This document shows, in pieces, positions 1 to 64,000 of a DNA stretch of 64,000 bases (its first letter is position 1; the number at the start of each line of letters is the position of its first letter). The notes under the pieces are model-generated. The model was given only the letters and a program-made list of their open reading frames with translations, made no database searches and was not told the origin of the DNA. The DNA lies in NCBI RefSeq assembly GCF_003044185.1, contig NZ_PYYB01000001.1, positions 1,054,001 to 1,118,000 on the forward strand. Reading direction: 5' to 3'. Source of the stretch: Paraconexibacter algicola (GTDB lineage: Bacteria > Actinomycetota > Thermoleophilia > Solirubrobacterales > Solirubrobacteraceae). The position numbers and the translations under genes were made by a program.

Positions 1-1286
1 TCCAGCAGCCGCACGAGGAAGTCCCGGTTGGTCCGCAGCCCGTCGATGTGCGTCTGGCGCAGCGCGGCCGCGAGCGTCCGCGCGGCCTCCGCGCGCGTCG
101 GGGCGTGCGCGATGACCTTCGCGATCATCGGGTCGTAGTAGATCGAGACCTCCGACCCCGACTCGACGCCCGCGTCGACGCGCAGGCCCGGGCGGTCCTG
201 CGGGAACGCCAGGCGCGTGAGCACCCCGGTCTGCGGGAGGAAGTCGCTCGCGGGATCCTCGGCGTAGAGGCGGACCTCGATCGAATGCCCCACCGGCTCC
301 GGCTTCCTCGCATGCGCACCGATCGGCGCGCCCGCCGCGATCTGCAGCTGCTCGCGGACGAGGTCGACGCCCGTGACCTCCTCGGTCACCGGATGCTCGA
401 CCTGCAGGCGCGTGTTGACCTCGAGGAAGAAGAAGTCCTCGCTGCCGTCCGCGGCCAGGAGGAACTCCACCGTGCCCGCTCCGACGTACGCGATCGCCTC
501 GCCGGCGGCGACCGCGGCGTCCCCCATCCGCGCGCGGAGCTCCGGCGACACGGCGACGGACGGGGACTCCTCGAGCACCTTCTGGTGGCGGCGCTGGACC
601 GAGCACTCGCGCTCGCCCAGGTGCGTGACGGTGCCGTGCGTGTCGCCCAGGATCTGGATCTCGACGTGCCGGCCGCGCTCGACGAACCGCTCGAGGAGCA
701 TGCTGTCGTCGCCGAAGGCGTCCTTGGCCAGCCGCCGCGCGGCGCCGACGGCGGCCTCGAGCTCGTCGGCGGAGCCCACCACCTGCATGCCCTTGCCGCC
801 GCCCCCGGCGGACGGCTTGACGAGCAGCGGGTAGCCGACCCCGTCCGCCGCCTCGCGCAGCGCTGCGCCCTCGAGGCCGGTGACGTCGGCGTCCGGCAGC
901 ACGGGCACGCCCGCGTCGCGCAGCCGCGACTTGGCCCCGATCTTCGACCCCATGGCGTCGATCGCCTCCGGGGTCGGGCCGACGAAGGTGACGCCCGCGT
1001 CCGCGCACGCGCGCGCGAAGGACGACGACTCGGCGAGGAAGCCGTAGCCGGGATGGACGGCGTCGGCGCCGGTGCGGCGCGCCGCGTCGAGCAGCGCGTC
1101 GACGCGCAGGTAGGACTCGGCGGGCGTGTTGCCGCCGAGGCGGACCGCGACGTCCGCCTCGCGCACGAACGGCATGTCCGCGTCGGCGTCGGAGTACACG
1201 GCGACCGTGCGCAGGCCCATCGCGCGCGCGGTGCGGATGATGCGGCGGGCGATCTCGCCGCGGTTGGCGATCAGGAGCGTCTTCAT
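1..1286 (-). CDS. Acyl-CoA carboxylase, biotin carboxylase (alpha) subunit, C-terminus outside window
   Basis: ATP-dependent carboxylation of biotin, the first half-reaction of a biotin-dependent acyl-CoA carboxylase in the cytoplasm. About 428 residues are visible from the ATG at 1286, which has GAGGG upstream. The N-terminus MKTLLIANRGEIA is the classical biotin carboxylase start. The ATP-grasp glycine loop (SAGGGGKGM, near residue 165), the ERDCSVQRRHQK-type segment (here GERECSVQRRHQK) and the EVNTRLQVEHPVTE motif are all present. Family members run on to a biotin-carrier domain, which would lie left of base 1. It starts 10 bases after the carboxyltransferase stop, so the two are one operon. 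The substrate (3-methylcrotonyl-, propionyl- or geranyl-CoA) cannot be read from this part. Confidence 0.93.
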   Translation of the reverse strand, partial: MKTLLIANRGEIARRIIRTARAMGLRTVAVYSDADADMPFVREADVAVRLGGNTPAESYLRVDALLDAARRTGADAVHPGYGFLAESSSFARACADAGVTFVGPTPEAIDAMGSKIGAKSRLRDAGVPVLPDADVTGLEGAALREAADGVGYPLLVKPSAGGGGKGMQVVGSADELEAAVGAARRLAKDAFGDDSMLLERFVERGRHVEIQILGDTHGTVTHLGERECSVQRRHQKVLEESPSVAVSPELRARMGDAAVAAGEAIAYVGAGTVEFLLAADGSEDFFFLEVNTRLQVEHPVTEEVTGVDLVREQLQIAAGAPIGAHARKPEPVGHSIEVRLYAEDPASDFLPQTGVLTRLAFPQDRPGLRVDAGVESGSEVSIYYDPMIAKVIAHAPTRAEAARTLAAALRQTHIDGLRTNRDFLVRLL

Positions 1287-1296
1287 GGTCGTCCCT

Positions 1297-2898
1297 CTAC
1301 ATCCGGAAGACGCCGTAGCCGTCGGCGCCCTCCACCGTGCCGGAGTGCACCGCGCTGAGCGCGAGGCCCAGGGCGGTCCGCGTGTCGCGCGGATCGATGA
1401 TGCCGTCGTCGTAGAGCAGGCCGCTGTTGGCGAGCGCGAGCGACTCGCGCTCGATCTGCTCCTCGACCGCCTTGCGCATCGCGGCGTCGAAGTCCTCGTC
1501 GTAGGCCTTGCCCTTCGCCTCGGCGGCCGCGCGGGCGACGATGCTCAGCACGCCCGCCAGCTGCTGCGGGCCCATCACCGCGAGCTTCGCGTTGGGCCAG
1601 GCGAAGACGAAGCGCGGGTTGTACGCGCGCCCGCTCATGCCGTAGTTGCCCGCCCCGTAGGAGCCGCCGGCGATGAGCGCGAGGTGCGGCACGGTCGAGT
1701 TCGTGACCGCGTTGATCATCTGCGCACCGTGCTTGATGATCCCCTTCTGCTCGTACTCCTTGCCGACCATGAAGCCGGTGACGTTGTGGATGAAGAGCAG
1801 CGGGACGTCCATCCGGTTGGTCAGCTGGATGAACTGCGTGCCCTTCTGGGCCTCCTCGCTGAAGAGGATGCCCTGGGTGTTGGCGATGATGCCGACGGGG
1901 AAGCCGTGGATCGCGCCCCAGCCGGTGGTGAGCGAGGTCCCGTAGAGGGGCTTGAACTCGTCGTAGTCGCTGCCGTCGAGGATCCGCGCGATGACCTCGC
2001 GCATGTCGAACGGCTCCTTCAGGTCGATCGAGGCGATCCCGGCGAGGTCGTCGATCGGGGCGAGCGGCTCGCGGACCGGCAGGCGCGTGGGCCCCGGGCC
2101 GGCCTTGCGCCAGTTGAGCCGTCGCACGACCTGGCGGCCGAGGCGCAGCGCGTCGGGCTCGTCGGCGGCGAGGTAGTCGGCGAGGCCGCTGGTGCGGGCG
2201 TGCATGTCGGCGCCGCCGAGGCTCTCGTCGTCGGACTCCTCGCCGGTCGCCATCTTCACGAGCGGCGGGCCGCCGAGGAAGACCTTGCTGCGCTCCTGGA
2301 TGAACACGTTCCAGTCGCACATGCCGGGGATGTAGGCGCCGCCGGCGGTGCTGTTGCCGAAGACGATCGAGACCGTCGGGATGCCCTGCCGGGAGAGGCT
2401 CGTGAGGCGGCGGAAGGTGTCGCCGCCGGGGATGAAGATCTCCGCCTGCTTGGGCAGGTCCGCGCCGCCGGACTCGACCATCCAGACGAGCGGCATGCGG
2501 TTCGTCTCGGCGACCTCCAGCGCGCGCGTCGAGCGCTTGCCGGTGAACGGGTTGATCGTGCCGCCGCGGATCGTCGGGTCGGTCGCGATGATCACGCACT
2601 CGACGCCCTCGACGACGCCGATGCCGGTGACGACGCTCGCGCCGAGCTCGTAGTCGGTGCCGTAGGCGGCGAACGGGCTGAGCTCCAGGAACGCGCTGTC
2701 GCGGTCCAGCAGCTGCTCGATCCGCTCGCGCGGGAGCAGCTTGCCGCGCTTGCGGTGGCGGGCGACCTTGCTCTCGCCGCCCCCGGCGCGCGACTGCTCG
2801 AGCAGCGCGTCGAGCTGGTCGAGCAGCTCCATCATGCCCGTGCGCTTGCGCTGGAAGTCGGGGGCGGTGCGGTCGACCTTCGTCCGGATGACGGTCAC
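1297..2898 (-). CDS. Acyl-CoA carboxylase, carboxyltransferase (beta) subunit
   Basis: Transfers CO2 from carboxybiotin to an acyl-CoA; partner of the biotin carboxylase just downstream. From the GTG at 2898 it encodes 533 residues, the usual length of methylcrotonyl-CoA carboxylase beta chains. Both crotonase-like halves are visible: an N-terminal half with GGADLPKQAEIFIPGG and STAGGAYIPGM, and a C-terminal half with NVTGFMVGKEYEQKGIIKHGAQM and GGSYGAGNYGMSGRAYNPRF split across the oxyanion region. The AYNPRFVFAWPNAKLAVMG-type stretch resembles MCC/geranyl-CoA carboxylases more than propionyl-CoA ones, so a leucine- or isoprenoid-catabolic role is inferred. An open frame extends far upstream but is antisense to the regulator; the 48-base divergent gap and family length favour GTG 2898. 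A downstream ATG (MMELLDQ) is the alternative. Confidence 0.92.
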   Translation of the reverse strand: MTVIRTKVDRTAPDFQRKRTGMMELLDQLDALLEQSRAGGGESKVARHRKRGKLLPRERIEQLLDRDSAFLELSPFAAYGTDYELGASVVTGIGVVEGVECVIIATDPTIRGGTINPFTGKRSTRALEVAETNRMPLVWMVESGGADLPKQAEIFIPGGDTFRRLTSLSRQGIPTVSIVFGNSTAGGAYIPGMCDWNVFIQERSKVFLGGPPLVKMATGEESDDESLGGADMHARTSGLADYLAADEPDALRLGRQVVRRLNWRKAGPGPTRLPVREPLAPIDDLAGIASIDLKEPFDMREVIARILDGSDYDEFKPLYGTSLTTGWGAIHGFPVGIIANTQGILFSEEAQKGTQFIQLTNRMDVPLLFIHNVTGFMVGKEYEQKGIIKHGAQMINAVTNSTVPHLALIAGGSYGAGNYGMSGRAYNPRFVFAWPNAKLAVMGPQQLAGVLSIVARAAAEAKGKAYDEDFDAAMRKAVEEQIERESLALANSGLLYDDGIIDPRDTRTALGLALSAVHSGTVEGADGYGVFRM

Positions 2899-2923
2899 GC
2901 CGACGATTCTTACATGATCGTTT

Positions 2924-2940
2924 AACTCTGTGGGAGAGTT
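2924..2940. promoter_or_regulatory. Palindromic operator candidate between acyl-CoA carboxylase and TetR gene
   Basis: Perfect inverted repeat AACTCT-n5-AGAGTT in the 48-base divergent gap, 26 bases from the carboxyltransferase GTG and 6 bases from the regulator GTG. Size and location fit a TetR-family operator that would repress both directions. Binding is inference. Confidence 0.5.
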
Positions 2941-2946
2941 TGCGCC

Positions 2947-3540
2947 GTGGGTGAGCCGGTCGACGTCACACGGGCCAAGCTGCTGGACGCGGCGCACGAC
3001 CTCCTGGTCGAGCGCCGTGGCACCGAGCCGTCGGTCGCGGAGCTCTGCGCGCGGGCGGGCGTCAACGTCGCGATGGTCAGCTACTGCTTCGGCGGGAAGC
3101 GGCAGCTGCTCGACGCGGTGCTCGACCGCACGGTCGTCGGCGTCGTCGCGCAGCTCGACGCGCTCGAGGCCCTCGGGCTGACGCCCGTCGAGACGCTGCG
3201 CCGCCACGTCGCGGGCGTCATCCAGAACTACCTGCACTACCCGTACGCGGTCGCGCTCGGCGAGCGCCTGGGCGACCCCGACGGCCGCCTCGCCGCCGCG
3301 TTCGCGCAGCCGCTGCTGGCGTTCCACACGCGGCTGCTGGAGCGGGGAGCGGCCACCGGCGACTTCCGCGCGGGCGTCGACCCGGCGCTGTTCTTCGCGA
3401 CGCTCGTCGGCATGTGCGAGTTCTTCTTCAGCGCGCGCACCTGGATGGCCGCGGCAACGGGCTCCGACGTGGACGCGACCCTCGTCGCCCGCTTCACGAC
3501 GCACTGCGAGGCCCTGGTCCTCACCGGCCTGGGAACCTGA
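2947..3540 (+). CDS. TetR/AcrR family transcriptional regulator
   Basis: 197-residue one-component regulator. Residues about 5-55 form the TetR helix-turn-helix: AKLLDAAHDLLVERR, then the AELCARAGVNVAMVSYCFGGK recognition region with the usual Y-x-F-G-x-K ending. The rest is an all-helical ligand domain of typical length. It starts at a GTG and is transcribed divergently from the acyl-CoA carboxylase operon, with a palindrome in the shared gap, so the likely job is acyl-CoA-responsive repression of that operon and itself. The ligand cannot be deduced. A hairpin follows the stop codon. Confidence 0.9.
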   Translation: MGEPVDVTRAKLLDAAHDLLVERRGTEPSVAELCARAGVNVAMVSYCFGGKRQLLDAVLDRTVVGVVAQLDALEALGLTPVETLRRHVAGVIQNYLHYPYAVALGERLGDPDGRLAAAFAQPLLAFHTRLLERGAATGDFRAGVDPALFFATLVGMCEFFFSARTWMAAATGSDVDATLVARFTTHCEALVLTGLGT

Positions 3541-3558
3541 GAGTGCGGCCGGGTGTGT

Positions 3559-3583
3559 CGTGACGTTCCACGGCGTGGTCACG
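3559..3583 (+). terminator. Putative hairpin terminator after the TetR gene
   Basis: CGTGA ... TCACG outer arms around a CCAC-GGC-GTGG inner palindrome, 19 bases after the TetR stop. No T-tract follows, as is common in such GC-rich genomes. Moderate evidence only. Confidence 0.35.
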
Positions 3584-3639
3584 GTTCCGCGACGACCTGG
3601 TGGTAGCGCCGTGACACGACGTCCGGTGGGCTCCCCGGT

Positions 3640-4566
3640 GTGCCCACACCGGTCGACATCCGCATCGCACGGACCATCCGCGACGGCGGCGGGATCGCGA
3701 CCCGCAAGGCGCTCCGCGCAGCCAAGGTGACCCCCGCGTCCCTGCGGCTGCGCCTGGAGGCCGGGACCCTCGTCGAGATCCACCACGACGTCTTCGCGTT
3801 CCCCCAGGACGAGCTCCAGCCGAGCACGGCGTTCCGCGCAGCGGTGCTCTCCTGCGGCGCCGGCGCGGCCCTCAGCCACGAGGCGCTCGCCGTCCACGCG
3901 GGGCTGCTGCGGCGCCGGGACGGGGAGGGGCTCCCGCTGCACGTGACCGTCCCGCGGTCCCGCAACCCGCGCCGTGCGACGCTCACCGTCCACCGGATGG
4001 ACCTCGCCCCGCACGAGCGGACCGAGATCGGCGGGCTCCCGTGCACGACGGTGGCCCGCCTGGTCTACGACCTCGCGCGGGCCGGCTGGGCCCGACGGCG
4101 GCTCGAGCGGATCCTGGACGAGGCGGCGTTCCGGGGCTCGTGGCGACGGTGGGAGCTCGAGCGCATCCTCGAGCAGGCCGCCGACCACCCGGGTGCGGCC
4201 GTCCTGCGCGCGGTGCTGCGCGAGCACGTGCCCGGCACCACCCGGACCGCGAACGAGCTCGAGGAGCGGCTGCTGGCGATCTGCGACGCGCAGGGCTGGC
4301 CCCGCCCGATCTGCCAGCAGCCCGACCGCCTCCCGGACGGGTCGCGCATCTTCCACGACTTCCTGTGGCCGGCGCTGCGGCTGATCGTGGAGACCGACGG
4401 GGACCGCGGTCACCGGACCCGCAGGCAGCGCCGACGCGACCAGCGCCGGGACGACGCCATGCGGCGGCGCGGGTACACCGTCGTGCGACTGCGCTGGTAC
4501 GACGTGTTCGAGCGGCCCGACCGGGTCGTCGCGCTGCTCGCACCGCTGCTCGACGTGCGTCGGTGA
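3640..4566 (+). CDS. AbiEi-like winged-helix protein with DUF559/Vsr-type endonuclease-like C-terminus
   Basis: 308 residues from GTG 3640. The N-terminus (about 8-60) looks like the winged-helix seen in type IV antitoxin AbiEi proteins: IRDGGGIATRKALRAA, then a LEAGTLVEIHHDVFA wing. The middle contains HVTVPRSR and VHRMDL, typical of large actinobacterial DUF559-like families. The C-terminus has NELEE (207-208), HDFLWP (D240) and ETDGDRGH (E251, D253), arranged like a PD-(D/E)XK nuclease core, then RRDQRRDDAMRRRGYTVVR. No toxin gene adjoins it. A paralogue lies at 24634-25647, with 51 of 54 identical bases around LAICDAQGWPRPICQQPD. Function is unproven: these genes occur alone and may be defence or selfish elements. 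The gene sits between two hairpins. Confidence 0.72.
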   Translation: MPTPVDIRIARTIRDGGGIATRKALRAAKVTPASLRLRLEAGTLVEIHHDVFAFPQDELQPSTAFRAAVLSCGAGAALSHEALAVHAGLLRRRDGEGLPLHVTVPRSRNPRRATLTVHRMDLAPHERTEIGGLPCTTVARLVYDLARAGWARRRLERILDEAAFRGSWRRWELERILEQAADHPGAAVLRAVLREHVPGTTRTANELEERLLAICDAQGWPRPICQQPDRLPDGSRIFHDFLWPALRLIVETDGDRGHRTRRQRRRDQRRDDAMRRRGYTVVRLRWYDVFERPDRVVALLAPLLDVRR

Positions 4567-4574
4567 CCGGCGCT

Positions 4575-4614
4575 GGGAACCCCACGGCGCGGTCGACCCG
4601 CGCCTGGGGTTCCC
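4575..4614. terminator. Strong bidirectional terminator hairpin
   Basis: GGGAACCCCA (4575-4584) pairs perfectly with TGGGGTTCCC (4605-4614); inside, GGCGCGG pairs with CCGCGCC across one bulged base. It lies between two convergent genes (stops at 4566 and 4627), so it can end transcription from both sides. Confidence 0.75.
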
Positions 4615-4626
4615 GGGGCCCGGGCG

Positions 4627-5382
4627 TCAGTCGTAGCGGTTGATCATCCGCACGCTCAGGGTCAGCATCACCGACGCCGCGACGAGGACGACCGCGAAGC
4701 CCGGCCAGATCTCCGACCAGCGCAGGTCCTCGAGGTACAGGGACCGCAGCGCCTCCATGAGGTAGGTGACCGGGTTGATGGTCGCCGCGACCTCCATCGG
4801 ATCGGTGAGCAGCTCGCGCGGCACGAAGTTCGGCGTCAGGAACAGCAGCGGGAAGAACACCATCCCGCCGGCCTGGGTCGCCGCGGCCGAGCGCGACTTC
4901 AGCGCGAGCATCTGCAGGAAGCCCGAGTAGACGACCCCCCACAGGCCGGTCAGGAGGACGAGCAGCAGGAAGCCGGCGACCCCCGAGGCGACCGTCACGC
5001 CGAACGGCAGCGCGACGAGCACGATCACCGCGGTCAGCAGGCCGCAGCGGATGCCCTCCGCCAGCAGGCGGCCGAGGATGATCGCGTACCGCGGGATCGG
5101 CGTCGCGCGTAGCTTGTCGAAGTAGCCGCCCTCGATCTCCTCGACGAGGAACAGCGCCGCCGCCCCGAACGACGCGGCCAGCAGCAGCGTCGACGGCATC
5201 TGGAACGCTGCGTAGTTCTGGCCCTGCAGGAAGCCCGTCGAGTCCGACGGGAAGATCCTCGCCGCCTGTCCGGTGTTCACCACGAGGAAGAACAGCGGGA
5301 TGAAGATCCCGGGGAAGAGCGCGTCGGGCGCCCGCTTCGTCTCGCGCAGCGCGCGGGCCGCGAGGATCAGCACCGGGTTCAT
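4627..5382 (-). CDS. ABC-2 type transporter permease
   Basis: 251-residue inner-membrane permease of the ABC-2 (DrrB/NodJ-like) exporter family, starting at ATG 5382, which overlaps the ATPase stop in ATGA. About six hydrophobic segments are visible: ALFPGIFIPLFFLVV, LLLAASFGAAALFLVEE, LLTAVIVLVALPFGV, VAGFLLLVLLTGLWGVV, FFPLLFLTPNFV and FAVVLVAASVMLTLSV. The EEIEGGYFDKLRATPIPR loop and the FLTPNFVPRE / INPVTYLMEALR motifs are hallmarks of this family. It should form the membrane half of an efflux pump with the ATPase encoded immediately upstream. The substrate is unknown; drugs or lipids are usual for the family. Confidence 0.9.
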   Translation of the reverse strand: MNPVLILAARALRETKRAPDALFPGIFIPLFFLVVNTGQAARIFPSDSTGFLQGQNYAAFQMPSTLLLAASFGAAALFLVEEIEGGYFDKLRATPIPRYAIILGRLLAEGIRCGLLTAVIVLVALPFGVTVASGVAGFLLLVLLTGLWGVVYSGFLQMLALKSRSAAATQAGGMVFFPLLFLTPNFVPRELLTDPMEVAATINPVTYLMEALRSLYLEDLRWSEIWPGFAVVLVAASVMLTLSVRMINRYD

Positions 5383-6173
5383 GCCGTCACCTCCTGGACG
5401 TCGCCGGCGGTCCGCTCGCGCGTCCGGCCCGTCGCGTCGAGGAACACGTCGTCGAGCGTCACCGCCGCGCCGCCGCGCCGCGCCGACAGGTCGTCCTTCA
5501 GCGAGGTCGGGGTGCCCTCGCGGACGATGCGGCCGTCGTCGATGATCGCGAGCCGGTCGCACAGCGCGTCCGCCTCCTCGAGGTACTGGGTCGTCAGGAA
5601 CACCGTGGTGCCCCGCTCGTTGATGCGCCGGACCTCGTCCCACACGGTCAGGCGGCTCGCCGGGTCCAGCCCGGTCGTCGGCTCGTCGAGGAACAGCACC
5701 TCGGGCTCGTGGACGAGCGCGGTCGCGAGGTCGAGCCGGCGCTGCATGCCGCCCGAGAAGCCGCTCACGAGCCGGTCGGCGGCGTCCTGCAGCTCGACCA
5801 GCGCCAGCAGCTCCTGGGCCCGCGCGGTCGCCTCGGTCGCGCTCATGCCGAACAGCCGGCACTGCAGGACCAGCAGCTCGCGCGCGTTCTGGCGCTTGTC
5901 GAGCCCCGCCTCCTGCAGCGCCACCCCGATCTTGCGGCGCACCTCGTCGGGCCGGGACGCCACGTCGATCCCGTGGACCGTCGCGGTCCCGTCGGTGATC
6001 GACAGCAGCGTCGTGAGCATCCGCACCGTCGTGGACTTGCCGGCGCCGTTGGGGCCGAGGAAGCCGAACACCTCTCCCGGCGCCACCGACAGGTCGACGC
6101 CCCGCACCGCCTCGACGGTGCCCTGTCGTCCCTCGTAGGTCTTCACGAGCCCGCGGGTCTCGATCGCCTGCAT
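5379..6173 (-). CDS. ABC transporter ATP-binding protein, DrrA-like
   Basis: 264-residue ATPase that powers the ABC-2 permease encoded downstream. It shows Walker A GPNGAGKST, Q-loop ALQEAGLDK, signature FSGGMQRRLDLA, Walker B VLFLDEPTTGLD and switch histidine region TTQYLEEADALCD. The DrrA-type C-terminal extension (LDDVFLDATGRT) follows. ATG 6173 is preferred over GTG 6176 because AAGGAG lies five bases upstream of it. It is cotranscribed with the permease (4-base overlap). A role in export is certain for the family; the compound exported is not. Confidence 0.93.
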   Translation of the reverse strand: MQAIETRGLVKTYEGRQGTVEAVRGVDLSVAPGEVFGFLGPNGAGKSTTVRMLTTLLSITDGTATVHGIDVASRPDEVRRKIGVALQEAGLDKRQNARELLVLQCRLFGMSATEATARAQELLALVELQDAADRLVSGFSGGMQRRLDLATALVHEPEVLFLDEPTTGLDPASRLTVWDEVRRINERGTTVFLTTQYLEEADALCDRLAIIDDGRIVREGTPTSLKDDLSARRGGAAVTLDDVFLDATGRTRERTAGDVQEVTA

Positions 6174-6246
6174 CACGTCTCCTTCTCGGTCGGGTCGAGA
6201 CGGTAGACGGCCCGCGCGTCAGAAACTCATCGGACGCGCCGGACGG

Positions 6247-7257
6247 TCACGCCGACAGCCACGCCGCCGGGTTCGCCTCCAGCATCGTCGCGAGCTGCTC
6301 GTCGGTCACCCCGAGCTGCTGCATCGCCGGGATCTCCTCCTCGAAGATCAGTGTCGCGTGCCACCGCGGCGCGAGCATCTGCAGGACCTCCTGGGGGTAC
6401 CAGTCGATCGTCGCGCAGCTGTCCTGCCCGAGCATCATCCGGTCGGCGTACCCGCGCGAGGCGAGCTCCGCGACGACCTCGTTGCGGCGCGCGGACGGGT
6501 TGAAGATGTCCAGGCCGAAACGGTCCATGCCGATCCACACGCCGGTCTCGAGCACCCGCTCGATCGGGTCGAGCGCGTCGCAGTCGCCGACGTGCGCGAC
6601 CTGCACCGCGTTCGCCGGAACGCCGCCCTCGTCGACGAGGATCTCGATCTGGCGGAGCGTCTGCTCCAGCGCGCGGGCGCGCTCCTCGTCCGACGGCGGG
6701 ATCGGCCCCTCCGGGCCGAGCGCGGTGCCGCCCAGGCGGCAGTGGCTCATCACCGGCAGGCCCGTCCGCCGGTGGGCGTCGGCGACCGCGCGCAGGACCT
6801 TCTCGACGTCCTCGGTGATGCCGTGCTCGTCGACCGCGCACTTCAGGAACGCGGGCTTCACGCCCGTGCCCTGGATGCCGTGCTCGTGGTCGTGCACGAA
6901 CGCGTCGGCGAGCGCGCTGCCGTCGCGGAAGCGGAAGTAGCGCGGCAGCGTCTCGTACACGTAGGCGCCCGTCGCGAGCACCATGTTCATGCCGGTCTGC
7001 TCGCCGACGCGCTTGGCCAGGCCCGCGTCGCGGCCGAGGTTCATCACCGCCGGGTCGACCCAGGTCCGCACCCCGTGCTCCTGCGCGTTGCGGACCTGCG
7101 TGAGCGCCGCCTCCTCCTCGGCGGGACGGTCCGCGAGATGCGGCCACTCGGTGCGGACCACCTCGCTGACGGTCAGCAGGTGCTCGTGCACGAGCGTGCG
7201 GCCGAGGTCGCTCGCGGCGACCGGTCCGGCGGTGGTCTCGACGTGGGATCGGGGCAT
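6247..7257 (-). CDS. Phosphotriesterase-family metal-dependent hydrolase
   Basis: 336-residue amidohydrolase-superfamily TIM barrel. The first metal-binding pair lies in LGRTLVHEHLL (H24, H26), the bridging carboxylated lysine is probably K139 (AFLKCAVDE), and later ligands are visible in MSHCRLGG, AHVGDCD and LGQDSC. This is the full binuclear set of the phosphotriesterase/PTE-homology and lactonase family. Homologues hydrolyse lactones or esters more often than phosphotriesters, so lactonase activity is possible. A TAGTGT box six bases before the ATG suggests leaderless expression. The gene is separate from the ABC operon (73-base gap), and no substrate clue comes from the context. Confidence 0.85.
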   Translation of the reverse strand: MPRSHVETTAGPVAASDLGRTLVHEHLLTVSEVVRTEWPHLADRPAEEEAALTQVRNAQEHGVRTWVDPAVMNLGRDAGLAKRVGEQTGMNMVLATGAYVYETLPRYFRFRDGSALADAFVHDHEHGIQGTGVKPAFLKCAVDEHGITEDVEKVLRAVADAHRRTGLPVMSHCRLGGTALGPEGPIPPSDEERARALEQTLRQIEILVDEGGVPANAVQVAHVGDCDALDPIERVLETGVWIGMDRFGLDIFNPSARRNEVVAELASRGYADRMMLGQDSCATIDWYPQEVLQMLAPRWHATLIFEEEIPAMQQLGVTDEQLATMLEANPAAWLSA

Positions 7258-7291
7258 GGGGCGACACTACCGCCGCCCACCACCCCGGTTC

Positions 7292-8386
7292 TCAGCCTGC
7301 CGTGACCTCCGGCTCCGCGACCGGTGCGGAGACCATCGCCAGCAGCGCGCGCGTGGCGCCCGCGACCTCGATCAGCGCGTCACGCGACACGCGGCTGACG
7401 GTCGCCGCGTTCGCGAACCCGTGGATCAGGCCGGGGAAGCGGCGCAGCGCGACGCGCACGCCCGCGTCGCGCAGCGCCCGCGCGTACGCCTCGCCCTCGT
7501 CGCGCAGCGGGTCGAACCCGGCGGTCACGACGAGCGCGGGCGGCAGGCCCGTCAGGTCGTCGGCGCGCAGGACGGACAGGCGCGGGTCGAGCGGGTCCGC
7601 GTCGGCGACGTACTGGTCCTTGAACCAGTCCATCTGCGCCTCGGTGAGGAAGAACCCGTCGCTGAACAGCTCGCGCGAGCGGTACTCGCCCGCCCCGTCG
7701 GTCGCCGGGTAGAGCAGCAGCTGGAAGACCGGCGCCTGCTCACCGGCACGCGTCAGGACGTGGCAGGCGACCGCCGAGAGGTTGCCGCCCGCGCTGTCGC
7801 CGCCGACCGCGACGCGGGCCGGGTCGGCGCCGAGGTCCTGCGCGTGCGCGAGCGCCCAGCGCGTCGCGGCGACCGCGTCCTCCACCGGGCCGGGGAACGG
7901 GCACTCGGGCGCCAGCCGGTAGTCGACGCTGAGGACGTGCACGCCACCGTGGCGGCACAGCAGCCGGCAGACCTGGTCGTGCGTGTCGAGGTCGCCGACG
8001 ACGAAGCCGCCGCCGTGGAAGAACACGAGCAGCGGATGCGGGCCGGTCGTGCTCTCCGCGGGCGCGTAGTGCCGCGCGCGCAGCGGGCCCTGCGCACCGT
8101 CGACCTCGAGGTCGCGGACGGCGCCGACCGGCACCGGCTTGCCGGCGATCGCCAGGGCCTGCCGGCGGATCTGCGCGCGCGCCTGCACGGGCGGGAGCGT
8201 CTCCATCCCGGGCAGGTTCTGCCGCTCGAGCATCGCGAGGGTCAGCTGGATCTCCGGCTCGAGCGCCTGCCCGTCGAGCGACACGGCGGGCTTGCCGGAC
8301 AGCCGGACCTGCGCGCGCGGCGACAGCGCGGCGAGCGCCCGGGCGGCGCGGTACTCGAGGCGGTCACGGGCGGTGCGGGAGTCCAT
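7292..8386 (-). CDS. Alpha/beta hydrolase fold-3 esterase (hormone-sensitive lipase family)
   Basis: 364-residue esterase/lipase. The HSL oxyanion motif FFHGGGFVVGD, nucleophile elbow VGGDSAGGN, acid region ALVVTAGFDPLRDEG and catalytic histidine GLIHGF are all present in the expected order. The long N-terminal part (SLDGQALEPEIQLTLAMLERQ) matches the cap segment of bacterial HSL esterases. Substrates are probably short or medium acyl esters. A TATCGT element seven bases before the ATG at 8386 and the lack of a ribosome site suggest a leaderless transcript. It shares an 82-base divergent gap, with a palindrome, with the flavin operon. Confidence 0.9.
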   Translation of the reverse strand: MDSRTARDRLEYRAARALAALSPRAQVRLSGKPAVSLDGQALEPEIQLTLAMLERQNLPGMETLPPVQARAQIRRQALAIAGKPVPVGAVRDLEVDGAQGPLRARHYAPAESTTGPHPLLVFFHGGGFVVGDLDTHDQVCRLLCRHGGVHVLSVDYRLAPECPFPGPVEDAVAATRWALAHAQDLGADPARVAVGGDSAGGNLSAVACHVLTRAGEQAPVFQLLLYPATDGAGEYRSRELFSDGFFLTEAQMDWFKDQYVADADPLDPRLSVLRADDLTGLPPALVVTAGFDPLRDEGEAYARALRDAGVRVALRRFPGLIHGFANAATVSRVSRDALIEVAGATRALLAMVSAPVAEPEVTAG

Positions 8387-8419
8387 GCCCGCAACGATAC
8401 GCCCGTTCTGACGGAACTC

Positions 8420-8435
8420 TCAGGGTTCCCTGAGG
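8420..8435. promoter_or_regulatory. Perfect palindrome in divergent promoter region
   Basis: CTCAGGG-TT-CCCTGAG, overlapped by a second inverted pair GGAAC ... GTTCC (8415-8431). It lies between the esterase and the flavin-transfer operon and is a candidate operator for either. The cognate regulator is unknown. Confidence 0.4.
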
Positions 8436-8468
8436 GAGATCGCACACCATCCCGGCACGGTGTACGGC

Positions 8469-8897
8469 ATGCCCTCCCCCAACTCCGTCCGGCCCACCCC
8501 CCAGCCGCGGGACCCGCACGCTGTCGCCCGCGAGCGTCTCGCGGCGCGCGCCCGGCGTCTGCGGACGCTCCGCCTGCGGGCGGCCGGCGGAGCGGTGGGC
8601 GTCTTCCTCGCCGCCTGGCTGGCGCTGTTCGTGCCCGCCCAGGGCGCGAGCTCCTCCAGCACCAGCACGCAGGCCGCGAGCCCGGCGACCGGCGCCACCG
8701 ACACCAGCCGCGCCGTCGAGTCCACCACCGGCACCGACGACGGCTGGAGCGACGAGACCTACGACTCGGGCACCACCGAGGACGGCTGGTCCGACGACAC
8801 GGGCACCGACCAGGGCTGGTCCGACGACAGCGGCAGCACCGCGGGTGACTCCTCCGCGTCGGTCCCCGCCGCGCCGATGACCTCGGGGCAGTCGTGA
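8469..8897 (+). CDS. Small single-pass membrane protein with Trp/Asp/Ser-rich exported tail
   Basis: 142 residues from ATG 8469; GTG 8460 is an in-frame alternative. An Arg-rich cytoplasmic start (21-37) is followed by one membrane helix at about 40-55 (GGAVGVFLAAWLALFV). The tail is low complexity, with three related WSD modules (DDGWSDE, EDGWSDD, DQGWSDD). The stop overlaps the ApbE start by four bases. In actinobacterial ApbE/ferric-reductase clusters this position is normally held by a small FMN-binding membrane protein; no FMN_bind domain is visible here, though a TGAT tetrapeptide (74-77) resembles part of the flavinylation motif. Function unknown; a flavin acceptor or redox scaffold role is speculation. 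Confidence 0.7.
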   Translation: MPSPNSVRPTPQPRDPHAVARERLAARARRLRTLRLRAAGGAVGVFLAAWLALFVPAQGASSSSTSTQAASPATGATDTSRAVESTTGTDDGWSDETYDSGTTEDGWSDDTGTDQGWSDDSGSTAGDSSASVPAAPMTSGQS

Positions 8898-9838
8898 GCA
8901 CCGCGACCGCCATCGAGCACGAGCTGCGCATCCCCTGCTTCGGCGGCACCGTCGGCGTCCGCGCCACCGGGGCCGGCGAGCAGGAGGCCGACGCGGCCGT
9001 CGCCCTGGAGCGAGCCCGCGCGCTGCTGCTGGAGATCCACGACCGGCTCACCCGGTTCGAGGACGACAGCGAGCTGTCGCACCTGAACGCCGACCCGCGC
9101 GAGCGGGTGCCCGCCTCGCCGCTGCTGCGCCGCTTCGCCGCCGCGGTCCGCGAGGCCGGTGAGCGCTCCGACGGGCTCGTCGACGCGACCTGCCTGCCCG
9201 CGGTCGAGGCCGCCGGGTACCGCGAGCACCTCGACCCCACGGCCGCGCACGACCCCCGCGCCGCGACCGCACCCACCTGGACCGCCGACGGCGCCTGGCG
9301 CCGCGTCGGCGTCGACGGCGAGCACGTCGTCCGGCCGGTCGGGGTGCGCCTCGACAGCGGCGGGATCGGCAAGGGCCTCGCCGCCGACCTCGCGGGCGAG
9401 CTGCTCGCCGGCCTGCCCGCCTGGGCGGTCGACTGCGGCGGCGACCTGCGGATCGGCGGCAGCGCCCGCGTGCCGCGGTCGATCGCGATCAGCGACCCGT
9501 TCCACCCCGGTGAGACCGTGCACGAGCTGCAGGTCGCGCGCGGCGCGGTCGCCACCAGCGGCACCACCCGCCGCGCCTGGACGACCACCGGGACGCGCGC
9601 GGACGCCCACCACCTCGTCGACCCGCGGACCGGCCGCCCGGCCGACACGGGCGTCGTGCAGGTCACGGCGCTCGCCCCGACGGCGCTCGAGGCGGAGGTC
9701 CGTGCGAAGACCGCGCTGCTGCTCGGCCCCGCCCGCGCGCGTCGCGCGCTGCCGCACGGCGGCGTCGTCGTCACCTCCGGCGGCGACGTGCAGGTCGTCC
9801 CGCGTCCCGTCCGTGTCCGTCTCCCCCGACCCCACTGA
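8894..9838 (+). CDS. apbE: FAD:protein FMN transferase
   Basis: 314-residue ApbE-family enzyme that covalently attaches FMN to Thr/Ser of exported redox proteins. Diagnostic stretches appear in order: LTRFEDDSELSHLN, SDGLVDATCLPAV, RLDSGGIGKGLAADL, VDCGGDLRIGG, VATSGTTRRAW and HHLVDPRTGRPA (Mg/FAD site). No signal peptide or lipobox is seen, so it may act in the cytoplasm or be exported in another way. It is translationally coupled to the upstream small membrane protein (GTGA overlap) and followed four bases later by a ferric-reductase-like membrane protein. Its flavin-acceptor substrate is not obvious in the operon. Confidence 0.93.
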   Translation: MSTATAIEHELRIPCFGGTVGVRATGAGEQEADAAVALERARALLLEIHDRLTRFEDDSELSHLNADPRERVPASPLLRRFAAAVREAGERSDGLVDATCLPAVEAAGYREHLDPTAAHDPRAATAPTWTADGAWRRVGVDGEHVVRPVGVRLDSGGIGKGLAADLAGELLAGLPAWAVDCGGDLRIGGSARVPRSIAISDPFHPGETVHELQVARGAVATSGTTRRAWTTTGTRADAHHLVDPRTGRPADTGVVQVTALAPTALEAEVRAKTALLLGPARARRALPHGGVVVTSGGDVQVVPRPVRVRLPRPH

Positions 9839-9842
9839 GCCC

Positions 9843-10418
9843 ATGGCCTCCACCGACCCCCAGCTCCTCTGGATCACCAGCCGTGCCGCCGGCACCGCCG
9901 CGATCGTCTGCGCCAGCGCCTCCGTCAGCCTCGGGCTGACGATGGGCGGCCGGCTCGCGAGCGGCCCGGGCCGCACCCAGACGTTCAAGACCGTCCACGA
10001 GACGCTCGCGATCGCCACCCTCGTCGCGATCGTCGTGCACGCGGCCGCGCTGCTCTACGACCCGTGGCTGAAGCCCGGCCTCAGCGGCATCCTCGTCCCG
10101 TTCACGATGGACTACCGGCCGCTGTTCACCGGCCTCGGGATCCTCGGCGGCTTCGCGTTCGCCGCGTTCAGCCTCGCCCCGTACGCCAAGAAGCTGCTCG
10201 GCGAGCGCTGGAAGGTCCTGCACCGGTTCACGCTCGTCGCGTGGCTGCTCAGCACCGTCCACGTGATCGGCTCCGGCAGCGACGTCACGGAGCCGTGGTT
10301 CGCCGCGCTGCTCGTGATCTGCATCGCGCCGGTGCTGCTGCTCCTTCTCGCCCGCGTCCACCAGGCGCGCCCCGATCTCTTCGCACCACCCACCAATCCC
10401 CAGCAGGAGGCTCGATGA
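9843..10418 (+). CDS. Ferric reductase-like transmembrane haem protein
   Basis: 191 residues with about five membrane helices: TAAIVCASASVSLGL, TLAIATLVAIVVHAAALL, PLFTGLGILGGFAFAAF, LVAWLLSTVHVIG and ALLVICIAPVLLLLL. Two His pairs spaced 13-14 residues apart on adjacent helices (HETLAIATLVAIVVH and HRFTLVAWLLSTVH) are the bis-haem b ligands of the ferric-reductase-like/cytochrome b superfamily. No FAD/NAD domain is attached, so it probably passes electrons across the membrane to or from a flavinylated partner made by ApbE, which is encoded just upstream. Its stop overlaps the next start in ATGA. Confidence 0.85.
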   Translation: MASTDPQLLWITSRAAGTAAIVCASASVSLGLTMGGRLASGPGRTQTFKTVHETLAIATLVAIVVHAAALLYDPWLKPGLSGILVPFTMDYRPLFTGLGILGGFAFAAFSLAPYAKKLLGERWKVLHRFTLVAWLLSTVHVIGSGSDVTEPWFAALLVICIAPVLLLLLARVHQARPDLFAPPTNPQQEAR

Positions 10419-11236
10419 TCACCCGACGCATCGTCGTCGCAAGCACCGCCGCCGTCGCGCTCGCCGCCGGCGGTGCCGCCGCCGTCGCGGCGACCGTCAA
10501 GGACGACCGCAAGGAGGCCGAGTCACAGGTCCTCTCCGACGCGGCGAAGCGGCTGAACGTCACGCCGTCGGAGCTGAAGGACGCGCTCGGCAAGGCCCAG
10601 GACGCGCAGCTCGACCAGGCCGTCAAGGACGGCAAGCTCACGCAGGCGCAGGCCGACGCGATCAAGAAGCGGCGCGCCGAGGAGGGCACGGTGCTCGGCC
10701 TGCCCGGGCGCGGCCCGCACGGCGGTCCCGGTCGCGGCTTCGGCCCGGGCGGTCCCGGCGGCCCCGGTCACGGCCCCGGTCGCGGACTCGGCCCGCTCGG
10801 CGGCGCCGCCGACGCGGTCGCCAAGGAGCTCGGCCTGACACGCGAGAAGCTGCTGGAGCAGCTGCGCTCCGGCACGACGCTCGCCGCGATCGCCAAGGCG
10901 CAGAACAAGGACCTCGCCGACGTGAAGAAGGCGGCGCGCACCGCGCTGGCCAAGACGCTCGCCGACCAGGTCGCCGACAAGAAGATCACCGACGCGCAGC
11001 GCGACCACGTGCTCGAGGAGTTCGACGAGCACTTCGACGAGTTCGCCTCCGGCCAGGGCGGCCCCGGCCGGTTCTTCGGCCGCGGTCGCGGCCACCACGG
11101 CCCGGGCGGCCCGGGCGGCCCGGGCGGTCCCGCGCCGACGCCGCCGACCGGCCCGTCCGGCCCGGCGACCCCGGACCCGCAGGCGACGCCTGGCTCCTAC
11201 CCCGGCGAGATCGCGCCGGGCGCGAACCCGGCCTGA
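10415..11236 (+). CDS. Secreted helical and Gly/Pro-rich protein of unknown function
   Basis: 273 residues from ATG 10415, with a strong ribosome site (AGGAGG). A signal peptide or anchor (VVASTAAVALAAGGAAAVAA) is followed by a charged helical module (VLSDAAKRLNVTPSELKDALGKA), a Gly/Pro/Arg-rich linker, and a second helical module (VAKELGLTREKLLEQLRSGTTLAAIAKAQ) with similar alternation. A second GGPGG-rich tail ends in a Pro/Thr-rich segment. Similar two-module proteins are common in Solirubrobacterales as uncharacterised secreted proteins. It ends the ApbE operon (4-base overlap with the haem protein), so a link with extracytoplasmic redox chemistry is possible but not shown by any motif. 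Confidence 0.7.
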   Translation: MITRRIVVASTAAVALAAGGAAAVAATVKDDRKEAESQVLSDAAKRLNVTPSELKDALGKAQDAQLDQAVKDGKLTQAQADAIKKRRAEEGTVLGLPGRGPHGGPGRGFGPGGPGGPGHGPGRGLGPLGGAADAVAKELGLTREKLLEQLRSGTTLAAIAKAQNKDLADVKKAARTALAKTLADQVADKKITDAQRDHVLEEFDEHFDEFASGQGGPGRFFGRGRGHHGPGGPGGPGGPAPTPPTGPSGPATPDPQATPGSYPGEIAPGANPA

Positions 11237-11280
11237 GTCACCCGGGCGGTTCTGCGGCGGGAGGCGTAGTCTCCCGCCGC

Positions 11281-11802
11281 ATGCGCCGCCCGCTCGCCCT
11301 GCTCGCCACCGTCGCGCTCGTGCCGCTCGGCCTCGCCGGCTGCGGCGAGGCGACCGTCGACGCGGACAAGATCGAGTCGGAGATCCGCACGGGCTTCGAG
11401 TCCCAGGTCCCCGGGGCGAAGGTCGCGTCGATCGACTGCGACGAGGACATCCCCGGCACGAAGGGCTCCCGGGGCGCGTGCCGCATGACCCGTGACGGCG
11501 ACGTGCGCCTGCTCGTGTCCGTGACGGTCACCAGCGAGGAGGACGACGGCCGCATCCGCTGGCAGGTCACGTCGGCGAACATCCCCGGCAGCTCGCTGGA
11601 GCAGCGGGCCGCCGAGGCGCTCGAGCGGCAGGTCGGCAGCGCACCCGACCTCGTCTCCTGCCCCGACCGCGTCGACCTGAAGGCCGGCGCGACCGTGCGC
11701 TGCGACGTGACGGTCGACGCCCAGACCTACGGCGCGACGGTGACCTTCACCGACGCCGACGGAGCGTTCGACATCAAGGTGGACGACCGCCCGCGGACCT
11801 GA
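11281..11802 (+). CDS. DUF4333-domain lipoprotein
   Basis: 173-residue exported lipoprotein with signal peptide LLATVALVPLGLAGC and lipobox LAGC (Cys21). The C-terminal half (RQVGSAPDLVSCPDRVDLKAGATVRC ... DVTVDAQTYGATVTF, read as two pieces) is a DUF4333 domain with its paired cysteines, well known from mycobacterial lipoproteins. The N-terminal half, with ASIDCDEDIPG and GACRMTRDGD, looks like a diverged second copy with its own Cys pair. Role unknown; probably attached to the outer face of the membrane. TAGTCT lies eight bases before the ATG with no ribosome site, so it is likely leaderless. Confidence 0.82.
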   Translation: MRRPLALLATVALVPLGLAGCGEATVDADKIESEIRTGFESQVPGAKVASIDCDEDIPGTKGSRGACRMTRDGDVRLLVSVTVTSEEDDGRIRWQVTSANIPGSSLEQRAAEALERQVGSAPDLVSCPDRVDLKAGATVRCDVTVDAQTYGATVTFTDADGAFDIKVDDRPRT

Positions 11803-11828
11803 CCGGCCGGGGGCGGTACGGTCGCGGC

Positions 11829-12872
11829 ATGGCCCGCGACCTGAAGCTCGCCCTGCAGACCGGCTACTGGGGCTCCGGCCCGCCGCACGGCGTCGAGGAG
11901 TCGATCGCCGAGGCGGAGCGGCTCGGCTTCCACTCGATCTGGACGGCGGAGTCCTACGGCTCCGACGTCCTGACCCCGCTCGCCTGGTGGGGGTCGCGCA
12001 CCGAGCGCGTGCAGCTCGGCACCGCGATCATGCAGATGAGCGCGCGCCGCCCGGCGGCCGCCGCGATGGCGGCGATCACCATGGACCACCTCAGCGGCGG
12101 ACGGTTCATCCTCGGGCTCGGCGTGTCCGGGCCGCAGGTCGTGGAGGGCTGGTACGGGGAGCCGTTCGCCAAGCCGCTCGCCCGCACGCGCGAGTACGTG
12201 TCGATCCTGCGGGAGATCTGGGCGCGGCGCGGACCGGTCACCTTCGAGGGGGACCACTACACGCTCGGCCTGCCCGGCCCGTCCGGGCTCGGCAAGCCGC
12301 TGAAGTCGACCGTGCACCCGCTGCGCGAGGACATCCCGATCTACCTCGCCGCGGAGGGCCCGAAGAACGTCGCGCTCGCCGCCGAGCTGTGCGACGGCTG
12401 GCTCGCGCTGTTCTACTCGCCGCACGCCGAGGACCTGTACCTCCCCAACCTCCAGGAGGGATGGGCCCGGGAGGGCGCCCGTCGCTCGCGCGAGGACTTC
12501 GAGGTCGCCGCCACCGTGCCGGTCATCGTGCACGACGACGTCGAGCAGGCCGCCGACCTGCTGCGCCCGATGTACGCCCTGTACTTCGGTGGCATGGGCG
12601 CGAAGACGAAGAACTTCCACGCCAACGTGCCGATCCGGATGGGCTACGAGGCGGTCGTCGACGAGGTCCAGTCCCTGTACCTGGAGGGGAAGAAGACCGA
12701 GGCGGCGGCCGCGATCCCGACCGCGCTCGTCGAGCAGATGGCGCTGATCGGGCCCGCCGACAAGATCCGCCACGACCTCGAGGCGTGGCGCGACTCGGTC
12801 GTCACGACGCTGATGATCAGCGGCGACGCCGCGACGATCCGCCGGGCCGCGGAGGTCGTGCTCGACGCGTAG
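11829..12872 (+). CDS. LLM-class (luciferase-like) F420-dependent oxidoreductase
   Basis: 347-residue TIM-barrel oxidoreductase of the luciferase-like monooxygenase class. The N-terminus (LALQTGYWGSGPPHG, AERLGFHSIWTAE) and the core LGTAIMQMSARRPAAAAMAA, LSGGRFILGLGVSGPQVVEGWYG are typical of F420-using actinobacterial members. It likely oxidises or reduces an unidentified substrate with coenzyme F420 (possibly FMN). TACGGT lies six bases before the ATG, so the transcript is probably leaderless. It follows the lipoprotein by 26 bases on the same strand but has its own promoter element. Confidence 0.87.
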   Translation: MARDLKLALQTGYWGSGPPHGVEESIAEAERLGFHSIWTAESYGSDVLTPLAWWGSRTERVQLGTAIMQMSARRPAAAAMAAITMDHLSGGRFILGLGVSGPQVVEGWYGEPFAKPLARTREYVSILREIWARRGPVTFEGDHYTLGLPGPSGLGKPLKSTVHPLREDIPIYLAAEGPKNVALAAELCDGWLALFYSPHAEDLYLPNLQEGWAREGARRSREDFEVAATVPVIVHDDVEQAADLLRPMYALYFGGMGAKTKNFHANVPIRMGYEAVVDEVQSLYLEGKKTEAAAAIPTALVEQMALIGPADKIRHDLEAWRDSVVTTLMISGDAATIRRAAEVVLDA

Positions 12873-12884
12873 TCGCGCGGCGCG

Positions 12885-13628
12885 TCAGGCGCGGCGGTGG
12901 CCGATGACGCGGATCTCGACGTCGTCGCGCAGCCGCCAGTCCTCCCCGACCTCGCCGGCGTGGTGGAACGGGATCGTCTCGGCGGTCCGCCAGTCCGCCA
13001 GCCGCGCGGCGAGGTCGTCGAGGATCGCGTGGCGGTCCTCGTCCTGCACGAACGCGACCGCGTTGGCCACGAGCGCGGGCAGCACGCCGAACCCGGTGTA
13101 GCCGAGCACGCCGTTCTGCAGCGGCCACAGCACGATCTCGACGTCGCCCACCAGGCCGTCGGGCGCGAGCATCCCCGGCCACGCGTTCGTCGTCGTGACG
13201 AGCATCGCGCGCTTGCCGGCGAAGCCGCCCTCGGCGTAGCGGCGACCGCCGCCGTAGGCGACGTCCTTGACGAGCACGCGGTCGAACCAGCCCTTGAGGA
13301 TCGCCGGGACCGAGAACCACCACAGCGGGAAGACGAGGACGACGAGGTCGGCGGCGCGGAGCTTCTCGACCTCGGCGGCGACGTCGTCGCAGAGCGTGTC
13401 GGTGCGCACGGCGTGCTGCTGCTCGCGGTCGTACCAGAGCCGGTGGTCGAAGCGGCGGTTGGAGAACTCCTCGCCGCGGGCCACCGGGTCGAAGCCCATC
13501 GCGTAGAGGTCCGAGACCGCGACCTCCATGCCCTGGGCCTGTAGCTCGGCGACCGCCCGGTCGCGCAGCGCCGCGCCGAACGACGTCGGCTCGGGGTTGG
13601 CGTAGACGACGAGGGCGCGCTCGGGCAT
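12885..13628 (-). CDS. NAD(P)H:quinone oxidoreductase-like flavoprotein
   Basis: 247-residue flavodoxin-fold protein of the NQO1/MdaB/KefF family. It begins RALVVYANPEPTSFGAAL, a typical FMN/FAD phosphate loop; VVLVFPLWWFSVPAILKGWFDRV is the central family signature, and GGGRRYAEGGFAGKRAMLVTTT follows. It probably performs two-electron reduction of quinones in the cytoplasm. ATG 13628 is chosen because AGGA/CAGGAT lies seven bases upstream; ATG 13637 would add three residues. It converges with the LLM gene (12-base gap). A near-palindrome upstream at 13652-13669 may be a quinone- or redox-responsive operator. Confidence 0.85.
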   Translation of the reverse strand: MPERALVVYANPEPTSFGAALRDRAVAELQAQGMEVAVSDLYAMGFDPVARGEEFSNRRFDHRLWYDREQQHAVRTDTLCDDVAAEVEKLRAADLVVLVFPLWWFSVPAILKGWFDRVLVKDVAYGGGRRYAEGGFAGKRAMLVTTTNAWPGMLAPDGLVGDVEIVLWPLQNGVLGYTGFGVLPALVANAVAFVQDEDRHAILDDLAARLADWRTAETIPFHHAGEVGEDWRLRDDVEIRVIGHRRA

Positions 13629-13651
13629 GGCCCGCATCCTGCCAAACGGAC

Positions 13652-13669
13652 GGTGTGTCCGAACACGCC
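13652..13669. promoter_or_regulatory. Near-palindrome upstream of quinone reductase-like gene
   Basis: GGTGTGTCCGAACACGCC, an imperfect inverted repeat (GTGT/ACAC core, extended with one mismatch), 24 bases upstream of the ATG at 13628. This is a candidate operator or part of the promoter. Confidence 0.35.
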
Positions 13670-13672
13670 GGT

Positions 13673-13706
13673 GCGCCCGGGTCCCCGACGATCGGGGCCC
13701 GGGCGC
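13673..13706 (-). terminator. Terminator hairpin after the acyl-CoA oxidase/dehydrogenase gene
   Basis: GCGCCCGGG (13673-13681) pairs with CCCGGGCGC (13698-13706), and CCCCG with CGGGG inside, with one bulged T. It lies ten bases past the stop codon at 13716 on the minus strand. Confidence 0.6.
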
Positions 13707-13715
13707 CGGGTGGTC

Positions 13716-15650
13716 CTACGGGAGCGCGATCGGCGCGGCGAGCACCTCGTCCGGGATGCCGAACGCGTCGACGAGCTCGCGCGCCTGCTCGCGCACGTCC
13801 ATGCAGAGCAGGTTCACCTCGGTGGTGATGCGCTTGGAGCGCTGCGTGGTGAGCCGGCCGTGCTCGAGGTACCAGCCGCGGTCGGCCTCGATCGTGCTCA
13901 GCGCGTACAGGTCGCAGAGCTGGCCGAGGGCCTCCTTGAGCTGCGGGTCCTCGCAGCGGTCGATGCCGGCGACGAACGCGTCGAACACCTTGCGCTCGAC
14001 GTGTGCGCGAGCGGTGTGAATGACGTGGTCCTGGCAGAAGTTGAAGACGCGGAACGGGTCGAACCCGTTGTCGATCCCCGACTTCAGCCGCCGGGCGACG
14101 CTCGCGAGGATGTGCTCCTCGCGCCAGCGCAGCAGCTCGCCCTGGTAGCCGCGGTCGCGCAGCTCGCGCTCGTCGTCGGAGGCGGGCAGCACGTCGACCA
14201 GCGCGCCGATCAGCTGGCGGGCGAGCGACTTCTCGACGACCGTCTCGACGACCTGGCCGGCCACGAAGCGCACGAGCGCGGGCTGGTCCATCGACGCGAA
14301 CTGGTCCTTGTAGTCGGTCAGCAGGCCCTTGGCGACGAGCTGGTAGAGGATCCAGTTGTCGCCCTCGAACGTCGTGAAGACGTCGGTGTCGGCCTTCAGC
14401 GCCGCGAAGCGGTTCTCGGCGAGGTAGCCGAAGCCGCCGCACGCCTCGCGGGACTGCTGGATCGTCTCGGTCGCGTGCCAGGTGGTGATCGCCTTCAGCC
14501 CGGCCGCGTAGGACTCGAGCTCGCGCTGGTCGCGCTCGGAGAACTCGCCGCCGCTGAACGCGACGTGGAGCTTCGCGGCGACCTCCTCCTGCGCGAAGTG
14601 CAGCGCGTAGCTCTTGGCGAGCAGCGGCAGCAGCCGGCGCTGGTGGGTGCGGTAGTCGAGCAGGAGCGTCTCGCTCTCGCCGCCGGGCGGGCCGAACTGG
14701 CGGCGCTTGAGCCCGTGCCGGACGGCGATGGTCAGCGCGTTCTTCGCCGCGTTGCCGGCGGCGCCGCCGACGCACACGCGCCCCTGGATCAGGGTGCCGA
14801 TCATCGTGAAGAAGCGACGGTTCGGGTTCTCGATGTCGCTCTCGTAGACGCCCTCGGGGGTGACGTCGGCGTAGCGGTTGAGCAGCGCCTCGCGCGGGAT
14901 CCGCACGTGGTCGAAGGAGAGCATCCCGTTGTCGACCCCGTTGAGGCCGATCTTCTCGCCGCAGTCCTCGATCGTGACGCCGGGCAGCGGCGTGCCGTCC
15001 GCGTCGCGCAGCGGCACGATGAACGCGTGGACGCCGGGCTTCTCGGTCCCGACGATCAGCTGCGCGAACACCGCGGCGATGCGCCCGTGCACGGCGGCGT
15101 TGCCGATGTAGTGCTTCGTCGCCGCCCGGTCGGGCGTGTTGATGACGAACTCGTCGGTCTTCGGGTCGTAGGTGGCGGTCGTGCCGAGCGACTGGACGTC
15201 GGAGCCGTGCCCGATCTCGGTCATCGCGAAGCAGCCGGGCAGGTCGGCCCGGATCGTCTGCTCGAGGTAGAGGTCGTGGTGGCGCTTGGTGCCGAGGTGC
15301 AGCAGCGCGCCGCCCCACAGGCCGAACTGCACGCCGCACTTCACGAGCAGCGACAGGTCGCCGTGCGCGAGCGTCTCGAACGCCGCGATCGACGCGCCCA
15401 CGTCGCCGCCCCCGCCGTACTCGACGGGGAAGCCCATGCCCGTCTGGCCCTCGGCGGCCAGCATCCGCATGCGCTCGAGCACCAGCTCGCGGTACTCGTC
15501 GGTCGGCAGCCCCTGCACCGGTGCGTGCTCGGGCTGCGAGAGGATCCGCCGGGTCAGCTCGCGCACCTCGCGGTACGGACCGTCGAGGTAGCGGCGCAGC
15601 GCGTCCGCGTCGAGCGAGATCGCGGCGGGCCGGTAGGAGGTGGAGGCCAT
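13716..15650 (-). CDS. Acyl-CoA oxidase/dehydrogenase family protein (long form)
   Basis: 644-residue FAD enzyme for alpha,beta-dehydrogenation of acyl-CoA. The N-terminal helical domain carries LAHGDLSLLVKCGVQFGLWGG; the FAD/acyl-CoA beta domain shows CFAMTEIGHGSDVQSLGTTA; the C-terminal domain shows the EACGGFGYLAENR and FEGDNWILYQL motifs of acyl-CoA oxidases (ACOX), and the extra ~150-residue tail also matches ACOX length rather than the ~380 residues of ordinary dehydrogenases. Whether O2 or ETF is the electron acceptor is not determinable. It belongs to beta-oxidation or related degradation. It starts about 60 bases downstream of the epoxide-hydrolase-like stop, possibly in one transcript, and a terminator follows. 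Confidence 0.9.
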   Translation of the reverse strand: MASTSYRPAAISLDADALRRYLDGPYREVRELTRRILSQPEHAPVQGLPTDEYRELVLERMRMLAAEGQTGMGFPVEYGGGGDVGASIAAFETLAHGDLSLLVKCGVQFGLWGGALLHLGTKRHHDLYLEQTIRADLPGCFAMTEIGHGSDVQSLGTTATYDPKTDEFVINTPDRAATKHYIGNAAVHGRIAAVFAQLIVGTEKPGVHAFIVPLRDADGTPLPGVTIEDCGEKIGLNGVDNGMLSFDHVRIPREALLNRYADVTPEGVYESDIENPNRRFFTMIGTLIQGRVCVGGAAGNAAKNALTIAVRHGLKRRQFGPPGGESETLLLDYRTHQRRLLPLLAKSYALHFAQEEVAAKLHVAFSGGEFSERDQRELESYAAGLKAITTWHATETIQQSREACGGFGYLAENRFAALKADTDVFTTFEGDNWILYQLVAKGLLTDYKDQFASMDQPALVRFVAGQVVETVVEKSLARQLIGALVDVLPASDDERELRDRGYQGELLRWREEHILASVARRLKSGIDNGFDPFRVFNFCQDHVIHTARAHVERKVFDAFVAGIDRCEDPQLKEALGQLCDLYALSTIEADRGWYLEHGRLTTQRSKRITTEVNLLCMDVREQARELVDAFGIPDEVLAAPIALP

Positions 15651-15710
15651 GCCCCAGATACGGCGCTGCGCGCTCGCGGGGACTTCCCGCGCGCGCGCGT
15701 GTGCGTCATC

Positions 15711-16598
15711 TCACGGAGCGTCGGGCGCGAACAGCGCGAGCACCTCGGCGCGCACGAGGTCCGGGCGCTCGTCGGCGATGAAGTGCCCGGCGCCCGGGAC
15801 GAGCTTCAGCCGGTAGTCGTCGGCCCGGGCGGTCTCGGCGGCGGCGAGCGACGCGTCGATCGCCGTGTCCCGGTCGCCGAACAGCGTGACGGTCGGCACG
15901 GTCGAGCGGCGCTGCTCGGGCTCGCGGCCCAGGCGCGGCAGCTCGTGCAGCAGGAAGGTGCGGTAGGTCGCCTGCCCGGTGCGGGCGCAGACCGGGTCGC
16001 GGAAGCGGTCGACGAACACGGCGGCGTCGGCGGGCCCGAACGCCTCCCGGTTCTTCACCGCGATCCGGAACAGCAGGTGGAGGAAGCCGGTGCGCTGCTG
16101 CAGCGGACGGCCGAACGCGGCCATCACGGGCTGGTAGAGCAGGAAGCGCCAGAGATGCGGGGCGAGCGTCCTCGGCGTGTTCCACGGGTGCGCGATGTTC
16201 AGCGCCAGGTACGCCGTGAACCGCTGCGGGGCTCCGAGCACGAGCAGGTGCCCGATGTAGCCGCCCCAGTCGTGGCCGACGAGGCCGACCCGCTCGAGGC
16301 CCAGCGCGTCGAGCAGCGCGAGCAGGTCCTGGGCGACCTCCTCCTTCTCCCAGCGGTGCGGGGCCGGGCCCGACCAGCCGTAGCCGGGCAGGTCGGGGGC
16401 GATGATCCGCAGCCCGGCGGGCGGGTCGGCGAGCAGGTCGCGGTAGCCGAGGTGGTGCTGCGGCCAGCCGTGCAGGCACAGGATCGGCAGGCCGTCCGGG
16501 TCGCCGGCCTCGGTCACGTGGAAGCGCACGCCGCGCGCGTCGACGTAGGAGCGGCGGACGCCGTCGATCGGCGGCGGGACGGGGACGGTGCCGGGCAT
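15711..16598 (-). CDS. Epoxide hydrolase-like alpha/beta hydrolase
   Basis: 295 residues. Catalytic features of the epoxide hydrolase/haloalkane dehalogenase branch are present: oxyanion motif CLHGWPQHHLGYRDL, nucleophile elbow VGHDWGGY (Asp), acid region VTLFGDRDTAIDAS and catalytic His in PGAGHFIADE. The Asp nucleophile excludes an ordinary Ser esterase. HGWP fits epoxide hydrolases better than the HGEPTW of the dehalogenase encoded at 28499. TAGATT lies six bases before the ATG with no ribosome site, so it is likely leaderless and heads a unit that may include the downstream acyl-CoA oxidase. Confidence 0.87.
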   Translation of the reverse strand: MPGTVPVPPPIDGVRRSYVDARGVRFHVTEAGDPDGLPILCLHGWPQHHLGYRDLLADPPAGLRIIAPDLPGYGWSGPAPHRWEKEEVAQDLLALLDALGLERVGLVGHDWGGYIGHLLVLGAPQRFTAYLALNIAHPWNTPRTLAPHLWRFLLYQPVMAAFGRPLQQRTGFLHLLFRIAVKNREAFGPADAAVFVDRFRDPVCARTGQATYRTFLLHELPRLGREPEQRRSTVPTVTLFGDRDTAIDASLAAAETARADDYRLKLVPGAGHFIADERPDLVRAEVLALFAPDAP

Positions 16599-16741
16599 GG
16601 CGGCAATCTACAGGCGCGTAGGTTCCTCGGGGCGGGCGGGATGACCGGGGCGTGACCCGGCACCTGCTTGCGCGCGGGGCCGGCGGCGAGGAAACTTCGA
16701 CAGTCGGCGCACTCCGACCACGTCCCACCCCCGAGGTCCCC

Positions 16742-18352
16742 TTGTCGCCGTCCGTCCGTCCCGCCGCGGTCCCCGCCGCGCTCGTCGCCCTGCTGACTCT
16801 GCCCGCCGCCGCGGTCGCCGGGGAGCTGCAGGCGGTCTCGTCCCTGAGCAGCACCTGCGACCCGTCGACCACCGGGACCGTGCTCTCCGGTCCCGGGGTG
16901 GACACGCCGCTGGTCGCCGCGCTCGCTGCCGGCTCGTCCGCGGTCACGATCGACGGCGTCCGCGTCGGCGCCGGCGAGGTGCTGTGGGCCCCGCTGCCCG
17001 CGCGGGCCGGGACGGAGCGCCCGTTCGCGGTCAGCTGCCCGGAGACCGCCGGCGACACCCGCTACGAGATCCGCCTGCACCCGATCCCGGCCCTGCCGAC
17101 CAGCTACGTCGGAGCGGTCGGGTCCGACGCGGTCAGCACCCTGCCGTTCACCCTCACCCGCCCGGCCACGGTCGTCGCCGACGTCGTCACCGAGGACGGG
17201 GCGGTCACCGTCGACGGCGCCCCGGTCGACTCCGCCACCCCGGTCGCCGTGCGCCTCGGCACCCGCTCGGGCACGGGGACCGTCACGATCGCGCGCCGCG
17301 ACGGCTTCCCGATCTGGGAGGCGCGCCTGCGCGCGCTGCCGGCCACCGTGTCGAACCTGCGCTTCCCGTCGCCCTTCACCAACGCGACGCCGCGGGCGAT
17401 CGGGAGCGTCGACCTCGACGAGCCCTCGCGCCTGGAGGTGACGGTGCTGCCGCCGACGGGCGAGCTCGTGGTCGCGCGGCCGCTCGCGCCGACCGACCTG
17501 CCCGCGGGCACCGTGCCCGTGGCCTGGGACGGCCGCAACCTTCGCGGCATCGCCACGCCCGACGGGTCGTACCGCGTGCGGGTCCGCAGCGAGGACGCGA
17601 CCGGGCGCCGGACCGAGGTCCTCGCTCCGGTGACGCTCGACCGCACCGGCCCCGCGGTGACTGCGGGCCGCGTGTCGGTGACGCTGCCGCAGTCCGTGCA
17701 GCTCTTCGCCGAGGACCTGCAGTCCGGGGTCGCCGAGGTCCGCGTCGCCGTGCCCGCGTCCGCGGGCGGCAGCGCCCGCACGATCACCGCGGTGCAGACC
17801 GCCCCGTCGCCGACCACGCCCGGCACGCCGCAGCCGCGCCTGCGGATCACCGTCCCCGCCCCCGACGGCGGCTGGCGGGCGGGCCGCCACCCGCTGACCG
17901 TCACCGCGGTCGACCGGGTGGGCAGCACCAGCACGCGGACGCTGACGGTCGACGCGGTCGAGGTGCAGGGCGGCGTCTGCGGCCGGGCACTGGCCGCAAC
18001 CGCGGCGCTCGTGAGCAGCCGCGTGCGCGATGCGCTCGCGTCGACCCGCGAGGGGCGCGGGCGCGACGCGGCCCGGGTCTACCGGATCGCGGCGGTGCGC
18101 TGCGTCGACCTCGATCGTGACGGCACCCGGGAGATGGCGGTCCTGCTGCGCAGCCGCCGCGCCGGGGCGGTGACGCCTCTGGTCGTCTTCCGCGTCTCGC
18201 CGCAGGGCACCTACGCGCCGCGCGTGATCAGCACCCGGCACGCGCTGCGCGGCATCGCGGCGCGCGGCCGGACGGTGCGGGGCACGACGACGCGCGGCCG
18301 GGTCGTGACGGTCCGCGCCGCGGGGCGGGACCTCGTGCTGCGGGTGCGCTGA
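16742..18352 (+). CDS. Secreted Ig-like (FlgD-type) repeat protein
   Basis: Surface or secreted protein of about 536 residues from the TTG at 16742, which directly precedes a signal peptide (VPAALVALLTLPAAAVAG) and has GAGG five bases upstream; the frame is open back to GTG 16652. The middle has an FlgD-like Ig module: VPVAWDGRNLRGIATPDGSY, then RVRVRSEDATGR. A further Ig-like stretch ends in RAGRHPLTVTAVD-type sequence, and the C-terminus contains an FG-GAP/VCBS-like DLDRDGTREMAVL. Four cysteines suggest disulfides outside the cell. No enzymatic motif is seen; a structural or adhesive role is inferred. A second protein with this Ig module lies at 62382-64000. Confidence 0.72.
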   Translation: MSPSVRPAAVPAALVALLTLPAAAVAGELQAVSSLSSTCDPSTTGTVLSGPGVDTPLVAALAAGSSAVTIDGVRVGAGEVLWAPLPARAGTERPFAVSCPETAGDTRYEIRLHPIPALPTSYVGAVGSDAVSTLPFTLTRPATVVADVVTEDGAVTVDGAPVDSATPVAVRLGTRSGTGTVTIARRDGFPIWEARLRALPATVSNLRFPSPFTNATPRAIGSVDLDEPSRLEVTVLPPTGELVVARPLAPTDLPAGTVPVAWDGRNLRGIATPDGSYRVRVRSEDATGRRTEVLAPVTLDRTGPAVTAGRVSVTLPQSVQLFAEDLQSGVAEVRVAVPASAGGSARTITAVQTAPSPTTPGTPQPRLRITVPAPDGGWRAGRHPLTVTAVDRVGSTSTRTLTVDAVEVQGGVCGRALAATAALVSSRVRDALASTREGRGRDAARVYRIAAVRCVDLDRDGTREMAVLLRSRRAGAVTPLVVFRVSPQGTYAPRVISTRHALRGIAARGRTVRGTTTRGRVVTVRAAGRDLVLRVR

Positions 18353-18359
18353 GCGCGCC

Positions 18360-18638
18360 TCAGGCGGCGGGGTGCTCGCGCGCCCAGGCGACGATCCGCT
18401 TGGAGCCACCGATCCAGGTGCCGTCGTCCAGCTGCAGCGCGGGCACCCAGTGGCTGCCCGTGCCCGCGTGGACGCGCTTGCGTCCCGGGGTCTGGAGCGC
18501 CCCGGGGATCGCCCCGAACGAGTAGGTCCGCTCGACCTCCGGGTCGTGGCCGGCGTCGCGCAGCGCCTGCAACGCGCTCGCGCAGACGTGCTCGTGGACC
18601 GGGGTCGCGAACGCGCCCCAGCAGACGTGGAGCTTCAC
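18360..18638 (-). CDS. Glutaredoxin/GST-N-like thioredoxin-fold protein
   Basis: 92 residues from GTG 18638, overlapping the upstream acetyltransferase stop in GTGA. The sequence KLHVCWGAFATP ... HVCASALQALRDAGHDPEV, then VPALQLDDGTWIGGSKRIVAWA, matches small actinobacterial proteins annotated as glutathione S-transferase N-terminal domain. It has the thioredoxin-fold cis-Pro (HWVPAL) and the substrate-binding GGSKRI. The cysteines are not in a CxxC arrangement (Cys6 and a later Cys), so dithiol redox chemistry is doubtful. Role unknown; likely coexpressed with the acetyltransferase. Confidence 0.8.
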   Translation of the reverse strand: MKLHVCWGAFATPVHEHVCASALQALRDAGHDPEVERTYSFGAIPGALQTPGRKRVHAGTGSHWVPALQLDDGTWIGGSKRIVAWAREHPAA

Positions 18639-19036
18639 GGTCGTCGCACCATCCACTTGTAGAGGTCGTCGGGCTTCGTGAACCCGTGCTGCTCGTAGAG
18701 GCCGTGCGCGTCCTCGGTGGCGAGCATCAGGCGGCGGACGTCGCGCAGCTGCTCGTGCGCGACGACCGCGGCGATCAGCGCCCGGGCGACGCCGCGGCCG
18801 CGGGCGGCCGGGAGGACGAACACGTCGCAGACCCAGCCGAAGGTCGCGTAGTCGGTGACGACGCGGGTGAAGCCGACCTGCGCGCCGTCGTCGTCGTAGG
18901 CGCCGAAGCAGAGGGAGTGATCGATCGCGCGGTCGACGCGCTCGCGGGGGACGCCGATCGACCAGTAGGCCTCCTCGCTGAGGAAGCGGTGGATCACGTC
19001 CCGGTCCAGGCGGTCCTTGTCGGCGCTGATCTCCAT
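18635..19036 (-). CDS. GNAT family N-acetyltransferase
   Basis: 133 residues from ATG 19036. Motif A is clear (VCDVFVLPAARGRGVARALI, the acetyl-CoA pyrophosphate loop RGRGVA), followed by ATEDAHGLYEQHGFTKPDD, the motif-B Tyr region. It is a short single-domain GNAT that acetylates an unknown amine or protein. TACCGT lies nine bases before the ATG. It overlaps the following glutaredoxin-like gene by four bases and is divergent from the murein hydrolase gene (67-base gap). Confidence 0.88.
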   Translation of the reverse strand: MEISADKDRLDRDVIHRFLSEEAYWSIGVPRERVDRAIDHSLCFGAYDDDGAQVGFTRVVTDYATFGWVCDVFVLPAARGRGVARALIAAVVAHEQLRDVRRLMLATEDAHGLYEQHGFTKPDDLYKWMVRRP

Positions 19037-19103
19037 CTCCGCGGAACGGTAGTGACCGCGGGCGTGACGCGGACGCGACAGCGGGTCTGACAGGCTGCCG
19101 GGC

Positions 19104-20558
19104 GTGTCGTCCCGCCGGTCCCCGCGGAGCGCCCGCCCGTACGTGGCGGTCGCGCTCGCCCTGCTCGCCGTGGTCGTCGTCGCCGGGGCGGCGATCCTGC
19201 GCGACGGCTCGGGCGGCGGGCTGCGCCCCGGGTCGGGCGGCGCCGACGGCGGCACCGATCCGCTCGCGTACCGCGACGGCGATCGCGCAGCGCTGGAGCG
19301 CGCCGCGGCCGACGGCCTGGCGCACGTGCTCTACGCGAAGTCCCCGGGTGGGGCGGTCGCGACCGCGCAGCGCGTCGCGCGCTGGCGGCCGCTGATCGAG
19401 GAGATCGCCGGTGGGGACGGCGGCACCGTCGACCCCGACACGCTCGAGGCGATCGTGTTCCTGGAGAGCGCCGGCCGCGAGGACGCGCGCGTGTCCGACG
19501 ACCTGGAGGGCGCGGCGGGCCTGACGCAGATCCTCGCCGAGACGGGGACGAACCTGCTCGGCATGCGCGTCGACGTGCGCGCCAGCGAGCGGCTGACCCG
19601 CGGGATCGCGCGCGGCAGCAAGGTCGCGGCGCGCGTGGCGCTGCGCCGCCGGGTCGACGAGCGGTTCGACCCCGCCAAGGCGCTCGCGGGGACGGTCCGC
19701 TACCTCGGGTTCGCGCGCAAGCAGCTCGGCGACCGGCTCGACCTCGCCGTCGCCGGGTACCACATGGGCGTCGGCAACCTCCAGGAGGTCCTGCGCCGCT
19801 TCGGGGAGGGCGACGACGTCCCGTACGCGCGCCTGTACTTCGACAGCACCCCCGTCCGCCACCCGGACGCCTACGAGAAGCTCGCCTCGCTCGGGGACGA
19901 CTCCGCGACGTACCTGTGGCGGGTCCGGGCCGCACAGGAGATCATGCGCACGTGGCGCGCGGACCCCGCCGCGCTGCGGACGCTCGCCGCGCGGCAGACG
20001 GCGAAGAACAGCGCCGAGGAGGTCCTGCACCCCAAGGGCTCGACCCCGATCTACGAGGACCCGTTCGCGCTCGGTCGGGCGCGGGCCGCGGGGACGCTGC
20101 GCGCGCTCGACGCGGACGAGCTGGACGGCTACGGCATCCGGCTGGACCCGCAGATGGGGGAGCTCGCGCCGCGCCTGCAGCAGTCCCGGCGGCTGTACCG
20201 GGCGCTGCGCCCGGAGGCCCTCGCCGTGCTGGCGTACATCGGCACCGGCGTGCGGCAGCTCGCGGGGGACGACGACGCGCGGCTGACGATCACCTCGAGC
20301 GTGCGGGACACGCCGTACCAGCGGCTGCTGACGCGGCGCAACATCGAGGCGACGCGCAGCTACTCGCTGCACACCACGGGCTTCGCGTTCGACATCTCGC
20401 GCACGTACTCGTCGCGGGCGCAGGCGCGCGCGTTCCAGTTCTTCCTCGACCGGCTGACGGCGCTGAACCTCATCGCGTGGGTGCGCGAGCCGGGCGCGAT
20501 CCACGTGACCGTGTCCGGGGACGCGCGGCGGCTGCTCGGGGTGCTGGACCCGCCGTGA
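19104..20558 (+). CDS. Membrane-anchored murein hydrolase: lytic transglycosylase plus M15/DUF5715-like domain
   Basis: 484 residues from GTG 19104. One N-terminal membrane anchor (about 12-33), a Gly-rich linker, then an SLT-type transglycosylase core with catalytic Glu121 (IVFLESAGRED), EGAAGLTQI and the AVAGYHMGVGNL Tyr motif. The C-terminal ~150 residues (TSSVRDTPYQRLLTRRN, YSLHTTGFAFDIS) resemble the DUF5715/peptidase M15 D,D-carboxypeptidase fold, where His and Asp of the HxTGxAFDI motif bind zinc. It likely cuts glycan strands and peptide stems in the cell wall, outside the membrane. Coupling two wall-cutting activities in one chain is notable. The promoter is probably the CAGGCT seven bases before the start. 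Confidence 0.78.
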   Translation: MSSRRSPRSARPYVAVALALLAVVVVAGAAILRDGSGGGLRPGSGGADGGTDPLAYRDGDRAALERAAADGLAHVLYAKSPGGAVATAQRVARWRPLIEEIAGGDGGTVDPDTLEAIVFLESAGREDARVSDDLEGAAGLTQILAETGTNLLGMRVDVRASERLTRGIARGSKVAARVALRRRVDERFDPAKALAGTVRYLGFARKQLGDRLDLAVAGYHMGVGNLQEVLRRFGEGDDVPYARLYFDSTPVRHPDAYEKLASLGDDSATYLWRVRAAQEIMRTWRADPAALRTLAARQTAKNSAEEVLHPKGSTPIYEDPFALGRARAAGTLRALDADELDGYGIRLDPQMGELAPRLQQSRRLYRALRPEALAVLAYIGTGVRQLAGDDDARLTITSSVRDTPYQRLLTRRNIEATRSYSLHTTGFAFDISRTYSSRAQARAFQFFLDRLTALNLIAWVREPGAIHVTVSGDARRLLGVLDPP

Positions 20559-20568
20559 CCGGCGCTTG

Positions 20569-20585
20569 TTAGGTCACCCTTACAA
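20569..20585. promoter_or_regulatory. DtxR/IdeR-like iron box upstream of HtaA genes
   Basis: TTAGGTCACCCTTACAA closely follows the corynebacterial DtxR consensus TTAGGTTAGCCTAACC; the core is TTAGG-n4-CCTTA. It lies about 25 bases before the GTG at 20610. A better copy (TTAGG-n4-CCTAA) lies upstream of the SirB1-like gene at 58747. Iron-responsive repression is inferred. Confidence 0.5.
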
Positions 20586-20609
20586 CTTCTGGTAGCGTCC
20601 GGCCGCATC

Positions 20610-21878
20610 GTGCGTGCCCGGTCGCTGCTCCCCACCCTCGCCCTCGTCGCCGCGGTTCCCGCGGGGATCCCGGGCGCCGCGCACGCCGCCGGGACGGGCA
20701 CCGCGGCGATCACGCCGGGCGGCGACGGTGGCGCGGTGCGCCTGACCACCGCGCGACGGCTCGCCGTGACCGCGGTCGCCGGCGGCGAGCTGCGGCTGGC
20801 GGGCACGCTGCGCCTGCGGGCCCGCGGCGCCGCCCGCACGGTGACCGTGACGGGACTGCGCCTCGCGGTCGCCCGGTCCCCGCTGACCCTGCGCGGCACC
20901 GTCGCGGGACGCCGCGTGACCCTCGCCCACGCGACCCCGGCGAGCGGCCGACCGCTGCGCACCGACGCGACGACCGGCGCCGTGCGGCTCGACGGCGCCG
21001 TCCTGCGACTCACCGCGGCGGGTGCGCGCGCCCTGCGCGGACCGCTGCGCCTGCGCCGCTCCCCGGGCACCGCGCGGCTGGGCCGGCTCTCGCTCGCCGT
21101 CCCCGCCCGTCCGGCCACCCCGGCGGCGGCCCCGGCGCAGCCGACCGCCCCGGCCGAGCCGACGGCCACGACGCCCGTCGCCACGCCCACCCCCGCGCCC
21201 GCGACGACGCCCACGCCGACCGCGACCCCCGCGCCCACGCCGGCGCCGGGCCCGACCGCCGACCCGTGCTGGGCGAGCCGCCCCGCGACCCCCGTCGGCG
21301 CCGCGGACTGGATCGCCTGCGACCCGGCCGCCGGCGGCAGCCTGCGCAGCTTCACCACCTACGTCCGCGGCAGCTGGTCGGCGGCCCCGCCGTGCGTCGG
21401 CGGACGGGCCGGCGTGTTCCCGTCCGCCGGCGCGAGCCGGATCGACGACGCCAACCCCTTCGACCACCGGCTCACCGTGGCCGCGGTCGACCGCCCCGCC
21501 GACGGCACCGTGCGCCTGCGGCTCGCCGGCACGCTCGAGTACGCGCTCGACGCCCACGGCATCGACCAGGCGACCGCCGACCCCGTGATCGTCCTCTCCG
21601 CCGACCGCCGGACCGGCACCGTGCGCGCCGACGGCCGCGCCGCTCAGGGCGGCCCGTCCAGCGCCTGCCCGGCGACGCCGACGCCGTTCACCGACCGCGA
21701 GATCCTCGAGCTGCGGATGGACGAAGCCCACGCCGTCACGACCGGTCCCGCCGGCACCACCTTCACCCACGTGCCCGCGCGACTGACCGCGACGGGCGCG
21801 ACCACGATCGGCGCCGGCTTCTACCCGGCGGGCGCCGCGTACGGCTCGTTCACCTTCACGGTGCCGGCCGCTCCCTGA
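20610..21878 (+). CDS. Secreted HtaA-domain haem-binding protein
   Basis: 422 residues from GTG 20610, with signal peptide LLPTLALVAAVPAGIPGAAHA. The N-terminal ~150 residues form a beta-rich domain (TAAITPGGDGGAVRL ... LRLAGTLRL). A Pro/Thr/Ala-rich linker (about 165-215) precedes a C-terminal HtaA domain with GSLRSFTTYVRGSW, FDHRLTVAAVD and VRLRLAGTLEYALDAHGI. HtaA domains bind haem in Corynebacterium surface proteins. A DtxR-like box lies upstream and a second HtaA-type gene follows after 24 bases, so this is probably an iron-limited haem-scavenging unit. No haem ABC transporter is adjacent, and no sortase motif is seen. Confidence 0.78.
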   Translation: MRARSLLPTLALVAAVPAGIPGAAHAAGTGTAAITPGGDGGAVRLTTARRLAVTAVAGGELRLAGTLRLRARGAARTVTVTGLRLAVARSPLTLRGTVAGRRVTLAHATPASGRPLRTDATTGAVRLDGAVLRLTAAGARALRGPLRLRRSPGTARLGRLSLAVPARPATPAAAPAQPTAPAEPTATTPVATPTPAPATTPTPTATPAPTPAPGPTADPCWASRPATPVGAADWIACDPAAGGSLRSFTTYVRGSWSAAPPCVGGRAGVFPSAGASRIDDANPFDHRLTVAAVDRPADGTVRLRLAGTLEYALDAHGIDQATADPVIVLSADRRTGTVRADGRAAQGGPSSACPATPTPFTDREILELRMDEAHAVTTGPAGTTFTHVPARLTATGATTIGAGFYPAGAAYGSFTFTVPAAP

Positions 21879-21902
21879 CCCACCACCACAGGACCCACAC
21901 CC

Positions 21903-23015
21903 ATGCCCAGCCCCGTGCGTCGACGCGTCCCGCGTCCCGTGCTCACCGGCGCCGGCCTGCTCGCCGTCACCGCCCTCACCGCCCCCGCGGCGATCGCCGC
22001 GCCCCAGCCGGTCATCGGCGGCCAGCTCGACTGGACCTCCGTCAACGTCTACGGCCCCGCCGGTCAGACGCCCCAGAACCGCACCTGGGTCGGCTACGTC
22101 ACCAACAGCCCGAGCCCGGCGACCCCGCGCGGCACCGCGACCCCGAGCGGCTGGGCCTGGGGGGACACCGTCCTGCCGACCAGTCCGCGCGGCGCGGACG
22201 TCACCGTCACCTGGTCGTTCCCGGCGATCGGCGGCACCTACGACCCCGAGACCGGCACCGGCACCGTGCGGCTCGCCGGCACGCTGACGTTCACCTCGGC
22301 GCCGCCCCCGGACGGGCACGGCTTCACCGTGTCGATCGAGGACCCCGTCGTCGAGCTCGACGGCACGAGCACCGCGCGCCTGTACGCGACCGGTCTCGCG
22401 TCCCCCGGCACGACGCGGTACACGCGCGCCGCGCCGGTCTTCACCCTCGACCGGTCCGCCGCCACGACGACCGCCGACGACCAGGGCACCGTGCGCATCT
22501 CCGGGCTCGTGCCCGCGGTCGCCCAGACCGGCTACGTCTTCCCCGGCACCGACGGTGCCGCGCCGAGCGGCTACCCGGCGGGCGCCGGACCGGACCGCAC
22601 GCCGAACACGTTCGGCGGCTTCGCGCTCCAGGTCGTGACGCCGCGCGCGGGCGCAACCGGCGCCGGCGGGCCGACCGGCGCCGGCGGCGCGACGGGCGCG
22701 ACGGGCGCTGTCGGACCGCAGGGTCCCGTCGGCCCCGCCGGGGCGACCGGCGCGCCCGGCCCCGCGGGCCCGGCGGGCCGCGACGGCGTCGTGCGGACGG
22801 TGACGCTGCGCGGGGCGCGCGCGCCGTTCGGGCGGACCGCGGCGGCGGTCGAGCTGCGCCGGGCCTCCGGCGCGATCATCGGCACCGGGGTCGTGCGCGG
22901 CCGGCGGCTCACCGTCGTGACGCCCGTGGGCACCCGGCTCGTGGGCGCGTGGACGCTGCGGCGCACCACGCGCGCGATCCGCACCGCGCGCAGCGCAGCG
23001 GTGCGGATCGGCTGA
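21903..23015 (+). CDS. Secreted HtaA-like protein with collagen-like Gly-X-Y segment
   Basis: 370 residues from ATG 21903, with signal peptide (LTGAGLLAVTALTAPAAIA). Residues about 35-235 form an HtaA-like domain: GGQLDWTSVNVYG, ADVTVTWSFPAIGGTYDPETG, GTVRLAGTLTFTSAP. Then comes a collagen-like run of roughly 15 Gly-X-Y triplets (GATGAVGPQGPVGPAG and similar, about 245-290), ending in a small basic beta-rich tail (TVTLRGARAPFG ... RTARSAAVRIG). It follows the first HtaA gene on one transcript. The collagen-like stalk could trimerise or extend a haem-binding head from the wall. Haem binding is inferred from the family only. Confidence 0.75.
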   Translation: MPSPVRRRVPRPVLTGAGLLAVTALTAPAAIAAPQPVIGGQLDWTSVNVYGPAGQTPQNRTWVGYVTNSPSPATPRGTATPSGWAWGDTVLPTSPRGADVTVTWSFPAIGGTYDPETGTGTVRLAGTLTFTSAPPPDGHGFTVSIEDPVVELDGTSTARLYATGLASPGTTRYTRAAPVFTLDRSAATTTADDQGTVRISGLVPAVAQTGYVFPGTDGAAPSGYPAGAGPDRTPNTFGGFALQVVTPRAGATGAGGPTGAGGATGATGAVGPQGPVGPAGATGAPGPAGPAGRDGVVRTVTLRGARAPFGRTAAAVELRRASGAIIGTGVVRGRRLTVVTPVGTRLVGAWTLRRTTRAIRTARSAAVRIG

Positions 23016-23064
23016 GCCATTGGGCGCGGTCACCGAAAGTGGGGAGCAGTACGCTCCACTCTCC

Positions 23065-24576
23065 ATGACCGCGCTCGATCCCCGCACCCCCGTCCTCGTC
23101 GGCGCCGCCCAGCTGACGCACCGACCGGCGGACGGCCCGCCGCCCGCGCCGCACCTGCTCATGACCGACGCGGCGCGCGCCGCGATCGCCGACTGCGCCG
23201 CGTCGATCGGGGCGGACGCCCTGCTCGGCAAGGTCGAGGTCGCCGCGTCGATCGACCTGTTCTCGTGGCCGGTCCCGGATCCCGCGGCCGTGATGGCGCA
23301 GGAGCTCGGGATCAGCCCGCGCGCGACGGTCCGCACCGCGCGCGGCGGCAACGGCCCGATCGCGCTGCTGGGGGACCTCTCGTCGCGGATCGCGGCCGGG
23401 GACCTCGACGTCGCCCTGATCTCGTTCGGCGAGTCGTTCAAGCCGTTCATGGCCGCGGTGCGCGGCGGCACCTCGACCGGCTGGCCCGAGCAGGGCGAGG
23501 ACGTGACGCCGACCTGGTCGGTCGGCGCCGACAAGGAGCCGTCCAACGCAGCGGAGACGGCGGCGGGCCTGCTCGCGCCCGTCTTCTACTACCCGTTCTT
23601 CGAGCACGCCCTGCGCGCCGCCGCGGGGCGAACCCGGGAGGAGCAGCGCGCGCACGCCGCCCGCATCTGGGCGCGGTTCGCGCAGGTCGCGCGCGAGAAC
23701 CCCTACGCGTGGTCACCGGACGCCCCGACCGACCCCGACGTGCTCGGCACCCCGTCGGCGGACAACCGGCTCGTCAGCGACCCCTATCCCAAGCTGCTCA
23801 ACGCGAACATCTCCGTCGACCAGGCGGCCGCCCTGGTGCTGACCAGCGCGGAGGCCGCGGCGGCCGCCGGCATCCCGCGCGAGCGCTGGGTCGTCGTGCA
23901 CGCGACCGCGGGCGCCGCCGACCACTGGTTCGTCAGCGAGCGCTGGCAGCTCGACCGCTCCCCGGCGATCGCCGCCAACGGCCGGGCGGCGCTCGGGCAC
24001 GCGGGCATCGCGATCGACGACGCGGCGCACCTGGACCTCTACTCGTGCTTCCCGTCGGCCGTGCAGATCGCGGCGGGCGAGCTCGGCGTCGACCTGTTCG
24101 ACCCGTCGCGCGCCCCGACCGTCACCGGCGGCCTGACGTTCGCGGGCGGTCCGGCGAACGGGTACGTGCTGCACGCGCTCGCGACGCTCGTCGACCGGCT
24201 GCGCGCGGACCCGGCCGCGTTCGGGATCAGCACCGCGGTCGGCTGGTACCTGACGAAGCACGGCCTCGCCGTGCTCGGTGGCCCCGAGACGGTGCCCGCC
24301 CGCGCGTTCGCGCACCACGACGTGCAGGCCGAGGTGGACGCCCAGCCCCGCCGCGAGACGACCCACGGCGCCCCCGCCACCGCGACGGTCGAGACGCACA
24401 CCGCGCTCTACGACCACACGGGCGCGCCGACGATCGCGTTCGCCATGGGCCTCACACCCGACGGTCGCCGCGCCGTCGGCGGCTCGCAGGCCCCGGAGAT
24501 CGTCGAGGCCCTCACCGCCAGCGACCCGCTCGGCGTCGAGGCGACGTTCGACGGCGCCGGAGCGCTCACCCTGTAG
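23065..24576 (+). CDS. Thiolase-superfamily protein (acetyl-CoA acetyltransferase-like) lacking the usual Cys nucleophile
   Basis: 503 residues from ATG 23065, matching actinobacterial proteins annotated as acetyl-CoA acetyltransferase with an extra C-terminal beta-rich domain. Family features: VLVGAAQLTHRP start, IALLGDLSSRIAAGDLDVALI, LDLYSCFPSAVQIA and TFAGGPANGYVLHA (thiolase C-terminal glycine motif). At the place of the acylated cysteine the sequence reads RTARGGNGP (about 91-98), with no Cys, so classical thiolysis is doubtful; SCP2-like or lyase functions are possible. TACGCT lies nine bases before the ATG, overlapping an inverted repeat GGAGC-n5-GCTCC (23043-23057). It converges with the repeat-flanked AbiEi-like gene. 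Confidence 0.78.
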   Translation: MTALDPRTPVLVGAAQLTHRPADGPPPAPHLLMTDAARAAIADCAASIGADALLGKVEVAASIDLFSWPVPDPAAVMAQELGISPRATVRTARGGNGPIALLGDLSSRIAAGDLDVALISFGESFKPFMAAVRGGTSTGWPEQGEDVTPTWSVGADKEPSNAAETAAGLLAPVFYYPFFEHALRAAAGRTREEQRAHAARIWARFAQVARENPYAWSPDAPTDPDVLGTPSADNRLVSDPYPKLLNANISVDQAAALVLTSAEAAAAAGIPRERWVVVHATAGAADHWFVSERWQLDRSPAIAANGRAALGHAGIAIDDAAHLDLYSCFPSAVQIAAGELGVDLFDPSRAPTVTGGLTFAGGPANGYVLHALATLVDRLRADPAAFGISTAVGWYLTKHGLAVLGGPETVPARAFAHHDVQAEVDAQPRRETTHGAPATATVETHTALYDHTGAPTIAFAMGLTPDGRRAVGGSQAPEIVEALTASDPLGVEATFDGAGALTL

Positions 24577-24588
24577 CCCGACCGCCGA

Positions 24589-24627
24589 CTGCGCCGCAGC
24601 TCATCGGAATGGTGAGCTGCCGCGCAG
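24589..24627. repeat. 39-bp palindromic direct repeat, copy 1
   Basis: Identical over all 39 bases to 25580-25618. Each copy is itself a near-perfect palindrome: arms of 15 bases with one mismatch (inner CAGCTCA/TGAGCTG, outer CTGCG/CGCAG) around TCGGAATGG. In this copy the stem extends outward with GACCGCC (24580-24586) and GGCGGTC (24629-24635), reaching into the stop codon of the minus-strand gene. It also serves as a likely bidirectional terminator between convergent genes. The two copies bracket one AbiEi/DUF559-like gene. Confidence 0.9.
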
Positions 24628-24633
24628 AGGCGG

Positions 24634-25647
24634 TCACCGACGGCGGGGCCGCCCGAACCGCGCGCCGCGCGCGAGGAGCACCGGCCCGACCCGCGCCACG
24701 ACCACCGCCGGGCGGTGGAAGACCTCGTCCCACTGCGCGCGGACCACCTCGATCCCTCGCGCCCGCAGGTCGGCGTCGCGCTCGGCGTCGCGCGCCTGCC
24801 GGTAGGCGCCGGCGTGGCCGCGGCCGCCGTCGGTCTCTCCCGCCACGCGCAGGTCCGGCCACAGGAAGTCGTGGCGGATCCGGCGCCCGGACCGCAGGGT
24901 GTCCGGCTGCTGGCAGATCGGCCGTGGCCAGCCCTGCGCGTCGCAGATCGCCAGGAACGCCTCCTCCAGCTCGTTCTGCGTCCGGGTCGTCCCGGGCACG
25001 TGCCGGCGGAACGCCTGCTCGAGCACGGCGTGTCCGCGTTGCCCGCGGGTCCGGACGAGGAGCTCCTCGACCTCCCACGGCCGCCAGGACCCCTGGTAGG
25101 CGGCCTCGTCGATGAGCCGCTCCACGAACCGGGCGTCGCGCGTCGCGGCGAGCCGCAGCAGCAGCCGCGCGACGGTCAGACAGCGGACCCCGTCGTGCTC
25201 GACGACGTCCCGGTGGTCGAGCGTCCCGACGCGATGGACCGCGATGCCGGACCGGCGCGGGCACCGGCGCTCGCCGACGATCACGTGGACGCGGTCGTCG
25301 GCCGGCTCCTGGAACGTGATCAGCCCCCGGTGCTCGGCGCACGACCAGTCGGCGAGCACCGCGCCCGCCCCGCACGACAGGACCGCGGCACGGCGACGGA
25401 CAGCGTCCGGCAGGACGCCGAGGGCGAAGACGCCCGCGAACGGCTCGACGAGGCGGCCGTCACGCAGGCGCCGGGCCACGGCGTTGCGGTGGACGCCGGC
25501 CGCGCGCAGGGCGGCGGCGCTCGCCACGCCGCCCCCCGCGGCGATCACCGCGTGGATCGCCGGCCCGGCGTCGGCGCCTCTGCGCCGCAGCTCATCGGAA
25601 TGGTGAGCTGCCGCGCAGTCGCCGGCTGGGACGTCGGGGGCGGGCAT
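24634..25647 (-). CDS. AbiEi-like winged-helix protein with DUF559-type endonuclease-like C-terminus, inside repeat-flanked cassette
   Basis: 337 residues from ATG 25647. Similarity to the paralogue at 3640-4566 begins only around GPAIHAVIAAGGG, so the true start may be GTG 25548 (304 residues). With the ATG start, repeat copy 2 would encode part of the N-terminus. Domains: winged helix (VASAAALRAAGVHRNAVARRL), middle VHVIVGERR and VHRVGTLDHRD, and a C-terminal nuclease-like core with TQNELEEAFLAICDAQGWP, RIRHDFLWPDLR and GETDGGRGH, so D and E/D positions match the paralogue. The stop codon lies seven bases inside repeat copy 1. No toxin partner or transposase is present. Function is unproven; a mobile or selfish cassette is suggested by the exact bracketing. 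Confidence 0.72.
   Translation of the reverse strand: MPAPDVPAGDCAAAHHSDELRRRGADAGPAIHAVIAAGGGVASAAALRAAGVHRNAVARRLRDGRLVEPFAGVFALGVLPDAVRRRAAVLSCGAGAVLADWSCAEHRGLITFQEPADDRVHVIVGERRCPRRSGIAVHRVGTLDHRDVVEHDGVRCLTVARLLLRLAATRDARFVERLIDEAAYQGSWRPWEVEELLVRTRGQRGHAVLEQAFRRHVPGTTRTQNELEEAFLAICDAQGWPRPICQQPDTLRSGRRIRHDFLWPDLRVAGETDGGRGHAGAYRQARDAERDADLRARGIEVVRAQWDEVFHRPAVVVARVGPVLLARGARFGRPRRR
25580..25618. repeat. 39-bp palindromic direct repeat, copy 2
   Basis: Exact copy of 24589-24627 in the same orientation, start-to-start distance 991 bases. Here the outer stem is GGCG ... CGCC rather than GACCGCC/GGCGGTC, so identity stops at the 39-bp boundary and the flanks differ. It lies at the 5' end of the AbiEi-like gene, within the frame if ATG 25647 is used. 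Confidence 0.9.
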
Positions 25648-25668
25648 CCGCCGACCCCATCACCACCG

Positions 25669-25699
25669 CTGTCACAGGGCTCCCACCACCCTGTGGCGG
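25669..25699 (-). terminator. Terminator hairpin after transketolase
   Basis: CACAGGG (25673-25679) pairs with CCCTGTG (25689-25695), with weaker pairing outside. It begins eight bases past the transketolase stop codon on the minus strand. Confidence 0.6.
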
Positions 25700-25702
25700 G
25701 AC

Positions 25703-27724
25703 TCACTCCTCTTCGAGGAGCTCCTGCACCGCCTCGACGACCGCGTCGGCGGTGATGCCGAACCGCTCGAGCAGCTCGCCGCCCGGCGCGGACGCGCCGA
25801 AGTGGTCGATGCCGAGCGGGATGTCGGCGTAGCGCTCCCAGCCGATCGTGACGCCGGCCTCGATCGACACCGTCGGCAGGTCCCCGGGGAGCACGTCCTC
25901 CTGGATCTCCTCGTCCTGCTCGTCGAACAGCTCCCAGGACGGCATCGAGACGACGCGCACGTGCACGCCCGCGGCGGCGAGCTTGTCGGCGGCCTCCAGC
26001 GCGACGGCGACCTCGGAGCCGGTGGCGATGATCGACGCGGACTCCTCGCCCTCCGGCTCGCGCAGGACGTAGGCGCCGCGGGCCAGGCCGCGCGCGGACT
26101 CGAGCTTCTCGCGGTCGAGGATCGGCAGGTCCTGCCGGGAGAGGATCAGCGCGGCCGGGCCGTCGAGCTCCTCGAGGATCACGCGCCACGCCTCCGCGAC
26201 CTCGGTCGCGTCCGCGGGACGGATGACCGTGAGGCCCGGGATCGCGCGCAGCGACAGCAGGTGCTCGACCGGCTGGTGCGTCGGCCCGTCCTCGCCCACC
26301 GCGACGGAGTCGTGCGTGAACACCCAGGCGACGTTCAGCTCCTGCAGCGCGCTCAGCCGGATCGACCCGCGCATGTAGTCCGCGAACTGCAGGAACGTCG
26401 AGCCGTACGGGCGGACGATCCCGCCGTGCGCGGCGAGCCCGTTCACGGCGCCGCCCATCGCGTGCTCGCGCACGCCCCAGTAGACGTTGCGGCCGACCTG
26501 GTCCTTGGTGAACCGCTCGTCGTCGCCGCCGGGGAAGATCGTGGCGGTCGAGCCCGAGAGGTCCGCCGCGCCGCCGACCATGGTCGGCACGTGGCCGGCG
26601 AACGCCGCCATCACGGCCTTGCCCGCGGCACGCGTCGCCAGCTTCGGCTTGCCGAACGCCTCCGCGTCACCCGGCAGCACCTCGGCGAGCCCGGGCAGCG
26701 GCCGGCACGACCAGCCCGCGTCCCACGCGGCGGCCTTGTCGGCGTCGGCGGCCTTCATCGCCTCGAGACGCTGCTCCCAGGCCGCCCGCTCCTCGGCGCC
26801 CTTGCGGCCGGCCGCACCGGCGTGCTCGAGCACGCCGTCGGGGACGAGGAACTGGGCGTCGGGGTCCCAGCCCATGATCTCCTTGGTCGCGCGGATCTCG
26901 TCCTCGCCCAGCGGCGCGCCGTGGGCGCCGGAGGTGCCCTGCTTGTTCGGGGCCGGGTAGCCGATGATCGACTTCACGCGGATCAGCGACGGCTTCGCCG
27001 TCTCGGCCTGCGCCGCGGCGATCGCGGCCCGCAGCGCGGCGAGGTCGTTGGCGTCCTCGACGGTCTGCACGTGCCAGCCGTAGGACTCGAACCGCGCCGT
27101 GGTGTCCTCGTCGAACGACAGCGACGTCGGGCCGTCCAGCGAGATGTCGTTGTCGTCGTAGAGGTAGACGAGCTTGCCGAGACCGAGGTGCCCGGCCAGC
27201 GACGCGGCCTCGGAGGCGATGCCCTCCATGAGGTCGCCGTCGGAGACGATCGCGTAGGTGAAGTGGTCCTGGACCTCGCTGCCGAACGTCTCGCGCAGGA
27301 ACTTCTCCGCCATCGCGAGACCGACGCCGTTGGCGAAGCCCTGGCCCAGCGGCCCGGTCGTCACCTCGACGCCCGGCGTGCGCCAGCTGCCGTCCTCGCG
27401 CCGCTCGCGCTCGGGGTGGCCGGGGGTGCGCGAGTCCCACTGGCGGAACTGCTGGAGGTCCTCGACCGTCAGGTCGTAGCCGGCGAGGTGCAGCGCCGCG
27501 TACTGGAGCATCGAGCCGTGGCCCGCGCTCAGCACGAAGCGATCGCGGTCCGGCCAGTCCGGGTCCTGCGGGTCGTGCTTCATCACCTCCGCGTAGAGGA
27601 GGAAGGCCGCGGGCGCCATGCCCAGCGGGAGCCCCGGGTGCCCGGAGTTCGCCTTCTGGATGGCGTCCATGGACAGGGTCCGGATGGTGTCGATGGAGAG
27701 CTGGTCGAGATCGGCGGCGGCCAT
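25703..27724 (-). CDS. tkt: Transketolase
   Basis: 673-residue thiamine-diphosphate enzyme of the pentose phosphate pathway, swapping two-carbon units between ketose and aldose phosphates. Full-length family match: [23 protein letters not shown] at the N-terminus (split here), [25 protein letters not shown], the ThDP motif [14 protein letters not shown] ... YDDNDIS, the pyrimidine-domain [16 protein letters not shown], and [20 protein letters not shown] with the catalytic His region. TAGGGT lies seven bases before the ATG and overlaps the promoter box of the divergent crcB gene, only 20 bases apart, so it is probably leaderless. A hairpin terminator follows. Confidence 0.97.
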
Positions 27725-27730
27725 GGCTCG

Positions 27731-27737
27731 TACCCTA
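27731..27737. promoter_or_regulatory. Overlapping divergent -10 elements (crcB / tkt)
   Basis: TACCCTA contains TACCCT on the plus strand, eight bases before the crcB ATG, and TAGGGT on the minus strand, seven bases before the tkt ATG. Only 20 bases separate the two start codons. Both transcripts would have to be leaderless and would compete for one polymerase site. Confidence 0.55.
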
Positions 27738-27744
27738 CGGGGCG

Positions 27745-28113
27745 ATGCTGCTCGCCGTGTTCCTGGGAGGCGCGCTCGGCGGGCTCGCCCGCTGGGGACT
27801 CGCCGACGGTCTCGGGGCCGGAGCGCACGACGGGGCCTGGCCGACGGGCACGATGGTCGCGAACCTGCTCGGCGCGCTGGTCCTCGGGATCGTCGCCGCC
27901 CGGCTGCTGCGCCACCCGGACCCGTCGCCGCGGCGCGCCCGGGCGGGCGCCCTGCTCGGTCCGGGGCTGTGCGGTGCGCTGACGACGTTCAGCACGCTGC
28001 AGGTCGAGGCGGTGCGGCTCATCGACACCGGACACCCGGGCACGGCGCTCGCATACCTGGCCGTGACGATCACCGGCGGGTTCGCGCTCGTGCGGGTGGG
28101 GCTGCGGGCGTGA
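27745..28113 (+). CDS. crcB: Fluoride ion channel CrcB/Fluc, first subunit
   Basis: 122-residue four-helix membrane protein that exports fluoride. It shows [14 protein letters not shown] at the start, [13 protein letters not shown] (the Asn of the fluoride path) and [19 protein letters not shown] (the central break and the TTFST motif). Pairs of small crcB genes form antiparallel heterodimers; the partner follows with a GTGA overlap. There is no room for a fluoride riboswitch in the 20-base gap to tkt, and a TACCCT box lies eight bases before the ATG. Confidence 0.93.
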
Positions 28114-28445
28114 CGACGGCGCTCGCGGTCGCCCTGCTGTCGGGCACCGGCGCGGTCGCGCGGGTGCTGACGAGCCGCGCGCTGGGCGAGCCCGCCCACC
28201 GCGGCACGCTGCTGCTGAACCTCGCCGGGGCGTTCGCGCTCGGCGTGCTGACCGGCGCCGGGGTGACCGGCGACGGCCTGCTGCTGGCGGGCACGGCGTT
28301 CCTGGGCTCGTTCACGACGTTCTCGACCTGGATGCTCGACGAGGCGTCGCTGCCCGCGGCCGCCGCGGGCCGTCTGCTGGCGGCCGCGACGCTGGGAGGG
28401 GCGGCGTGCGCGGCGGCCGGCTGGGCGCTGGCCGCCGCGGTCTGA
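28110..28445 (+). CDS. crcB: Fluoride ion channel CrcB/Fluc, second subunit
   Basis: 111 residues from GTG 28110, overlapping the first crcB stop by four bases. It contains SGTGAVARVLTSRAL, GTLLLNLAGAFALGVLTG and AFLGSFTTFSTWMLDEASL, the same landmarks as the first subunit (Asn on helix 2, FTTFST in the third helix). Four hydrophobic helices are visible. It should assemble with the first subunit as a dual-topology heterodimer. The stop is followed by a 53-base gap and then the dehalogenase gene with its own promoter. Confidence 0.92.
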   Translation: MTTALAVALLSGTGAVARVLTSRALGEPAHRGTLLLNLAGAFALGVLTGAGVTGDGLLLAGTAFLGSFTTFSTWMLDEASLPAAAAGRLLAAATLGGAACAAAGWALAAAV

Positions 28446-28472
28446 CGCCCGGCATGACATTTTCCCCGGTGA

Positions 28473-28485
28473 TGACACGCTGTCA
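28473..28485. promoter_or_regulatory. Perfect palindrome TGACA-CGC-TGTCA upstream of haloalkane dehalogenase
   Basis: 13-bp palindrome ending one base before the TAGGCT (-10-like) box at 28487-28492, itself six bases before the ATG at 28499. An extra ATGACA half-site lies 18 bases upstream (28454-28459). The position fits a repressor operator; the regulator is not in the window. Confidence 0.5.
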
Positions 28486-28498
28486 GTAGGCTCGCGTC

Positions 28499-29404
28499 AT
28501 GACCGATATCGTGCGCACGCCCGAGGACCGCTTCGCGGGCCTTCCCGACTTCGACTACGCCCCCGAGTACTTCGAGACGCGCGAGGGTCTGCGGATCGCC
28601 TACCTCGACCTCGCGCCCGCCGGCGGCGGCGACGCCCCGGCGGTCGTCTTCCTGCACGGCGAGCCGACCTGGTCGTTCCTCTGGCGGCTCGTCTTCCCCG
28701 CGGTGCGCGAGGCGGGCTTCCGCTGCATCGTGCCCGACATGCCCGGCTTCGGTCGCAGCGACAAGCCGACCGACTTCGCCTGGTACACGTACGACCGCCA
28801 CGTCGGGGTGATGACCGAGCTGCTGGACCACCTCGACCTCACCGGCGCGACGATCGTCGTGCACGACTGGGGCGGCCCGGTCGGCCTGCGCCTCTACGTC
28901 GAGCAGGCGGCGCGGTTCGACCGCGCGGTGATCATGGACACCGGCCTTTTCACCGGGCACCAGAAGATGAGCGACGCCTGGAACGCGTTCCGCGGCTTCG
29001 TCGAGCAGACCGAGGACCTGCCGGTCGGCATGCTCGTCGCAGGGGGCTGCCTGACCCCGCCCCCCGCCGAGGTCGTCGCCGCGTACGAGGCGCCCTACCC
29101 GGACGCCGCCTCCAAGGCGGGCGCCCGCGCCTTCCCGCTGATGATCCCCCTGACCCCCGAGTCGACGGGGGCGGAGGCGGGCCAGCGCGTCCTCGCCGCG
29201 CTCGCGCAGGACGAGCGCCCGGTGCTGATGCTGTGGGCCGACCAGGACCCGATCCTCACCCCGGGCACGGGGAAGAAGTTCGCGGCCGCGATCGGCTACG
29301 ACGGCGAGCCCGACGTGATCGAGGGCGCCTCGCACTTCCTCCAGGAGGACCAGGGCCCGGCCATCGGCGCCCGCATCGCGCAGTGGCTCACCGCAGCGGG
29401 ATGA
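28499..29404 (+). CDS. Haloalkane dehalogenase, HLD-I type
   Basis: 301-residue alpha/beta hydrolase that replaces a halide with hydroxyl on haloalkanes. The signature VFLHGEPTWSFLWRLV (His53-Gly-Glu-Pro-Thr-Trp58) is the DhlA/DhmA-type oxyanion and halide loop. The nucleophile is Asp123 with halide-binding Trp124 (VVHDWGGP); Trp161 in the cap (DAWNAF) is a candidate second halide-stabilising Trp, as in HLD-I enzymes. Acid and His are in LWADQDPI and EGASHFLQED. It could also act on epoxides; only assays would tell. TAGGCT lies six bases before the ATG, with a palindromic operator candidate next to it. It overlaps the convergent GyrI-like gene by 17 bases. Confidence 0.88.
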   Translation: MTDIVRTPEDRFAGLPDFDYAPEYFETREGLRIAYLDLAPAGGGDAPAVVFLHGEPTWSFLWRLVFPAVREAGFRCIVPDMPGFGRSDKPTDFAWYTYDRHVGVMTELLDHLDLTGATIVVHDWGGPVGLRLYVEQAARFDRAVIMDTGLFTGHQKMSDAWNAFRGFVEQTEDLPVGMLVAGGCLTPPPAEVVAAYEAPYPDAASKAGARAFPLMIPLTPESTGAEAGQRVLAALAQDERPVLMLWADQDPILTPGTGKKFAAAIGYDGEPDVIEGASHFLQEDQGPAIGARIAQWLTAAG

Positions 29405-29840
29405 CGATCTCCGTCACCCGCCGGGCGGGGTCGGGCTCCTCGCCCGGGTCGGTGACGTAGGACTCCCAGAACGACCCGGCGGGCGTCTCGCCGCGCTGCA
29501 GCACCCAGGCGTGCAGGGCGCGGCCCGCCGCCTCGAGCCCGTCGTAGGCGCCGACGTGGCGGGCGATCGCGGCCCGCCCGCCCGGGAGCACGTCCGCACC
29601 CTGCCCGTCGTCGTCGGCGACCGCCGCCACCGGCACGCCGAGCTGGACGCGCAGCGGATCACCGAGCTCGAGGTAGCGGATGAACGGCGGTCCTGCGGGC
29701 CCGACGCGCAGCTCCCCGAGACGGTCGTAGAGCGCCGGGAAGCCGCGGTCGACGACCCGGGCGAACCCGGCGAGGTCGGTGGCGTGGTGGGAGACGACGG
29801 CGGGCCGGGCCGCGATCGTGCGGATCTCGAAGTCGGTCAT
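29388..29840 (-). CDS. GyrI-like/SRPBCC-type effector-binding domain protein
   Basis: 150 residues that look like a free-standing GyrI-like (bacterial regulator effector-binding) domain: FEIRTIAARPAVVSHHATDLAG, RGFPALYDRLGELRVGPAG, GGRAAIARHVGAYDGLEAA and FWESYVTDPGEEPDPARRVTEIVIPL, the last being the usual 'Y.xdP...PE..xtEI.xPv' ending. Such proteins bind small hydrophobic cations or drugs and sometimes hydrolyse them. It has no DNA-binding part. Its 3' end overlaps the dehalogenase gene on the other strand by 17 bases. Confidence 0.82.
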   Translation of the reverse strand: MTDFEIRTIAARPAVVSHHATDLAGFARVVDRGFPALYDRLGELRVGPAGPPFIRYLELGDPLRVQLGVPVAAVADDDGQGADVLPGGRAAIARHVGAYDGLEAAGRALHAWVLQRGETPAGSFWESYVTDPGEEPDPARRVTEIVIPLR

Positions 29841-29870
29841 GCCGGGAACGACCGGCCGACCGCCCGGAAC

Positions 29871-31652
29871 TCATCGCGCGACGGCGGCGATGACCTCGGC
29901 CCACCAGGCGCGGTCGCTGTCCGCGGTCGCGCGGGAGAGCCGCCGGCGGGCGTAGGCGCCGAGCAGGTCGCGACGACCGAGGGCGAGCGTCTCGCCGCAG
30001 ACCGCCAGGACGCCGTCGTCGAGCAGCACGAGCGACCCGGCGGTGTCACGGCGCAGGCGCAGCCGGTCGACGACCTTGCGCCCGGCCACCGTCGTGGGGT
30101 CGGCGGGGTCGCCGTCGGCGGGGTCCCACGGGCGGACCGTGAACGGCGTCGCGTGCGCGCGGACCTGGCGGGGCGGGCGCGGCGGCGGCCCGACCGGCCC
30201 GGTGCGCCAGCGCTCGAGCAGGTCGCGCATCTCGACCGCGACGGAGGAGCGCACGAGCACGTGCAGGCTGTCCCCCACCTCGATCGTGTTCGCCCCGCGC
30301 GGCGGGATCGCCTCCTCCCCGCGGACGATGACGTTGATGAGCGCCTCGCGCGGCAGCCCGAGGTCGCGGACCTTGACGCCGACGATCGCGTCCTCCGGAC
30401 CGACGGGGAACTCGACGACCTCGGCGCCGAGGCGGCGGATCGTGCCGGTCTCCTCGATCACGCGCGGCAGCGCGGGCTCGTTGGTGGTGACGTGCAGCCG
30501 GTTGGCCAGCGGCTCGAACGTCACGCCCTGCAGGATCGTCGAGAGCACCACGACGAAGAAGACGATGTTGAAGAACTCGGTGGACTGCGGGACGCCCTCG
30601 ATGACCGGGAAGGTCGCCAGGACGACGGGGACCGCGCCGCGCAGCCCGGCCCAGCCGAGCGCGACCCGCTCGGCCGCGGTGAAGCCGAAGCCGATGGTCG
30701 CCACCCAGGCGGCGATCGGCCGCGCGACGAAGCACAGGACGAGCGCGACCGCGGTGCCCTCGACCCACACGTCGGCGAGCTGCGAGGGGAAGACGAGCAG
30801 GCCGAGGACGAAGAACATCGACAGCTGCGCGACCCAGGCCATTCCCTCGTGGAACGCCACGACGGTCCGCTTGGCGGGGATCAGCGCGCCGCCGAGCGCG
30901 AGGCCCGTGAGGTAGGCGGCGAGGAACCCGGAGCCGTGCAGCACGTCGGCGCCGCCGTAGGCGATCGCCGCGGTCGCCAGCGAGGCGACGGGGAAGAGGC
31001 CGGTGCTGGCGAGCTGCGCGCGGCGGAACGCCTGCACCGCGAGCCAGCCGACCCCGAGGCCGACGACCGCGCCGATGCCGAGCTCGATCGCGAACTCGAC
31101 GAGGAAGTCCAGCGGCCCGTGCGGCGGGTGGGCGATCGCCTCGACGAACCCGAGCACGAGGAGCACCGCGACCGGGTCGTTGAACCCGGCCTCCCCCTCG
31201 AGCGAGCGGGCGAGGCGCCGGCGCAGCGTCGAGCCGCGCAGCAGCGCGAAGATCGCGGCGCCATCGGTCGAGGAGAGGATGGCGCCGAGCAGCAGGCCCT
31301 CGAGGACGCTGAGGTCGAGCAGCAGGACCGCGGCGAACCCGGTGATCGCCGCGGTCGCCGCGGTGCCGACGAGCGCGAGCGACATCGCGGGCCGCAGCAC
31401 GGGCCGGATCTCCCCCCAGCCGGCGGCGAGGCCACCCTCGAAGAGGATCAGGACGAGGGCGATGATCCCGATCGTGCGGGCGAGCTCGAAGTCGGAGAAC
31501 TCGAGCTCGCCGATCCCGTCGGAGCCGAGCAGCATGCCCAGGCCGAGGAACAGCACGAGTCCGGGCACGCGCAGCCGCCCGGCGAGGAGGGAGGCCAGCA
31601 GACCGAGGGCGAGGAGCGCCCCGGTCGCCAGGATCATCTGGCCGTCGTTCAC
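29871..31652 (-). CDS. Potassium or sodium/proton antiporter, CPA1 (NhaP/CvrA type) with TrkA-C domain
   Basis: 593 residues from GTG 31652. About 12 membrane helices (1-395) include the CPA ion-binding residues: Thr129-Asp130 (SSTDGAAIF) and Asn158-Asp159 (GEAGFNDPVAVLL). A regulatory TrkA-C domain follows (about 410-490, AEVVEFPVGPEDAIVGVKVRDLGLP split over two lines of the motif), then a cytoplasmic region of about 100 residues as in K+/H+ antiporters of the NhaP2/CvrA type. It likely exchanges K+ or Na+ for H+ in pH or osmotic control. TAGGGT lies nine bases before the GTG, so it is probably leaderless. Confidence 0.92.
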   Translation of the reverse strand: MNDGQMILATGALLALGLLASLLAGRLRVPGLVLFLGLGMLLGSDGIGELEFSDFELARTIGIIALVLILFEGGLAAGWGEIRPVLRPAMSLALVGTAATAAITGFAAVLLLDLSVLEGLLLGAILSSTDGAAIFALLRGSTLRRRLARSLEGEAGFNDPVAVLLVLGFVEAIAHPPHGPLDFLVEFAIELGIGAVVGLGVGWLAVQAFRRAQLASTGLFPVASLATAAIAYGGADVLHGSGFLAAYLTGLALGGALIPAKRTVVAFHEGMAWVAQLSMFFVLGLLVFPSQLADVWVEGTAVALVLCFVARPIAAWVATIGFGFTAAERVALGWAGLRGAVPVVLATFPVIEGVPQSTEFFNIVFFVVVLSTILQGVTFEPLANRLHVTTNEPALPRVIEETGTIRRLGAEVVEFPVGPEDAIVGVKVRDLGLPREALINVIVRGEEAIPPRGANTIEVGDSLHVLVRSSVAVEMRDLLERWRTGPVGPPPRPPRQVRAHATPFTVRPWDPADGDPADPTTVAGRKVVDRLRLRRDTAGSLVLLDDGVLAVCGETLALGRRDLLGAYARRRLSRATADSDRAWWAEVIAAVAR

Positions 31653-31672
31653 GGAGACGCAACCCTATGGGT

Positions 31673-31708
31673 CCGTGCCACCCGGTGGTTATCGACCGGG
31701 TGGCACGG
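31673..31708. terminator. Strong hairpin terminator between SDR and antiporter genes
   Basis: Perfect 14-base arms CCGTGCCACCCGGT (31673-31686) and ACCGGGTGGCACGG (31695-31708) around an 8-base loop. It lies 11 bases past the minus-strand stop of the short-chain dehydrogenase gene. Confidence 0.75.
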
Positions 31709-31719
31709 TCGAGCGGTGC

Positions 31720-32607
31720 TCAGGTCGACTCGGTGAGCTGCTTCGTCTCCGCGCCGGGCTCGAGGCCGGGCTCGGAGTTCGAGGCGCGCAGCTCGTACGC
31801 GCGGCGGGTCGCGTCGTCGCGCTGGGCGAGGACCTTGTCGGCCTTCAGGGCGGTGGCGATCGCCTCGCGGCCGCGGCGCGGCAGGACGTTCATGACGGTG
31901 GTGATCGCCTGCACCTGGCGCGGGACGAAGACGTCGAACTTCGGGAAGTGCAGCGCGCGGACGATCTCCTCGGCCACGTCCTGCGGCTCGATGTGCTTGA
32001 CGCCGCGGGTGGGCTGCAGGCCGGAGGCGAGCTCGGTCTTCACGACGACCGGCATCACGCACGACACCTCGATCGGCGTGTCCTTGACCTCGGCACGGAC
32101 CGCCTCGCTGACGCCGACGACGAAGTGCTTGGTGCCGCAGTAGGTGGCGCCGCCGGGGAAGCCGCCCTTGCCCGCGGTCGACGCGACGTTGACGAGGTGG
32201 CCGGTGCCGCGCTGCAGGAAGCGCGGCAGGATCTCCTTCATCCCCCAGAGGACGCCGTTGACGTTGATGTCGATCTGGCGCTGGGTGGTGGCGTCGTCTT
32301 CCTCGAGGAAGGAGCCGAGCTGCATGATGCCGGCGTTGTTGACGAGCACGTCGATCGGGCCGAGGGCCTCCTCGGCGTCGTCGAGGAACTGCTTGAAGGA
32401 CGGGCGCTCGGTGACGTTCAGCGGGAACGCAACGACGTTCGGGCCGAGCTCCAGGGCGGTCTTCTTCGCGAGCTCGAGGTCGAGGTCGCCGATCGCGACC
32501 TTCATGCCCTCGCGGACGAACGAGCGCGCGGTCTCCTTGCCGATGCCGCGGGCACCGCCGGTGATCGCGGCGACCTTGCCGGTGAGGACGCGGGGCTGCT
32601 TGGCCAT
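31720..32607 (-). CDS. Short-chain dehydrogenase/reductase
   Basis: 295-residue classical SDR from ATG 32607, with ribosome site GGAGGG. Cofactor motif TGGARGIG (16-23), NNAG (90-93), and catalytic Ser143 (NVASTAG), Tyr156 and Lys160 (YCGTK) are all in place. Asp41 after the second beta strand (AIGDLDLE) favours NAD(H) over NADP(H). The C-terminal extension (EPQDVAEEIVRALHFPKFDVFVP) is typical of actinobacterial SDRs that carry an extra helix. The substrate is unknown. A perfect palindrome TGACGC-AG-GCGTCA lies 39 bases upstream, suggesting TetR-type control; a strong terminator follows. Confidence 0.92.
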   Translation of the reverse strand: MAKQPRVLTGKVAAITGGARGIGKETARSFVREGMKVAIGDLDLELAKKTALELGPNVVAFPLNVTERPSFKQFLDDAEEALGPIDVLVNNAGIMQLGSFLEEDDATTQRQIDINVNGVLWGMKEILPRFLQRGTGHLVNVASTAGKGGFPGGATYCGTKHFVVGVSEAVRAEVKDTPIEVSCVMPVVVKTELASGLQPTRGVKHIEPQDVAEEIVRALHFPKFDVFVPRQVQAITTVMNVLPRRGREAIATALKADKVLAQRDDATRRAYELRASNSEPGLEPGAETKQLTEST

Positions 32608-32646
32608 GGGGATTCCCTCCTGGGACGACGGACCGTGACGAAAAGT

Positions 32647-32660
32647 TGACGCAGGCGTCA
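32647..32660. promoter_or_regulatory. Perfect palindrome TGACGC-AG-GCGTCA upstream of SDR
   Basis: 14-bp palindrome in the 209-base divergent region between the SDR (ATG 32607) and histidine kinase (ATG 32817) genes. It resembles TetR-family operators and is placed to affect the SDR promoter. The rest of the region holds CCGTAGTACCGTAG (near 32738), a possible promoter for the kinase, and nothing else recognised. Confidence 0.45.
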
Positions 32661-32816
32661 CTCTAGCGCCGTCCGTCCCCCGGCGTGCAGGGACGCCCGC
32701 CACGCCCGGAGCGCCGCACCCCGCGCGATCACCCAGTTTCCGTAGTACCGTAGGGGGGGCGGCCACCCCGCGCACGGGTCCAGCGGTGCGGGCGCCGGCC
32801 GCCAGGGGGCAACTGC

Positions 32817-34391
32817 ATGAGCACGACCGTCTACGTGGCGAGCCGCGACACCGCGCGCCGGCTCGACCTCATCACCGCCGTCGAGGCGTCCGCCGACGCG
32901 ACGCTCCGCGGCTCGTCGGACTCCGGCCACACCGCGCTGCACGACCTGCTCGCCGCGGAGGTCGACGTCGCCCTGCTCGACCGGGACCTCCCCGGCATCG
33001 ACGGCGAGGCGATCGGCCGCGCGCTGCGGGACGCGGGCCGGCCGACCCGGGTCGTCCTCGTGGGCCGCGACGACGGACAGGTCGCGGGCGTCGCCGCGGT
33101 CCTCGCGCCGGAGGAGGTCGTGCGCCACCTCGACGCGCTGGTCGCCCCGCGCGAGACGCCCGTCGCGCCCGGCGGCGCTTCGCGCCCGGTCGCGGCGCGC
33201 GACCTGCGCCACGACGGGGGCCTCGCGTCCGACGAGCGCGAGCACCGGATCGCCGTGCACCGCGTCGCCGCGCTGCGCGCCGCCTGCGGCATCGCGGTCG
33301 GGATCTTCGCCGTGGCCGACATGGGCGCGCTGCAGCCGGGGTTCTGGTGGGCATACGCCGGGCTGCTCGTCTGGCTGGTGGTCGGCCTGCTGGTCCTCCG
33401 GCGGCCCGGCGCCCGGCGGCGGGTCGCCGCGGTGACCGTGCTCGACGCGGCCGCGATGTTCGCCCTGATCGAGACCTCGGGCGACGCCACGTCCGCCCTG
33501 CGCTTCCTCCTGCTCATGGGCCCGCTCTGCTACACGCCGTTCGTGCCGCCGGCGACGCTCGCCCGGCTCGTCCCCGTGGGCGCCGCCGCCTACGTGGGGG
33601 CCATCGTGCTCGACGACCTGCACGCGGTCGCGCGCACCGCGATCGTCGAGTGGCTGTTCGTCTACGCCATGGTCGGCGTCTACGCCGTGATGAGCGCGCG
33701 GCTCAACGCGCGCCGGCTCGGCGACGTGCGCCGGCTGTCGGCCGCCCGGCAGCAGCTGCTCGGCCAGCTCCTGACCGCCGAGTTCCGCGAGCGGCGACGG
33801 CTCTCGCAGGACCTCCACGACGAGTCGCTGCAGCTGCTGCTGGCGGCGCGGCAGGACCTCGAGGAGGCCGCGCCCGGCACGCCGCACCCGAGCCTCGCGC
33901 AGGCGCAGCACGCGCTGACCGAGGGCATCCGCCTGCTGCGCGAGACGGTCCACGACCTGCACCCGATCGCCCTCGACCACGGCGGCCTGGACCTCGCGCT
34001 GCACGGCATCTGCGAGCGGCAGGCCCGGCTCGGGGGCTTCGCGGCCCGCGTCACCGTCGCCCCCGACGTCCCGGGCCTGGACGACGAGTTCGTCGTGTCG
34101 CTCGCCCGGGAGCTCGTCACCAACGCGGCCAAGCACGCCGCCGCCGAGCGGGTCACCGTCGACGCCCGCCTCGAGGACGGACGCCTGCTGCTCTCCGTCG
34201 CCGACGACGGCCGAGGCATCCCGGCGGGCCGGCCGGCCGCCGCGCTCGCGGAGGGGCACATCGGGCTGGCGTCCCTCGTCGAGCGGGTCGAGGCCGCGGG
34301 CGGCACCACGACGATCGACTCGACGGTCGGACGCGGGACGACCGTGCGGGTCGCCGTGCCGGTGCGGCGCAGCGACCCGACCGGACCCTGA
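32817..34391 (+). CDS. Membrane histidine kinase (HisKA_3 type) with N-terminal degenerate receiver-like domain
   Basis: 524 residues from ATG 32817. Residues 1-115 resemble a response-regulator receiver (VYVASRDTARRLDLI, LLDRDLPGIDGEAI with Asp55 at the phospho-site position), but the second acidic residue of the first pair and the conserved Lys are missing (VLAPEEVV), so it is probably a pseudo-receiver. About six membrane helices follow (155-300). Then comes a NarL-type dimerisation domain with His334 (RRRLSQDLHDESLQLLL) and an ATPase domain with ARELVTNAAKHA and VADDGRGIP. No LuxR/NarL partner gene is nearby, so it is an orphan kinase. AGGGGG precedes the start. It converges directly (0-base gap) with the sigma factor gene. 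Confidence 0.87.
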   Translation: MSTTVYVASRDTARRLDLITAVEASADATLRGSSDSGHTALHDLLAAEVDVALLDRDLPGIDGEAIGRALRDAGRPTRVVLVGRDDGQVAGVAAVLAPEEVVRHLDALVAPRETPVAPGGASRPVAARDLRHDGGLASDEREHRIAVHRVAALRAACGIAVGIFAVADMGALQPGFWWAYAGLLVWLVVGLLVLRRPGARRRVAAVTVLDAAAMFALIETSGDATSALRFLLLMGPLCYTPFVPPATLARLVPVGAAAYVGAIVLDDLHAVARTAIVEWLFVYAMVGVYAVMSARLNARRLGDVRRLSAARQQLLGQLLTAEFRERRRLSQDLHDESLQLLLAARQDLEEAAPGTPHPSLAQAQHALTEGIRLLRETVHDLHPIALDHGGLDLALHGICERQARLGGFAARVTVAPDVPGLDDEFVVSLARELVTNAAKHAAAERVTVDARLEDGRLLLSVADDGRGIPAGRPAAALAEGHIGLASLVERVEAAGGTTTIDSTVGRGTTVRVAVPVRRSDPTGP

Positions 34392-36143
34392 TCAGTCGTC
34401 GTCCCGACCGCCGCGGCCGCCGCCGCCCTGGCGGTCGGAGGCGCCGCCGGAGCGGTCGTCGGACGCGGGCGCGGACGGCGAGGCGTCCGGCTGCGGCGCG
34501 GTGGTCGCGGTCTCCGGCTCGGCGGTACCGCCGCGGTCCGGGCGCGGGGCCTTGACCTTCTTCTGAGGCTTCGCGACCGCTGCGGGGCGCTCGGTGCGCG
34601 TGCGGTCGTCCGAGGAGCGCCCGGAGCCGCGCTGCTTCTTGGCGCCGCTGCGTCCGCGGTCGGCGGGGCGGGCCGCTCCCTCGCGGGCGGGCTTCGGCGC
34701 GGAGCCCTCCGTGCGCTCGGCCCCCCTGTCGCGCGCGCGCTCGGCGTCACGCTCGCGCTCGCGCTCGCGGCTCTCGCGCCGCCCAGGTCCGCGGCGGGAG
34801 GACTCGGGCCGGTCGCGGTCGCTGCGCGCCGGGCGCTCCTCCCGGCCGTCACGGTCCTCGCGTACGGGCGCCTCGTCGCGGCGGTCCTCGCGGTCCTCCC
34901 GGTCATCGGCCTCCTCGACGGCGGGCCCGGAGGCGCCACCGCCCGGGCCGGCGGAGCCGGCGGTGCCGGGACCGCTCGTCAGCGCGCGCCCGGCCGCGAG
35001 CTCGGCGATCCCGCCGCCGGCCAGCGGGACGATCGCCCCGACCGGCCGGGTGAGGACCGGCCCGCCGGGCGCGGCGGCCGGCGCGGCGGGGGCGGACGCC
35101 GCCGTCGCGGGCGACGTCTCCGCGGCGCGCGGCGGGGCCGCGCGGAGCTCGTGCACCGCGACGTAGCCGGAGCCACCCGCGCCGCCGACGACCGCGAACG
35201 CGGCGAGCGCCTTGACCGCGGCGCCCTGCAGGCCGATCGCGGCGAACGTGCCGCCGGCGCCCCCGGCGGCCACGGCACCCGCACCGGCGATCCCGGCCCC
35301 GGCGACCGCGGCACCGCCACCACCGACCCCGCCCGCACCGGCCCCGCCCGCCCCGGCCCCGAAGACCCCGGCGAGCGCCGAGCTCTTCAGCGCCGCACCC
35401 GGTACGACCGGCAGCAGCACGGCGATCGCCGCGCGCTGGCGCTGGACCTCGAGCTTGAACGCGGTGCAGCCCGCGCACGCCTCGAGGTGACGGCGCAGCT
35501 GCGTGCGGCGCAGCGCCCCGCCGCGCAGGGTGGCGAGCTGCTCGCGGATGTCGGCGCAGTCGGTCTCCCGCGCCTGGCGGGCGCCGTGCAGCTGCTCGCG
35601 GGCCTGGAAGACGAGCGCCTTGACCTTCTCCTTGCGCACGCCGAGGATCACCGCCACCTCGTCGTGGGTGTGCGCCCCGAGCTCGGTGAGGACGAGCGCG
35701 GCGCGCTGGTCGTCCGGCAGTCCGTGGAGGTCGGCGAGCATCGCGCGGAGGTCCTCGCGGCGCTGGACCTCGGCCGCCAGCCCCTCGACCGCGGGCTCGA
35801 CGACGTCGACGTCGGCGTGCTCGCGGCGGGCGCGCAGCACCGTGAGGCAGCGGTTGCGGGCGATGGTGAAGAGCCACGCCTTGAGCTGGATCGGGCGGTC
35901 GTCGGCGCGCAGCGCGTCGTAGGCGCTGAGGCACACCTGCTGCAGCGCGTCCTCGGCCTCCTCGCGGGTGCCGAGCATGTGCCGGCAGAAGGACAGGAGG
36001 CTGCGGTGGTAGCGGTCGTAGACGACCTCGAAGGCCGCCTCGTCCCCGGCGCGGACACGGGCGACCAGCCGCTCGTCGGAGAGCGTGCGGAGAAGCGGGC
36101 GGGGCCGGCTGCGGGATGAAGCGGCTGCTGCCACGAGAGACAT
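34392..36143 (-). CDS. ECF sigma factor fused to zinc-finger anti-sigma-like, membrane and disordered C-terminal region
   Basis: 583 residues from ATG 36143. Sigma region 2 spans about 25-105 (FEVVYDRYHRSLLSFCRHMLG, EDALQQVCLSAYDALR, LKAWLFTIARN) and region 4 about 130-190 (LPDDQRAALVLTELGAHTHDEVA, LGVRKEKVKALVFQAREQL, split). It then carries a zinc-finger anti-sigma (ZAS) motif H219-x3-C223-x2-C226, a Gly/Ala-rich hydrophobic stretch (255-300), a probable membrane helix (310-330) and about 240 residues of Arg/Glu/Asp/Pro-rich disorder. This is a sigma/anti-sigma fusion that could be held at the membrane and released by proteolysis. It is divergent from the alpha/beta hydrolase gene with a 16-bp palindrome between them. 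Confidence 0.85.
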   Translation of the reverse strand: MSLVAAAASSRSRPRPLLRTLSDERLVARVRAGDEAAFEVVYDRYHRSLLSFCRHMLGTREEAEDALQQVCLSAYDALRADDRPIQLKAWLFTIARNRCLTVLRARREHADVDVVEPAVEGLAAEVQRREDLRAMLADLHGLPDDQRAALVLTELGAHTHDEVAVILGVRKEKVKALVFQAREQLHGARQARETDCADIREQLATLRGGALRRTQLRRHLEACAGCTAFKLEVQRQRAAIAVLLPVVPGAALKSSALAGVFGAGAGGAGAGGVGGGGAAVAGAGIAGAGAVAAGGAGGTFAAIGLQGAAVKALAAFAVVGGAGGSGYVAVHELRAAPPRAAETSPATAASAPAAPAAAPGGPVLTRPVGAIVPLAGGGIAELAAGRALTSGPGTAGSAGPGGGASGPAVEEADDREDREDRRDEAPVREDRDGREERPARSDRDRPESSRRGPGRRESRERERERDAERARDRGAERTEGSAPKPAREGAARPADRGRSGAKKQRGSGRSSDDRTRTERPAAVAKPQKKVKAPRPDRGGTAEPETATTAPQPDASPSAPASDDRSGGASDRQGGGGRGGRDDD

Positions 36144-36237
36144 GGACGGGTCTGCTCCGGGTCGGTCAGGGACGTGCGCACACGACCACCAACGCACCAC
36201 ACCGTCGCAGGTTGGCAGGTCGCGTGCCCGACTCCCA

Positions 36238-36253
36238 CATACCCCGGGGTATG
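36238..36253. promoter_or_regulatory. Perfect 16-bp palindrome CATACCCCGGGGTATG, CsoR/CstR-like operator candidate
   Basis: Lies between the sigma factor and alpha/beta hydrolase genes and overlaps the TATGCT -10-like box (36250-36255), six bases before the ATG at 36262. The ATACCCC/GGGGTAT arms resemble operators of CsoR/RcnR-family metal or persulfide sensors. No CsoR gene is in the window. A bound repressor would block the hydrolase promoter. Confidence 0.5.
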
Positions 36254-36261
36254 CTGGACGC

Positions 36262-37155
36262 ATGTCGAGCTTCGTCCACGACGGCCACCGTCTCGCCTAC
36301 ACCGAGCACGGACCGGCCGACGGTCCGCCGGTGGTCCTCGTCCACGGTCTGCTGTTCTCGCAGAAGCTGATGACGCCGGTCGCGCAGGAGCTCGCGCACC
36401 GCGGCTACCGGGCGATCACCCTCGACCTCCTCGGCCACGGGCGCTCCGACCGGCCGCCCGCCATGCAGGAGTACTCGATGGCCGCGTTCGGCCGCCAGAT
36501 CGTCGGGCTGCTCGACCATCTCGGCATCGAGCGCGCCGTGCTGCACGGCCTGTCGCTCGGGGCCAACTCGGCGCTCGAGGCCGCCGTCATCGCCCCCGAC
36601 CGGGTGCAGGGGCTCGTGATCGAGATGCCGGTGCTCGACAACGCGCTGATGGGCTGCGCGATCGGCTTCACGCCGATCATGCTGACGCTGAGCTTCGCCC
36701 GCGCGCCGATGCAGGCGCTCGCCGCGGTCACGCGCCGGATCCCGACCGGCGGCCTCTACTTCGCCGACCTGCTGCTCGACGTCGTCCGCCAGGACCCCGG
36801 GCCGAGCAACGCGGTCTTCCACGGGCTGTTCTTCCACCGCGTCGCCCCGACGCAGGCGCAGCGGCGCGCGATCACCGCGCCGACGCTCGTCGTCGGCCAT
36901 CCGAACGACCCGATCCACCCGTTCAGCGACGCGGACGCGCTCGTGCACGAGATCGCGGGCGCCCGGATGGTGCGCATGCGGTCGATCGTCGAGGGGCGCG
37001 TCCTGCCGGGGCGGCTCGTGCGGGAGATCCTCGGGTTCCTCGAGGAGACCTTCGCGACCGAGGCCTCCCGGTCGGGCCGCACGCGGCGCAACGGGCACGG
37101 TCCGGTCAACGGCACCGTGCGGACGCTCCCGCGCCGCGCGCGCGAGGACCGCTAA
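36262..37155 (+). CDS. Alpha/beta hydrolase
   Basis: 297-residue alpha/beta hydrolase from ATG 36262. VLVHGLLFSQKL (oxyanion), LLGHGRSDRP, nucleophile elbow HGLSLGANSA (Ser), acid region VVGHPNDPIHPF. The expected catalytic His loop near SIVEGRVLPGRL carries no clear His at the usual place, so the triad may be completed elsewhere or the enzyme may be altered. The family includes esterases, haloperoxidase-like and C-C hydrolases; the substrate is unknown. A TATGCT box sits six bases before the ATG inside a perfect palindrome, pointing to tight repression. Its 3' end overlaps the convergent hypothetical gene by four bases. Confidence 0.82.
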   Translation: MSSFVHDGHRLAYTEHGPADGPPVVLVHGLLFSQKLMTPVAQELAHRGYRAITLDLLGHGRSDRPPAMQEYSMAAFGRQIVGLLDHLGIERAVLHGLSLGANSALEAAVIAPDRVQGLVIEMPVLDNALMGCAIGFTPIMLTLSFARAPMQALAAVTRRIPTGGLYFADLLLDVVRQDPGPSNAVFHGLFFHRVAPTQAQRRAITAPTLVVGHPNDPIHPFSDADALVHEIAGARMVRMRSIVEGRVLPGRLVREILGFLEETFATEASRSGRTRRNGHGPVNGTVRTLPRRAREDR

Positions 37156-37697
37156 CGGCGCGCGAGCGGTACGGCGAGCCTCAGCGGGGCGGCCTGCCCC
37201 GCGACGACGAGGACCGCGTCGCGCAGCGGTCGCGCGGGGGCGTCGAGCACGAGCTTGCCGGTGAGCCGCTCCCCCGGGCCGAGCTGCTCGTGCAGCAGCG
37301 GCTTCCAGGGCGAGTAGAGGACCGCGTCCGCCGCCTGCGCCGCGATCGGCAGCGCCGCGCCGCCGGCGAACGCCGAGAACCGCTCGTCGGAGACGGTCAG
37401 GTCGCGGTCGGTGCGGTTCACCAGCGTGACCTTCACGACGAGGTAGGACCGCCCGGTGCGGGCGCGCGGTCCCCCGCCGGCCCGCAGCGGCAGCGCCGCG
37501 CGCTGCTCGGCCGCGGCGGCCTGGACGGCGAGGCCGTCGACGGTGCCCGACGTCGGGGCCGCGAGCAGCGCCGGGCGACTCGGGCTCGACTGGACCGGCA
37601 GCGTCGTGACGACGAGGGCGGTGAGCGCCGCGGCGACGGCGGCGAACGCGCACAGGCGTGCGCGAGGCACCGACCGCAGGAGAGGGGGAACGGTCAT
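37152..37697 (-). CDS. Exported DUF4352-like hypothetical protein
   Basis: 181 residues with an N-terminal membrane anchor or signal peptide (ARLCAFAAVAAALTALVVTTL). The C-terminal ~100 residues look like a DUF4352/TRF2-type Ig-like beta sandwich: GRSYLVVKVTLVNRTDRDLTVSDERFSAF, then LGPGERLTGKLVLDAPARPL (each shown in part). Such domains are extracytoplasmic and often flank transporters or lipoproteins; function unknown. GGAGGG lies before the ATG and TAGTAC (about 37707-37712, minus strand) is a likely -10. It is separate from the following HD-GYP gene on the same strand (56-base gap). Confidence 0.68.
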   Translation of the reverse strand: MTVPPLLRSVPRARLCAFAAVAAALTALVVTTLPVQSSPSRPALLAAPTSGTVDGLAVQAAAAEQRAALPLRAGGGPRARTGRSYLVVKVTLVNRTDRDLTVSDERFSAFAGGAALPIAAQAADAVLYSPWKPLLHEQLGPGERLTGKLVLDAPARPLRDAVLVVAGQAAPLRLAVPLARR

Positions 37698-37753
37698 GCG
37701 CCCTCCAACGTACTAGAAACCGTTGCGTTACCGATGCGACGTGCGTCGCGGTT

Positions 37754-38851
37754 TCAGCAGGTGGGCGCGGAGCCGTCCTCCCGCAGCCCGAGTACCTCGA
37801 GGCGGCCGTCGTCGAGCAGCCGCACCACGGCATCCACGACCGCCGGGTCGAACTGCGTGCCGGCGCAGCGGCGCAGCTCCTCCAGCGCGGACGCGACCGG
37901 CATGCCGCGCCGGTACGGCCGGTCGGAGGTCATCGCCTCGAGCGAGTCCGCCACGAAGATGATCCGGGCCTCGACCGGGATCGACTCCCCGGCCAGCCCG
38001 TCCGGATAGCCCCGGCCGTCGACGCGCTCGTGGTGGTGACGGATCCACACCGCCTCCTCGACGAGCCCGGCGTGATGGAGCATCCGCGCCCCGACCACCG
38101 GGTGCACCTTGATCTGCTCGAACTCCGCGTCGGTCAGCCGGTCGGGCTTCGAGAGGATCGTGTCGTCGATCGCGATCTTGCCGATGTCGTGCAGGAACGC
38201 CGCGCGACGGATGCGCATCACGTGCGCCTCGTCGAGCCCCAGCTCCTGGCCGACCGCGACCGCGTACCGCGCGACGCTCTCGGAGTGGTCGCGCGTGTGC
38301 AGGTGCTGCGCGTCGATCGACTCCACCACCGCGAACAGGTGGGCGAGGATGTCCCCCGACCCCTCGTCCAGCTCGGGGGCGACCGCCTCCCCGGCGACCG
38401 CGCAGAGGTTGCGACCGTGCTCCTTGGCCCAGCGCAGCGCGCGGCGCGCGTGCCGCTCGATCTCCTCGCGCGTGCGGCCGTCGTCCGGGACCGCCGCGAC
38501 GCCGGCGCTCAGCGTCACGCGCCGGCCGTCCAGCAGCGGGCGCCGCGCGACGACCGTCCGCAGCCGCTCGGCCACCAGCAGGCCGTCGAGCCGCCGCGCA
38601 CCGGGCAGCGCCAGGCCGAACGTCCCGCCACCGATCCGCAGCAGCGTGTCGTGCGGGCGCACGAGCGACCGCAGCAGCTCCTCGAGACGGTCCAGCAGCT
38701 CGTCGCCGGCCGCCGGTCCGTGCTCGGCGTTGACCGCCTGCAGCCGGTCGACGTCCAGCAGCACGAGCGCGACCGGGACGGTCTCCCCGGGGCTCTCGCG
38801 GTCCGCCGCCTCGATCGCCGCACGCCGCTCCGCGAACGGCAGGGTGCTCAT
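37754..38851 (-). CDS. Degenerate GGDEF plus HD-GYP domain protein (probable c-di-GMP phosphodiesterase)
   Basis: 365 residues from ATG 38851. Residues 25-155 are a GGDEF fold, but the active-site loop reads GGGTF (74-78) instead of GGDEF, so cyclase activity is unlikely. Residues about 165-350 form an HD-GYP domain with His221-Asp222 (LHDIGKIAIDD), the HHHERVDGRGYPDGL signature (272-286) and RIIFVADSLEAMTSDRPYR. The complete HD-GYP motif supports c-di-GMP hydrolysis, possibly allosterically tuned by GTP bound to the dead GGDEF part. No membrane segment or sensor domain is present, so it is cytoplasmic. It stands alone. Confidence 0.88.
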   Translation of the reverse strand: MSTLPFAERRAAIEAADRESPGETVPVALVLLDVDRLQAVNAEHGPAAGDELLDRLEELLRSLVRPHDTLLRIGGGTFGLALPGARRLDGLLVAERLRTVVARRPLLDGRRVTLSAGVAAVPDDGRTREEIERHARRALRWAKEHGRNLCAVAGEAVAPELDEGSGDILAHLFAVVESIDAQHLHTRDHSESVARYAVAVGQELGLDEAHVMRIRRAAFLHDIGKIAIDDTILSKPDRLTDAEFEQIKVHPVVGARMLHHAGLVEEAVWIRHHHERVDGRGYPDGLAGESIPVEARIIFVADSLEAMTSDRPYRRGMPVASALEELRRCAGTQFDPAVVDAVVRLLDDGRLEVLGLREDGSAPTC

Positions 38852-38936
38852 CGGTCGACCACGGGACGGGGAACGCGCATGACCACTGGATCGGCCGTCG
38901 CGTGGAGCACTTGAGCCCCGGTACCATGGCGGGCAC

Positions 38937-39665
38937 ATGTCGAGTCGCCAGGAAGAGAAGGAAGCGCGCCGCAGGCAGCGCGAAGAGGAGGCGGCGAAGG
39001 CCGCCAAGGCCGAGGCGTCCAAGAAGCGCCTCCAGCTGGTGGCCGGTGTCGCGGTCGCGGTGCTCGCCGTCGGCGGCGTGACCGCCGCGGTCCTCGCGGG
39101 TGGCGGTGGTGGCGGCGGTGCCGGCGATCCCGACGCCAGCGGCAGCGGCCCGACGGTCGCGCTGGCCGCGCCGAAGATCACCGACCTCGCCCAGGCCGCG
39201 AAGGCCGCGAACTGCACGCTGCGCGAGCAGCTGCCCAACGAGGGCAACAACCACGTGCAGGGCGAGGTCACGAGCTACAAGACGAACCCGCCGACCTCGG
39301 GCGACCACAACATCGAGCCGGCCGCCGAGGGCGAGAACCGCGGCGCCGAGTACGAGGCCGGCACCGAGCCCGCCAAGGAGAACTGGGTGCACTCGCTCGA
39401 GCACGGGCGGATCCTGTTCCAGTACGCGCCCGGCACGCCGACCGCGGACGTCACGAAGCTCCGCTCCCTCTACCTCGAGGACTTCCAGGGCGGCAACGGC
39501 TACCACCAGATGCTGTTCCAGAACAACACGGACATGCCGTTCAAGTACGCGGCCGTCGCGTGGACGAACTACATCGGCTGCCAGACGCTCACCGACGAGA
39601 CGATCGACGCGTTCCGCGCCTTCCGCGCGAAGTACGTCGACAAGGGCCCCGAGCTCATCCCGTAG
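38937..39665 (+). CDS. DUF3105 membrane-anchored protein
   Basis: 242 residues. A charged, coiled-coil-like cytoplasmic start (QEEKEARRRQREEEAAKAAK) leads to a single membrane helix (LVAGVAVAVLAVGGVTAAVLA) and a Gly-rich linker. The exported domain is DUF3105: NPPTSGDHNIEPAAEG, VHSLEHGRILFQYAPG and AAVAWTNYIGCQTL. The conserved His residues of NPPTSGDH and HSLEHG could bind metal. Function is unknown in all members; it is widespread in Actinobacteria and Thermoleophilia. TACCAT lies nine bases before the ATG. Confidence 0.85.
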   Translation: MSSRQEEKEARRRQREEEAAKAAKAEASKKRLQLVAGVAVAVLAVGGVTAAVLAGGGGGGGAGDPDASGSGPTVALAAPKITDLAQAAKAANCTLREQLPNEGNNHVQGEVTSYKTNPPTSGDHNIEPAAEGENRGAEYEAGTEPAKENWVHSLEHGRILFQYAPGTPTADVTKLRSLYLEDFQGGNGYHQMLFQNNTDMPFKYAAVAWTNYIGCQTLTDETIDAFRAFRAKYVDKGPELIP

Positions 39666-39686
39666 GCCCCGTGGCCGCGCCGCCGC

Positions 39687-40688
39687 TCAGCGCGGCGCGG
39701 GCGGACCGGGCGGCGACACGATGTCCCGCCCGGTCGGCTGCATCGCCTCGTCGAGCTCCAGCTGCCAGTAGTAGCGCGTGAAGTGCCGGCCGGCGACGAA
39801 CTCGCCGACGTGCGGGTCCGGCCGCTCCCCGTTGGCCATGGCCACGATCAGCTCCGGGTAGGTGCGGCCCGGCAGCGCCGCGTACATCGGGGCCGGGAAC
39901 GCGCCGCCGAAGCGCGTGTTCACGTCGGTGATCCCGAGGCCGAGGTCCTTGTCGCGGAACGCCTGGACCGTGCACGGGCCGCGCACCCCGAGCGCCTCGA
40001 CGACCCGCCGGCCGAGCTCGATCAGCTCCGGGTCGGCGATCGCCGCGCCCTTGATCGACTCCCCGCCCCGCGACTCGAGCATCGTGCGCGGGATGACGTT
40101 CAGGCAGCGGCCCTCGGTGTCGCTGAGGCAGTCCATCGAGAACTCGGGCCCGTCCATGAGCTTCTGGATCATCACCGGCTCGTCGACGTAGTCGACGAAG
40201 AACTCCGCGTCGCGCCGGTCGCGGCACGGGTGGATCGACCGCGCCCCGGAGCCACGGACCGGCTTGACCATCACCGGGTAGTGGTCGGCGATCGCGTCGA
40301 GGTCGTCCGGCAGGACGGTCGGCGGCGACGGCAGGCCCTGCGCGGTCAGCCACAGGTGCGTGCCGTGCTTGTCGTAGGTCGCCGACGCGCTCGCGCTCGG
40401 CGGCACCAGCGCCTCGGGCAGGTGGCCCTCCTCGCGCGCGACCGCGAGCGTCTCGATGTCGAGGTCGGTCAGCGGGACGATCGCGCCGACGTCGTGCTCG
40501 TCGCACAGCGCGCGCAGCGCCGGCACGTAGGCCGGGTCGCGGATCAGCGGGACGCTGCTGCGCACGGTCGCCGCGTACTGCGCGGGCGCCAGCGGCGACG
40601 GGTCGGCGGCGACGACGGTCGTGTGCTGCGCGAACGCGCTGACGATGTCGTAGCGCTTCCCGACACCGGTGAGGAGGACGGCCTTCAT
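39687..40688 (-). CDS. ATP-grasp carboxylate-amine ligase (CarB-like)
   Basis: 333 residues from ATG 40688. The N-terminus MKAVLLTGVGKRYDIVSAF is the Rossmann-like preATP-grasp domain. The ATP-grasp domain shows YPVMVKPVRGSGARSI (glycine loop), EPVMIQKLMDGPEFSMDCL and the metal-binding FRDKDLGLGITDVNTRFGGAFP (split; Asp and Asn ligands). It resembles CarB-type 'ATP-grasp domain' proteins that join a carboxylate to an amine in peptide, amino sugar or surface polymer synthesis. The product is unknown. It is divergent (31-base gap) from the ion channel gene. Confidence 0.85.
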   Translation of the reverse strand: MKAVLLTGVGKRYDIVSAFAQHTTVVAADPSPLAPAQYAATVRSSVPLIRDPAYVPALRALCDEHDVGAIVPLTDLDIETLAVAREEGHLPEALVPPSASASATYDKHGTHLWLTAQGLPSPPTVLPDDLDAIADHYPVMVKPVRGSGARSIHPCRDRRDAEFFVDYVDEPVMIQKLMDGPEFSMDCLSDTEGRCLNVIPRTMLESRGGESIKGAAIADPELIELGRRVVEALGVRGPCTVQAFRDKDLGLGITDVNTRFGGAFPAPMYAALPGRTYPELIVAMANGERPDPHVGEFVAGRHFTRYYWQLELDEAMQPTGRDIVSPPGPPAPR

Positions 40689-40719
40689 GTGGCCGGACTC
40701 TGGCAGGATCCCCGGCTGC

Positions 40720-41556
40720 ATGAGCGAGCGCTGCCGTCGGCTGACCGAGTCCACCCGGTTCGAGGCCGGGATGCTCGTCGTGATCCTCCTGAACGCGGTC
40801 GTCCTCGGCCTCGAGACGTTCGAGAGCGTCGTCGACGACGCCGGGGACCTGCTGCACGTCCTCGACAAGGCGTTCCTGGCGATCTTCACCGTCGAGCTCG
40901 CCCTGCGGCTCGGCGCGGTCCGCGGCCGGCCCGGGGCGTTCTTCTCCAGCGGCTGGAACACGTTCGACTTCGTCGTCGTCGCCGCGAGCTTCATCCCGGG
41001 ACTCAACGCGTCGCTGCTGCGGCTCGTGCGGCTCGCGCGCGTCGTGCGGGTCGTGCGGTTCCTCCCCGACCTGCGGGTGATCGTGGCGGCCGTCGGCCGC
41101 AGCGTCCCCGGGGTCGCGTCGCTCGCCGTCGGGACCGCGCTGCTCGTCTACGTGTACGGGATGGCGGGCTGGCTGATCTTCGACACGCACGACCCGGACA
41201 ACTACGGGGACGTCGCGCAGTCGATGCTCACGTTCTTCGTGATGCTCACGCTCGAGAACCTGCCCGACAACCTCGAGATGGGCCAGGAGCTGAGCGCGTG
41301 GACGGTGCCGTTCTTCATCAGCTACGTGCTGCTCGCCTCGTTCCTCGTGTTCAACCTCTTCATCGGGATCGTCCTGAACTCGATGGAGGAGGCGCGCGCC
41401 GCCGACCACCAGCGCCAGCGCGAGCGCGACCGGGCGGCCGCCGCCGCGACCGAGTCGACCGAGGACGACGCGATCGTCGCCGTCGAGGACCGCATCGACG
41501 AGCTGCGCGCGGCGCTCGACGCGCTCACGCAGGAGCTCGCCGACCGGCGGCGATGA
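40720..41556 (+). CDS. Voltage-gated ion channel, NaChBac-like, with unusual selectivity filter
   Basis: 278 residues from ATG 40720. Six membrane helices are seen. S4 carries Arg101, 104, 107, 110 and 113 at every third position (LLRLVRLARVVRVVRFL), the classical voltage sensor. The pore loop reads FFVMLTLENLPDNLE (about 172-186): it keeps the Thr-Leu-Glu of bacterial sodium channels (TLESW) but has Asn-Leu-Pro where Ser-Trp is usual. S6 is FLVFNLFIGIVLNSM. A charged coiled-coil tail (230-278) probably makes the tetramer. Ion selectivity is therefore uncertain. CAGGAT lies ten bases before the ATG, next to the divergent ATP-grasp promoter. Confidence 0.85.
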   Translation: MSERCRRLTESTRFEAGMLVVILLNAVVLGLETFESVVDDAGDLLHVLDKAFLAIFTVELALRLGAVRGRPGAFFSSGWNTFDFVVVAASFIPGLNASLLRLVRLARVVRVVRFLPDLRVIVAAVGRSVPGVASLAVGTALLVYVYGMAGWLIFDTHDPDNYGDVAQSMLTFFVMLTLENLPDNLEMGQELSAWTVPFFISYVLLASFLVFNLFIGIVLNSMEEARAADHQRQRERDRAAAAATESTEDDAIVAVEDRIDELRAALDALTQELADRRR

Positions 41557-41585
41557 GCGTCACCCGCCGCGGATAGGCTCGCGGC

Positions 41586-41972
41586 ATGAGCGCCTTCACG
41601 AAACGGAACCTGTTGCAGGCCACCGACCGCGCCCCCGACTTCGGGATGGCCGAGATCGGCCAGGCGATCTTCCCGTTCGAGGAGCTCGGCGCGACCGACA
41701 CCGGCCTCGCGCTGCACCGGATCAACCCGGGACGGCGCCACGCGTTCGGCCACCGCCACCTCGCCGCGGAGGAGATCTTCGTCGTGCTCTCCGGCAGCGG
41801 TCGAGCGAAGCTCGGCGACGAGCTCGTCGAGCTCGCCCGGCTCGACGCGCTGCGCGTCGCCCCGGAGACGTGGCGGGGCTTCGAGGCCGGCCCGGACGGG
41901 ATGGAGCTGCTCGCCTTCGGTCCGCGCCACGAAGGGGACGGGGAGGTCGACCCGGGGTTCTGGCCCGCCTGA
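41586..41972 (+). CDS. Cupin domain protein
   Basis: 128-residue single-domain cupin. Motif 1 is HAFGHRHLAAEEIFVVLSGSG (in part: GHRHLAAEE gives His-x-His ... Glu), and motif 2 is near LDALRVAPETWRGFEAGPDG, where the usual His is replaced by Trp-Arg, so metal coordination may be incomplete. The start is MSAFTKRNLLQ. TAGGCT lies six bases before the ATG, so it is probably leaderless. It follows the ion channel gene by 29 bases. The substrate is unknown. Confidence 0.82.
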   Translation: MSAFTKRNLLQATDRAPDFGMAEIGQAIFPFEELGATDTGLALHRINPGRRHAFGHRHLAAEEIFVVLSGSGRAKLGDELVELARLDALRVAPETWRGFEAGPDGMELLAFGPRHEGDGEVDPGFWPA

Positions 41973-42011
41973 CCCTGGCGCCCGGCCGCTCGCGGCTGGC
42001 ATAGTGGCCCC

Positions 42012-42344
42012 ATGCCCGACATCCCCCTGATCGTCCTCGCCGTCGTCTTCCTCGGCGCCGGCGGGTCCAAGCTCGCCGGCGTCCCGCTGATCCGGGCGAA
42101 CTTCGAGCGCTGGGGGCTGCCCGACGCCGCCCGCCTGGGGATCGGCGCGATCGAGGTGGTCCTCGCCGTCCTGGCCGTGCTCGCGCTCGGGGACGACGGG
42201 CTGGCCCGGGTCGTCGCGGTCGCGGCGCTCGTGGTCATGGCCGGCGCGCTGGCCACGCACGTGCGGGCGAAGGACGAGCCCAAGGAGTACCCGCCCGCCG
42301 TGCTCGTGACGGTCGCGGCGATCCTCGTGCTCGCGACCGCCTGA
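42012..42344 (+). CDS. DoxX family membrane protein
   Basis: 110-residue four-helix membrane protein of the DoxX/DoxD-like type: IPLIVLAVVFLGAGGSKLAG, FERWGLPDAARLGIGAIEVVLAVLAVL, VVAVAALVVMAGALATHVRA and a last helix AVLVTVAAILVLATA (each partly shown). The GGSKLAG and the E-V-x-x-A in helix 2 are family traits. The role is often linked to redox or thiol stress; the exact function is unknown. It converges on the sugar transferase gene with a 6-base gap. Confidence 0.82.
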   Translation: MPDIPLIVLAVVFLGAGGSKLAGVPLIRANFERWGLPDAARLGIGAIEVVLAVLAVLALGDDGLARVVAVAALVVMAGALATHVRAKDEPKEYPPAVLVTVAAILVLATA

Positions 42345-42350
42345 CCGCGA

Positions 42351-42965
42351 TCAGGAGGTGGCGGGACCGTCCCAGCCCCCGGTCTCACCCTTGTAGGTGT
42401 CCTTGCGGCCGCCCGGGAGCATCATCCGGGCGGTCCGCAGGAGGATCCGCACGTCCAGCGCGATCGACGCGCGCTCGATGTAGTCGAGATCGAGCTCGAT
42501 GCGCTGCGACCACGGCAGCGAGGCGCGACCGTTGACCTGCGCCCAGCCGGTGATCCCCGGGCGCAGCGCGAGCCGTCCGCGCTGACGGTCGGTGTACTGC
42601 GCGACCTGCCCGGGCACCGTCGGGCGCGGGCCGATGATGGCCATCTCGCCGCGCAGGACGTTCACGAGGTTCGGCAGCTCGTCGATCGACGTCGCGCGCA
42701 GCACCGCGCCGACCTTCGTGATCCGGGCGTCGCCCTTGTCGACCGCCAGCCCCGCGCCCTGGAACTCGGCCCCGTCGACCATCGTGCGGAGCTTCAGGAC
42801 GTCGAACTCGCGACCGTGCTGGCCGACCCGGCGCTGGCGGTAGATCACCCCGCCCGGGGAGTCGAGCCGGACCGCGAGCGCGGCCGCCGCGAGGATCGGG
42901 CTGGTCAGCAGCAGGACGGTCGCGGCGACGACGACGTCGAAGATCCGCCGCAGGGGCTCAGGCAT
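42351..42965 (-). CDS. Bacterial sugar transferase (undecaprenyl-phosphate sugar-1-phosphate transferase)
   Basis: 204 residues of the short, monotopic WcaJ/PglC-like type that starts exopolysaccharide or glycan assembly by moving a sugar-1-phosphate to undecaprenyl phosphate. One N-terminal hydrophobic hairpin (VVVAATVLLLTSPILAAAAL) is followed by GGVIYRQRRVGQHGREFDVLKLRTM (split), SIDELPNLVNVLRGEMAIIGPRP (the Asp-Glu active pair and PRP) and LRPGITGWAQVNGR. It overlaps the upstream glycosyltransferase by eight bases, so the two are cotranscribed. It is probably the committed step of the surface glycan encoded at 42-53 kb. Confidence 0.92.
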   Translation of the reverse strand: MPEPLRRIFDVVVAATVLLLTSPILAAAALAVRLDSPGGVIYRQRRVGQHGREFDVLKLRTMVDGAEFQGAGLAVDKGDARITKVGAVLRATSIDELPNLVNVLRGEMAIIGPRPTVPGQVAQYTDRQRGRLALRPGITGWAQVNGRASLPWSQRIELDLDYIERASIALDVRILLRTARMMLPGGRKDTYKGETGGWDGPATS

Positions 42966-44112
42966 CGGTGGTGCTCCGGGTTCCTTCGGGGGGCTGCCAG
43001 CCGGCCTCGGTGCCGTGGCGCAGGTGGTCGAGCAGGCCGAGCGCGATCGACGCGGTCGTGCCGACGTAGTAGCGGGCGATCAGGAACGGGCGGCTGCGGA
43101 CCGGGGCCAGCGCCGAGCCGAGCAGCGCGGCCTGCGCGGCCAGGCAGAGCCGCGCAAGAAGCCCGCCGCCCAGCCCCACCCAGAGGGCGTTCGCGGCGAG
43201 GGCCTTCAGGTGCAGGAACGGCGACGCGTACCGGAGCACCCGGTGCCCGAAGAGCGCGTAGGCGTACCGGGGCGGGACGCGGTCGAGCCGCAGCAGACCG
43301 CCGCGCAGGACGATCGCCCAGGCGTGGCTCATCATCCGCCGCTTGCGCGCCGCCTCGCCCTCGATCGACGGCACCATCAGCTCCTGCGCGCGCGCCGCCG
43401 GCTCGTAGACGGCGCGGTGGCCGTGCTGCACGAACGTGAACGGGAAGCTCAGGTCGTGGCCCATCACCGGGTCGACGACGACGTACGCGTCCCGGCGGGT
43501 CGCGTAGATCGCGCCGTTGCCGCCGGTCACCGAGTGCAGCCGCGACTCCATCGCCCGCAGCCACATCTCGTAGCGCCAGTAGACGCCCTCCTGGTTGTCC
43601 CCGCCCGCGTTGACGAACGTGACGTCACCGCAGACGTAGCCGACCTCGGGGTCCGCGAACCGGGCGACGAGCGTGCGCAGCGCGTCGGGCTCCCAGGTCG
43701 CGTTGGCGTCGGAGAACGCGACGATCTCGCCGGTCGCCCGCTCCACCGCGAGGTCCTGCGAGCGGATCTTGCCGCCGCGCGGGTTCTCCAGCACGAGGTC
43801 GGCGCCGGCCTCGCGGGCGCGCGCCGGGGTCGCGTCGGGGGAGCCGTCGCAGCTCACGATCACCTGCAGCTTCTCGCGCGGGTAGTCGAGCGCGAGCGCG
43901 TTGGCGACCTTTCCCGCGATCACGTCCTCCTCGCGGTAGGCGGCGACCACGAGCGTCACCGTCGGCAGGTCCGCCTCCGGCACCGGGGGCACGTCGGGCG
44001 GGACGACGCCGAGCAGCCGCTCGCGCAGCCACAGCGACAGCGGGTAGCCGACCTGCGCGAAGACGAGCAGCCCGGCACTCAGCCAGAACCCGATGGCGGC
44101 GAGGAGGCGCAC
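42958..44112 (-). CDS. Membrane glycosyltransferase family 2
   Basis: 384 residues from GTG 44112, which begins right after the reductase stop. An N-terminal membrane helix (AIGFWLSAGLLVFAQVGYPL) precedes a GT2 catalytic domain: PTVTLVVAAYREEDVI, IVSCDGSPDAT, ENPRGGKIRSQDLAVE, VAFSDANATWEPDAL (DxN/D metal motif) and VTGGNGAIYATRRDAY, with GHDLSFPF as the acceptor loop. Two or three C-terminal helices finish it. It is the processive or membrane-bound type involved in exopolysaccharide synthesis and overlaps the sugar transferase gene downstream. The donor sugar is unknown. Confidence 0.88.
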   Translation of the reverse strand: MRLLAAIGFWLSAGLLVFAQVGYPLSLWLRERLLGVVPPDVPPVPEADLPTVTLVVAAYREEDVIAGKVANALALDYPREKLQVIVSCDGSPDATPARAREAGADLVLENPRGGKIRSQDLAVERATGEIVAFSDANATWEPDALRTLVARFADPEVGYVCGDVTFVNAGGDNQEGVYWRYEMWLRAMESRLHSVTGGNGAIYATRRDAYVVVDPVMGHDLSFPFTFVQHGHRAVYEPAARAQELMVPSIEGEAARKRRMMSHAWAIVLRGGLLRLDRVPPRYAYALFGHRVLRYASPFLHLKALAANALWVGLGGGLLARLCLAAQAALLGSALAPVRSRPFLIARYYVGTTASIALGLLDHLRHGTEAGWQPPEGTRSTTDA

Positions 44113-44114
44113 CC

Positions 44115-44747
44115 CTAGTCGCGGACGACCCGATAGCGCACGTGGGTCGCGAGGTCGGACGCCCGCGACTGGACCTGCTCGAAGCCGACGCCGTCGAGAC
44201 CGTCGAGCAGCCGCTCGCCTGCGCCGAGCAGCACCGGCGAGAGGTTCACGGACAGCTCGTCGAGCAGCCCGGCGTTCAGCGCCTGCTGCACGGTCGAGGC
44301 ACCGCCGGCCACCGAGACGTCCCGGTCGCCGGCGGCCTGGCGGGCGCCGGCGACGGCGTCCTCGATGCCGTCGGTCACGAAGAAGAACGTCGTGCCGCCC
44401 GCCATCTCCAGCGGCTCGCGCGGCACGTGGGTGAGGACGAAGACCGGCCCGTGGTAGGGCGGCTCGTCGCCCCACCAGCCCTGCCAGTCGGGATCCCACC
44501 GCCCGTTCGCGGAGCGCCCGCCGAACATGTTGCGGCCCATGACGAACGCGCCGACCCCGGCGAGGATCTCCTCGCGGACCGCCGCGTCGACCGGGTGCGG
44601 CTCGCCGTCGTCCGCCGGGAACATCCAGCGATGCAGCTGCTCGCCGCCGACGCCGAGCGGGGCGTCGCGCGACTGGTCGGGGCCGGCGCAGTACCCGTCG
44701 AGCGAGACCGTGATGTGCGACTTCACCAGGGGCATGGTGTCCATCAT
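44115..44747 (-). CDS. Dihydrofolate reductase-like (RibD C-terminal domain) protein
   Basis: 210 residues from ATG 44747, overlapping the stop of the upstream glycosyltransferase gene in ATGA. KSHITVSLDGYCAGPDQ is the usual start of the RibD_C/DHFR-like family; VMGRNMFGG, GPVFVLTHVPREPL, VSVAGGASTVQQALNAGLLDEL and LSPVLLGAGERLLDGL follow in order. Proteins of this type are predicted NADPH-dependent reductases of unknown substrate and are usually stand-alone. Lying within a glycosyltransferase operon (2 bases before the next start) is unusual, and no link to glycans is evident. ATG 44744 and 44735 are alternative starts. Confidence 0.87.
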   Translation of the reverse strand: MMDTMPLVKSHITVSLDGYCAGPDQSRDAPLGVGGEQLHRWMFPADDGEPHPVDAAVREEILAGVGAFVMGRNMFGGRSANGRWDPDWQGWWGDEPPYHGPVFVLTHVPREPLEMAGGTTFFFVTDGIEDAVAGARQAAGDRDVSVAGGASTVQQALNAGLLDELSVNLSPVLLGAGERLLDGLDGVGFEQVQSRASDLATHVRYRVVRD

Positions 44748-45901
44748 CGCGCGAGGCGGCGGTACAGCGCCTCGTGCTCGGCGGCGACCGCGCTCCACGC
44801 GTAGCGGCCCTCGCGCGCGGCGCGCGCCCCGGCGGCCAGGCGCGCCCGGTCCGCCGGATCGGCGAGCAGCCGCGTCAGCGTCGTGGCCAGCGCGGTCGGG
44901 TCGCCCGGCGGCACGAGCGTCGCCGCCCCCTCCGCCGCGACCTCCGGGAAGCCGCCGACCGCGCTCAGCACCATCGGCTTGCCCATCCCCATCGCGCTGA
45001 ACAGCACGCCCGACTGCTCGATCTCCCGGTAGGGGAGGACGACGAGGTCGGCCCGGTCCAGCAGCGCCGCGGCCCCCGGATCGGTGATGAACCGCTCCAC
45101 CCAGCGGACCCCGCCCGCCGCGTCGGCGGTCGCGTGCAGCGCGCGCGTGTCCATCCGGGGCATCCCGGCGATCCACAGCTCCGCGTCGGTCTGCCCGGCG
45201 CGCCGTAGCAGCGACCACGCGTCCAGCAGCACGTCCAGGCCCTTGTACTCGCGGAAGAGCCCGAAGAAGAGGACGACCGGCACGTCGCGCCCCACGCCGG
45301 ACAGCTCCGGCGGCAGCGCCGCGCCCTCCGGGTCCGCGGCCGCCAGGCCCGCGAGGTGCCCGAACGCCCCGTGCGGGATCACGGTGATCTTCTCGGCGGG
45401 CACGTCGGCCTCGAGGACGAGCCGGTCGCGGCCGTGCCGCGAGTGCGCGATCACGTGGTCGACCCGGTGGTAGACGCGCTTCTGCGCCGCCAGCTGCCCC
45501 CACCGCGGCTCCCGGGGCAGGATGTCGTGCGCGGTCAGCACGACCGGTCGGTCGCGCGGCAGCAGGAACGGGTCGACGTGCTGGATCGCGCACCACTGCA
45601 CGTGCAGGACGTCGGCGCGCTCGCGCCGGGCGCGCCGGGCGACCCCGCGCATCCCCGGCACGTGCTGGGCGACCTTCGCCCCCAGCCGCAGCGGTCCGGG
45701 CAGGCCGCCGCCGTGGCGGTAGAACCGCTCGCGCAGCTCGTAGCCGGCCGCAGCCGCGCGGCCCCCGTCCCACGGCGCCTCCGCGTACGGGAACCGGCTC
45801 GTCTCGAGCACCACGTCGAGCCCGCGCGCGGCGAGCGCCCCGCAGAGGGCGTGGTCGTAGGGCGGGGTGAAGGCCGAGGGGTCGACCTGATGGACGCGCA
45901 C
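44744..45901 (-). CDS. Glycosyltransferase family 4
   Basis: 385 residues from GTG 45901. A GT-B enzyme: the N-terminal domain starts RVHQVDPSAFTPPYDHALCGALAARG, with HVQWCAIQHVDPFLLP and VLTAHDILPRE. The C-terminal domain has VVLFFGLFREYKGLDVLLDAW, WIAGMPRMD and the donor-binding LVVLPYREIEQSGVLFSAMGMGKPMVLSAVGG (split), where the E-x7-E-like Glu pair sits. It probably adds a sugar to the lipid-linked glycan. It overlaps the DHFR-like gene and is divergent from the ZIP transporter gene, with only 23 bases between the starts. Confidence 0.88.
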   Translation of the reverse strand: MRVHQVDPSAFTPPYDHALCGALAARGLDVVLETSRFPYAEAPWDGGRAAAAGYELRERFYRHGGGLPGPLRLGAKVAQHVPGMRGVARRARRERADVLHVQWCAIQHVDPFLLPRDRPVVLTAHDILPREPRWGQLAAQKRVYHRVDHVIAHSRHGRDRLVLEADVPAEKITVIPHGAFGHLAGLAAADPEGAALPPELSGVGRDVPVVLFFGLFREYKGLDVLLDAWSLLRRAGQTDAELWIAGMPRMDTRALHATADAAGGVRWVERFITDPGAAALLDRADLVVLPYREIEQSGVLFSAMGMGKPMVLSAVGGFPEVAAEGAATLVPPGDPTALATTLTRLLADPADRARLAAGARAAREGRYAWSAVAAEHEALYRRLAR

Positions 45902-45908
45902 GGCCGGG

Positions 45909-45916
45909 AGTATCGT
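45909..45916. promoter_or_regulatory. Overlapping divergent -10 elements (glycosyltransferase / ZIP transporter)
   Basis: TATCGT (45911-45916) lies eight bases before the ZIP ATG. On the minus strand GATACT (45909-45914) lies seven bases before the glycosyltransferase GTG. The two share four bases, leaving no room for separate promoters or 5' leaders. Confidence 0.45.
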
Positions 45917-45924
45917 CGCCCGCG

Positions 45925-46644
45925 ATGGGATCCGCGGCCCTGTGGGGCCTCATCTCGGCCTCCTCGCTGCTGCTCGGCGCGCTCGTCGGGCTGCGCGTGC
46001 GGCTGACCGACCGGGTGCACGGGCTGCTGCTCGGCTTCGGCGCCGGCGCCCTGATCAGCGCCGTCGGCGTCGAGCTCGCGCTCGAAGGGCTCGCCGAGGG
46101 CTCGGTCCTCGTGCTCTCGGTCGGCCTGGCGGTCGGCGCGCTGCTGTTCGTCGGCGGGAACCTCGTGCTCGAACGTCGCGGTCCCGGCCGGGAGCGGCGC
46201 GTCGCCGACGGGGCGGCGGTCGCCGGCGGGGCGCTCGCGCTCGGCGCGCTGCTCGACGGCGTGCCCGAGTCGGCGGCGATCGGGCTCGGGCTCGCGCAGG
46301 GCGACGGGGTCGGCGTGGCGCTGGTGGCCGCGGTCTTCCTCTCGAACTTCCCCGAGTCCGTCGGGGCCGCCCACGACGCGCGGCGCGCCGGCACCCCGGC
46401 CGCCGCGGTGCTACGGCTCTGGACCGGGATCGTGCTCGCCTGCGTCGTCGCGTGCGTGCTCGGCCGCGAGCTGCTCGGCGGTGGCGGCGAGCCGGTCGCG
46501 TTCGTGCAGGGGCTCGCGGCCGGCGGCATCCTCGCGATGCTCGCCGACACGATGATCCCCGAGGCCTACGAGCACGGCGGCCGCGCGGTCGGGCTCGTCA
46601 CCGTGCTCGGCTTCACCGTCGCGCTCGCCCTCTCGCAGGCATGA
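45925..46644 (+). CDS. ZIP-family metal transporter
   Basis: 239 residues with about seven to eight helices. The ZIP signature helices are present: GALLDGVPESAAIGLGLAQG (the metal site is His-rich in classical ZIPs, here Asp-Gly-Val-Pro-Glu-Ser), VFLSNFPESVGAAHDARRAG and ADTMIPEAYEHGG. The E/N/D ligands are kept, with His at HGG. Divalent metal (Zn, Fe or Mn) movement is expected; the direction is unclear. The stop overlaps the start of a GT2 gene in ATGA. TATCGT lies eight bases before the ATG. Confidence 0.82.
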   Translation: MGSAALWGLISASSLLLGALVGLRVRLTDRVHGLLLGFGAGALISAVGVELALEGLAEGSVLVLSVGLAVGALLFVGGNLVLERRGPGRERRVADGAAVAGGALALGALLDGVPESAAIGLGLAQGDGVGVALVAAVFLSNFPESVGAAHDARRAGTPAAAVLRLWTGIVLACVVACVLGRELLGGGGEPVAFVQGLAAGGILAMLADTMIPEAYEHGGRAVGLVTVLGFTVALALSQA

Positions 46645-47618
46645 TCCGGTCCGTGCCGGTGGACCTCGTCTTCTGCGTCGTGAACACCAACGGCCGCGAG
46701 CTGCTGCTGCGCGGGCTCGACGCGATCGCCCGCGAGCAGGCGGCGGGCGGCTTCACCAGCCGGGTGCTCGTGCTCGACAACGCCTCGGTCGACGGCTCGG
46801 CGGACGCGGCGCGCGCCCACCCCGCGGTCGACGAGGTCCTCGCCCTGGACCGCCGCACGGGCAAGGCGCAGAACGACTCGACGCTGCTGCGCCGCGCGCA
46901 CGAGGACGGGGCCCGTCACGGGCTGCTGCTCAACGAGGACAGCGAGCTGCGGCCCGGGGCGGTCCGCGCGCTGCTCGCCGCGCTGGACGCGGACCCGCGC
47001 GCCGGGGCGGCGGGCGCCGCGCTGCTGCGGCCCGACGGCGCGACGCAGGCGGCGGCGTGGCGCTTCCCGGGACTCGGGACCGCGGTGGCGTCCGCGCTGC
47101 TGCTGCACCGGCGGCTCGTCGTGCAGGGCGACGGCACCACGCCCACGACCCGCCGGGTGGACTGGGCGCAGTCCGCGTGCCTGCTCGTCCGCACCGAAGC
47201 GGCCGCCCAGGTCGGCTACCTCGACCCGGACTTCTTCGTCTACAGCGACGAGGTCGACTTCGCCCGGCGCCTGGCCGACGCCGGCTGGCACTCTCTGTTC
47301 GTCCCCGGCGCGGTCTGCGTACACCACGAGCAGCTCTCCACCGGCAGCGTGCCCGAGCGCCGGATCGTCGAGATGGCCCGCGGCCGCGACCGCTACCTGC
47401 GCAAGCACCACGGGACGGCGACCGCGCTGGTCGTCCGCGCGCTCACCGCGCTGCCGTACGCGCTGCGGACGGTCGCGGCGCTCGTGCTGCCCGGCCACGA
47501 CGCGCGCCGCTACGCGCGGCACGTCACCGCGACGCTGCGCCCCGGACGCGGCGAGGGCCTGCGCGAGGCGGCGGAGGCGTTCAACGCCACGGTCGCGGAC
47601 GGCCGCGACGCGCGCTGA
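46641..47618 (+). CDS. Glycosyltransferase family 2 (WbbL/rhamnosyltransferase-like)
   Basis: 325 residues from ATG 46641, overlapping the ZIP stop. A GT2 fold: DLVFCVVNTNGRELLLRGLDAI, VLVLDNASVDGSADAARAHP, HGLLLNEDSELRPGAV (DxD-like), WAQSACLLVRTEAAAQVGYLD and FFVYSDEVDFARRLADAGW, the last with the acceptor-side acidic and Trp residues typical of WbbL-like rhamnosyltransferases. The C-terminus has a hydrophobic segment (ALRTVAALVLPG). It likely extends a cell-envelope glycan. It is translationally coupled to the metal transporter, an odd pairing, and converges on the desaturase gene (21-base gap). Confidence 0.87.
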   Translation: MIRSVPVDLVFCVVNTNGRELLLRGLDAIAREQAAGGFTSRVLVLDNASVDGSADAARAHPAVDEVLALDRRTGKAQNDSTLLRRAHEDGARHGLLLNEDSELRPGAVRALLAALDADPRAGAAGAALLRPDGATQAAAWRFPGLGTAVASALLLHRRLVVQGDGTTPTTRRVDWAQSACLLVRTEAAAQVGYLDPDFFVYSDEVDFARRLADAGWHSLFVPGAVCVHHEQLSTGSVPERRIVEMARGRDRYLRKHHGTATALVVRALTALPYALRTVAALVLPGHDARRYARHVTATLRPGRGEGLREAAEAFNATVADGRDAR

Positions 47619-47639
47619 ACGGCCCCGCCGGCCGCGAGC

Positions 47640-48800
47640 TCAGGCGACCGCCGCGAGCGGCCGCGGGTCGGCCGCGGCGACGTCCGGCAGATCGGTCGCG
47701 AACGGCGCGGGCGCCTGCTCGCCGCCGCCCGGGAGCGAGAGCCGCAGCACCTTGCGCCAGACCTGCAGGTACTGGGTGAGCAGCGGCCCCGACGTGTACG
47801 GGAGGTCGTAGCGCTCGCACAGCTCCCGCACGCGCGGGGCGATCTCCGCGTAGCGGTTGCTCGGCACGTCCGGGAACAGGTGGTGCTCGATCTGGAACGA
47901 CAGGTTGCCGCTCATCAGGTGCATGAGGCTGCTGCCGTCGATGTTGCAGGAGCCCAGCAGCTGCCGCACGTACCAGCCGCCGCGGGTCTCGTCCTCGAGC
48001 TGGGACTCCTCGTAGTCGAACGTGATCGCGCCGTCGGGGAAGTGGCCGCAGAAGATCACCGTGTGCGACCAGACGTTGCGCACGAGGTTGGCGGTCAGGT
48101 TGCCCGCGAACGCCGGGACGGCGCTGGGCCCCGAGAGCAGCGGCCACAGCACGTAGTCCTTGGCGAACTGCTTGCGGGCCTTGCGGCCGATCGACTTCAG
48201 CTCCTCCTTGGCGACCGACCAGGGCTTGCGGCCCTTGCGGACCTGCGCCATCTCGAGGTCGTGCAGCGCGATCGCCCACTGGAAGACCGCGGCGAGGACC
48301 AGGTTGTAGACCGGCTGGCCGAGGTAGTACGGCACCCACCGCTGCGCCGGGTCCAGGCGCAGCGTGTCGTAGCCGATGTCCCGGTCCTTGCCCACCACGT
48401 TCGTGAACGTGTGGTGCATGTAGTTGTGGGAGTGCTTCCACGACTCCGCGGTGGAGGCGGAGTCCCACTCCCACGTGGTCGAGTGGATCTCCGGGTCGCG
48501 CATCCAGTCCCACTGGCCGTGCAGGACGTTGTGCCCGATCTCCATGTTCTCGAGGATCTTCGCGACGCTGAGCATCGCGGTCCCCGCCACCCAGGCGGGC
48601 GGGAACAGGGAGACCAGCAGCGCGGCGCGACCGCCCACCTCGAGGCCGCGCTGCGCCTTGATGACGGAGCGGATGTACTCGGCGTCGCGCTCGCCGAGGT
48701 CGGCGAGGACCTCGTCGCGGATCGCGTCGAGCTCGGCGCCGATGGCGTCGAGGTCGGCGGGGGTCAGGTGGGCGATCGGGCTGTCGGTGGTGGGGCTCAT
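47640..48800 (-). CDS. Fatty acid desaturase (DesA3-like)
   Basis: 386-residue membrane di-iron desaturase. Three histidine boxes: IGHNVLHGQ (His90, His94), HSHNYMHH (His123-130) and FQIEHHLFPD near residue 317, in the acyl-CoA delta-9 style of mycobacterial DesA3. Hydrophobic segments flank them. It introduces a double bond into stearoyl- or palmitoyl-CoA using electrons from the ferredoxin reductase encoded immediately upstream (30-base gap), the same order as DesA3 (Rv3229c) and Rv3230c. The divergent PucR-type regulator at 49988 probably controls both, linking membrane fluidity to a signal. Confidence 0.92.
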   Translation of the reverse strand: MSPTTDSPIAHLTPADLDAIGAELDAIRDEVLADLGERDAEYIRSVIKAQRGLEVGGRAALLVSLFPPAWVAGTAMLSVAKILENMEIGHNVLHGQWDWMRDPEIHSTTWEWDSASTAESWKHSHNYMHHTFTNVVGKDRDIGYDTLRLDPAQRWVPYYLGQPVYNLVLAAVFQWAIALHDLEMAQVRKGRKPWSVAKEELKSIGRKARKQFAKDYVLWPLLSGPSAVPAFAGNLTANLVRNVWSHTVIFCGHFPDGAITFDYEESQLEDETRGGWYVRQLLGSCNIDGSSLMHLMSGNLSFQIEHHLFPDVPSNRYAEIAPRVRELCERYDLPYTSGPLLTQYLQVWRKVLRLSLPGGGEQAPAPFATDLPDVAAADPRPLAAVA

Positions 48801-48830
48801 GGCGGCTCGTTTCGGTCGGGGGGACGCGCG

Positions 48831-49913
48831 TCAGAGGTCGATCTCGACGTCGCCGGCGGCGGCGGAGATGCAGGTGCGGATCAGGTCGGGCTGGTCGGGG
48901 TCGGCGGTGACGAGCTCCCCCGTGCGCAGGTCCACGACGGAGCCGGAGCACAGCGCCCCGACGCACGTGTGGCAGATGCCCATGCGGCAGCCGCTGGGGA
49001 GCAGCGCCCCGGCCGACTCGCCGGCCACGAGCAGCGGCGTCGCGCCGTCGGCGTCGACCTCCTTGCCCGCCCGGCGGAAGCGGACGCGCCCGCCCGCCGC
49101 CGTGGCGCCCGCGGCGGGGACGACCGGCCGGAACCGCTCGAGGTGCAGCGCGTCGGGGACGCCCGCATCCTCGTAGCGGGCGGTCAGCGCGTCGAGCAGC
49201 CCGGCGGGCCCGCACGCCCAGGCGGGGCGCGCCCGCCAGTCGGGGCAGTGCTCGTCCAGGCGGGCGACGTCGAAGAGGCCGTCGCGGTCGTCGTGGTGCT
49301 CGACGACGGTCAGGCCGTCGTGCTGGGCGTGCAGGCGGCGCAGCTCGGCGCCGAAGATCACGTCGTTCGCGGACGGCGCCAGGTGGACGTGCACGACGTC
49401 GCGCAGCCGCTGTCGCGCGGCGAGGTCCCGGAGCATCGACATCACGGGGGTGATGCCGCTGCCGGCGGTGACGAACAGGAGCGGCCCGCCGGTGGCGGAC
49501 AGCCGCGCGGGGAGCGCGAAGTCGCCCGCGGGCGGGGCGAGCCGGACGATCGTGCCGGGCCGCGTGCCGTGGACGAGGTGGCGGGAGACCACCCCGTCGT
49601 CGATCGCCTTGACGGTGATCGCGATGCGCCGGTCGCGGCGCGGCGCGGGGGAGGTCAGCGAGTAGGTGCGCCAGTGGCGGACGCCGTCGACGTCGACGCC
49701 GACGCGCACGTACTGGCCGGGGACGTGGGCGGGCAGCTCGCGGGTACGGATCCAGATCGTGGCGCTGTCGCGCGTCTCGGGGAGGACGGCGTCGACGCGG
49801 CCGCGCAGCTCGCGGGTCGACCACAGCGGGTCGACGTACTGCAGGTAGTCCTCCGGGAGCAGCGGTGTGGTGACGGCGGTGGCGAGTCGGGCGGCGCGCG
49901 ACAGCAGGCTCAT
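48831..49913 (-). CDS. Flavodoxin/ferredoxin reductase with 2Fe-2S domain (desaturase electron donor)
   Basis: 360 residues. FAD-binding FNR module: HVPGQYVRVGVDVDG, HWRTYSLTSPA. NAD(P)-binding module: LLFVTAGSGITPVMSMLRDL and WACGPAGLLDAL. The C-terminal plant-type [2Fe-2S] ferredoxin has PSGCRMGICHTCVGALCSG, i.e. C-x4-C-x2-C, plus the distal Cys in LIRTCIS. This domain order equals mycobacterial Rv3230c, the redox partner of the DesA3 desaturase, whose homologue follows 30 bases downstream. ATG 49913 has AACCAT six bases upstream, so the operon may begin with a leaderless message. Confidence 0.92.
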   Translation of the reverse strand: MSLLSRAARLATAVTTPLLPEDYLQYVDPLWSTRELRGRVDAVLPETRDSATIWIRTRELPAHVPGQYVRVGVDVDGVRHWRTYSLTSPAPRRDRRIAITVKAIDDGVVSRHLVHGTRPGTIVRLAPPAGDFALPARLSATGGPLLFVTAGSGITPVMSMLRDLAARQRLRDVVHVHLAPSANDVIFGAELRRLHAQHDGLTVVEHHDDRDGLFDVARLDEHCPDWRARPAWACGPAGLLDALTARYEDAGVPDALHLERFRPVVPAAGATAAGGRVRFRRAGKEVDADGATPLLVAGESAGALLPSGCRMGICHTCVGALCSGSVVDLRTGELVTADPDQPDLIRTCISAAAGDVEIDL

Positions 49914-49987
49914 GCGCCCATGGTTCCCGACGTTGAAGCGAATTTCTGCCCTCGATCGTCACATCATTCCGTGTCATTCTGTTGGAA

Positions 49988-51133
49988 ATGCAACATCAGG
50001 GAGTCACGCCGTGGCAGGACATCCCCCCGTCCCTGGCCCCCGGTCTGCAGGAGCGCATCCCCCGGATCACCGAGGACATCATCCGGGCGGTCCGGGCCGA
50101 GGTGCGCGAGTACGACCAGCCGCTGGAGGGCGAGTTCGGCCGGCTCATCTCGCAGGGCGTGCGCCAGGCGCTCGAGCAGTTCGTCGGCCTGCTCGGGACC
50201 GCGCAGACCGCGCCGGACGCGGGGATCTACGCGGCGATGGGCCGCGCCGAGCTCGACGCCGGGCGCACGCTCGACGCGCTGCAGTCCGCGTACCGCACCG
50301 GGGCGCGGGTCGCGTGGCGCGGGCTCGTCTCCGAGGCGGACGGGCTCGACCCCGGCGTGATGTTCCGGCTGGCCGAGGCGATCTTCGCCTACATCGACCA
50401 GCTCGCCGCCGCGTCGGTGGCCGGCTACTCCGAGGCGCTCGCCTCCCGCGCCGGCTCGGTGCAGACCCGGCGCCAGGCGCTCGTCGACGAGCTGCTCGCC
50501 GAGCAGCCGTCCGCGACCGCGGTCCGCGCGGCGGCGCGGGCGGCGCAGTGGACCGTCCCCGAGACCCTGGCCGTGGTCGTCGCCGACCACGCCGACCCGG
50601 TCGCGCTCGTGCGCCGCGCCCCGTCCGGCACGCTGCCCGCGCGCACCCCGGACGGGGCGGTCCTGATCGTCCCCGACCCCGACGGGCCGGGCCGCCGGGA
50701 GCGGCTCGCCGCCTGCCTGGCGGGCGTGGCGAGCGTCATCGGCCCCACCGTCGCGCCCGGCGAGGCGCACCGCGCGGCGCGCCGGGCGGCGGTCGCGCTC
50801 GGCCGGCTGCAGCCGGGCGGGCCGGTCCGCGCCGACGAGCACCGCCTCGACCTGCTGCTCGCCGCCGACCCGCCGCTCGTCGCCGAGATCGTCCAGGCGC
50901 GGCTGGGACCGATCGCCGGCCTCTCCCCCGCCGCGCGGGCGCGCGCCCGCCGGACGCTGCGCGCCTGGCTCGACACGCACGGGGACGTCACGCGCATGGC
51001 CGAGCAGCTGCACGTGCACCCGCAGACCGTGCGGTACCGCATGGCCGGGCTGCGCGAGCTCCTCGGGCCGGAGGCGTTCGACGAGCCCGCCGCGCGGTTC
51101 GAGCTGCAGGTCGCGGTCCGCGCCTCGTCGTGA
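49988..51133 (+). CDS. PucR-family transcriptional regulator (CdaR-like C-terminal HTH)
   Basis: 381 residues from ATG 49988; TTG 49982 adds two. The N-terminal ~160 residues are an all-helical sensory region (FGRLISQGVRQALEQFVGLL, GRAELDAGRTLDALQSAYRTG split). A degenerate GGDEF-like middle follows. The C-terminal HTH is GDVTRMAEQLHVHPQTVRYRMAGL (in part), the PucR/CdaR helix-turn-helix with the HPQTVRYR signature. It is transcribed divergently from the ferredoxin reductase/desaturase operon across a 74-base AT-richer gap that holds two TCATTC repeats ten bases apart, so it probably regulates lipid desaturation. CATTCT lies seven bases before the ATG. Confidence 0.87.
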   Translation: MQHQGVTPWQDIPPSLAPGLQERIPRITEDIIRAVRAEVREYDQPLEGEFGRLISQGVRQALEQFVGLLGTAQTAPDAGIYAAMGRAELDAGRTLDALQSAYRTGARVAWRGLVSEADGLDPGVMFRLAEAIFAYIDQLAAASVAGYSEALASRAGSVQTRRQALVDELLAEQPSATAVRAAARAAQWTVPETLAVVVADHADPVALVRRAPSGTLPARTPDGAVLIVPDPDGPGRRERLAACLAGVASVIGPTVAPGEAHRAARRAAVALGRLQPGGPVRADEHRLDLLLAADPPLVAEIVQARLGPIAGLSPAARARARRTLRAWLDTHGDVTRMAEQLHVHPQTVRYRMAGLRELLGPEAFDEPAARFELQVAVRASS

Positions 51134-51143
51134 GCCCGCCGCC

Positions 51144-52589
51144 TCAGCGGGGCAGCAGCGCGCGCAGCCGGGCCCGCTCGCCCGCGGAGAGGAACCGCGT
51201 CGCCAGCAGCAGGACGGGGATCCAGGCGAGCCACGCCACCCGGCTCAGCCAGCCGGCGGCGCCCTCGGTCGGCAGCAGCAGCTCGCCGCTGACCGCGACC
51301 GCGGAGAGGATCGCGACGGCGAGCGCGAGACGGCGCCACTCGAACGGCACGACGAACAGCCGCCGCGTGAGCAGGTGCAGCACCGCGATCATCACGAGGT
51401 AGGCGACCGCGAGCGCGATCCCCGCCCCGGCGATCCCCAGCGGCGGCACGAGCATCACCATCGCCAGCACGTTCACCGCTACGCCCGCCAGCGCCGCGGG
51501 GAAGTTGCGGGTCGTCACCTTCGCGCGGCCCGCGATCGTCACGAGCACGAGGTTCAGCCCGTAGAGCGCCCAGCCGAGCGCGAGCCACGGCAGCGCCTCG
51601 TGGGCGGTGACGAAGTCCGGGCCCGCGAGCAGGTCGACGACCTGCCGCGAGAGCAGCGCGAGCGCCGCGACGGTCGCGCCCGTGACGAGCACGTACAGCG
51701 TCGTGATGAACGCGTAGAGCCGCCGCGCCTCGTCGTCGTCGCTGACGCTGTAGACCAGCGGCGGCCACGCGGACTGGAACGCGCGGACCGCGACGATCAC
51801 CGCCGTGGCGAGCTTCACCGCGACCGCGTAGACGCCCGCGGCGGCCGGGCTCTCCACCCGCAGCAGGTAGGCGCGGTCGACGACGTTCAGCAGGAACACG
51901 GTCGCCTCGGCCGGGACGGTCGGCAGGCCGAACGCCAGCGGCGCGGCGAGCCGGGCGCGGACCCCGGCGGGCAGCAGCCGCACACGGTCGCGCAGCGACC
52001 ACCAGACCCCCAGCAGCACGACGGTCGACGCCGCGTAGTTGCCCAGCACGTAGCCGACCGCGCCCGCGTCGAGGCCGACGACGAGCGTCACGGTCAGCCC
52101 GACCGTCAGCAGGACGTTGGTCAGCGACGCGGTCAGGTACGCGCGCCGGCGCTCCTCCACGCGCAGCAGCGCGTAGGCGATCTCGAGGTTCGTGAACGCC
52201 CACAGGCCCAGCAGCCCCGCCGCCATCAGCTCGCGGTCGCGGGTGCCCAGCAGCAACTGCGACAGCGGCCCGGAGGCCAGCAGCCCGAGGCCGAGCACCG
52301 CGGTCGAGCCGAGCACGACGAACCCGGTCGTCGCGCGCGCCAGCGCGATCCGCCGGTCGTGGTCCTCGTCGTCGAACCAGAACCGCACGAGCGCCTCGCC
52401 GACCCCGGCGCGCAGCAGGATGCTGCCGAGGATCACGAACGTCAGCAGCGTCTCGGCGTAGCCGTAGTCCGCGGTGGTCAGGTGCCGCGTGTACAGCGGC
52501 AGCGTGACGAGCGCGAGCAGGGACGCCAGCAGCCCGGCGGCCTGGTAGGCGGCGCCGGAGGCGACGAGCCGCTTGAGGTATCCGCCCAC
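51144..52589 (-). CDS. Polysaccharide flippase (Wzx/MATE-like oligosaccharide transporter)
   Basis: 481 residues from GTG 52589, chosen because TACGGT lies seven bases upstream; GTG 52598 is the alternative. About 12-14 membrane helices are visible, beginning SGAAYQAAGLLASLLALVTLPLYTRHL, the usual polysaccharide biosynthesis protein start, then LTFVILGSILLRAGVGEALVRFWF, FGLPTVPAEATVFLLNVVDRAYLL and the late LPWLALGWALYGLNLVLVTIAGR (pieces). It should flip lipid-linked sugar units across the membrane. It is divergent from a glycosyltransferase gene with only 25 bases between the starts. Confidence 0.9.
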   Translation of the reverse strand: MGGYLKRLVASGAAYQAAGLLASLLALVTLPLYTRHLTTADYGYAETLLTFVILGSILLRAGVGEALVRFWFDDEDHDRRIALARATTGFVVLGSTAVLGLGLLASGPLSQLLLGTRDRELMAAGLLGLWAFTNLEIAYALLRVEERRRAYLTASLTNVLLTVGLTVTLVVGLDAGAVGYVLGNYAASTVVLLGVWWSLRDRVRLLPAGVRARLAAPLAFGLPTVPAEATVFLLNVVDRAYLLRVESPAAAGVYAVAVKLATAVIVAVRAFQSAWPPLVYSVSDDDEARRLYAFITTLYVLVTGATVAALALLSRQVVDLLAGPDFVTAHEALPWLALGWALYGLNLVLVTIAGRAKVTTRNFPAALAGVAVNVLAMVMLVPPLGIAGAGIALAVAYLVMIAVLHLLTRRLFVVPFEWRRLALAVAILSAVAVSGELLLPTEGAAGWLSRVAWLAWIPVLLLATRFLSAGERARLRALLPR

Positions 52590-52596
52590 GGCGCGC

Positions 52597-52606
52597 ACCG
52601 TATCGT
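52597..52606. promoter_or_regulatory. Overlapping divergent -10 elements (flippase / glycosyltransferase)
   Basis: TATCGT (52601-52606) is eight bases before the plus-strand GTG 52615. On the minus strand TACGGT (52597-52602) is seven bases before GTG 52589. They share the central TA. This is the third such divergent pair in the window. Confidence 0.45.
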
Positions 52607-52614
52607 TGCCCGTC

Positions 52615-53766
52615 GTGACCGGCCGCCCCGTCGCCCTGCTCCTGCTGCCGCGCGCGCTCGAGGGGTTCATCCTGCGCGACCAGGTGGAGGACCTCCTCGA
52701 GGGTCCCGGGGTCATCGCCGCCGACCCGCCGCGCGTGCCGTACGGGGCGCTCGCGCGCCTGCCCGCGGGCCTGCGCGAGACGATCGCCTCCGGCCAGGCC
52801 CGGCGCCTGCTGAAGACGCTGCGCAAGGGCCTCGCCCGCCGCCACGGCGGCTCGCGCTCGGACGTCCGCATCGGCGTCGTCGTGATCTTCCACGCCGTGC
52901 AGGAGCCGCTCGCCCGGCACCTCGTGCGCCGCGCGGGCGAGGACTGCGAGCTCTGGTACGGGCGCTGGGACCGCTACGAGGCCGCGCACGACGCCGCCCC
53001 GCCGCTGCTCGCGCTGCTCGCCGAGCTGCACGAGCGCGCCGCCACCGCATCGGCGCTGACGTTCTGCGCGAGCGTCGAGCTCGAGCGCCAGGAGCGCGAC
53101 GCCGGCCGCGACGCGGTCCTCGTCGGCCTCAGCGGCGGCGACTTCCCGGCCCCCGAGCCGCTGCCCGTGCCCACGGCGGCGGAGCTCGACGCGGTCGCCC
53201 CCGGGGCCGGGGCGGCGGTCACCGACGGCGACGTCGTGGCGCTGTCGCTCGGCCACCTCGGCCGGCGCACCGACTGGGCGCTGCTGCGCGCGCTGTGCGA
53301 GCGCCGGCCGGGGCTGCGCCTGCTGCTCGTCGGGGAGCGCCACGACGACGAGATGCCCGACGACCCGGACTTCGCGTGGGTGCGCGACGCCCCGCAGGTC
53401 GTGTGGTGCGGGCGGCGCAGCGACGACGAGGCGGCGCTGCTGCTGCGCGGCGCCGACGTCGGCCTGCTGCCGTTCCGCGTCGACCCGTTCAACGACGCCG
53501 GCCTCCCCTACCGGATCGTCAAGGCGGCGAAGCTCGGGCGCCGCACGATCACCCCGGACCTCGCGGGCGTGCGCACGTGGGAGCAGGCCGTCGAGGTCGC
53601 CCCCGACCTCGACGCGTTCGCGGCCGCGCTGGACCGCGCGGCCGGGGCCCGCCACCGGCCCGACCTCGAGCTGCGCGCGTGGGCGCTGCGGCAGACCCCG
53701 CGCCGCGTCAACCGGCCCCTGTGGGACCGGCTGCGCGAACGCGGGGTCGACACCGGCGGGCGCTGA
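52615..53766 (+). CDS. Glycosyltransferase (GT-B fold, family 4/1-like)
   Basis: 383 residues from GTG 52615. The N-terminal half is divergent (PVALLLLPRALEGFILRDQVEDLL, ELWYGRWDRYEAAHDAAPPLLA, in part). The C-terminal half is recognisable as GT-B: VVALSLGHLGRRTDWALLRALCERRPGLRLLLVG (split), APQVVWCGRRSDDEAALLLRGADVGLLPF and DPFNDAGLPYRIVKAAKLGRRTI, with the P-x-K donor-site ending of GT4-like enzymes. The substrate is unknown; context with the flippase indicates glycan assembly. It converges on the protease gene (3-base gap). Confidence 0.78.
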   Translation: MTGRPVALLLLPRALEGFILRDQVEDLLEGPGVIAADPPRVPYGALARLPAGLRETIASGQARRLLKTLRKGLARRHGGSRSDVRIGVVVIFHAVQEPLARHLVRRAGEDCELWYGRWDRYEAAHDAAPPLLALLAELHERAATASALTFCASVELERQERDAGRDAVLVGLSGGDFPAPEPLPVPTAAELDAVAPGAGAAVTDGDVVALSLGHLGRRTDWALLRALCERRPGLRLLLVGERHDDEMPDDPDFAWVRDAPQVVWCGRRSDDEAALLLRGADVGLLPFRVDPFNDAGLPYRIVKAAKLGRRTITPDLAGVRTWEQAVEVAPDLDAFAAALDRAAGARHRPDLELRAWALRQTPRRVNRPLWDRLRERGVDTGGR

Positions 53767-53769
53767 GCG

Positions 53770-54942
53770 CTACTCGACGCTGACCGTCAGCCGGGCGGGC
53801 TGCACGGTCCGGCGTCCTCCGCTGCTGACCACCGCGGAGAGCCGGACCGTGCCGAAGGGCAGCTGGACCTGTGCGACCCATCGTCCCGCCGCGACCCGCC
53901 GGGCCGCGACCCGGCGGTCGACGGCCGCGTACCTGCGGCCCGCCTCCCGCCGGATCCGCACGACGACGCGGTCCGCGATCGTGCCCGGCGGCACGCGGAC
54001 CTCCACGCGGCAACGGTCCCCCGGACACGTGATCGCGCCGAAGCGCGCCGTGCCCCGCCCTGCCGCGGGCGTCGTCAGCGGGGAGGTGGGCGCGGTGGTC
54101 CCCGCACCGCCACCCGAACCCTCCCCGGCGGTTCTCGCCGCCCCGTCCGTGGCGCGCACGATCCATGCCGCGCGGGCGGCGACGCGCGCGTAGACCCCCG
54201 GCGCGTCACTCCTCCCGCAGGCGTCGGCGCCGAACGAGACGATCCCGATCTGCCGGCGGCGCCCGTCGTCCCCCGTGACGACGAGCGGCCCGCCGGAGTC
54301 CCCCTCGCACGAGTCGGGTCCCCCGAGCCCGCCCGCGCAGACCATCACCGCCGGGAGGAGCTCCTCCCCGTAGGCGTCGGCGCACGCGGCGGTCGACCGG
54401 ACCGTCACGGTCGCCGCGCGCAACGCGTCGGTCCCCTCGTCGTCGGGGTCGCTGGAGGTCCGTCCCCAGCCCGACACCTCCGCCCGTGCCCCGGCCGGCG
54501 CGTCGCCCGGTCCGGCGAGGAGCAGCGACGGGACCGGCACGTCCCGGGTGAGCGTCAGGACCGCGACGTCCCCCTCGCTCGTGCGCCGGTTCCACGTCGG
54601 GTCGATCCGGATCGCCGCGACCCCCGTGCGGCGACCGGTCTCCTCGTCGGAGAGCCGCGTGCGGCCCGACACGACCGTGAGGCCCCCCGCCCGTTCCCCC
54701 TGGACGCAGTGCGCAGCGGTGAGGACGTGCCGGGGCGAGATCACGCTGCCACCGCAGAACTGGCCCTCGTAGGCGGGCTGTCCGGCGGTGATGATCGCGA
54801 CCGTCGACGGCTGCTGCGCGACCGGGGACGGGCTGCCGTGGAGCACCCGCCACGCCGCGCCGCCGTCGACCGCGAACGCGCTCGCGGACGGAACCACGAC
54901 GGCGGTCGCGGCGAGGAGGAGGAGGGTGCGGGGCACGGGCAT
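53770..54942 (-). CDS. Secreted trypsin-like serine protease (S1A)
   Basis: 390 residues from ATG 54942, with signal peptide RTLLLLAATAVVVPSASA. The mature part has the chymotrypsin-fold triad: His in VLTAAHCVQ, Asp in SEGDVAVLTL and Ser in DSCEGDSGGPLVV. The residue at the bottom of the specificity pocket is Asp (GGPDSCEGDSGGP), so trypsin-like cleavage after Lys/Arg is expected. Four to six Cys form pairs. The C-terminal ~100 residues (about 290-390) are a beta-rich domain with CPGDRCRVEVRV, perhaps a wall- or polymer-binding module. It is divergent from the response regulator gene, with direct repeats between, suggesting control by that two-component system. Confidence 0.92.
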   Translation of the reverse strand: MPVPRTLLLLAATAVVVPSASAFAVDGGAAWRVLHGSPSPVAQQPSTVAIITAGQPAYEGQFCGGSVISPRHVLTAAHCVQGERAGGLTVVSGRTRLSDEETGRRTGVAAIRIDPTWNRRTSEGDVAVLTLTRDVPVPSLLLAGPGDAPAGARAEVSGWGRTSSDPDDEGTDALRAATVTVRSTAACADAYGEELLPAVMVCAGGLGGPDSCEGDSGGPLVVTGDDGRRRQIGIVSFGADACGRSDAPGVYARVAARAAWIVRATDGAARTAGEGSGGGAGTTAPTSPLTTPAAGRGTARFGAITCPGDRCRVEVRVPPGTIADRVVVRIRREAGRRYAAVDRRVAARRVAAGRWVAQVQLPFGTVRLSAVVSSGGRRTVQPARLTVSVE

Positions 54943-54965
54943 GGCCGGGATGGTGCGACACGGCC

Positions 54966-54985
54966 GATGAAGCGAAGATGAAGCG
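54966..54985. promoter_or_regulatory. Tandem 9-bp direct repeats, OmpR-type response regulator site candidate
   Basis: GATGAAGCG occurs at 54966-54974 and again at 54977-54985, one helical turn (11 bases) apart, in the 43-base gap between the protease and response regulator genes. Direct repeats with 10-11 base period are typical of OmpR/PhoB-family binding. Autoregulation and protease control are inferred. Confidence 0.45.
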
Positions 54986-55669
54986 GTGCGCATCCTGGTC
55001 GTCGAGGACGAGACCGACATCGCCGCCGCGGTCGCGACCGCACTGCGGGACGCGGGCTACGCCTGCGACGTGGCCGCCGACGTCGCGCAGGCGGACCTCC
55101 TCGTCGACCTGCATCCCTACGACGCGGCGGTGCTCGACCGGCGGCTCCCCGACGGCGAGGGGCTCGAGCTGTGCGCGGCCTGGCGGGCGGCGGGGCACGG
55201 CTTCCCGGTGCTCGTGCTGACCGCGTTCGACGGGACCGCGGCGATCGTCGACGGGCTCGGCGCGGGCGCCGACGACTACCTGACGAAGCCGTTCGCGGCG
55301 GCCGAGCTCGTCGCGCGCGTGCAGGCGCTGCTGCGCCGCGCCCCGGTCGCCCCGCGGCCGGTGCTGCGGGTCGGGGCGCTGGAGATCGAGCGCGGTCCGC
55401 GCCGCGTGCGCGACGGGGCGGTGGTGGTGTCCCTGACCGCGAAGGAGTTCGCGTTGCTGGAGCAGCTCGCGCTCGCCGACGGCGCGGTCGTCGACCGCTA
55501 CGCGCTGCTGGAGTCCTGCTGGGACCACGCGGCCGAGCCGGGCTCCAACGTCGTCGACGTGCACGTGCGCGCGCTGCGGCGCAAGCTCGGCGCCGACGTG
55601 GTCGAGACCGTCCGCGGCGCCGGCTACCGGATCGGGGCGTGCCGCGGCAGTGCGGGGGACGCGTCGTGA
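54986..55669 (+). CDS. OmpR-family response regulator
   Basis: 227 residues from GTG 54986. The receiver has acidic pair Glu7-Asp8 (VVEDETD), phospho-acceptor Asp51 (VLDRRLPDGEG), Thr79 (VLTAFDG) and Lys101 (LTKPF). The winged-helix C-terminus has SLTAKEFALLEQL, VDVHVRALRRKL and ETVRGAGYRIG. It pairs with the sensor kinase gene that starts within its stop codon (GTGA). Two direct repeats immediately before its start, shared with the divergent secreted protease gene, are its likely binding site. Confidence 0.95.
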   Translation: MRILVVEDETDIAAAVATALRDAGYACDVAADVAQADLLVDLHPYDAAVLDRRLPDGEGLELCAAWRAAGHGFPVLVLTAFDGTAAIVDGLGAGADDYLTKPFAAAELVARVQALLRRAPVAPRPVLRVGALEIERGPRRVRDGAVVVSLTAKEFALLEQLALADGAVVDRYALLESCWDHAAEPGSNVVDVHVRALRRKLGADVVETVRGAGYRIGACRGSAGDAS

Positions 55670-56883
55670 GCGCCCTGCGGCGGCGGCTGACGGTCCTGGT
55701 CGGGGTCGCGGTCGCGCTCGCGATCGCGGTGCCGTCGGTGCTGCTCGTGCGCGCCGACGCCGACCGTCGCGCCGAGGCGCTGGACGCCCAGGTGCGGCTG
55801 TCGGCCCGCGACATCACCGCGATCGTCGGCGAGGGCGAGGAGGCCGGTGCCCTGGACGTCGAGGCCTACCAGCAGGTGCCGCGCGCGCCGGGCGCCCCGC
55901 TCACCGCGGTCGTCGGCGACGACGGCGCCCAGGTGGTCGCCGACCGGCAGCCCGGGGACGCGCTGCTGGACCGCGCGCTCGTGCTCAGCGACCGCGACGA
56001 GAGCGACCCGGTCGACGCCCCCGGGGACGTGCGGCTGGTCGCGCTGCCGATCATCGGCGAGGACGACCAGATCGGCACGGCGATGGCCTGGTCGCCGCTG
56101 CAGCCGTTGCGCGACCGCACGCGCGAGCTCGCGCTGCGCACCGCGGTCGGGGCGATCGCCGGCTGGCTGCTCGTCTGCGGGGCGGCGTTCGTGCTGATCG
56201 GGCGCGCGGTCCGCCCCACCGATCTCGCGGTCGCGCGCGAGCAGGCGTTCCTCGCCGACGCCGCGCACGAGCTGCGCACCCCGTGGGCGATCGTCCGCGG
56301 CCGGGCCGAGCAGGCGCAGCGCGACGGGGTCCGCGACGAGGACCTGCGCGTGATCGTCGCGACCGCGCAGCGCGCCGGGGACACCATCACCGACATGCTC
56401 GAGCTCGCCCGGCTCGACGCGGGCCGCGCGATGGTCGTCGCCGAGCCGCTGCGGCTCGACGCGCTCGTCGCGACGTGCCTGGACGAGCGGGCCGACGAGG
56501 CCTCGCGGCGCGCGGTGCGGGTGCGGCTCGACGCGCCCGACCGCGTCGTGGTGCCGGGCGACGAGCGGCTGCTGGCCCGCGCGATCGGCAACCTGCTCGA
56601 CAACGCGCTACGCCACGGCGGCGAGGGCGGCGTCCTGCGCGTGGCGGTGCGCGAGCGGCCCGAGGGCGGCGCCGAGATCGAGGTCGAGGACCGCGGTCCG
56701 GGCATCCCGCCGGGCCAGGTCGACCGGGTGTTCGACCGCTTCCACCGCGGGGCGGGCGCGACCGCGGGCGGGGCGGGGCTGGGGCTGCCGATCGTGCAGC
56801 TCGTCGCCCGCGCGCACGGGGGCGAGGTCACCGTGCACGACGCGGCGCCGGGCGCCCGCTTCGTGCTGCGCCTGCCGCGCTGA
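55666..56883 (+). CDS. Two-component sensor histidine kinase
   Basis: 405 residues from GTG 55666, overlapping the response regulator by four bases. Two membrane helices (about 9-29 and 158-178) enclose an extracytoplasmic sensor of about 125 residues. The usual HAMP is very short (GRAVRPTDLAVAREQ). The phospho-acceptor is His201 in DAAHELRTPWAIVRG, where most relatives have LRTPLA. The ATPase domain has RAIGNLLDNALRHGG, VEDRGPGIPPG and GAGLGLPIVQLVA. It should phosphorylate the adjacent OmpR-type regulator. The signal may be envelope stress, given the protease neighbour; this is inference. Confidence 0.94.
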   Translation: MSALRRRLTVLVGVAVALAIAVPSVLLVRADADRRAEALDAQVRLSARDITAIVGEGEEAGALDVEAYQQVPRAPGAPLTAVVGDDGAQVVADRQPGDALLDRALVLSDRDESDPVDAPGDVRLVALPIIGEDDQIGTAMAWSPLQPLRDRTRELALRTAVGAIAGWLLVCGAAFVLIGRAVRPTDLAVAREQAFLADAAHELRTPWAIVRGRAEQAQRDGVRDEDLRVIVATAQRAGDTITDMLELARLDAGRAMVVAEPLRLDALVATCLDERADEASRRAVRVRLDAPDRVVVPGDERLLARAIGNLLDNALRHGGEGGVLRVAVRERPEGGAEIEVEDRGPGIPPGQVDRVFDRFHRGAGATAGGAGLGLPIVQLVARAHGGEVTVHDAAPGARFVLRLPR

Positions 56884-56961
56884 GCGCCTCACTCCGGAGT
56901 TGGGCGCGGCACATCCTCCACGAAGCCGGACCACGAAGCGCGGGGGTGCCACGATCCGCCG

Positions 56962-57930
56962 GTGAGCCCCGTCGAGCAGCGCCACCGGATGATCCGCCTC
57001 GTGCGGCTGTCGGTGCTCGCCGCGGTGGCGACGATCGCGCTGAAGACGGCCGCGTGGGCGGTCACCGGGTCGGTTGGCCTCCTGTCCGACGCGGCCGAAT
57101 CGCTCGTGAACCTCGTGGCCGCGCTCGTCGCGCTGTTCGTCGTGCACTGGTCCACGCAGCCGCCCGACGAGGAGCACGCCTACGGGCACGAGAAGGCCGG
57201 CTACCTGTCGGCGGGCCTGGAGGGCGGCCTGATCCTGCTGGCCGCGGGCACGATCGGGTACGGCGCGGTCGACCGGCTGATCGACCCGCAGGAGCTCGAC
57301 AGCGTCGGGATCGGCCTGGCGGTGAGCGCGGTCGCGACCGTGATCAACCTCGTGATGGCCCGGGCGCTGATCCGCACCGGGCGCGCGTACGCGTCGATCA
57401 CGCTGGAGGCGGACGGCAGGCACCTGCTGACCGACGTCTGGACCTCGGTCGGGGTCGCCGTCGGCATCGTGCTCGTCGTCGTCACCGGCTGGGAGCGGCT
57501 GGACCCGATCATCGCCCTGCTCGTCGCGGCGAACATCGTCGTCACGGGGGTCGGCCTGATCCGGCGCTCGACGAGCGGCCTGATGGACAAGGCGCTGGAG
57601 CCCGACGAGCTCGCGCGCGTGACCGCGGTGCTCGACCGTCACCGCTGCGCGGAGGTCGAGTTCCACGCGCTGCGGACCCGCCGGTCCGGGCCGCGCGCGT
57701 TCGTGTCGGTGCACGTGCTCGTCCCGGGCTCGTGGAGCGTGCAGCACGGTCACGACGTGATCGAGGGGATCGAGGCGGACCTGCGGGCCGCGATCCCGCA
57801 CGGGCTGACGACGATCTTCACGCACCTCGAGCCGATCGAGGACCCGGTGTCGTTCGCCGACCGCGACCTCGACCGCCGCGACGGCGGACCGGCGGACGCC
57901 GCGGCCGCGCCGGACGCGCGGCGCGGCTGA
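56962..57930 (+). CDS. Cation diffusion facilitator family transporter
   Basis: 322 residues from GTG 56962. Six membrane helices; metal-site helix 2 has SVGLLSDAAESLVN, followed by HAYGHEKAGYLSAG, and helix 5 has GRHLLTDVWTSVG (His and Asp ligands), so the FieF/ZitB-type tetrahedral site is complete. The C-terminal cytoplasmic domain has VEFHALRTRRSGPRAFVSVHVLVPG and HLEP. It exports Zn, Fe or similar divalent metal against protons. It lies next to a DtxR-type metal regulator gene (convergent, 6-base gap). CACGAT lies six bases before the GTG. Confidence 0.93.
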   Translation: MSPVEQRHRMIRLVRLSVLAAVATIALKTAAWAVTGSVGLLSDAAESLVNLVAALVALFVVHWSTQPPDEEHAYGHEKAGYLSAGLEGGLILLAAGTIGYGAVDRLIDPQELDSVGIGLAVSAVATVINLVMARALIRTGRAYASITLEADGRHLLTDVWTSVGVAVGIVLVVVTGWERLDPIIALLVAANIVVTGVGLIRRSTSGLMDKALEPDELARVTAVLDRHRCAEVEFHALRTRRSGPRAFVSVHVLVPGSWSVQHGHDVIEGIEADLRAAIPHGLTTIFTHLEPIEDPVSFADRDLDRRDGGPADAAAAPDARRG

Positions 57931-57936
57931 CCGCGC

Positions 57937-58626
57937 TCAGCCCGCGGTGACGAACACGTGGCTGGCGGCGCGGTCGCCGACGACGAGCTCGTCGCGGCCG
58001 AGCGTCACGGTCACGTGCCCGGCGGCGGGCTGCACGTCGCGCACGGCGAGGTCGGCGCCCGGCACGAGGCCCGCGCCGAACAGCCAGCGCACGAGCTCCG
58101 GGTCGCTCTCGACGACGCCGACGACCGCGCAGCGCGTCCCGGCCTCGAGCTCGACGAGCCGGCGCAGCGCGCCCGCCTCGGCGCGCTCGTCGGCGGCGCC
58201 GACCGGCCAGCCGTGCGGGCAGCGGCCCGGGGAGCCGAGCCGCTCGTGCAGGCGGTCGACGAGCTCGGGGGTGAACGCGTCGCGCATCTCGACGGCCATC
58301 GGGTGCACCTCGGCCGGGTCGTAGCCGAGCATGTCGACGAGGAACGTCTCGATCACGCGGGTGGCGCGGACGCCGCTCTCCGCCAGCGCGATGCCCTCCG
58401 GGGTGAGGGCCAGGGCACGGCCGGGCCCGCGCTCGACGAGGCCCTGCTCGTCGAGGCGGCGGAGCATCTCGCCGGCCGAGGCGCGCGAGACCCCGAGGCG
58501 CTCGGCGACGCGCGCGGCGATCGGCGTGGCCGCCTCGGAGGGCCGGTAGACGCCGACCGGGAACAGGAGGCCGTAGAGGACCTCGACGTAGTCGACGGCC
58601 CGGGAGTTGCCGCGTGGCGCGCTCAC
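57937..58626 (-). CDS. DtxR/MntR-family metal-dependent transcriptional regulator
   Basis: 229 residues from GTG 58626. The N-terminal winged helix has VDYVEVLYGLLFPVG, ARVAERLGVSRASAGEMLRRL and EQGLVERGPGRALALTPEG. The dimerisation/metal domain has RVIETFLVDMLGYDPAEVHPMAVEM (split), keeping the Glu/His metal-site residues, then GSPGRCPHG. A C-terminal FeoA/SH3-like domain follows (AVVGVVESDPELVRWL ... GRDELVVGDRAASHVFV). It represses genes when Fe or Mn is bound. TAGGAT lies six bases before the start; a TTAGG-n4-CCTAA palindrome lies 72 bases upstream on the side of the divergent SirB1-like gene. Confidence 0.92.
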   Translation of the reverse strand: MSAPRGNSRAVDYVEVLYGLLFPVGVYRPSEAATPIAARVAERLGVSRASAGEMLRRLDEQGLVERGPGRALALTPEGIALAESGVRATRVIETFLVDMLGYDPAEVHPMAVEMRDAFTPELVDRLHERLGSPGRCPHGWPVGAADERAEAGALRRLVELEAGTRCAVVGVVESDPELVRWLFGAGLVPGADLAVRDVQPAAGHVTVTLGRDELVVGDRAASHVFVTAG

Positions 58627-58697
58627 CGGCCCATCCTACGTCGCGACCGGGCGGGTCGAGGCGCCCGGTCCGGCAATCCCGATCGTTGCGGTTTGTA

Positions 58698-58711
58698 TTA
58701 GGGTGGCCTAA
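58698..58711. promoter_or_regulatory. DtxR/IdeR-type box TTAGGGTGGCCTAA
   Basis: Perfect TTAGG/CCTAA inverted repeat with 4-base spacer, the core of the DtxR consensus, overlapping TATTAG (58696-58701), a possible -10. It lies 36 bases before the SirB1-like ATG and 72 bases from the dtxR-type gene encoded divergently. A weaker copy lies before the HtaA genes (20569). Confidence 0.6.
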
Positions 58712-58746
58712 GCTCCGCCGACCGTCCGCCACCCGGGAACACCGCC

Positions 58747-59322
58747 ATGACCTGCACCACCGACCGCTGCGCCACCGCCGCCGACTGCACCCGGCACGTC
58801 GCGCTGCTCCTCGCCGGGGACCGCGGCACCGCCGCCGCGCGCTCCGCGGCGGCCGCCGACGCCGCCCTCGACGACCTGGCGGCCGCGCTGCGCGCCTGCC
58901 GCTCGGGCTCCGCCGCGCGCGAGCTGCGCGCCTGCGCCGCCGTGCTGGCCGAGCGGTTCACGGTCGACCTCGGCGGCACGCCCGCCACGCTCGCCCCCGA
59001 CCGGGTCCTCGCCCGCGGTGCCGGCGCCCCGCTCGTGCTCGGCGCGATCGCCGTCACCGCCGCGCGCCGTGGCGGCGTCGCGCTCGGCCTGCTCGCCGGT
59101 CCCCACGGGCGCTACGCGGTCGCGCACGCCACCTACCCCAAGCCGCTCGTGCTCGACCTGCAGGAGGGCTTCGCGCTGCAGGACGTCGGGGGCCGCGAGT
59201 CGCTGCACCGCTGGCTCTGCGCGCACGAGACCGCGCAGCGCGTCGCCGAGCTGCGCCGCAGCGGCCGGCGCAAGGACGCCCGCACCGTGGCGCCCGCCGC
59301 GGCGCCGGCGCTCAGCAGCTGA
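58747..59322 (+). CDS. SirB1/transglutaminase-like protein with Cys-rich N-terminus, probably iron-regulated
   Basis: 191 residues. No confident family name, but RVLARGAGAPLVLGAIAVTAARRGGVALGLLAGPHGRYAV ... PLVLDLQEGFAL follows the layout of SirB1-type transglutaminase-like domains (VLxRRxGxPLxLxxIYxxVAxRxGL, PxHFLVR, LIDPFxGG); quoted here only as short landmarks, the match is by eye. The catalytic His would be in GPHGRY; the Cys is not at the usual site. The N-terminus has three closely spaced Cys (MTCTTDRCATAADC), which might bind iron or haem. Alternative: an unrelated protein. A DtxR-type box 36 bases upstream and the divergent dtxR-type gene suggest iron control. It overlaps the next convergent gene by 11 bases. 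Confidence 0.55.
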   Translation: MTCTTDRCATAADCTRHVALLLAGDRGTAAARSAAAADAALDDLAAALRACRSGSAARELRACAAVLAERFTVDLGGTPATLAPDRVLARGAGAPLVLGAIAVTAARRGGVALGLLAGPHGRYAVAHATYPKPLVLDLQEGFALQDVGGRESLHRWLCAHETAQRVAELRRSGRRKDARTVAPAAAPALSS

Positions 59323-60895
59323 CGCCGGCCACGAACGTCCGGTTGCGTGCGACCTCGCGGAACCCGTCGGGGAGCCGGTTGGTCGTGCGCGGGGTGCCGT
59401 CCGCCCGGCCGATGCGCCGCACGTTCTTCTCCCCCACCGCGACCAGCGCCACGCCGGTGCTCGGCAGCAGGCCCGCGGCGCGGCGGCGGTCGTCGGAGCG
59501 GGCGATGACGTCGGCCTCACCGACGTCGAGCACCCAGCGCGTGTCCGGCACGAGCCGGTAGTTCGGCAGCGTCACCGGGCCGCAGCGCAGTCCGTCCTGC
59601 ACCGCGGGCACCGCGAGGACCGCCTCGAGGTCGTCGTGCACCGCCCGCAGGTAGCGCAGCTCGGTCGCGAACCGGCCGGGGGCGTCGGCCTTCACGACCG
59701 CGACCGCGAGGACGCCGAGGACCGCGCCGGCGATCGCGCCGCCCCGCCAGAGCGCGCGGCGGGCGTGCCCGGCGTCCAGGAGGGTCCACCCCGCGAGCGC
59801 GATCGCGGCGAACAGGCACAGCGCGACGACCGGGACCGTGAGGTAGCGCGGCAGGATCGACAGGCCGGCCACGCCGACGCCGACGAACGTGATCGCCCCG
59901 GCCCCGAACAGGGCGGCGAGGACGTGCAGGGCGCGCAGCCCCAGCGGGCGCGCGGCGAGCAGGCACAGCGCGATCCCGCCGAGCGCCGCCGCCGCGACGG
60001 GCGGGCGGGCGGTGTCCGACAGGAACGAGACGAAGGCGCGCGGCACGGCCGCGATGCCGCGGTCGCGGCCCAGCGCCTCGGCGAGCGCGCTGGTGGAGTT
60101 GAGCGAGAACAGCGGGTCGCCGGTGACCGCGAGGTCGCTCAGCGCCCACAGGACGGGCGCGACGAGGACGCCGGCGAGCAGGCCCGGCCGGGCGAGGGCA
60201 TCGCGCGGCCCGACCGCGGCGCGCCACGGCGTGCCCGCGGCGAGCGCGGCCCGCACGCGCGCCGCCGGTCCGTGCCACAGCCACAGCAGCCCGGCGAGCA
60301 CCCACGCCTCGGGGCGCAGCAGGCCGGCGAGGACCAGCAACAGCATCGGAAGACCCGCCCCGGGCTGTCCATCTCCCGCCCCCGGAGGGGCGGTGAATGT
60401 CCGTTCACCGCCGGGTGGCCGGGGAGTCGCCCGGGGGCGCCGGGCCTCCAGGGCGGCCGCCCACAGGACGAGGGCCAGGAACGGGACGTCGACGTAGCCG
60501 CGGGCGGCGAACAGCAGGAACGCGAACGAGGAGCCCACGAGCGCCGCGGCGACCGCCCCGACCGGCCGGTTGGCGACCGCGGTCCCGAGCCGGTAGACCG
60601 CCCAGCACAGCAGCACGTGGCTGACCGCGGCGAGCACGACGACCGCGCGGTCCGCGTCGTCGCCGAAGAGGACGCCGAGCACGAGCCCGACGAGGTTCCA
60701 CAGCGGATGCTGGGTCGGGGCGGCGTACGCCTCGAAGCTCGGCAGCACCCCGTCGGCGAGCTCGCGCCCCCAGACCAGGGCGTAGTAGCTGTCGTAGTTC
60801 GGGTAGGTCGGGACGAGCAGCGCCGCGACGAGCGCCGCGACCGCGAGCGCCCCGAAGACGAGCCGCTCGGTCCGCGCGTCAGGCCGGGACGGCAT
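59312..60895 (-). CDS. Membrane glycosyltransferase-like (GT39/PMT-type) protein
   Basis: 527 residues from ATG 60895; GTG 60916 adds seven. About 11-12 membrane helices. The first loop (PTYPNYDSYYALVWGRELADG) has an Asp in the position of the catalytic Asp of GT-C/PMT-type enzymes, and TQHPLWNLVGLVLG follows as in dolichol/undecaprenyl-phosphate mannosyltransferase-like proteins. A soluble C-terminal part of about 120 residues contains VTLPNYRLVPDTRWVLDVGEAD. A Pro/Gly-rich loop (about 158-190) is encoded by DNA with a 24-base hairpin and looks like an insertion. It overlaps the O-antigen ligase-like gene by 17 bases, so both serve glycan transfer outside the membrane. Confidence 0.72.
   Translation of the reverse strand: MPSRPDARTERLVFGALAVAALVAALLVPTYPNYDSYYALVWGRELADGVLPSFEAYAAPTQHPLWNLVGLVLGVLFGDDADRAVVVLAAVSHVLLCWAVYRLGTAVANRPVGAVAAALVGSSFAFLLFAARGYVDVPFLALVLWAAALEARRPRATPRPPGGERTFTAPPGAGDGQPGAGLPMLLLVLAGLLRPEAWVLAGLLWLWHGPAARVRAALAAGTPWRAAVGPRDALARPGLLAGVLVAPVLWALSDLAVTGDPLFSLNSTSALAEALGRDRGIAAVPRAFVSFLSDTARPPVAAAALGGIALCLLAARPLGLRALHVLAALFGAGAITFVGVGVAGLSILPRYLTVPVVALCLFAAIALAGWTLLDAGHARRALWRGGAIAGAVLGVLAVAVVKADAPGRFATELRYLRAVHDDLEAVLAVPAVQDGLRCGPVTLPNYRLVPDTRWVLDVGEADVIARSDDRRRAAGLLPSTGVALVAVGEKNVRRIGRADGTPRTTNRLPDGFREVARNRTFVAGVSC
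60389..60412. repeat. Hairpin-forming inverted repeat inside a coding sequence
   Basis: GGCGGTGAA-n6-TTCACCGCC, perfect 9-base arms, within a Pro/Gly-rich cytoplasmic or periplasmic loop of the GT39-like gene. It may be a small in-frame repeat insertion; only one copy was found in the window. Confidence 0.4.
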
Positions 60896-62381
60896 CGGCG
60901 TCGACGTCGGCCGCACGGGGGCGACGGGCGGGCGGCGCCGCGCGCCACAGGGCGGTGCCGACCGCCAGCAGCGCCCAGGCCAGCGGGTCCTCCAGGAACG
61001 CGGCGTAGACCATCGTGTGCAGCAGCAGCGCGCAGAACGCCGCGCCGACCACGGCGCGCGGCAGCGACCGCGACGCGCCGCGCAGCAGCCGCGACAGCGC
61101 CGCCGCCAGCAGCGCGAGGTACACGGCCAGGCCGACGACGCCCTGCTCGGCGGCGACCGTGATCGGGATCGTGTGCGAGGCGCTCGCGGCGCGCGCCGCG
61201 GAGGCGCCCTCGCGGCGCCGGTACTCGCGGGCGAACGAGCCCGAGCCCTGCCCGAGCACCGGCGCGTCCCCGACCAGGCCGACGCCGCCCTCGATCAGGT
61301 CGTAGCGACCGCTCGTCGCGTTGTCGGCGCTCTCGGCGTCGCCGAGGTCGAGGTTGATGAGGCCCGGGGCGAGCAGGACGAGCAGCAGCCCGGCGACGAG
61401 CAGGCCGCCGGCCCCGATCGCGGCGCGCCGCGGGTTCCAGCGCAGGCCGCCGAGCACCGCCAGGCCGAGCAGCAGCGCCGCGAACGAGGACTGCGAGAGC
61501 GTCAGCACGAGGCCCGCCCACAGCAGCGCGAGCGCGGCGGCGGTGCGGACGACGTCGGTGCGGTCGCGCGCCCACAGCAGCACGCCTGCCAGGCCGAGCA
61601 TCACGATCGCCAGGAAGCGCCCGTAGATGTTCGGGTCGAAGAACAGCGAGTTGACGCGGAAGTAGTCCTCGAGCTGGTTGCTCGCGAGCACCTTCGGGTT
61701 CAGCAGCAGCTGCTTGGTGCCGTACTCGTAGAAGCCGATCAGCACGAGCGCCGCGGCGAGCCCGACGAGCACGAGCAGGCAGCGGCGCAGCAGCTCGGTC
61801 GTCCACGCCACACGACCGAGCAGCAGGAACAGCGCCGCGAACGGCACGTAGAAGAACACGAGCTGCTCGAGCGCGTGGTCGACGTCGGAGGAGTACGCGG
61901 TCTGCGCCGCGTAGAGCACGAGCGTCGCGCCGAGCAGCCACTCCAGGGCGCCGGGGCGCGGCTCGGACTCGGCGCCCGGGCCGGGACCGGCCGCGCGCAG
62001 CCGCGGCAGCGCGTACGCGAGCGCGCCGGCGGCGACGACGAGGTACAGCGGCAGCAGCAGGTTCGACGTCGACCCGCCGGCGCTGATCGGCACGCGGAAC
62101 GGGATCGCAGCGACGGCGGCGAGCGGGAACAGCTGCGGGCGGCGGTCGACGACGCGCGCCCCGACGGCGAGCACCGCGAGCCCCGCGAGCACGCCGACCG
62201 CCGCGAACGCGGGCCGGTCGCGCAGCGTCTCGAGCTGGGAGCTGTCCCAGATGTGCGCGACGAGGATGACCGGCGCGAGCGCGAGCGCCCCGAGCAGCGC
62301 GGCCGCGCGACCGCGCGGGCTCGGCGCGACGAGCGCGGCGGCCGCCAGCAGCGAGCAGACGATGAGCGCGGCGACGTCCAT
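60879..62381 (-). CDS. O-antigen ligase/polymerase-like membrane protein
   Basis: 500 residues with about 12 helices. The Wzy_C/WaaL pattern is visible: FYEYGTKQLLLNPKVLASNQLEDYF, VNSLFFDPNIYGRFLAIVMLGLAG, LTLSQSSFAALLLGLAVLG, a large loop with GRYDLIEGGVGLVGDAPVLGQGSGSF (G-x-G motif) and SHTIPITVAAEQGVVGL, where the conserved His of the ligase loop sits (pieces quoted). It would polymerise or ligate undecaprenyl-linked glycan outside the membrane. It starts at the base next to the stop of the upstream Ig-domain gene and overlaps the GT39-like gene downstream. Confidence 0.85.
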   Translation of the reverse strand: MDVAALIVCSLLAAAALVAPSPRGRAAALLGALALAPVILVAHIWDSSQLETLRDRPAFAAVGVLAGLAVLAVGARVVDRRPQLFPLAAVAAIPFRVPISAGGSTSNLLLPLYLVVAAGALAYALPRLRAAGPGPGAESEPRPGALEWLLGATLVLYAAQTAYSSDVDHALEQLVFFYVPFAALFLLLGRVAWTTELLRRCLLVLVGLAAALVLIGFYEYGTKQLLLNPKVLASNQLEDYFRVNSLFFDPNIYGRFLAIVMLGLAGVLLWARDRTDVVRTAAALALLWAGLVLTLSQSSFAALLLGLAVLGGLRWNPRRAAIGAGGLLVAGLLLVLLAPGLINLDLGDAESADNATSGRYDLIEGGVGLVGDAPVLGQGSGSFAREYRRREGASAARAASASHTIPITVAAEQGVVGLAVYLALLAAALSRLLRGASRSLPRAVVGAAFCALLLHTMVYAAFLEDPLAWALLAVGTALWRAAPPARRPRAADVDADAVPA

Positions 62382-64000
62382 CTACCGCGCCCTCGACAGG
62401 GTCCAGACGTTGCGCACGAGCGCGGCGAGCTCCGGCGAGGACGACAGCGCCGCGGGCAGCTCCGGCAGGCCGGTGCGGATCACGAGGCCGCGACCGAAGC
62501 GGGCGGCGACGATCACGGGCCGCGAGTTCGGGGTCACCGCGGCGGCGACGCGCTCGGCGCCGTCGCCGAGCGCCTGCACGGGCTCGATGACCCGCAGGCC
62601 GCGGAACTCGCCCTCGGTCCCGGCGAACAGGTCGATCTCGTCCTGGAAGTCGGTGAGCGTGACCGGCGCGCGGACGAGCGCGCCGAGCCGCGCGCCGAAC
62701 AGGTCGGTGGCCAGCGGGGCCGTCGGGTCGGTCAGCCGCAGCCGCGGGGTCTGGCGGACCTCGCGCTGCAGCGAGCGGGTGCCGAACAGCGTCACGGTGC
62801 CACCGGCGCGCGCGAACGCGCGCAGCGCCCGGCCCGCCCGCGGGTCGAGCCAGCGCACGTCCCCGGGCAGGATCACGCCCTGGTAGCCGTCGGCCAGCTG
62901 CGGGCCGCGACCGGCGGCGAGCGCCACGTCGGTGGTGACGTCGTAGCGGCGGCGCGTGCGGTCGAGGTGCGCCAGCAGCGGCGCCTCCCCCTGCGCGAAG
63001 CCGACGGGCAGGCCGTCGCCCGCACCGACGAGGATGCGCTGCAGGCGCACGGGCAGCCCGCGGTCCAGGACGTCGGGCAGGCCGTCGCCGTCGTCGTCGA
63101 CGGGGTTGCGGCCCTGCCAGGTCGTCGCCGGCAGGACGACGAGCACGCCGCGGGGCTCGGCGCGCGTGCCGATCGTCGGCGTCGACGGGCGCACGACCCA
63201 GGGCACGCGGACCCGTCGCGTCCGCGTGCGGACGGTCAGCAGGTAGACGCCGCCGCGCGTGTCCGAGGCCGGCGCGGTGATCGACAGCACCGCGCGGGTG
63301 TTCGGCCGGCCGCTGCGGGCCAGGACACGGCCCGGCTCGCCGAGCCGGCTGAGCGACCAGGTGTAGCGCTCCTGCCGGGCGTCGACGCCGAAGACGCCGC
63401 GCTCGCCGGCGCGGGTCGGCTCCAGCGGCGGCTGCACGCCGAGGTACCGGACGGTGATGCCGCCCCGGCCGGGGAACGGCTCCCCGTAGGTGGTGGTCGG
63501 CAGGCCGCGCCGGTCCAGCGGGACGCTCGTGCCGATGTTGCCGGCCTGGTCGCGGGCCTCGACGACGACGACGTACGTGCCCGGCGAGGCGTTGCGGCCG
63601 TCGGAGAGCCGGCCGTCCCACGGGAACGTGGTGGCGTCCGCGGGCAGGTCGGCGGGACCGTAGACGCGGCGGGTGGCGCCCGGCCCGGTCTTGAAGATCG
63701 TGACCTTCTTGCGCGGGTCCTTCCCGGCCGGGGCGGCGAAGCGCACGGTCGCGGGCTCGCCCTCGGGGTTGGGGAGCAGCTCCGGCCGCGGCCGGTCCGT
63801 GTCGGAGACCGGCCCGATCGACGTCACGCGGACGACGGGCGGCGTGGTGTCGAGCCGCACCGAGCGCTGGAAGACGATCGAGCGGCCCTGCTCGCGCAGC
63901 GTGAAGCGGTAGCGGTAGACGCCGTCCGGGGCGCGGCCGCCACCGTCGGTCTCGCCCTTCCAGAGCACGCGCGTGGGCGTGTAGCGCTCGACCGCGCCGT
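62382..64000 (-). CDS. Large secreted FlgD-type Ig-domain protein with C-terminal GATase-like domain, N-terminus outside window
   Basis: At least 539 residues; the frame stays open through base 64000 (reading RYTPTRVLWKGE at the edge), so the start is outside. Two FlgD-like Ig modules are seen: GRAPDGVYRYRFTLREQG and PWDGRLSDGRNASPGTYVVVVEARDQAGN (in part). A beta-rich linker follows, then a C-terminal ~230-residue domain with VLPATTWQGRNPVDDDGDGLPD, YQGVILPGDVRWLDPRAGRALRAFARAGGTVTLFG and GRGLVIRTGLPEL, resembling the class I glutamine-amidotransferase-like fold next to N,N-dimethylformamidase-type beta domains. The nucleophile Cys is absent. It is probably a surface protein tied to the glycan genes, which follow without a gap. 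Exact function unknown. Confidence 0.72.
   Translation of the reverse strand, partial: GAVERYTPTRVLWKGETDGGGRAPDGVYRYRFTLREQGRSIVFQRSVRLDTTPPVVRVTSIGPVSDTDRPRPELLPNPEGEPATVRFAAPAGKDPRKKVTIFKTGPGATRRVYGPADLPADATTFPWDGRLSDGRNASPGTYVVVVEARDQAGNIGTSVPLDRRGLPTTTYGEPFPGRGGITVRYLGVQPPLEPTRAGERGVFGVDARQERYTWSLSRLGEPGRVLARSGRPNTRAVLSITAPASDTRGGVYLLTVRTRTRRVRVPWVVRPSTPTIGTRAEPRGVLVVLPATTWQGRNPVDDDGDGLPDVLDRGLPVRLQRILVGAGDGLPVGFAQGEAPLLAHLDRTRRRYDVTTDVALAAGRGPQLADGYQGVILPGDVRWLDPRAGRALRAFARAGGTVTLFGTRSLQREVRQTPRLRLTDPTAPLATDLFGARLGALVRAPVTLTDFQDEIDLFAGTEGEFRGLRVIEPVQALGDGAERVAAAVTPNSRPVIVAARFGRGLVIRTGLPELPAALSSSPELAALVRNVWTLSRAR

Follow-up and report, generated by a model that had tools for sequence, protein, structure and literature searches.

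We found that the AbiEi-like/DUF559 nuclease gene in a 64-kb stretch of the Paraconexibacter algicola genome (64,000 nucleotides, referred to here as the window) is bracketed by two copies of a long hairpin and that a hairpin, mostly of a different sequence, accompanies many homologues of this gene in other genomes of the same bacterial family. This association of gene and hairpins is well supported and statistically strong. The explanation that we consider probable is that these are recurrent units, each made up of an AbiEi-like/Vsr-like nuclease and its cognate hairpin, and that the nuclease spreads the hairpins in a manner like that of the RAYT transposases and REPs. The arrangement points to a mobile-repeat system of a kind that is undescribed. 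Bacterial genomes commonly contain small palindromic repeats, and RAYT transposases are the enzymes tied to them; if another nuclease family, unrelated to these, were linked to dispersed palindromes as well, this would show that such a mode of existence has arisen more than once.

The nuclease gene lies on the minus strand at 24634..25647 when read from the ATG at 25647 (337 aa), and the GTG at 25548, which gives a protein of 304 aa, is also a candidate for the start. Upstream of it is the transketolase gene tkt (25703..27724, minus strand), and on the other side is a thiolase-like gene (23047..24576, plus strand, start approximate) whose stop codon is 12 bases ahead of the core of hairpin copy 1. 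Copy 1 (24585..24631, plus strand; 39-bp core 24589-24627 with conserved feet CGA/AGG; 63.6 bits with model R1) is placed between the thiolase-like gene and the nuclease gene, both of which end there. Copy 2 (25576..25622, minus strand; 39-bp core 25580-25618 with feet; 67.2 bits with model R1) sits at the start of the nuclease gene, between it and tkt or within its first codons: with the start at ATG 25647 it is in frame at about codons 11-23, its core of 39 nt being equal to 13 codons, and with the start at GTG 25548 it is just upstream. That two identical 39-base direct copies bracket the gene had been claimed in the original prediction and was confirmed, as the cores are identical at 39/39 bases on the plus strand, at a spacing of 991 bp; in the further direct-repeat families listed for the surrounding 10-kb stretch (20 of 35) the copies are only 70-95% alike. 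The predicted hairpin with one mismatch was also borne out, both copies folding into a long hairpin that is interrupted by a single C.C mismatch (plus strand folding energies of 61-nt stretches, -46.7 and -43.6 kcal/mol; z of -7.9 and -5.7). The identity was said to end at the 39-bp edge, which holds for direct identity, but the conserved feet continue beyond it and are inverted between the copies. Two details were refined: six bases separate copy 1 from the stop codon of the gene (24634-24636), which had been placed seven bases in from copy 1, and the DNA similarity to the paralogue C1:923515 begins near 25544, at a distance from copy 2 of about 36 bp where about 20 bases had been given. Rfam gave three matches near the locus (E 0.34-0.84), far under the gathering scores.

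A paralogue in the window at 3640..4566 (plus strand, protein 51% identical) has no flank pair at the threshold given below and no strong start palindrome. Directly after its stop is a strong hairpin at 4569-4618 that is unrelated to the 39-bp family and for which no second copy was found in the sampled sequence of the own genome. The tkt genes of congeners are 70-72% identical to that in the window and have different downstream neighbours: neither the nuclease gene nor the thiolase-like gene was found downstream of tkt in six congeners (1.4-8 kb visible), and in the seventh no tkt match was found at E<=1e-100. On tkt itself, we observed that a hydrolase-like gene (28499-29404, named by eye) close to it keeps this neighbourhood in four of the six tkt-bearing congeners (loci L089, L090, L091, and L093), the other two tkt contigs being too short, and that the opposite side of tkt differs.

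Homologues of the nuclease gene were present in at least 79 of the 121 genomes sampled of the bacterial family, often several per genome. The flanks were examined in 90 homologues among the matches listed, including the paralogues of the own genome; as these were taken from the best-listed matches, weaker homologues are not represented, and four that were too short left 86. A repeat common to both flanks with a score of at least 20 was found in 12 of the 86, from 11 genomes and 9 genera, including the window gene. These twelve scored 20-52 whereas shuffles of their own flanks reached 16 at most, and 15 homologues beat all 40 of their own-flank shuffles where about 2 are expected. In control windows of matching geometry (20 regions of 12 genomes) the threshold was reached in 0/816 with a maximum of 19, and in control predicted genes in 0/137 with a maximum of 17 (Fisher 6.5e-6 compared to the homologues); the 64-kb window used as a control had a maximum of 18 in 277 windows, in a scan phase that misses the pair of the window gene itself. 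The threshold of 20 was fixed after the scores had been seen and the controls were drawn later than the twelve positives. Most of the shared flank repeats are hairpins, about 40-55 bp long, which differ between genes; a resemblance was observed only for the repeats of L104 and L113. The better-matching orientation of the pairs is direct in eight and inverted in four of the twelve. With softer scoring and 700-bp flanks, a control of 720 windows had a 99th percentile of 22.4 and a maximum of 35.5, and only 7 homologues were above every control. This scoring adds a strong case, L186, and weaker ones that include two own paralogues, C1:923460 (L151) with an inverted pair and C1:1945811 (L153) with two upstream copies and one downstream; since the tail of the control also grows, L186, L151, and L153 were left uncounted. 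The top soft-scoring control, L220:6640-8191 in genome G025, has about 1.3 kb with repeated palindrome-like sequence on either side. In a quick tree of the 90 proteins, 13 bracketed genes (the twelve and L186) were scattered and required 13 changes, as in shuffles, and bracketing is therefore a recurrent property of the gene family and not of one clade. At the threshold, 74 of the 86 homologues are without a flank pair.

At the gene start, in nearly the same band as that from -45 to +9 given below, 34 of 89 homologues carry a long palindrome compared to 21 of 1042 control genes (Fisher 9.5e-27), the starts of the control genes being predictions and those of the homologues being read from the sequence; a palindrome anywhere from -100 to +60 was found in 70 of the 1042 control genes. 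The hairpins concentrate within 25 nt before the position of query residue 25, where 34% of 83 genes have one, while the other bins have 0-6%, and in the band from -45 to +9 a hairpin was found in 31 of the 83 genes compared to 0.2% of shuffles. Copy 2 in the window occupies this position and the window gene is among the 34. In five of the 34 the nearest upstream in-frame stop is inside the palindrome or at its edge. A strong start palindrome is missing in 55 of the 89 homologues, and homologues that lack a flank pair or a strong start palindrome may have had one that decayed or may never have had one. In the set as a whole the similarity of the palindromes did not follow protein identity (rho 0.02, Mantel 674/2000), giving no sign of coevolution, and clearly more similar palindromes were found only in four pairs with protein identity of at least 60%. 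The place of these palindromes raises the question of whether they serve autoregulation only, the start palindrome being an operator or a site of translational control, the other copies being regulatory or decoy sites, and nothing being mobile. AbiEi antitoxins are described as binding inverted repeats in their own promoter and thereby repressing themselves (PMC7319586), the start palindrome is the commonest feature that we observed, and in 22 of the 34 an in-frame ATG or GTG is inside it, a count that has no chance expectation behind it. We regard this explanation as rather unlikely because it leaves unexplained the similar copy at the gene end, the copies scattered along the edges of further genes, and the conserved residues of the nuclease domain.

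In the own genome (4.74 Mb) the 39-bp hairpin family has nine copies, found by a degenerate search and then by a covariance model made from the nine; of 3735 first-look candidates 150 were scored, so diverged copies could have escaped. The model recovers its nine copies at E values of 3e-13 to 2e-10, and its remaining matches are opposite-strand readings of the same nine places and two weak ones with E values of 0.05 and 0.11. When aligned, the copies have the frame 5'-CGAGTGCGC nn CAGCTCACC loop GGTGAGCTG nn GCGCAGAGG-3', in which 23 of 47 columns are invariant, feet included; the stem has 16 pairs and the feet are CGAG / CCTC. In the nine copies 88.9% of cells are paired, and two-sided changes were no commoner than in shuffles. 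According to our own gene calls, from a caller that was trained on the codons of this genome and also served to predict the control genes, and to reading of the sequence, all nine are intergenic or overlap the edge of a gene. Four are between convergent genes (window copy 1, C1:643916, C1:1162971, and C1:1287788), C1:18591 is 9 bp past a stop codon, C1:277083 is 32 bp from a stop codon, C1:2237960 is between divergent starts, and C2:39978 is in a region where the gene calls are weak. At C1:1287788-1287834 (L128) the hairpin overlaps the end of the predicted gene and has the stop codon inside it. No tRNA genes were found in seven of the loci, and by eye there is no target duplication at the nine copies.

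The many copies at gene ends, several of them between convergent genes, are what would be expected of ordinary intrinsic terminators, or of chance hairpins in a GC-rich genome, and occurrence at many unrelated intergenic sites as an ordinary terminator family was what the original prediction had named as counting against itself. In part this is the case, since other intergenic copies do exist, but the family was found in only one of the 121 genomes searched, no T-run is present in the 12 nt beyond either foot of any of the nine copies, the copies have sequence in common over 47 bp that include the unpaired feet, and some copies are between divergent genes or at gene starts. This makes an origin as terminators or by chance highly improbable. 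The seven copies outside the window form no second close pair; for nine random places, the probability of any two lying within 1.1 kb of each other is 0.016. The covariance model, with stricter filters, found no copy in 7 congeners at E<=0.001 and no second genome with a hairpin family among these and 113 further genomes of the family. Single model matches in G079 and G060, one each with E values of about 6e-4, were not taken as a second family. No copy of the hairpin or of its 19-mer core was found in plasmids, phages, and viral contigs, and six exact matches of the 19-mer core in genome contigs lack the arms and were taken as chance. Half-site matches with 0-1 mismatch, seven in all, were inside known copies, and with up to three mismatches there were 66 compared to 47 for the reversed pattern. 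One with two mismatches, C6:95265-95283 (L142, own genome), is in a stretch that we read as 23S rRNA and is probably due to chance. A MITE with an autonomous partner was considered, and there was no sign of an autonomous element that carries these ends.

Dispersal was examined in eleven genomes with one composite query of the twelve hairpins, the counts being of matches listed and including the bracketing copies. Together with the search of the own genome, further copies in the same genome were found for 11 of the 12 bracketing repeats; for L194 (G057) there was none among the matches listed. The number of places listed was at least 31 in G001, 17 in G011, 15 in G025, 8 in G024, 7 in G049, 6 in G014, 4 in G050, and 2 in G119, and G063, which has two bracketed genes, has two different dispersed families in at least 9 and at least about 19 places. 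Among the matches listed the hairpins stay in their home genome, except for one match in G050 to the L113 hairpin. In G001, G011, G014, G024, and G049 the sole close pair among the matches listed is that around the nuclease gene; the probability of a pair 400-1300 bp apart by chance is 0.155 in G001 and 0.005 in G014. A second hairpin pair, about 1 kb apart, was observed in G025 (C1:99657-100855). For two own paralogues, the hairpin was found once more in each case in 579 kb of sequence from the own genome. The context of 20 single copies was examined, and in G011, which has four of them, the gene caller gave no genes. Of the other 16, ten were outside predicted genes and six overlapped an edge by 23 nt at most; where both neighbours were called, 9 of 15 were between convergent genes. 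Among 32 loci of homologues with no flank pair, most of which have little same-genome sequence, the start region occurs a second time in the sampled genome sequence for two, L185 (G090) and L193 (G026), and queries from within the genes gave no copy. L193, which is not among the 34 and has an ATG in its inner loop, was recovered with a narrower probe as well, and the same kind of probe gave nothing clear for seven G090 palindromes in 420 kb (best match 9e-4 over 17 nt, shuffled queries 0.003).

Two other explanations have to be weighed against this dispersal. A cassette made of the gene and its end hairpins could move and then be deleted by recombination between direct hairpins, leaving one hairpin behind as a solo LTR is left; the direct orientation that is the better one in 8 of the 12 pairs and the single copies that are the rule elsewhere among the matches listed are consistent with this. 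We think it unlikely, since there are nine own copies compared to one bracketed gene of that hairpin type, and since tight clusters of three hairpins in about 0.3 kb in G025 and of five in about 0.4 kb in G063 have no room for a gene, from which hairpins seem able to multiply alone. The cluster in G063 (C1:3529635-3530028) is directly upstream of the bracketed L113, as if the hairpins can multiply locally. The hairpins could alternatively be an independent REP-like family that is spread by another enzyme and for which nuclease genes are tolerated landing sites. Repeats of this kind are on record, as the CGTC-type REP elements are described as having no known transposase (PMC3733652), and the search for a Y1 transposase covered the own genome only. 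In that genome Y1_Tnp (PF01797) was not found by a search that matches 5 of 14 control genomes. Landing without regard to the gene is also hard to reconcile with flank pairs at the threshold in none of the 816 windows and 137 genes from genomes of the same family, with two genes in one genome that have two different families, and with a start palindrome at a fixed place in the gene. We therefore consider an independent family quite improbable.

The conserved feet CGA..AGG are inverted between copies 1 and 2 though the cores are direct: in the frame of the feet the cores agree at 28/37 positions, and at 37/37 once one of them is flipped, the core of copy 1 being the one flipped relative to its feet. 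The copies L021 and L022 behave likewise, 24 positions agreeing unflipped compared to 30 with one flipped, and the loop variants of single copies in G001 look flipped by eye. Inversion of the spacer and homogenisation of the arms via template switching at inverted repeats have been described in yeast (PMC8604942), and template switching would explain how two copies whose feet are inverted have come to read as a direct repeat. So would a conversion in which one copy was overwritten by the other.

The protein was examined in alignment A2, which has 16 chosen proteins (11 of the 12 bracketed ones, own paralogues, L186, and L168); L174 was left out because its reading frame runs on. E199, D231, E242, H249, and D258 are invariant in the 16 proteins and D244 is nearly so, and they may be mapped onto the letters EDxHD. 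Pfam AbiEi_4 (counted at E<=0.01) and DUF559 were each found in 15 of the 16, the window protein being under both cut-offs (21.9 bits compared to the 25-bit cut-off for AbiEi_4), and the PADLOC AbiEi profiles matched all 16 over the N-terminal winged helix and the region following it. NCBIfam DUF559 matched three A2 proteins, the window protein not among them, and in PHROGs one family of unknown function was matched. The C-terminal domain has profile matches in PDB to 3hrl (2.2e-8) and to the homing endonuclease I-Bth0305I, 3r3p (7.7e-4). D231, E242, D244, H249, and D258 are matched in 3hrl, while only E242 and D258 are identical in 3r3p in an alignment that leaves E199 uncovered. The structure model was weak overall (pLDDT 60.8); with Foldseek, 3r3p (probability 0.98, E 0.13) and 3hrl (probability 0.75, E 0.43) stand among many chance matches and there was no match at E<=0.001. 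Protein relatives were found neither on plasmids at E<=1e-6 nor on viral contigs. The gene product is a probable DNA-cutting enzyme.

If the nuclease does spread the hairpins, as we infer, the unit may work as follows. Each nuclease would be encoded together with a cognate quasi-palindrome, mostly of 40-55 bp, that lies around the start codon in many homologues and has a second copy at or past the gene end in some, the remaining copies being spread through the same genome, for the most part along the edges of genes. The palindromes differ from gene to gene, even within one genome. The protein, probably a dimer, would bind its own palindrome through the winged helix, and binding at the 5' copy would limit its own expression. 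The nuclease domain would nick or cut DNA at palindrome sites or at targets, and repair or replication would then copy the hairpin to new places, a spread of the kind thought to occur for RAYT transposases with REPs but by an unrelated, homing-type nuclease. The original prediction of an element that is REP-associated or driven by its nuclease was a good lead in view of the recurrence of the unit beyond chance, the dispersal of the hairpins, and the domain related to homing endonucleases, although neither movement nor an empty site nor a cassette moved as a whole was observed, and the seven other copies form no second close pair. A more tentative proposal is that of a new class of mobile repeats resident in the genome, for which AbiEi-like/Vsr-like nucleases with a long palindrome as their start region serve as RAYT-equivalents, spreading private hairpins by homing-type cut-and-copy while the start hairpin throttles expression. 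If true, this would name an enzyme behind REP-like repeats where bacteria have no RAYT, and it would assign a function to much of the DUF559 family that is uncharacterised. A nuclease family tied to dispersed palindromes would also offer a testable role for multi-copy genes labelled as a domain of unknown function or as AbiEi antitoxin, and would be a warning against reading such genes as toxin-antitoxin or defence genes.

Rickettsial palindromic elements, like other palindromes inside genes, are translated in frame within a protein, and copy 2 would be alike in this if ATG 25647 is the start; the difference is that here the palindrome is at the same position in many homologues. In the open PMC literature, the titles and abstract openings listed gave no link of DUF559/AbiEi-like nucleases to palindromic repeats, and such a link may be in print elsewhere. 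The unit fails defining tests of both REP/RAYT and AbiE toxin-antitoxin. In the accounts of REP/RAYT systems (REPINs/BIMEs) the gene of the enzyme is flanked by two palindromic repeats, and REPs are dispersed in intergenic DNA near 3' ends in families private to a lineage (PMC2817692, PMC3116915, PMC3733652). The flanked DNA-processing gene, the repeats dispersed at gene edges, and the lineage-private families are alike here. A strict RAYT/REP system was rejected, as the own genome has no Y1 transposase by our search and the flanked gene is AbiEi-like/DUF559: unlike in RAYTs, the enzyme is an AbiEi-like winged helix with a Vsr-like nuclease and not a Y1/HUH transposase. Other differences are a copy number of 9 where REPs usually have more than 100, a hairpin at the gene start in many homologues, and feet that are CGAG / CCTC and not GTAG. 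The repeats that flank a RAYT gene are inverted; here the orientation is mixed, eight of the twelve pairs matching better as direct and four as inverted repeats, and in the own pair the cores are direct and the feet inverted. CCTC is a listed variant of CGTC, but the CGTC repeats are described with a stem of 8-9 bp compared to 16 pairs here (PMC3733652). The AbiE type IV toxin-antitoxin systems have in common with the unit the AbiEi-type N-terminal region, but here the neighbours are a thiolase-like gene and transketolase and not an AbiEii toxin, and there are an extra nuclease domain and dispersed copies of the palindrome. The EDxHD homing endonuclease I-Bth0305I and the Vsr/DUF559 superfamily have a related catalytic domain, by profile and weakly by fold, but here there is no intron, the N-terminal region is of the AbiEi type, and the palindromes are dispersed. 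In a review, I-Bth0305I is assigned to the EDxHD enzymes and described as forming a dimer on a target nearly 60 bp long (PMC3943268), and a target of this size fits the length of 40-55 bp of the palindromes that accompany the nuclease genes.
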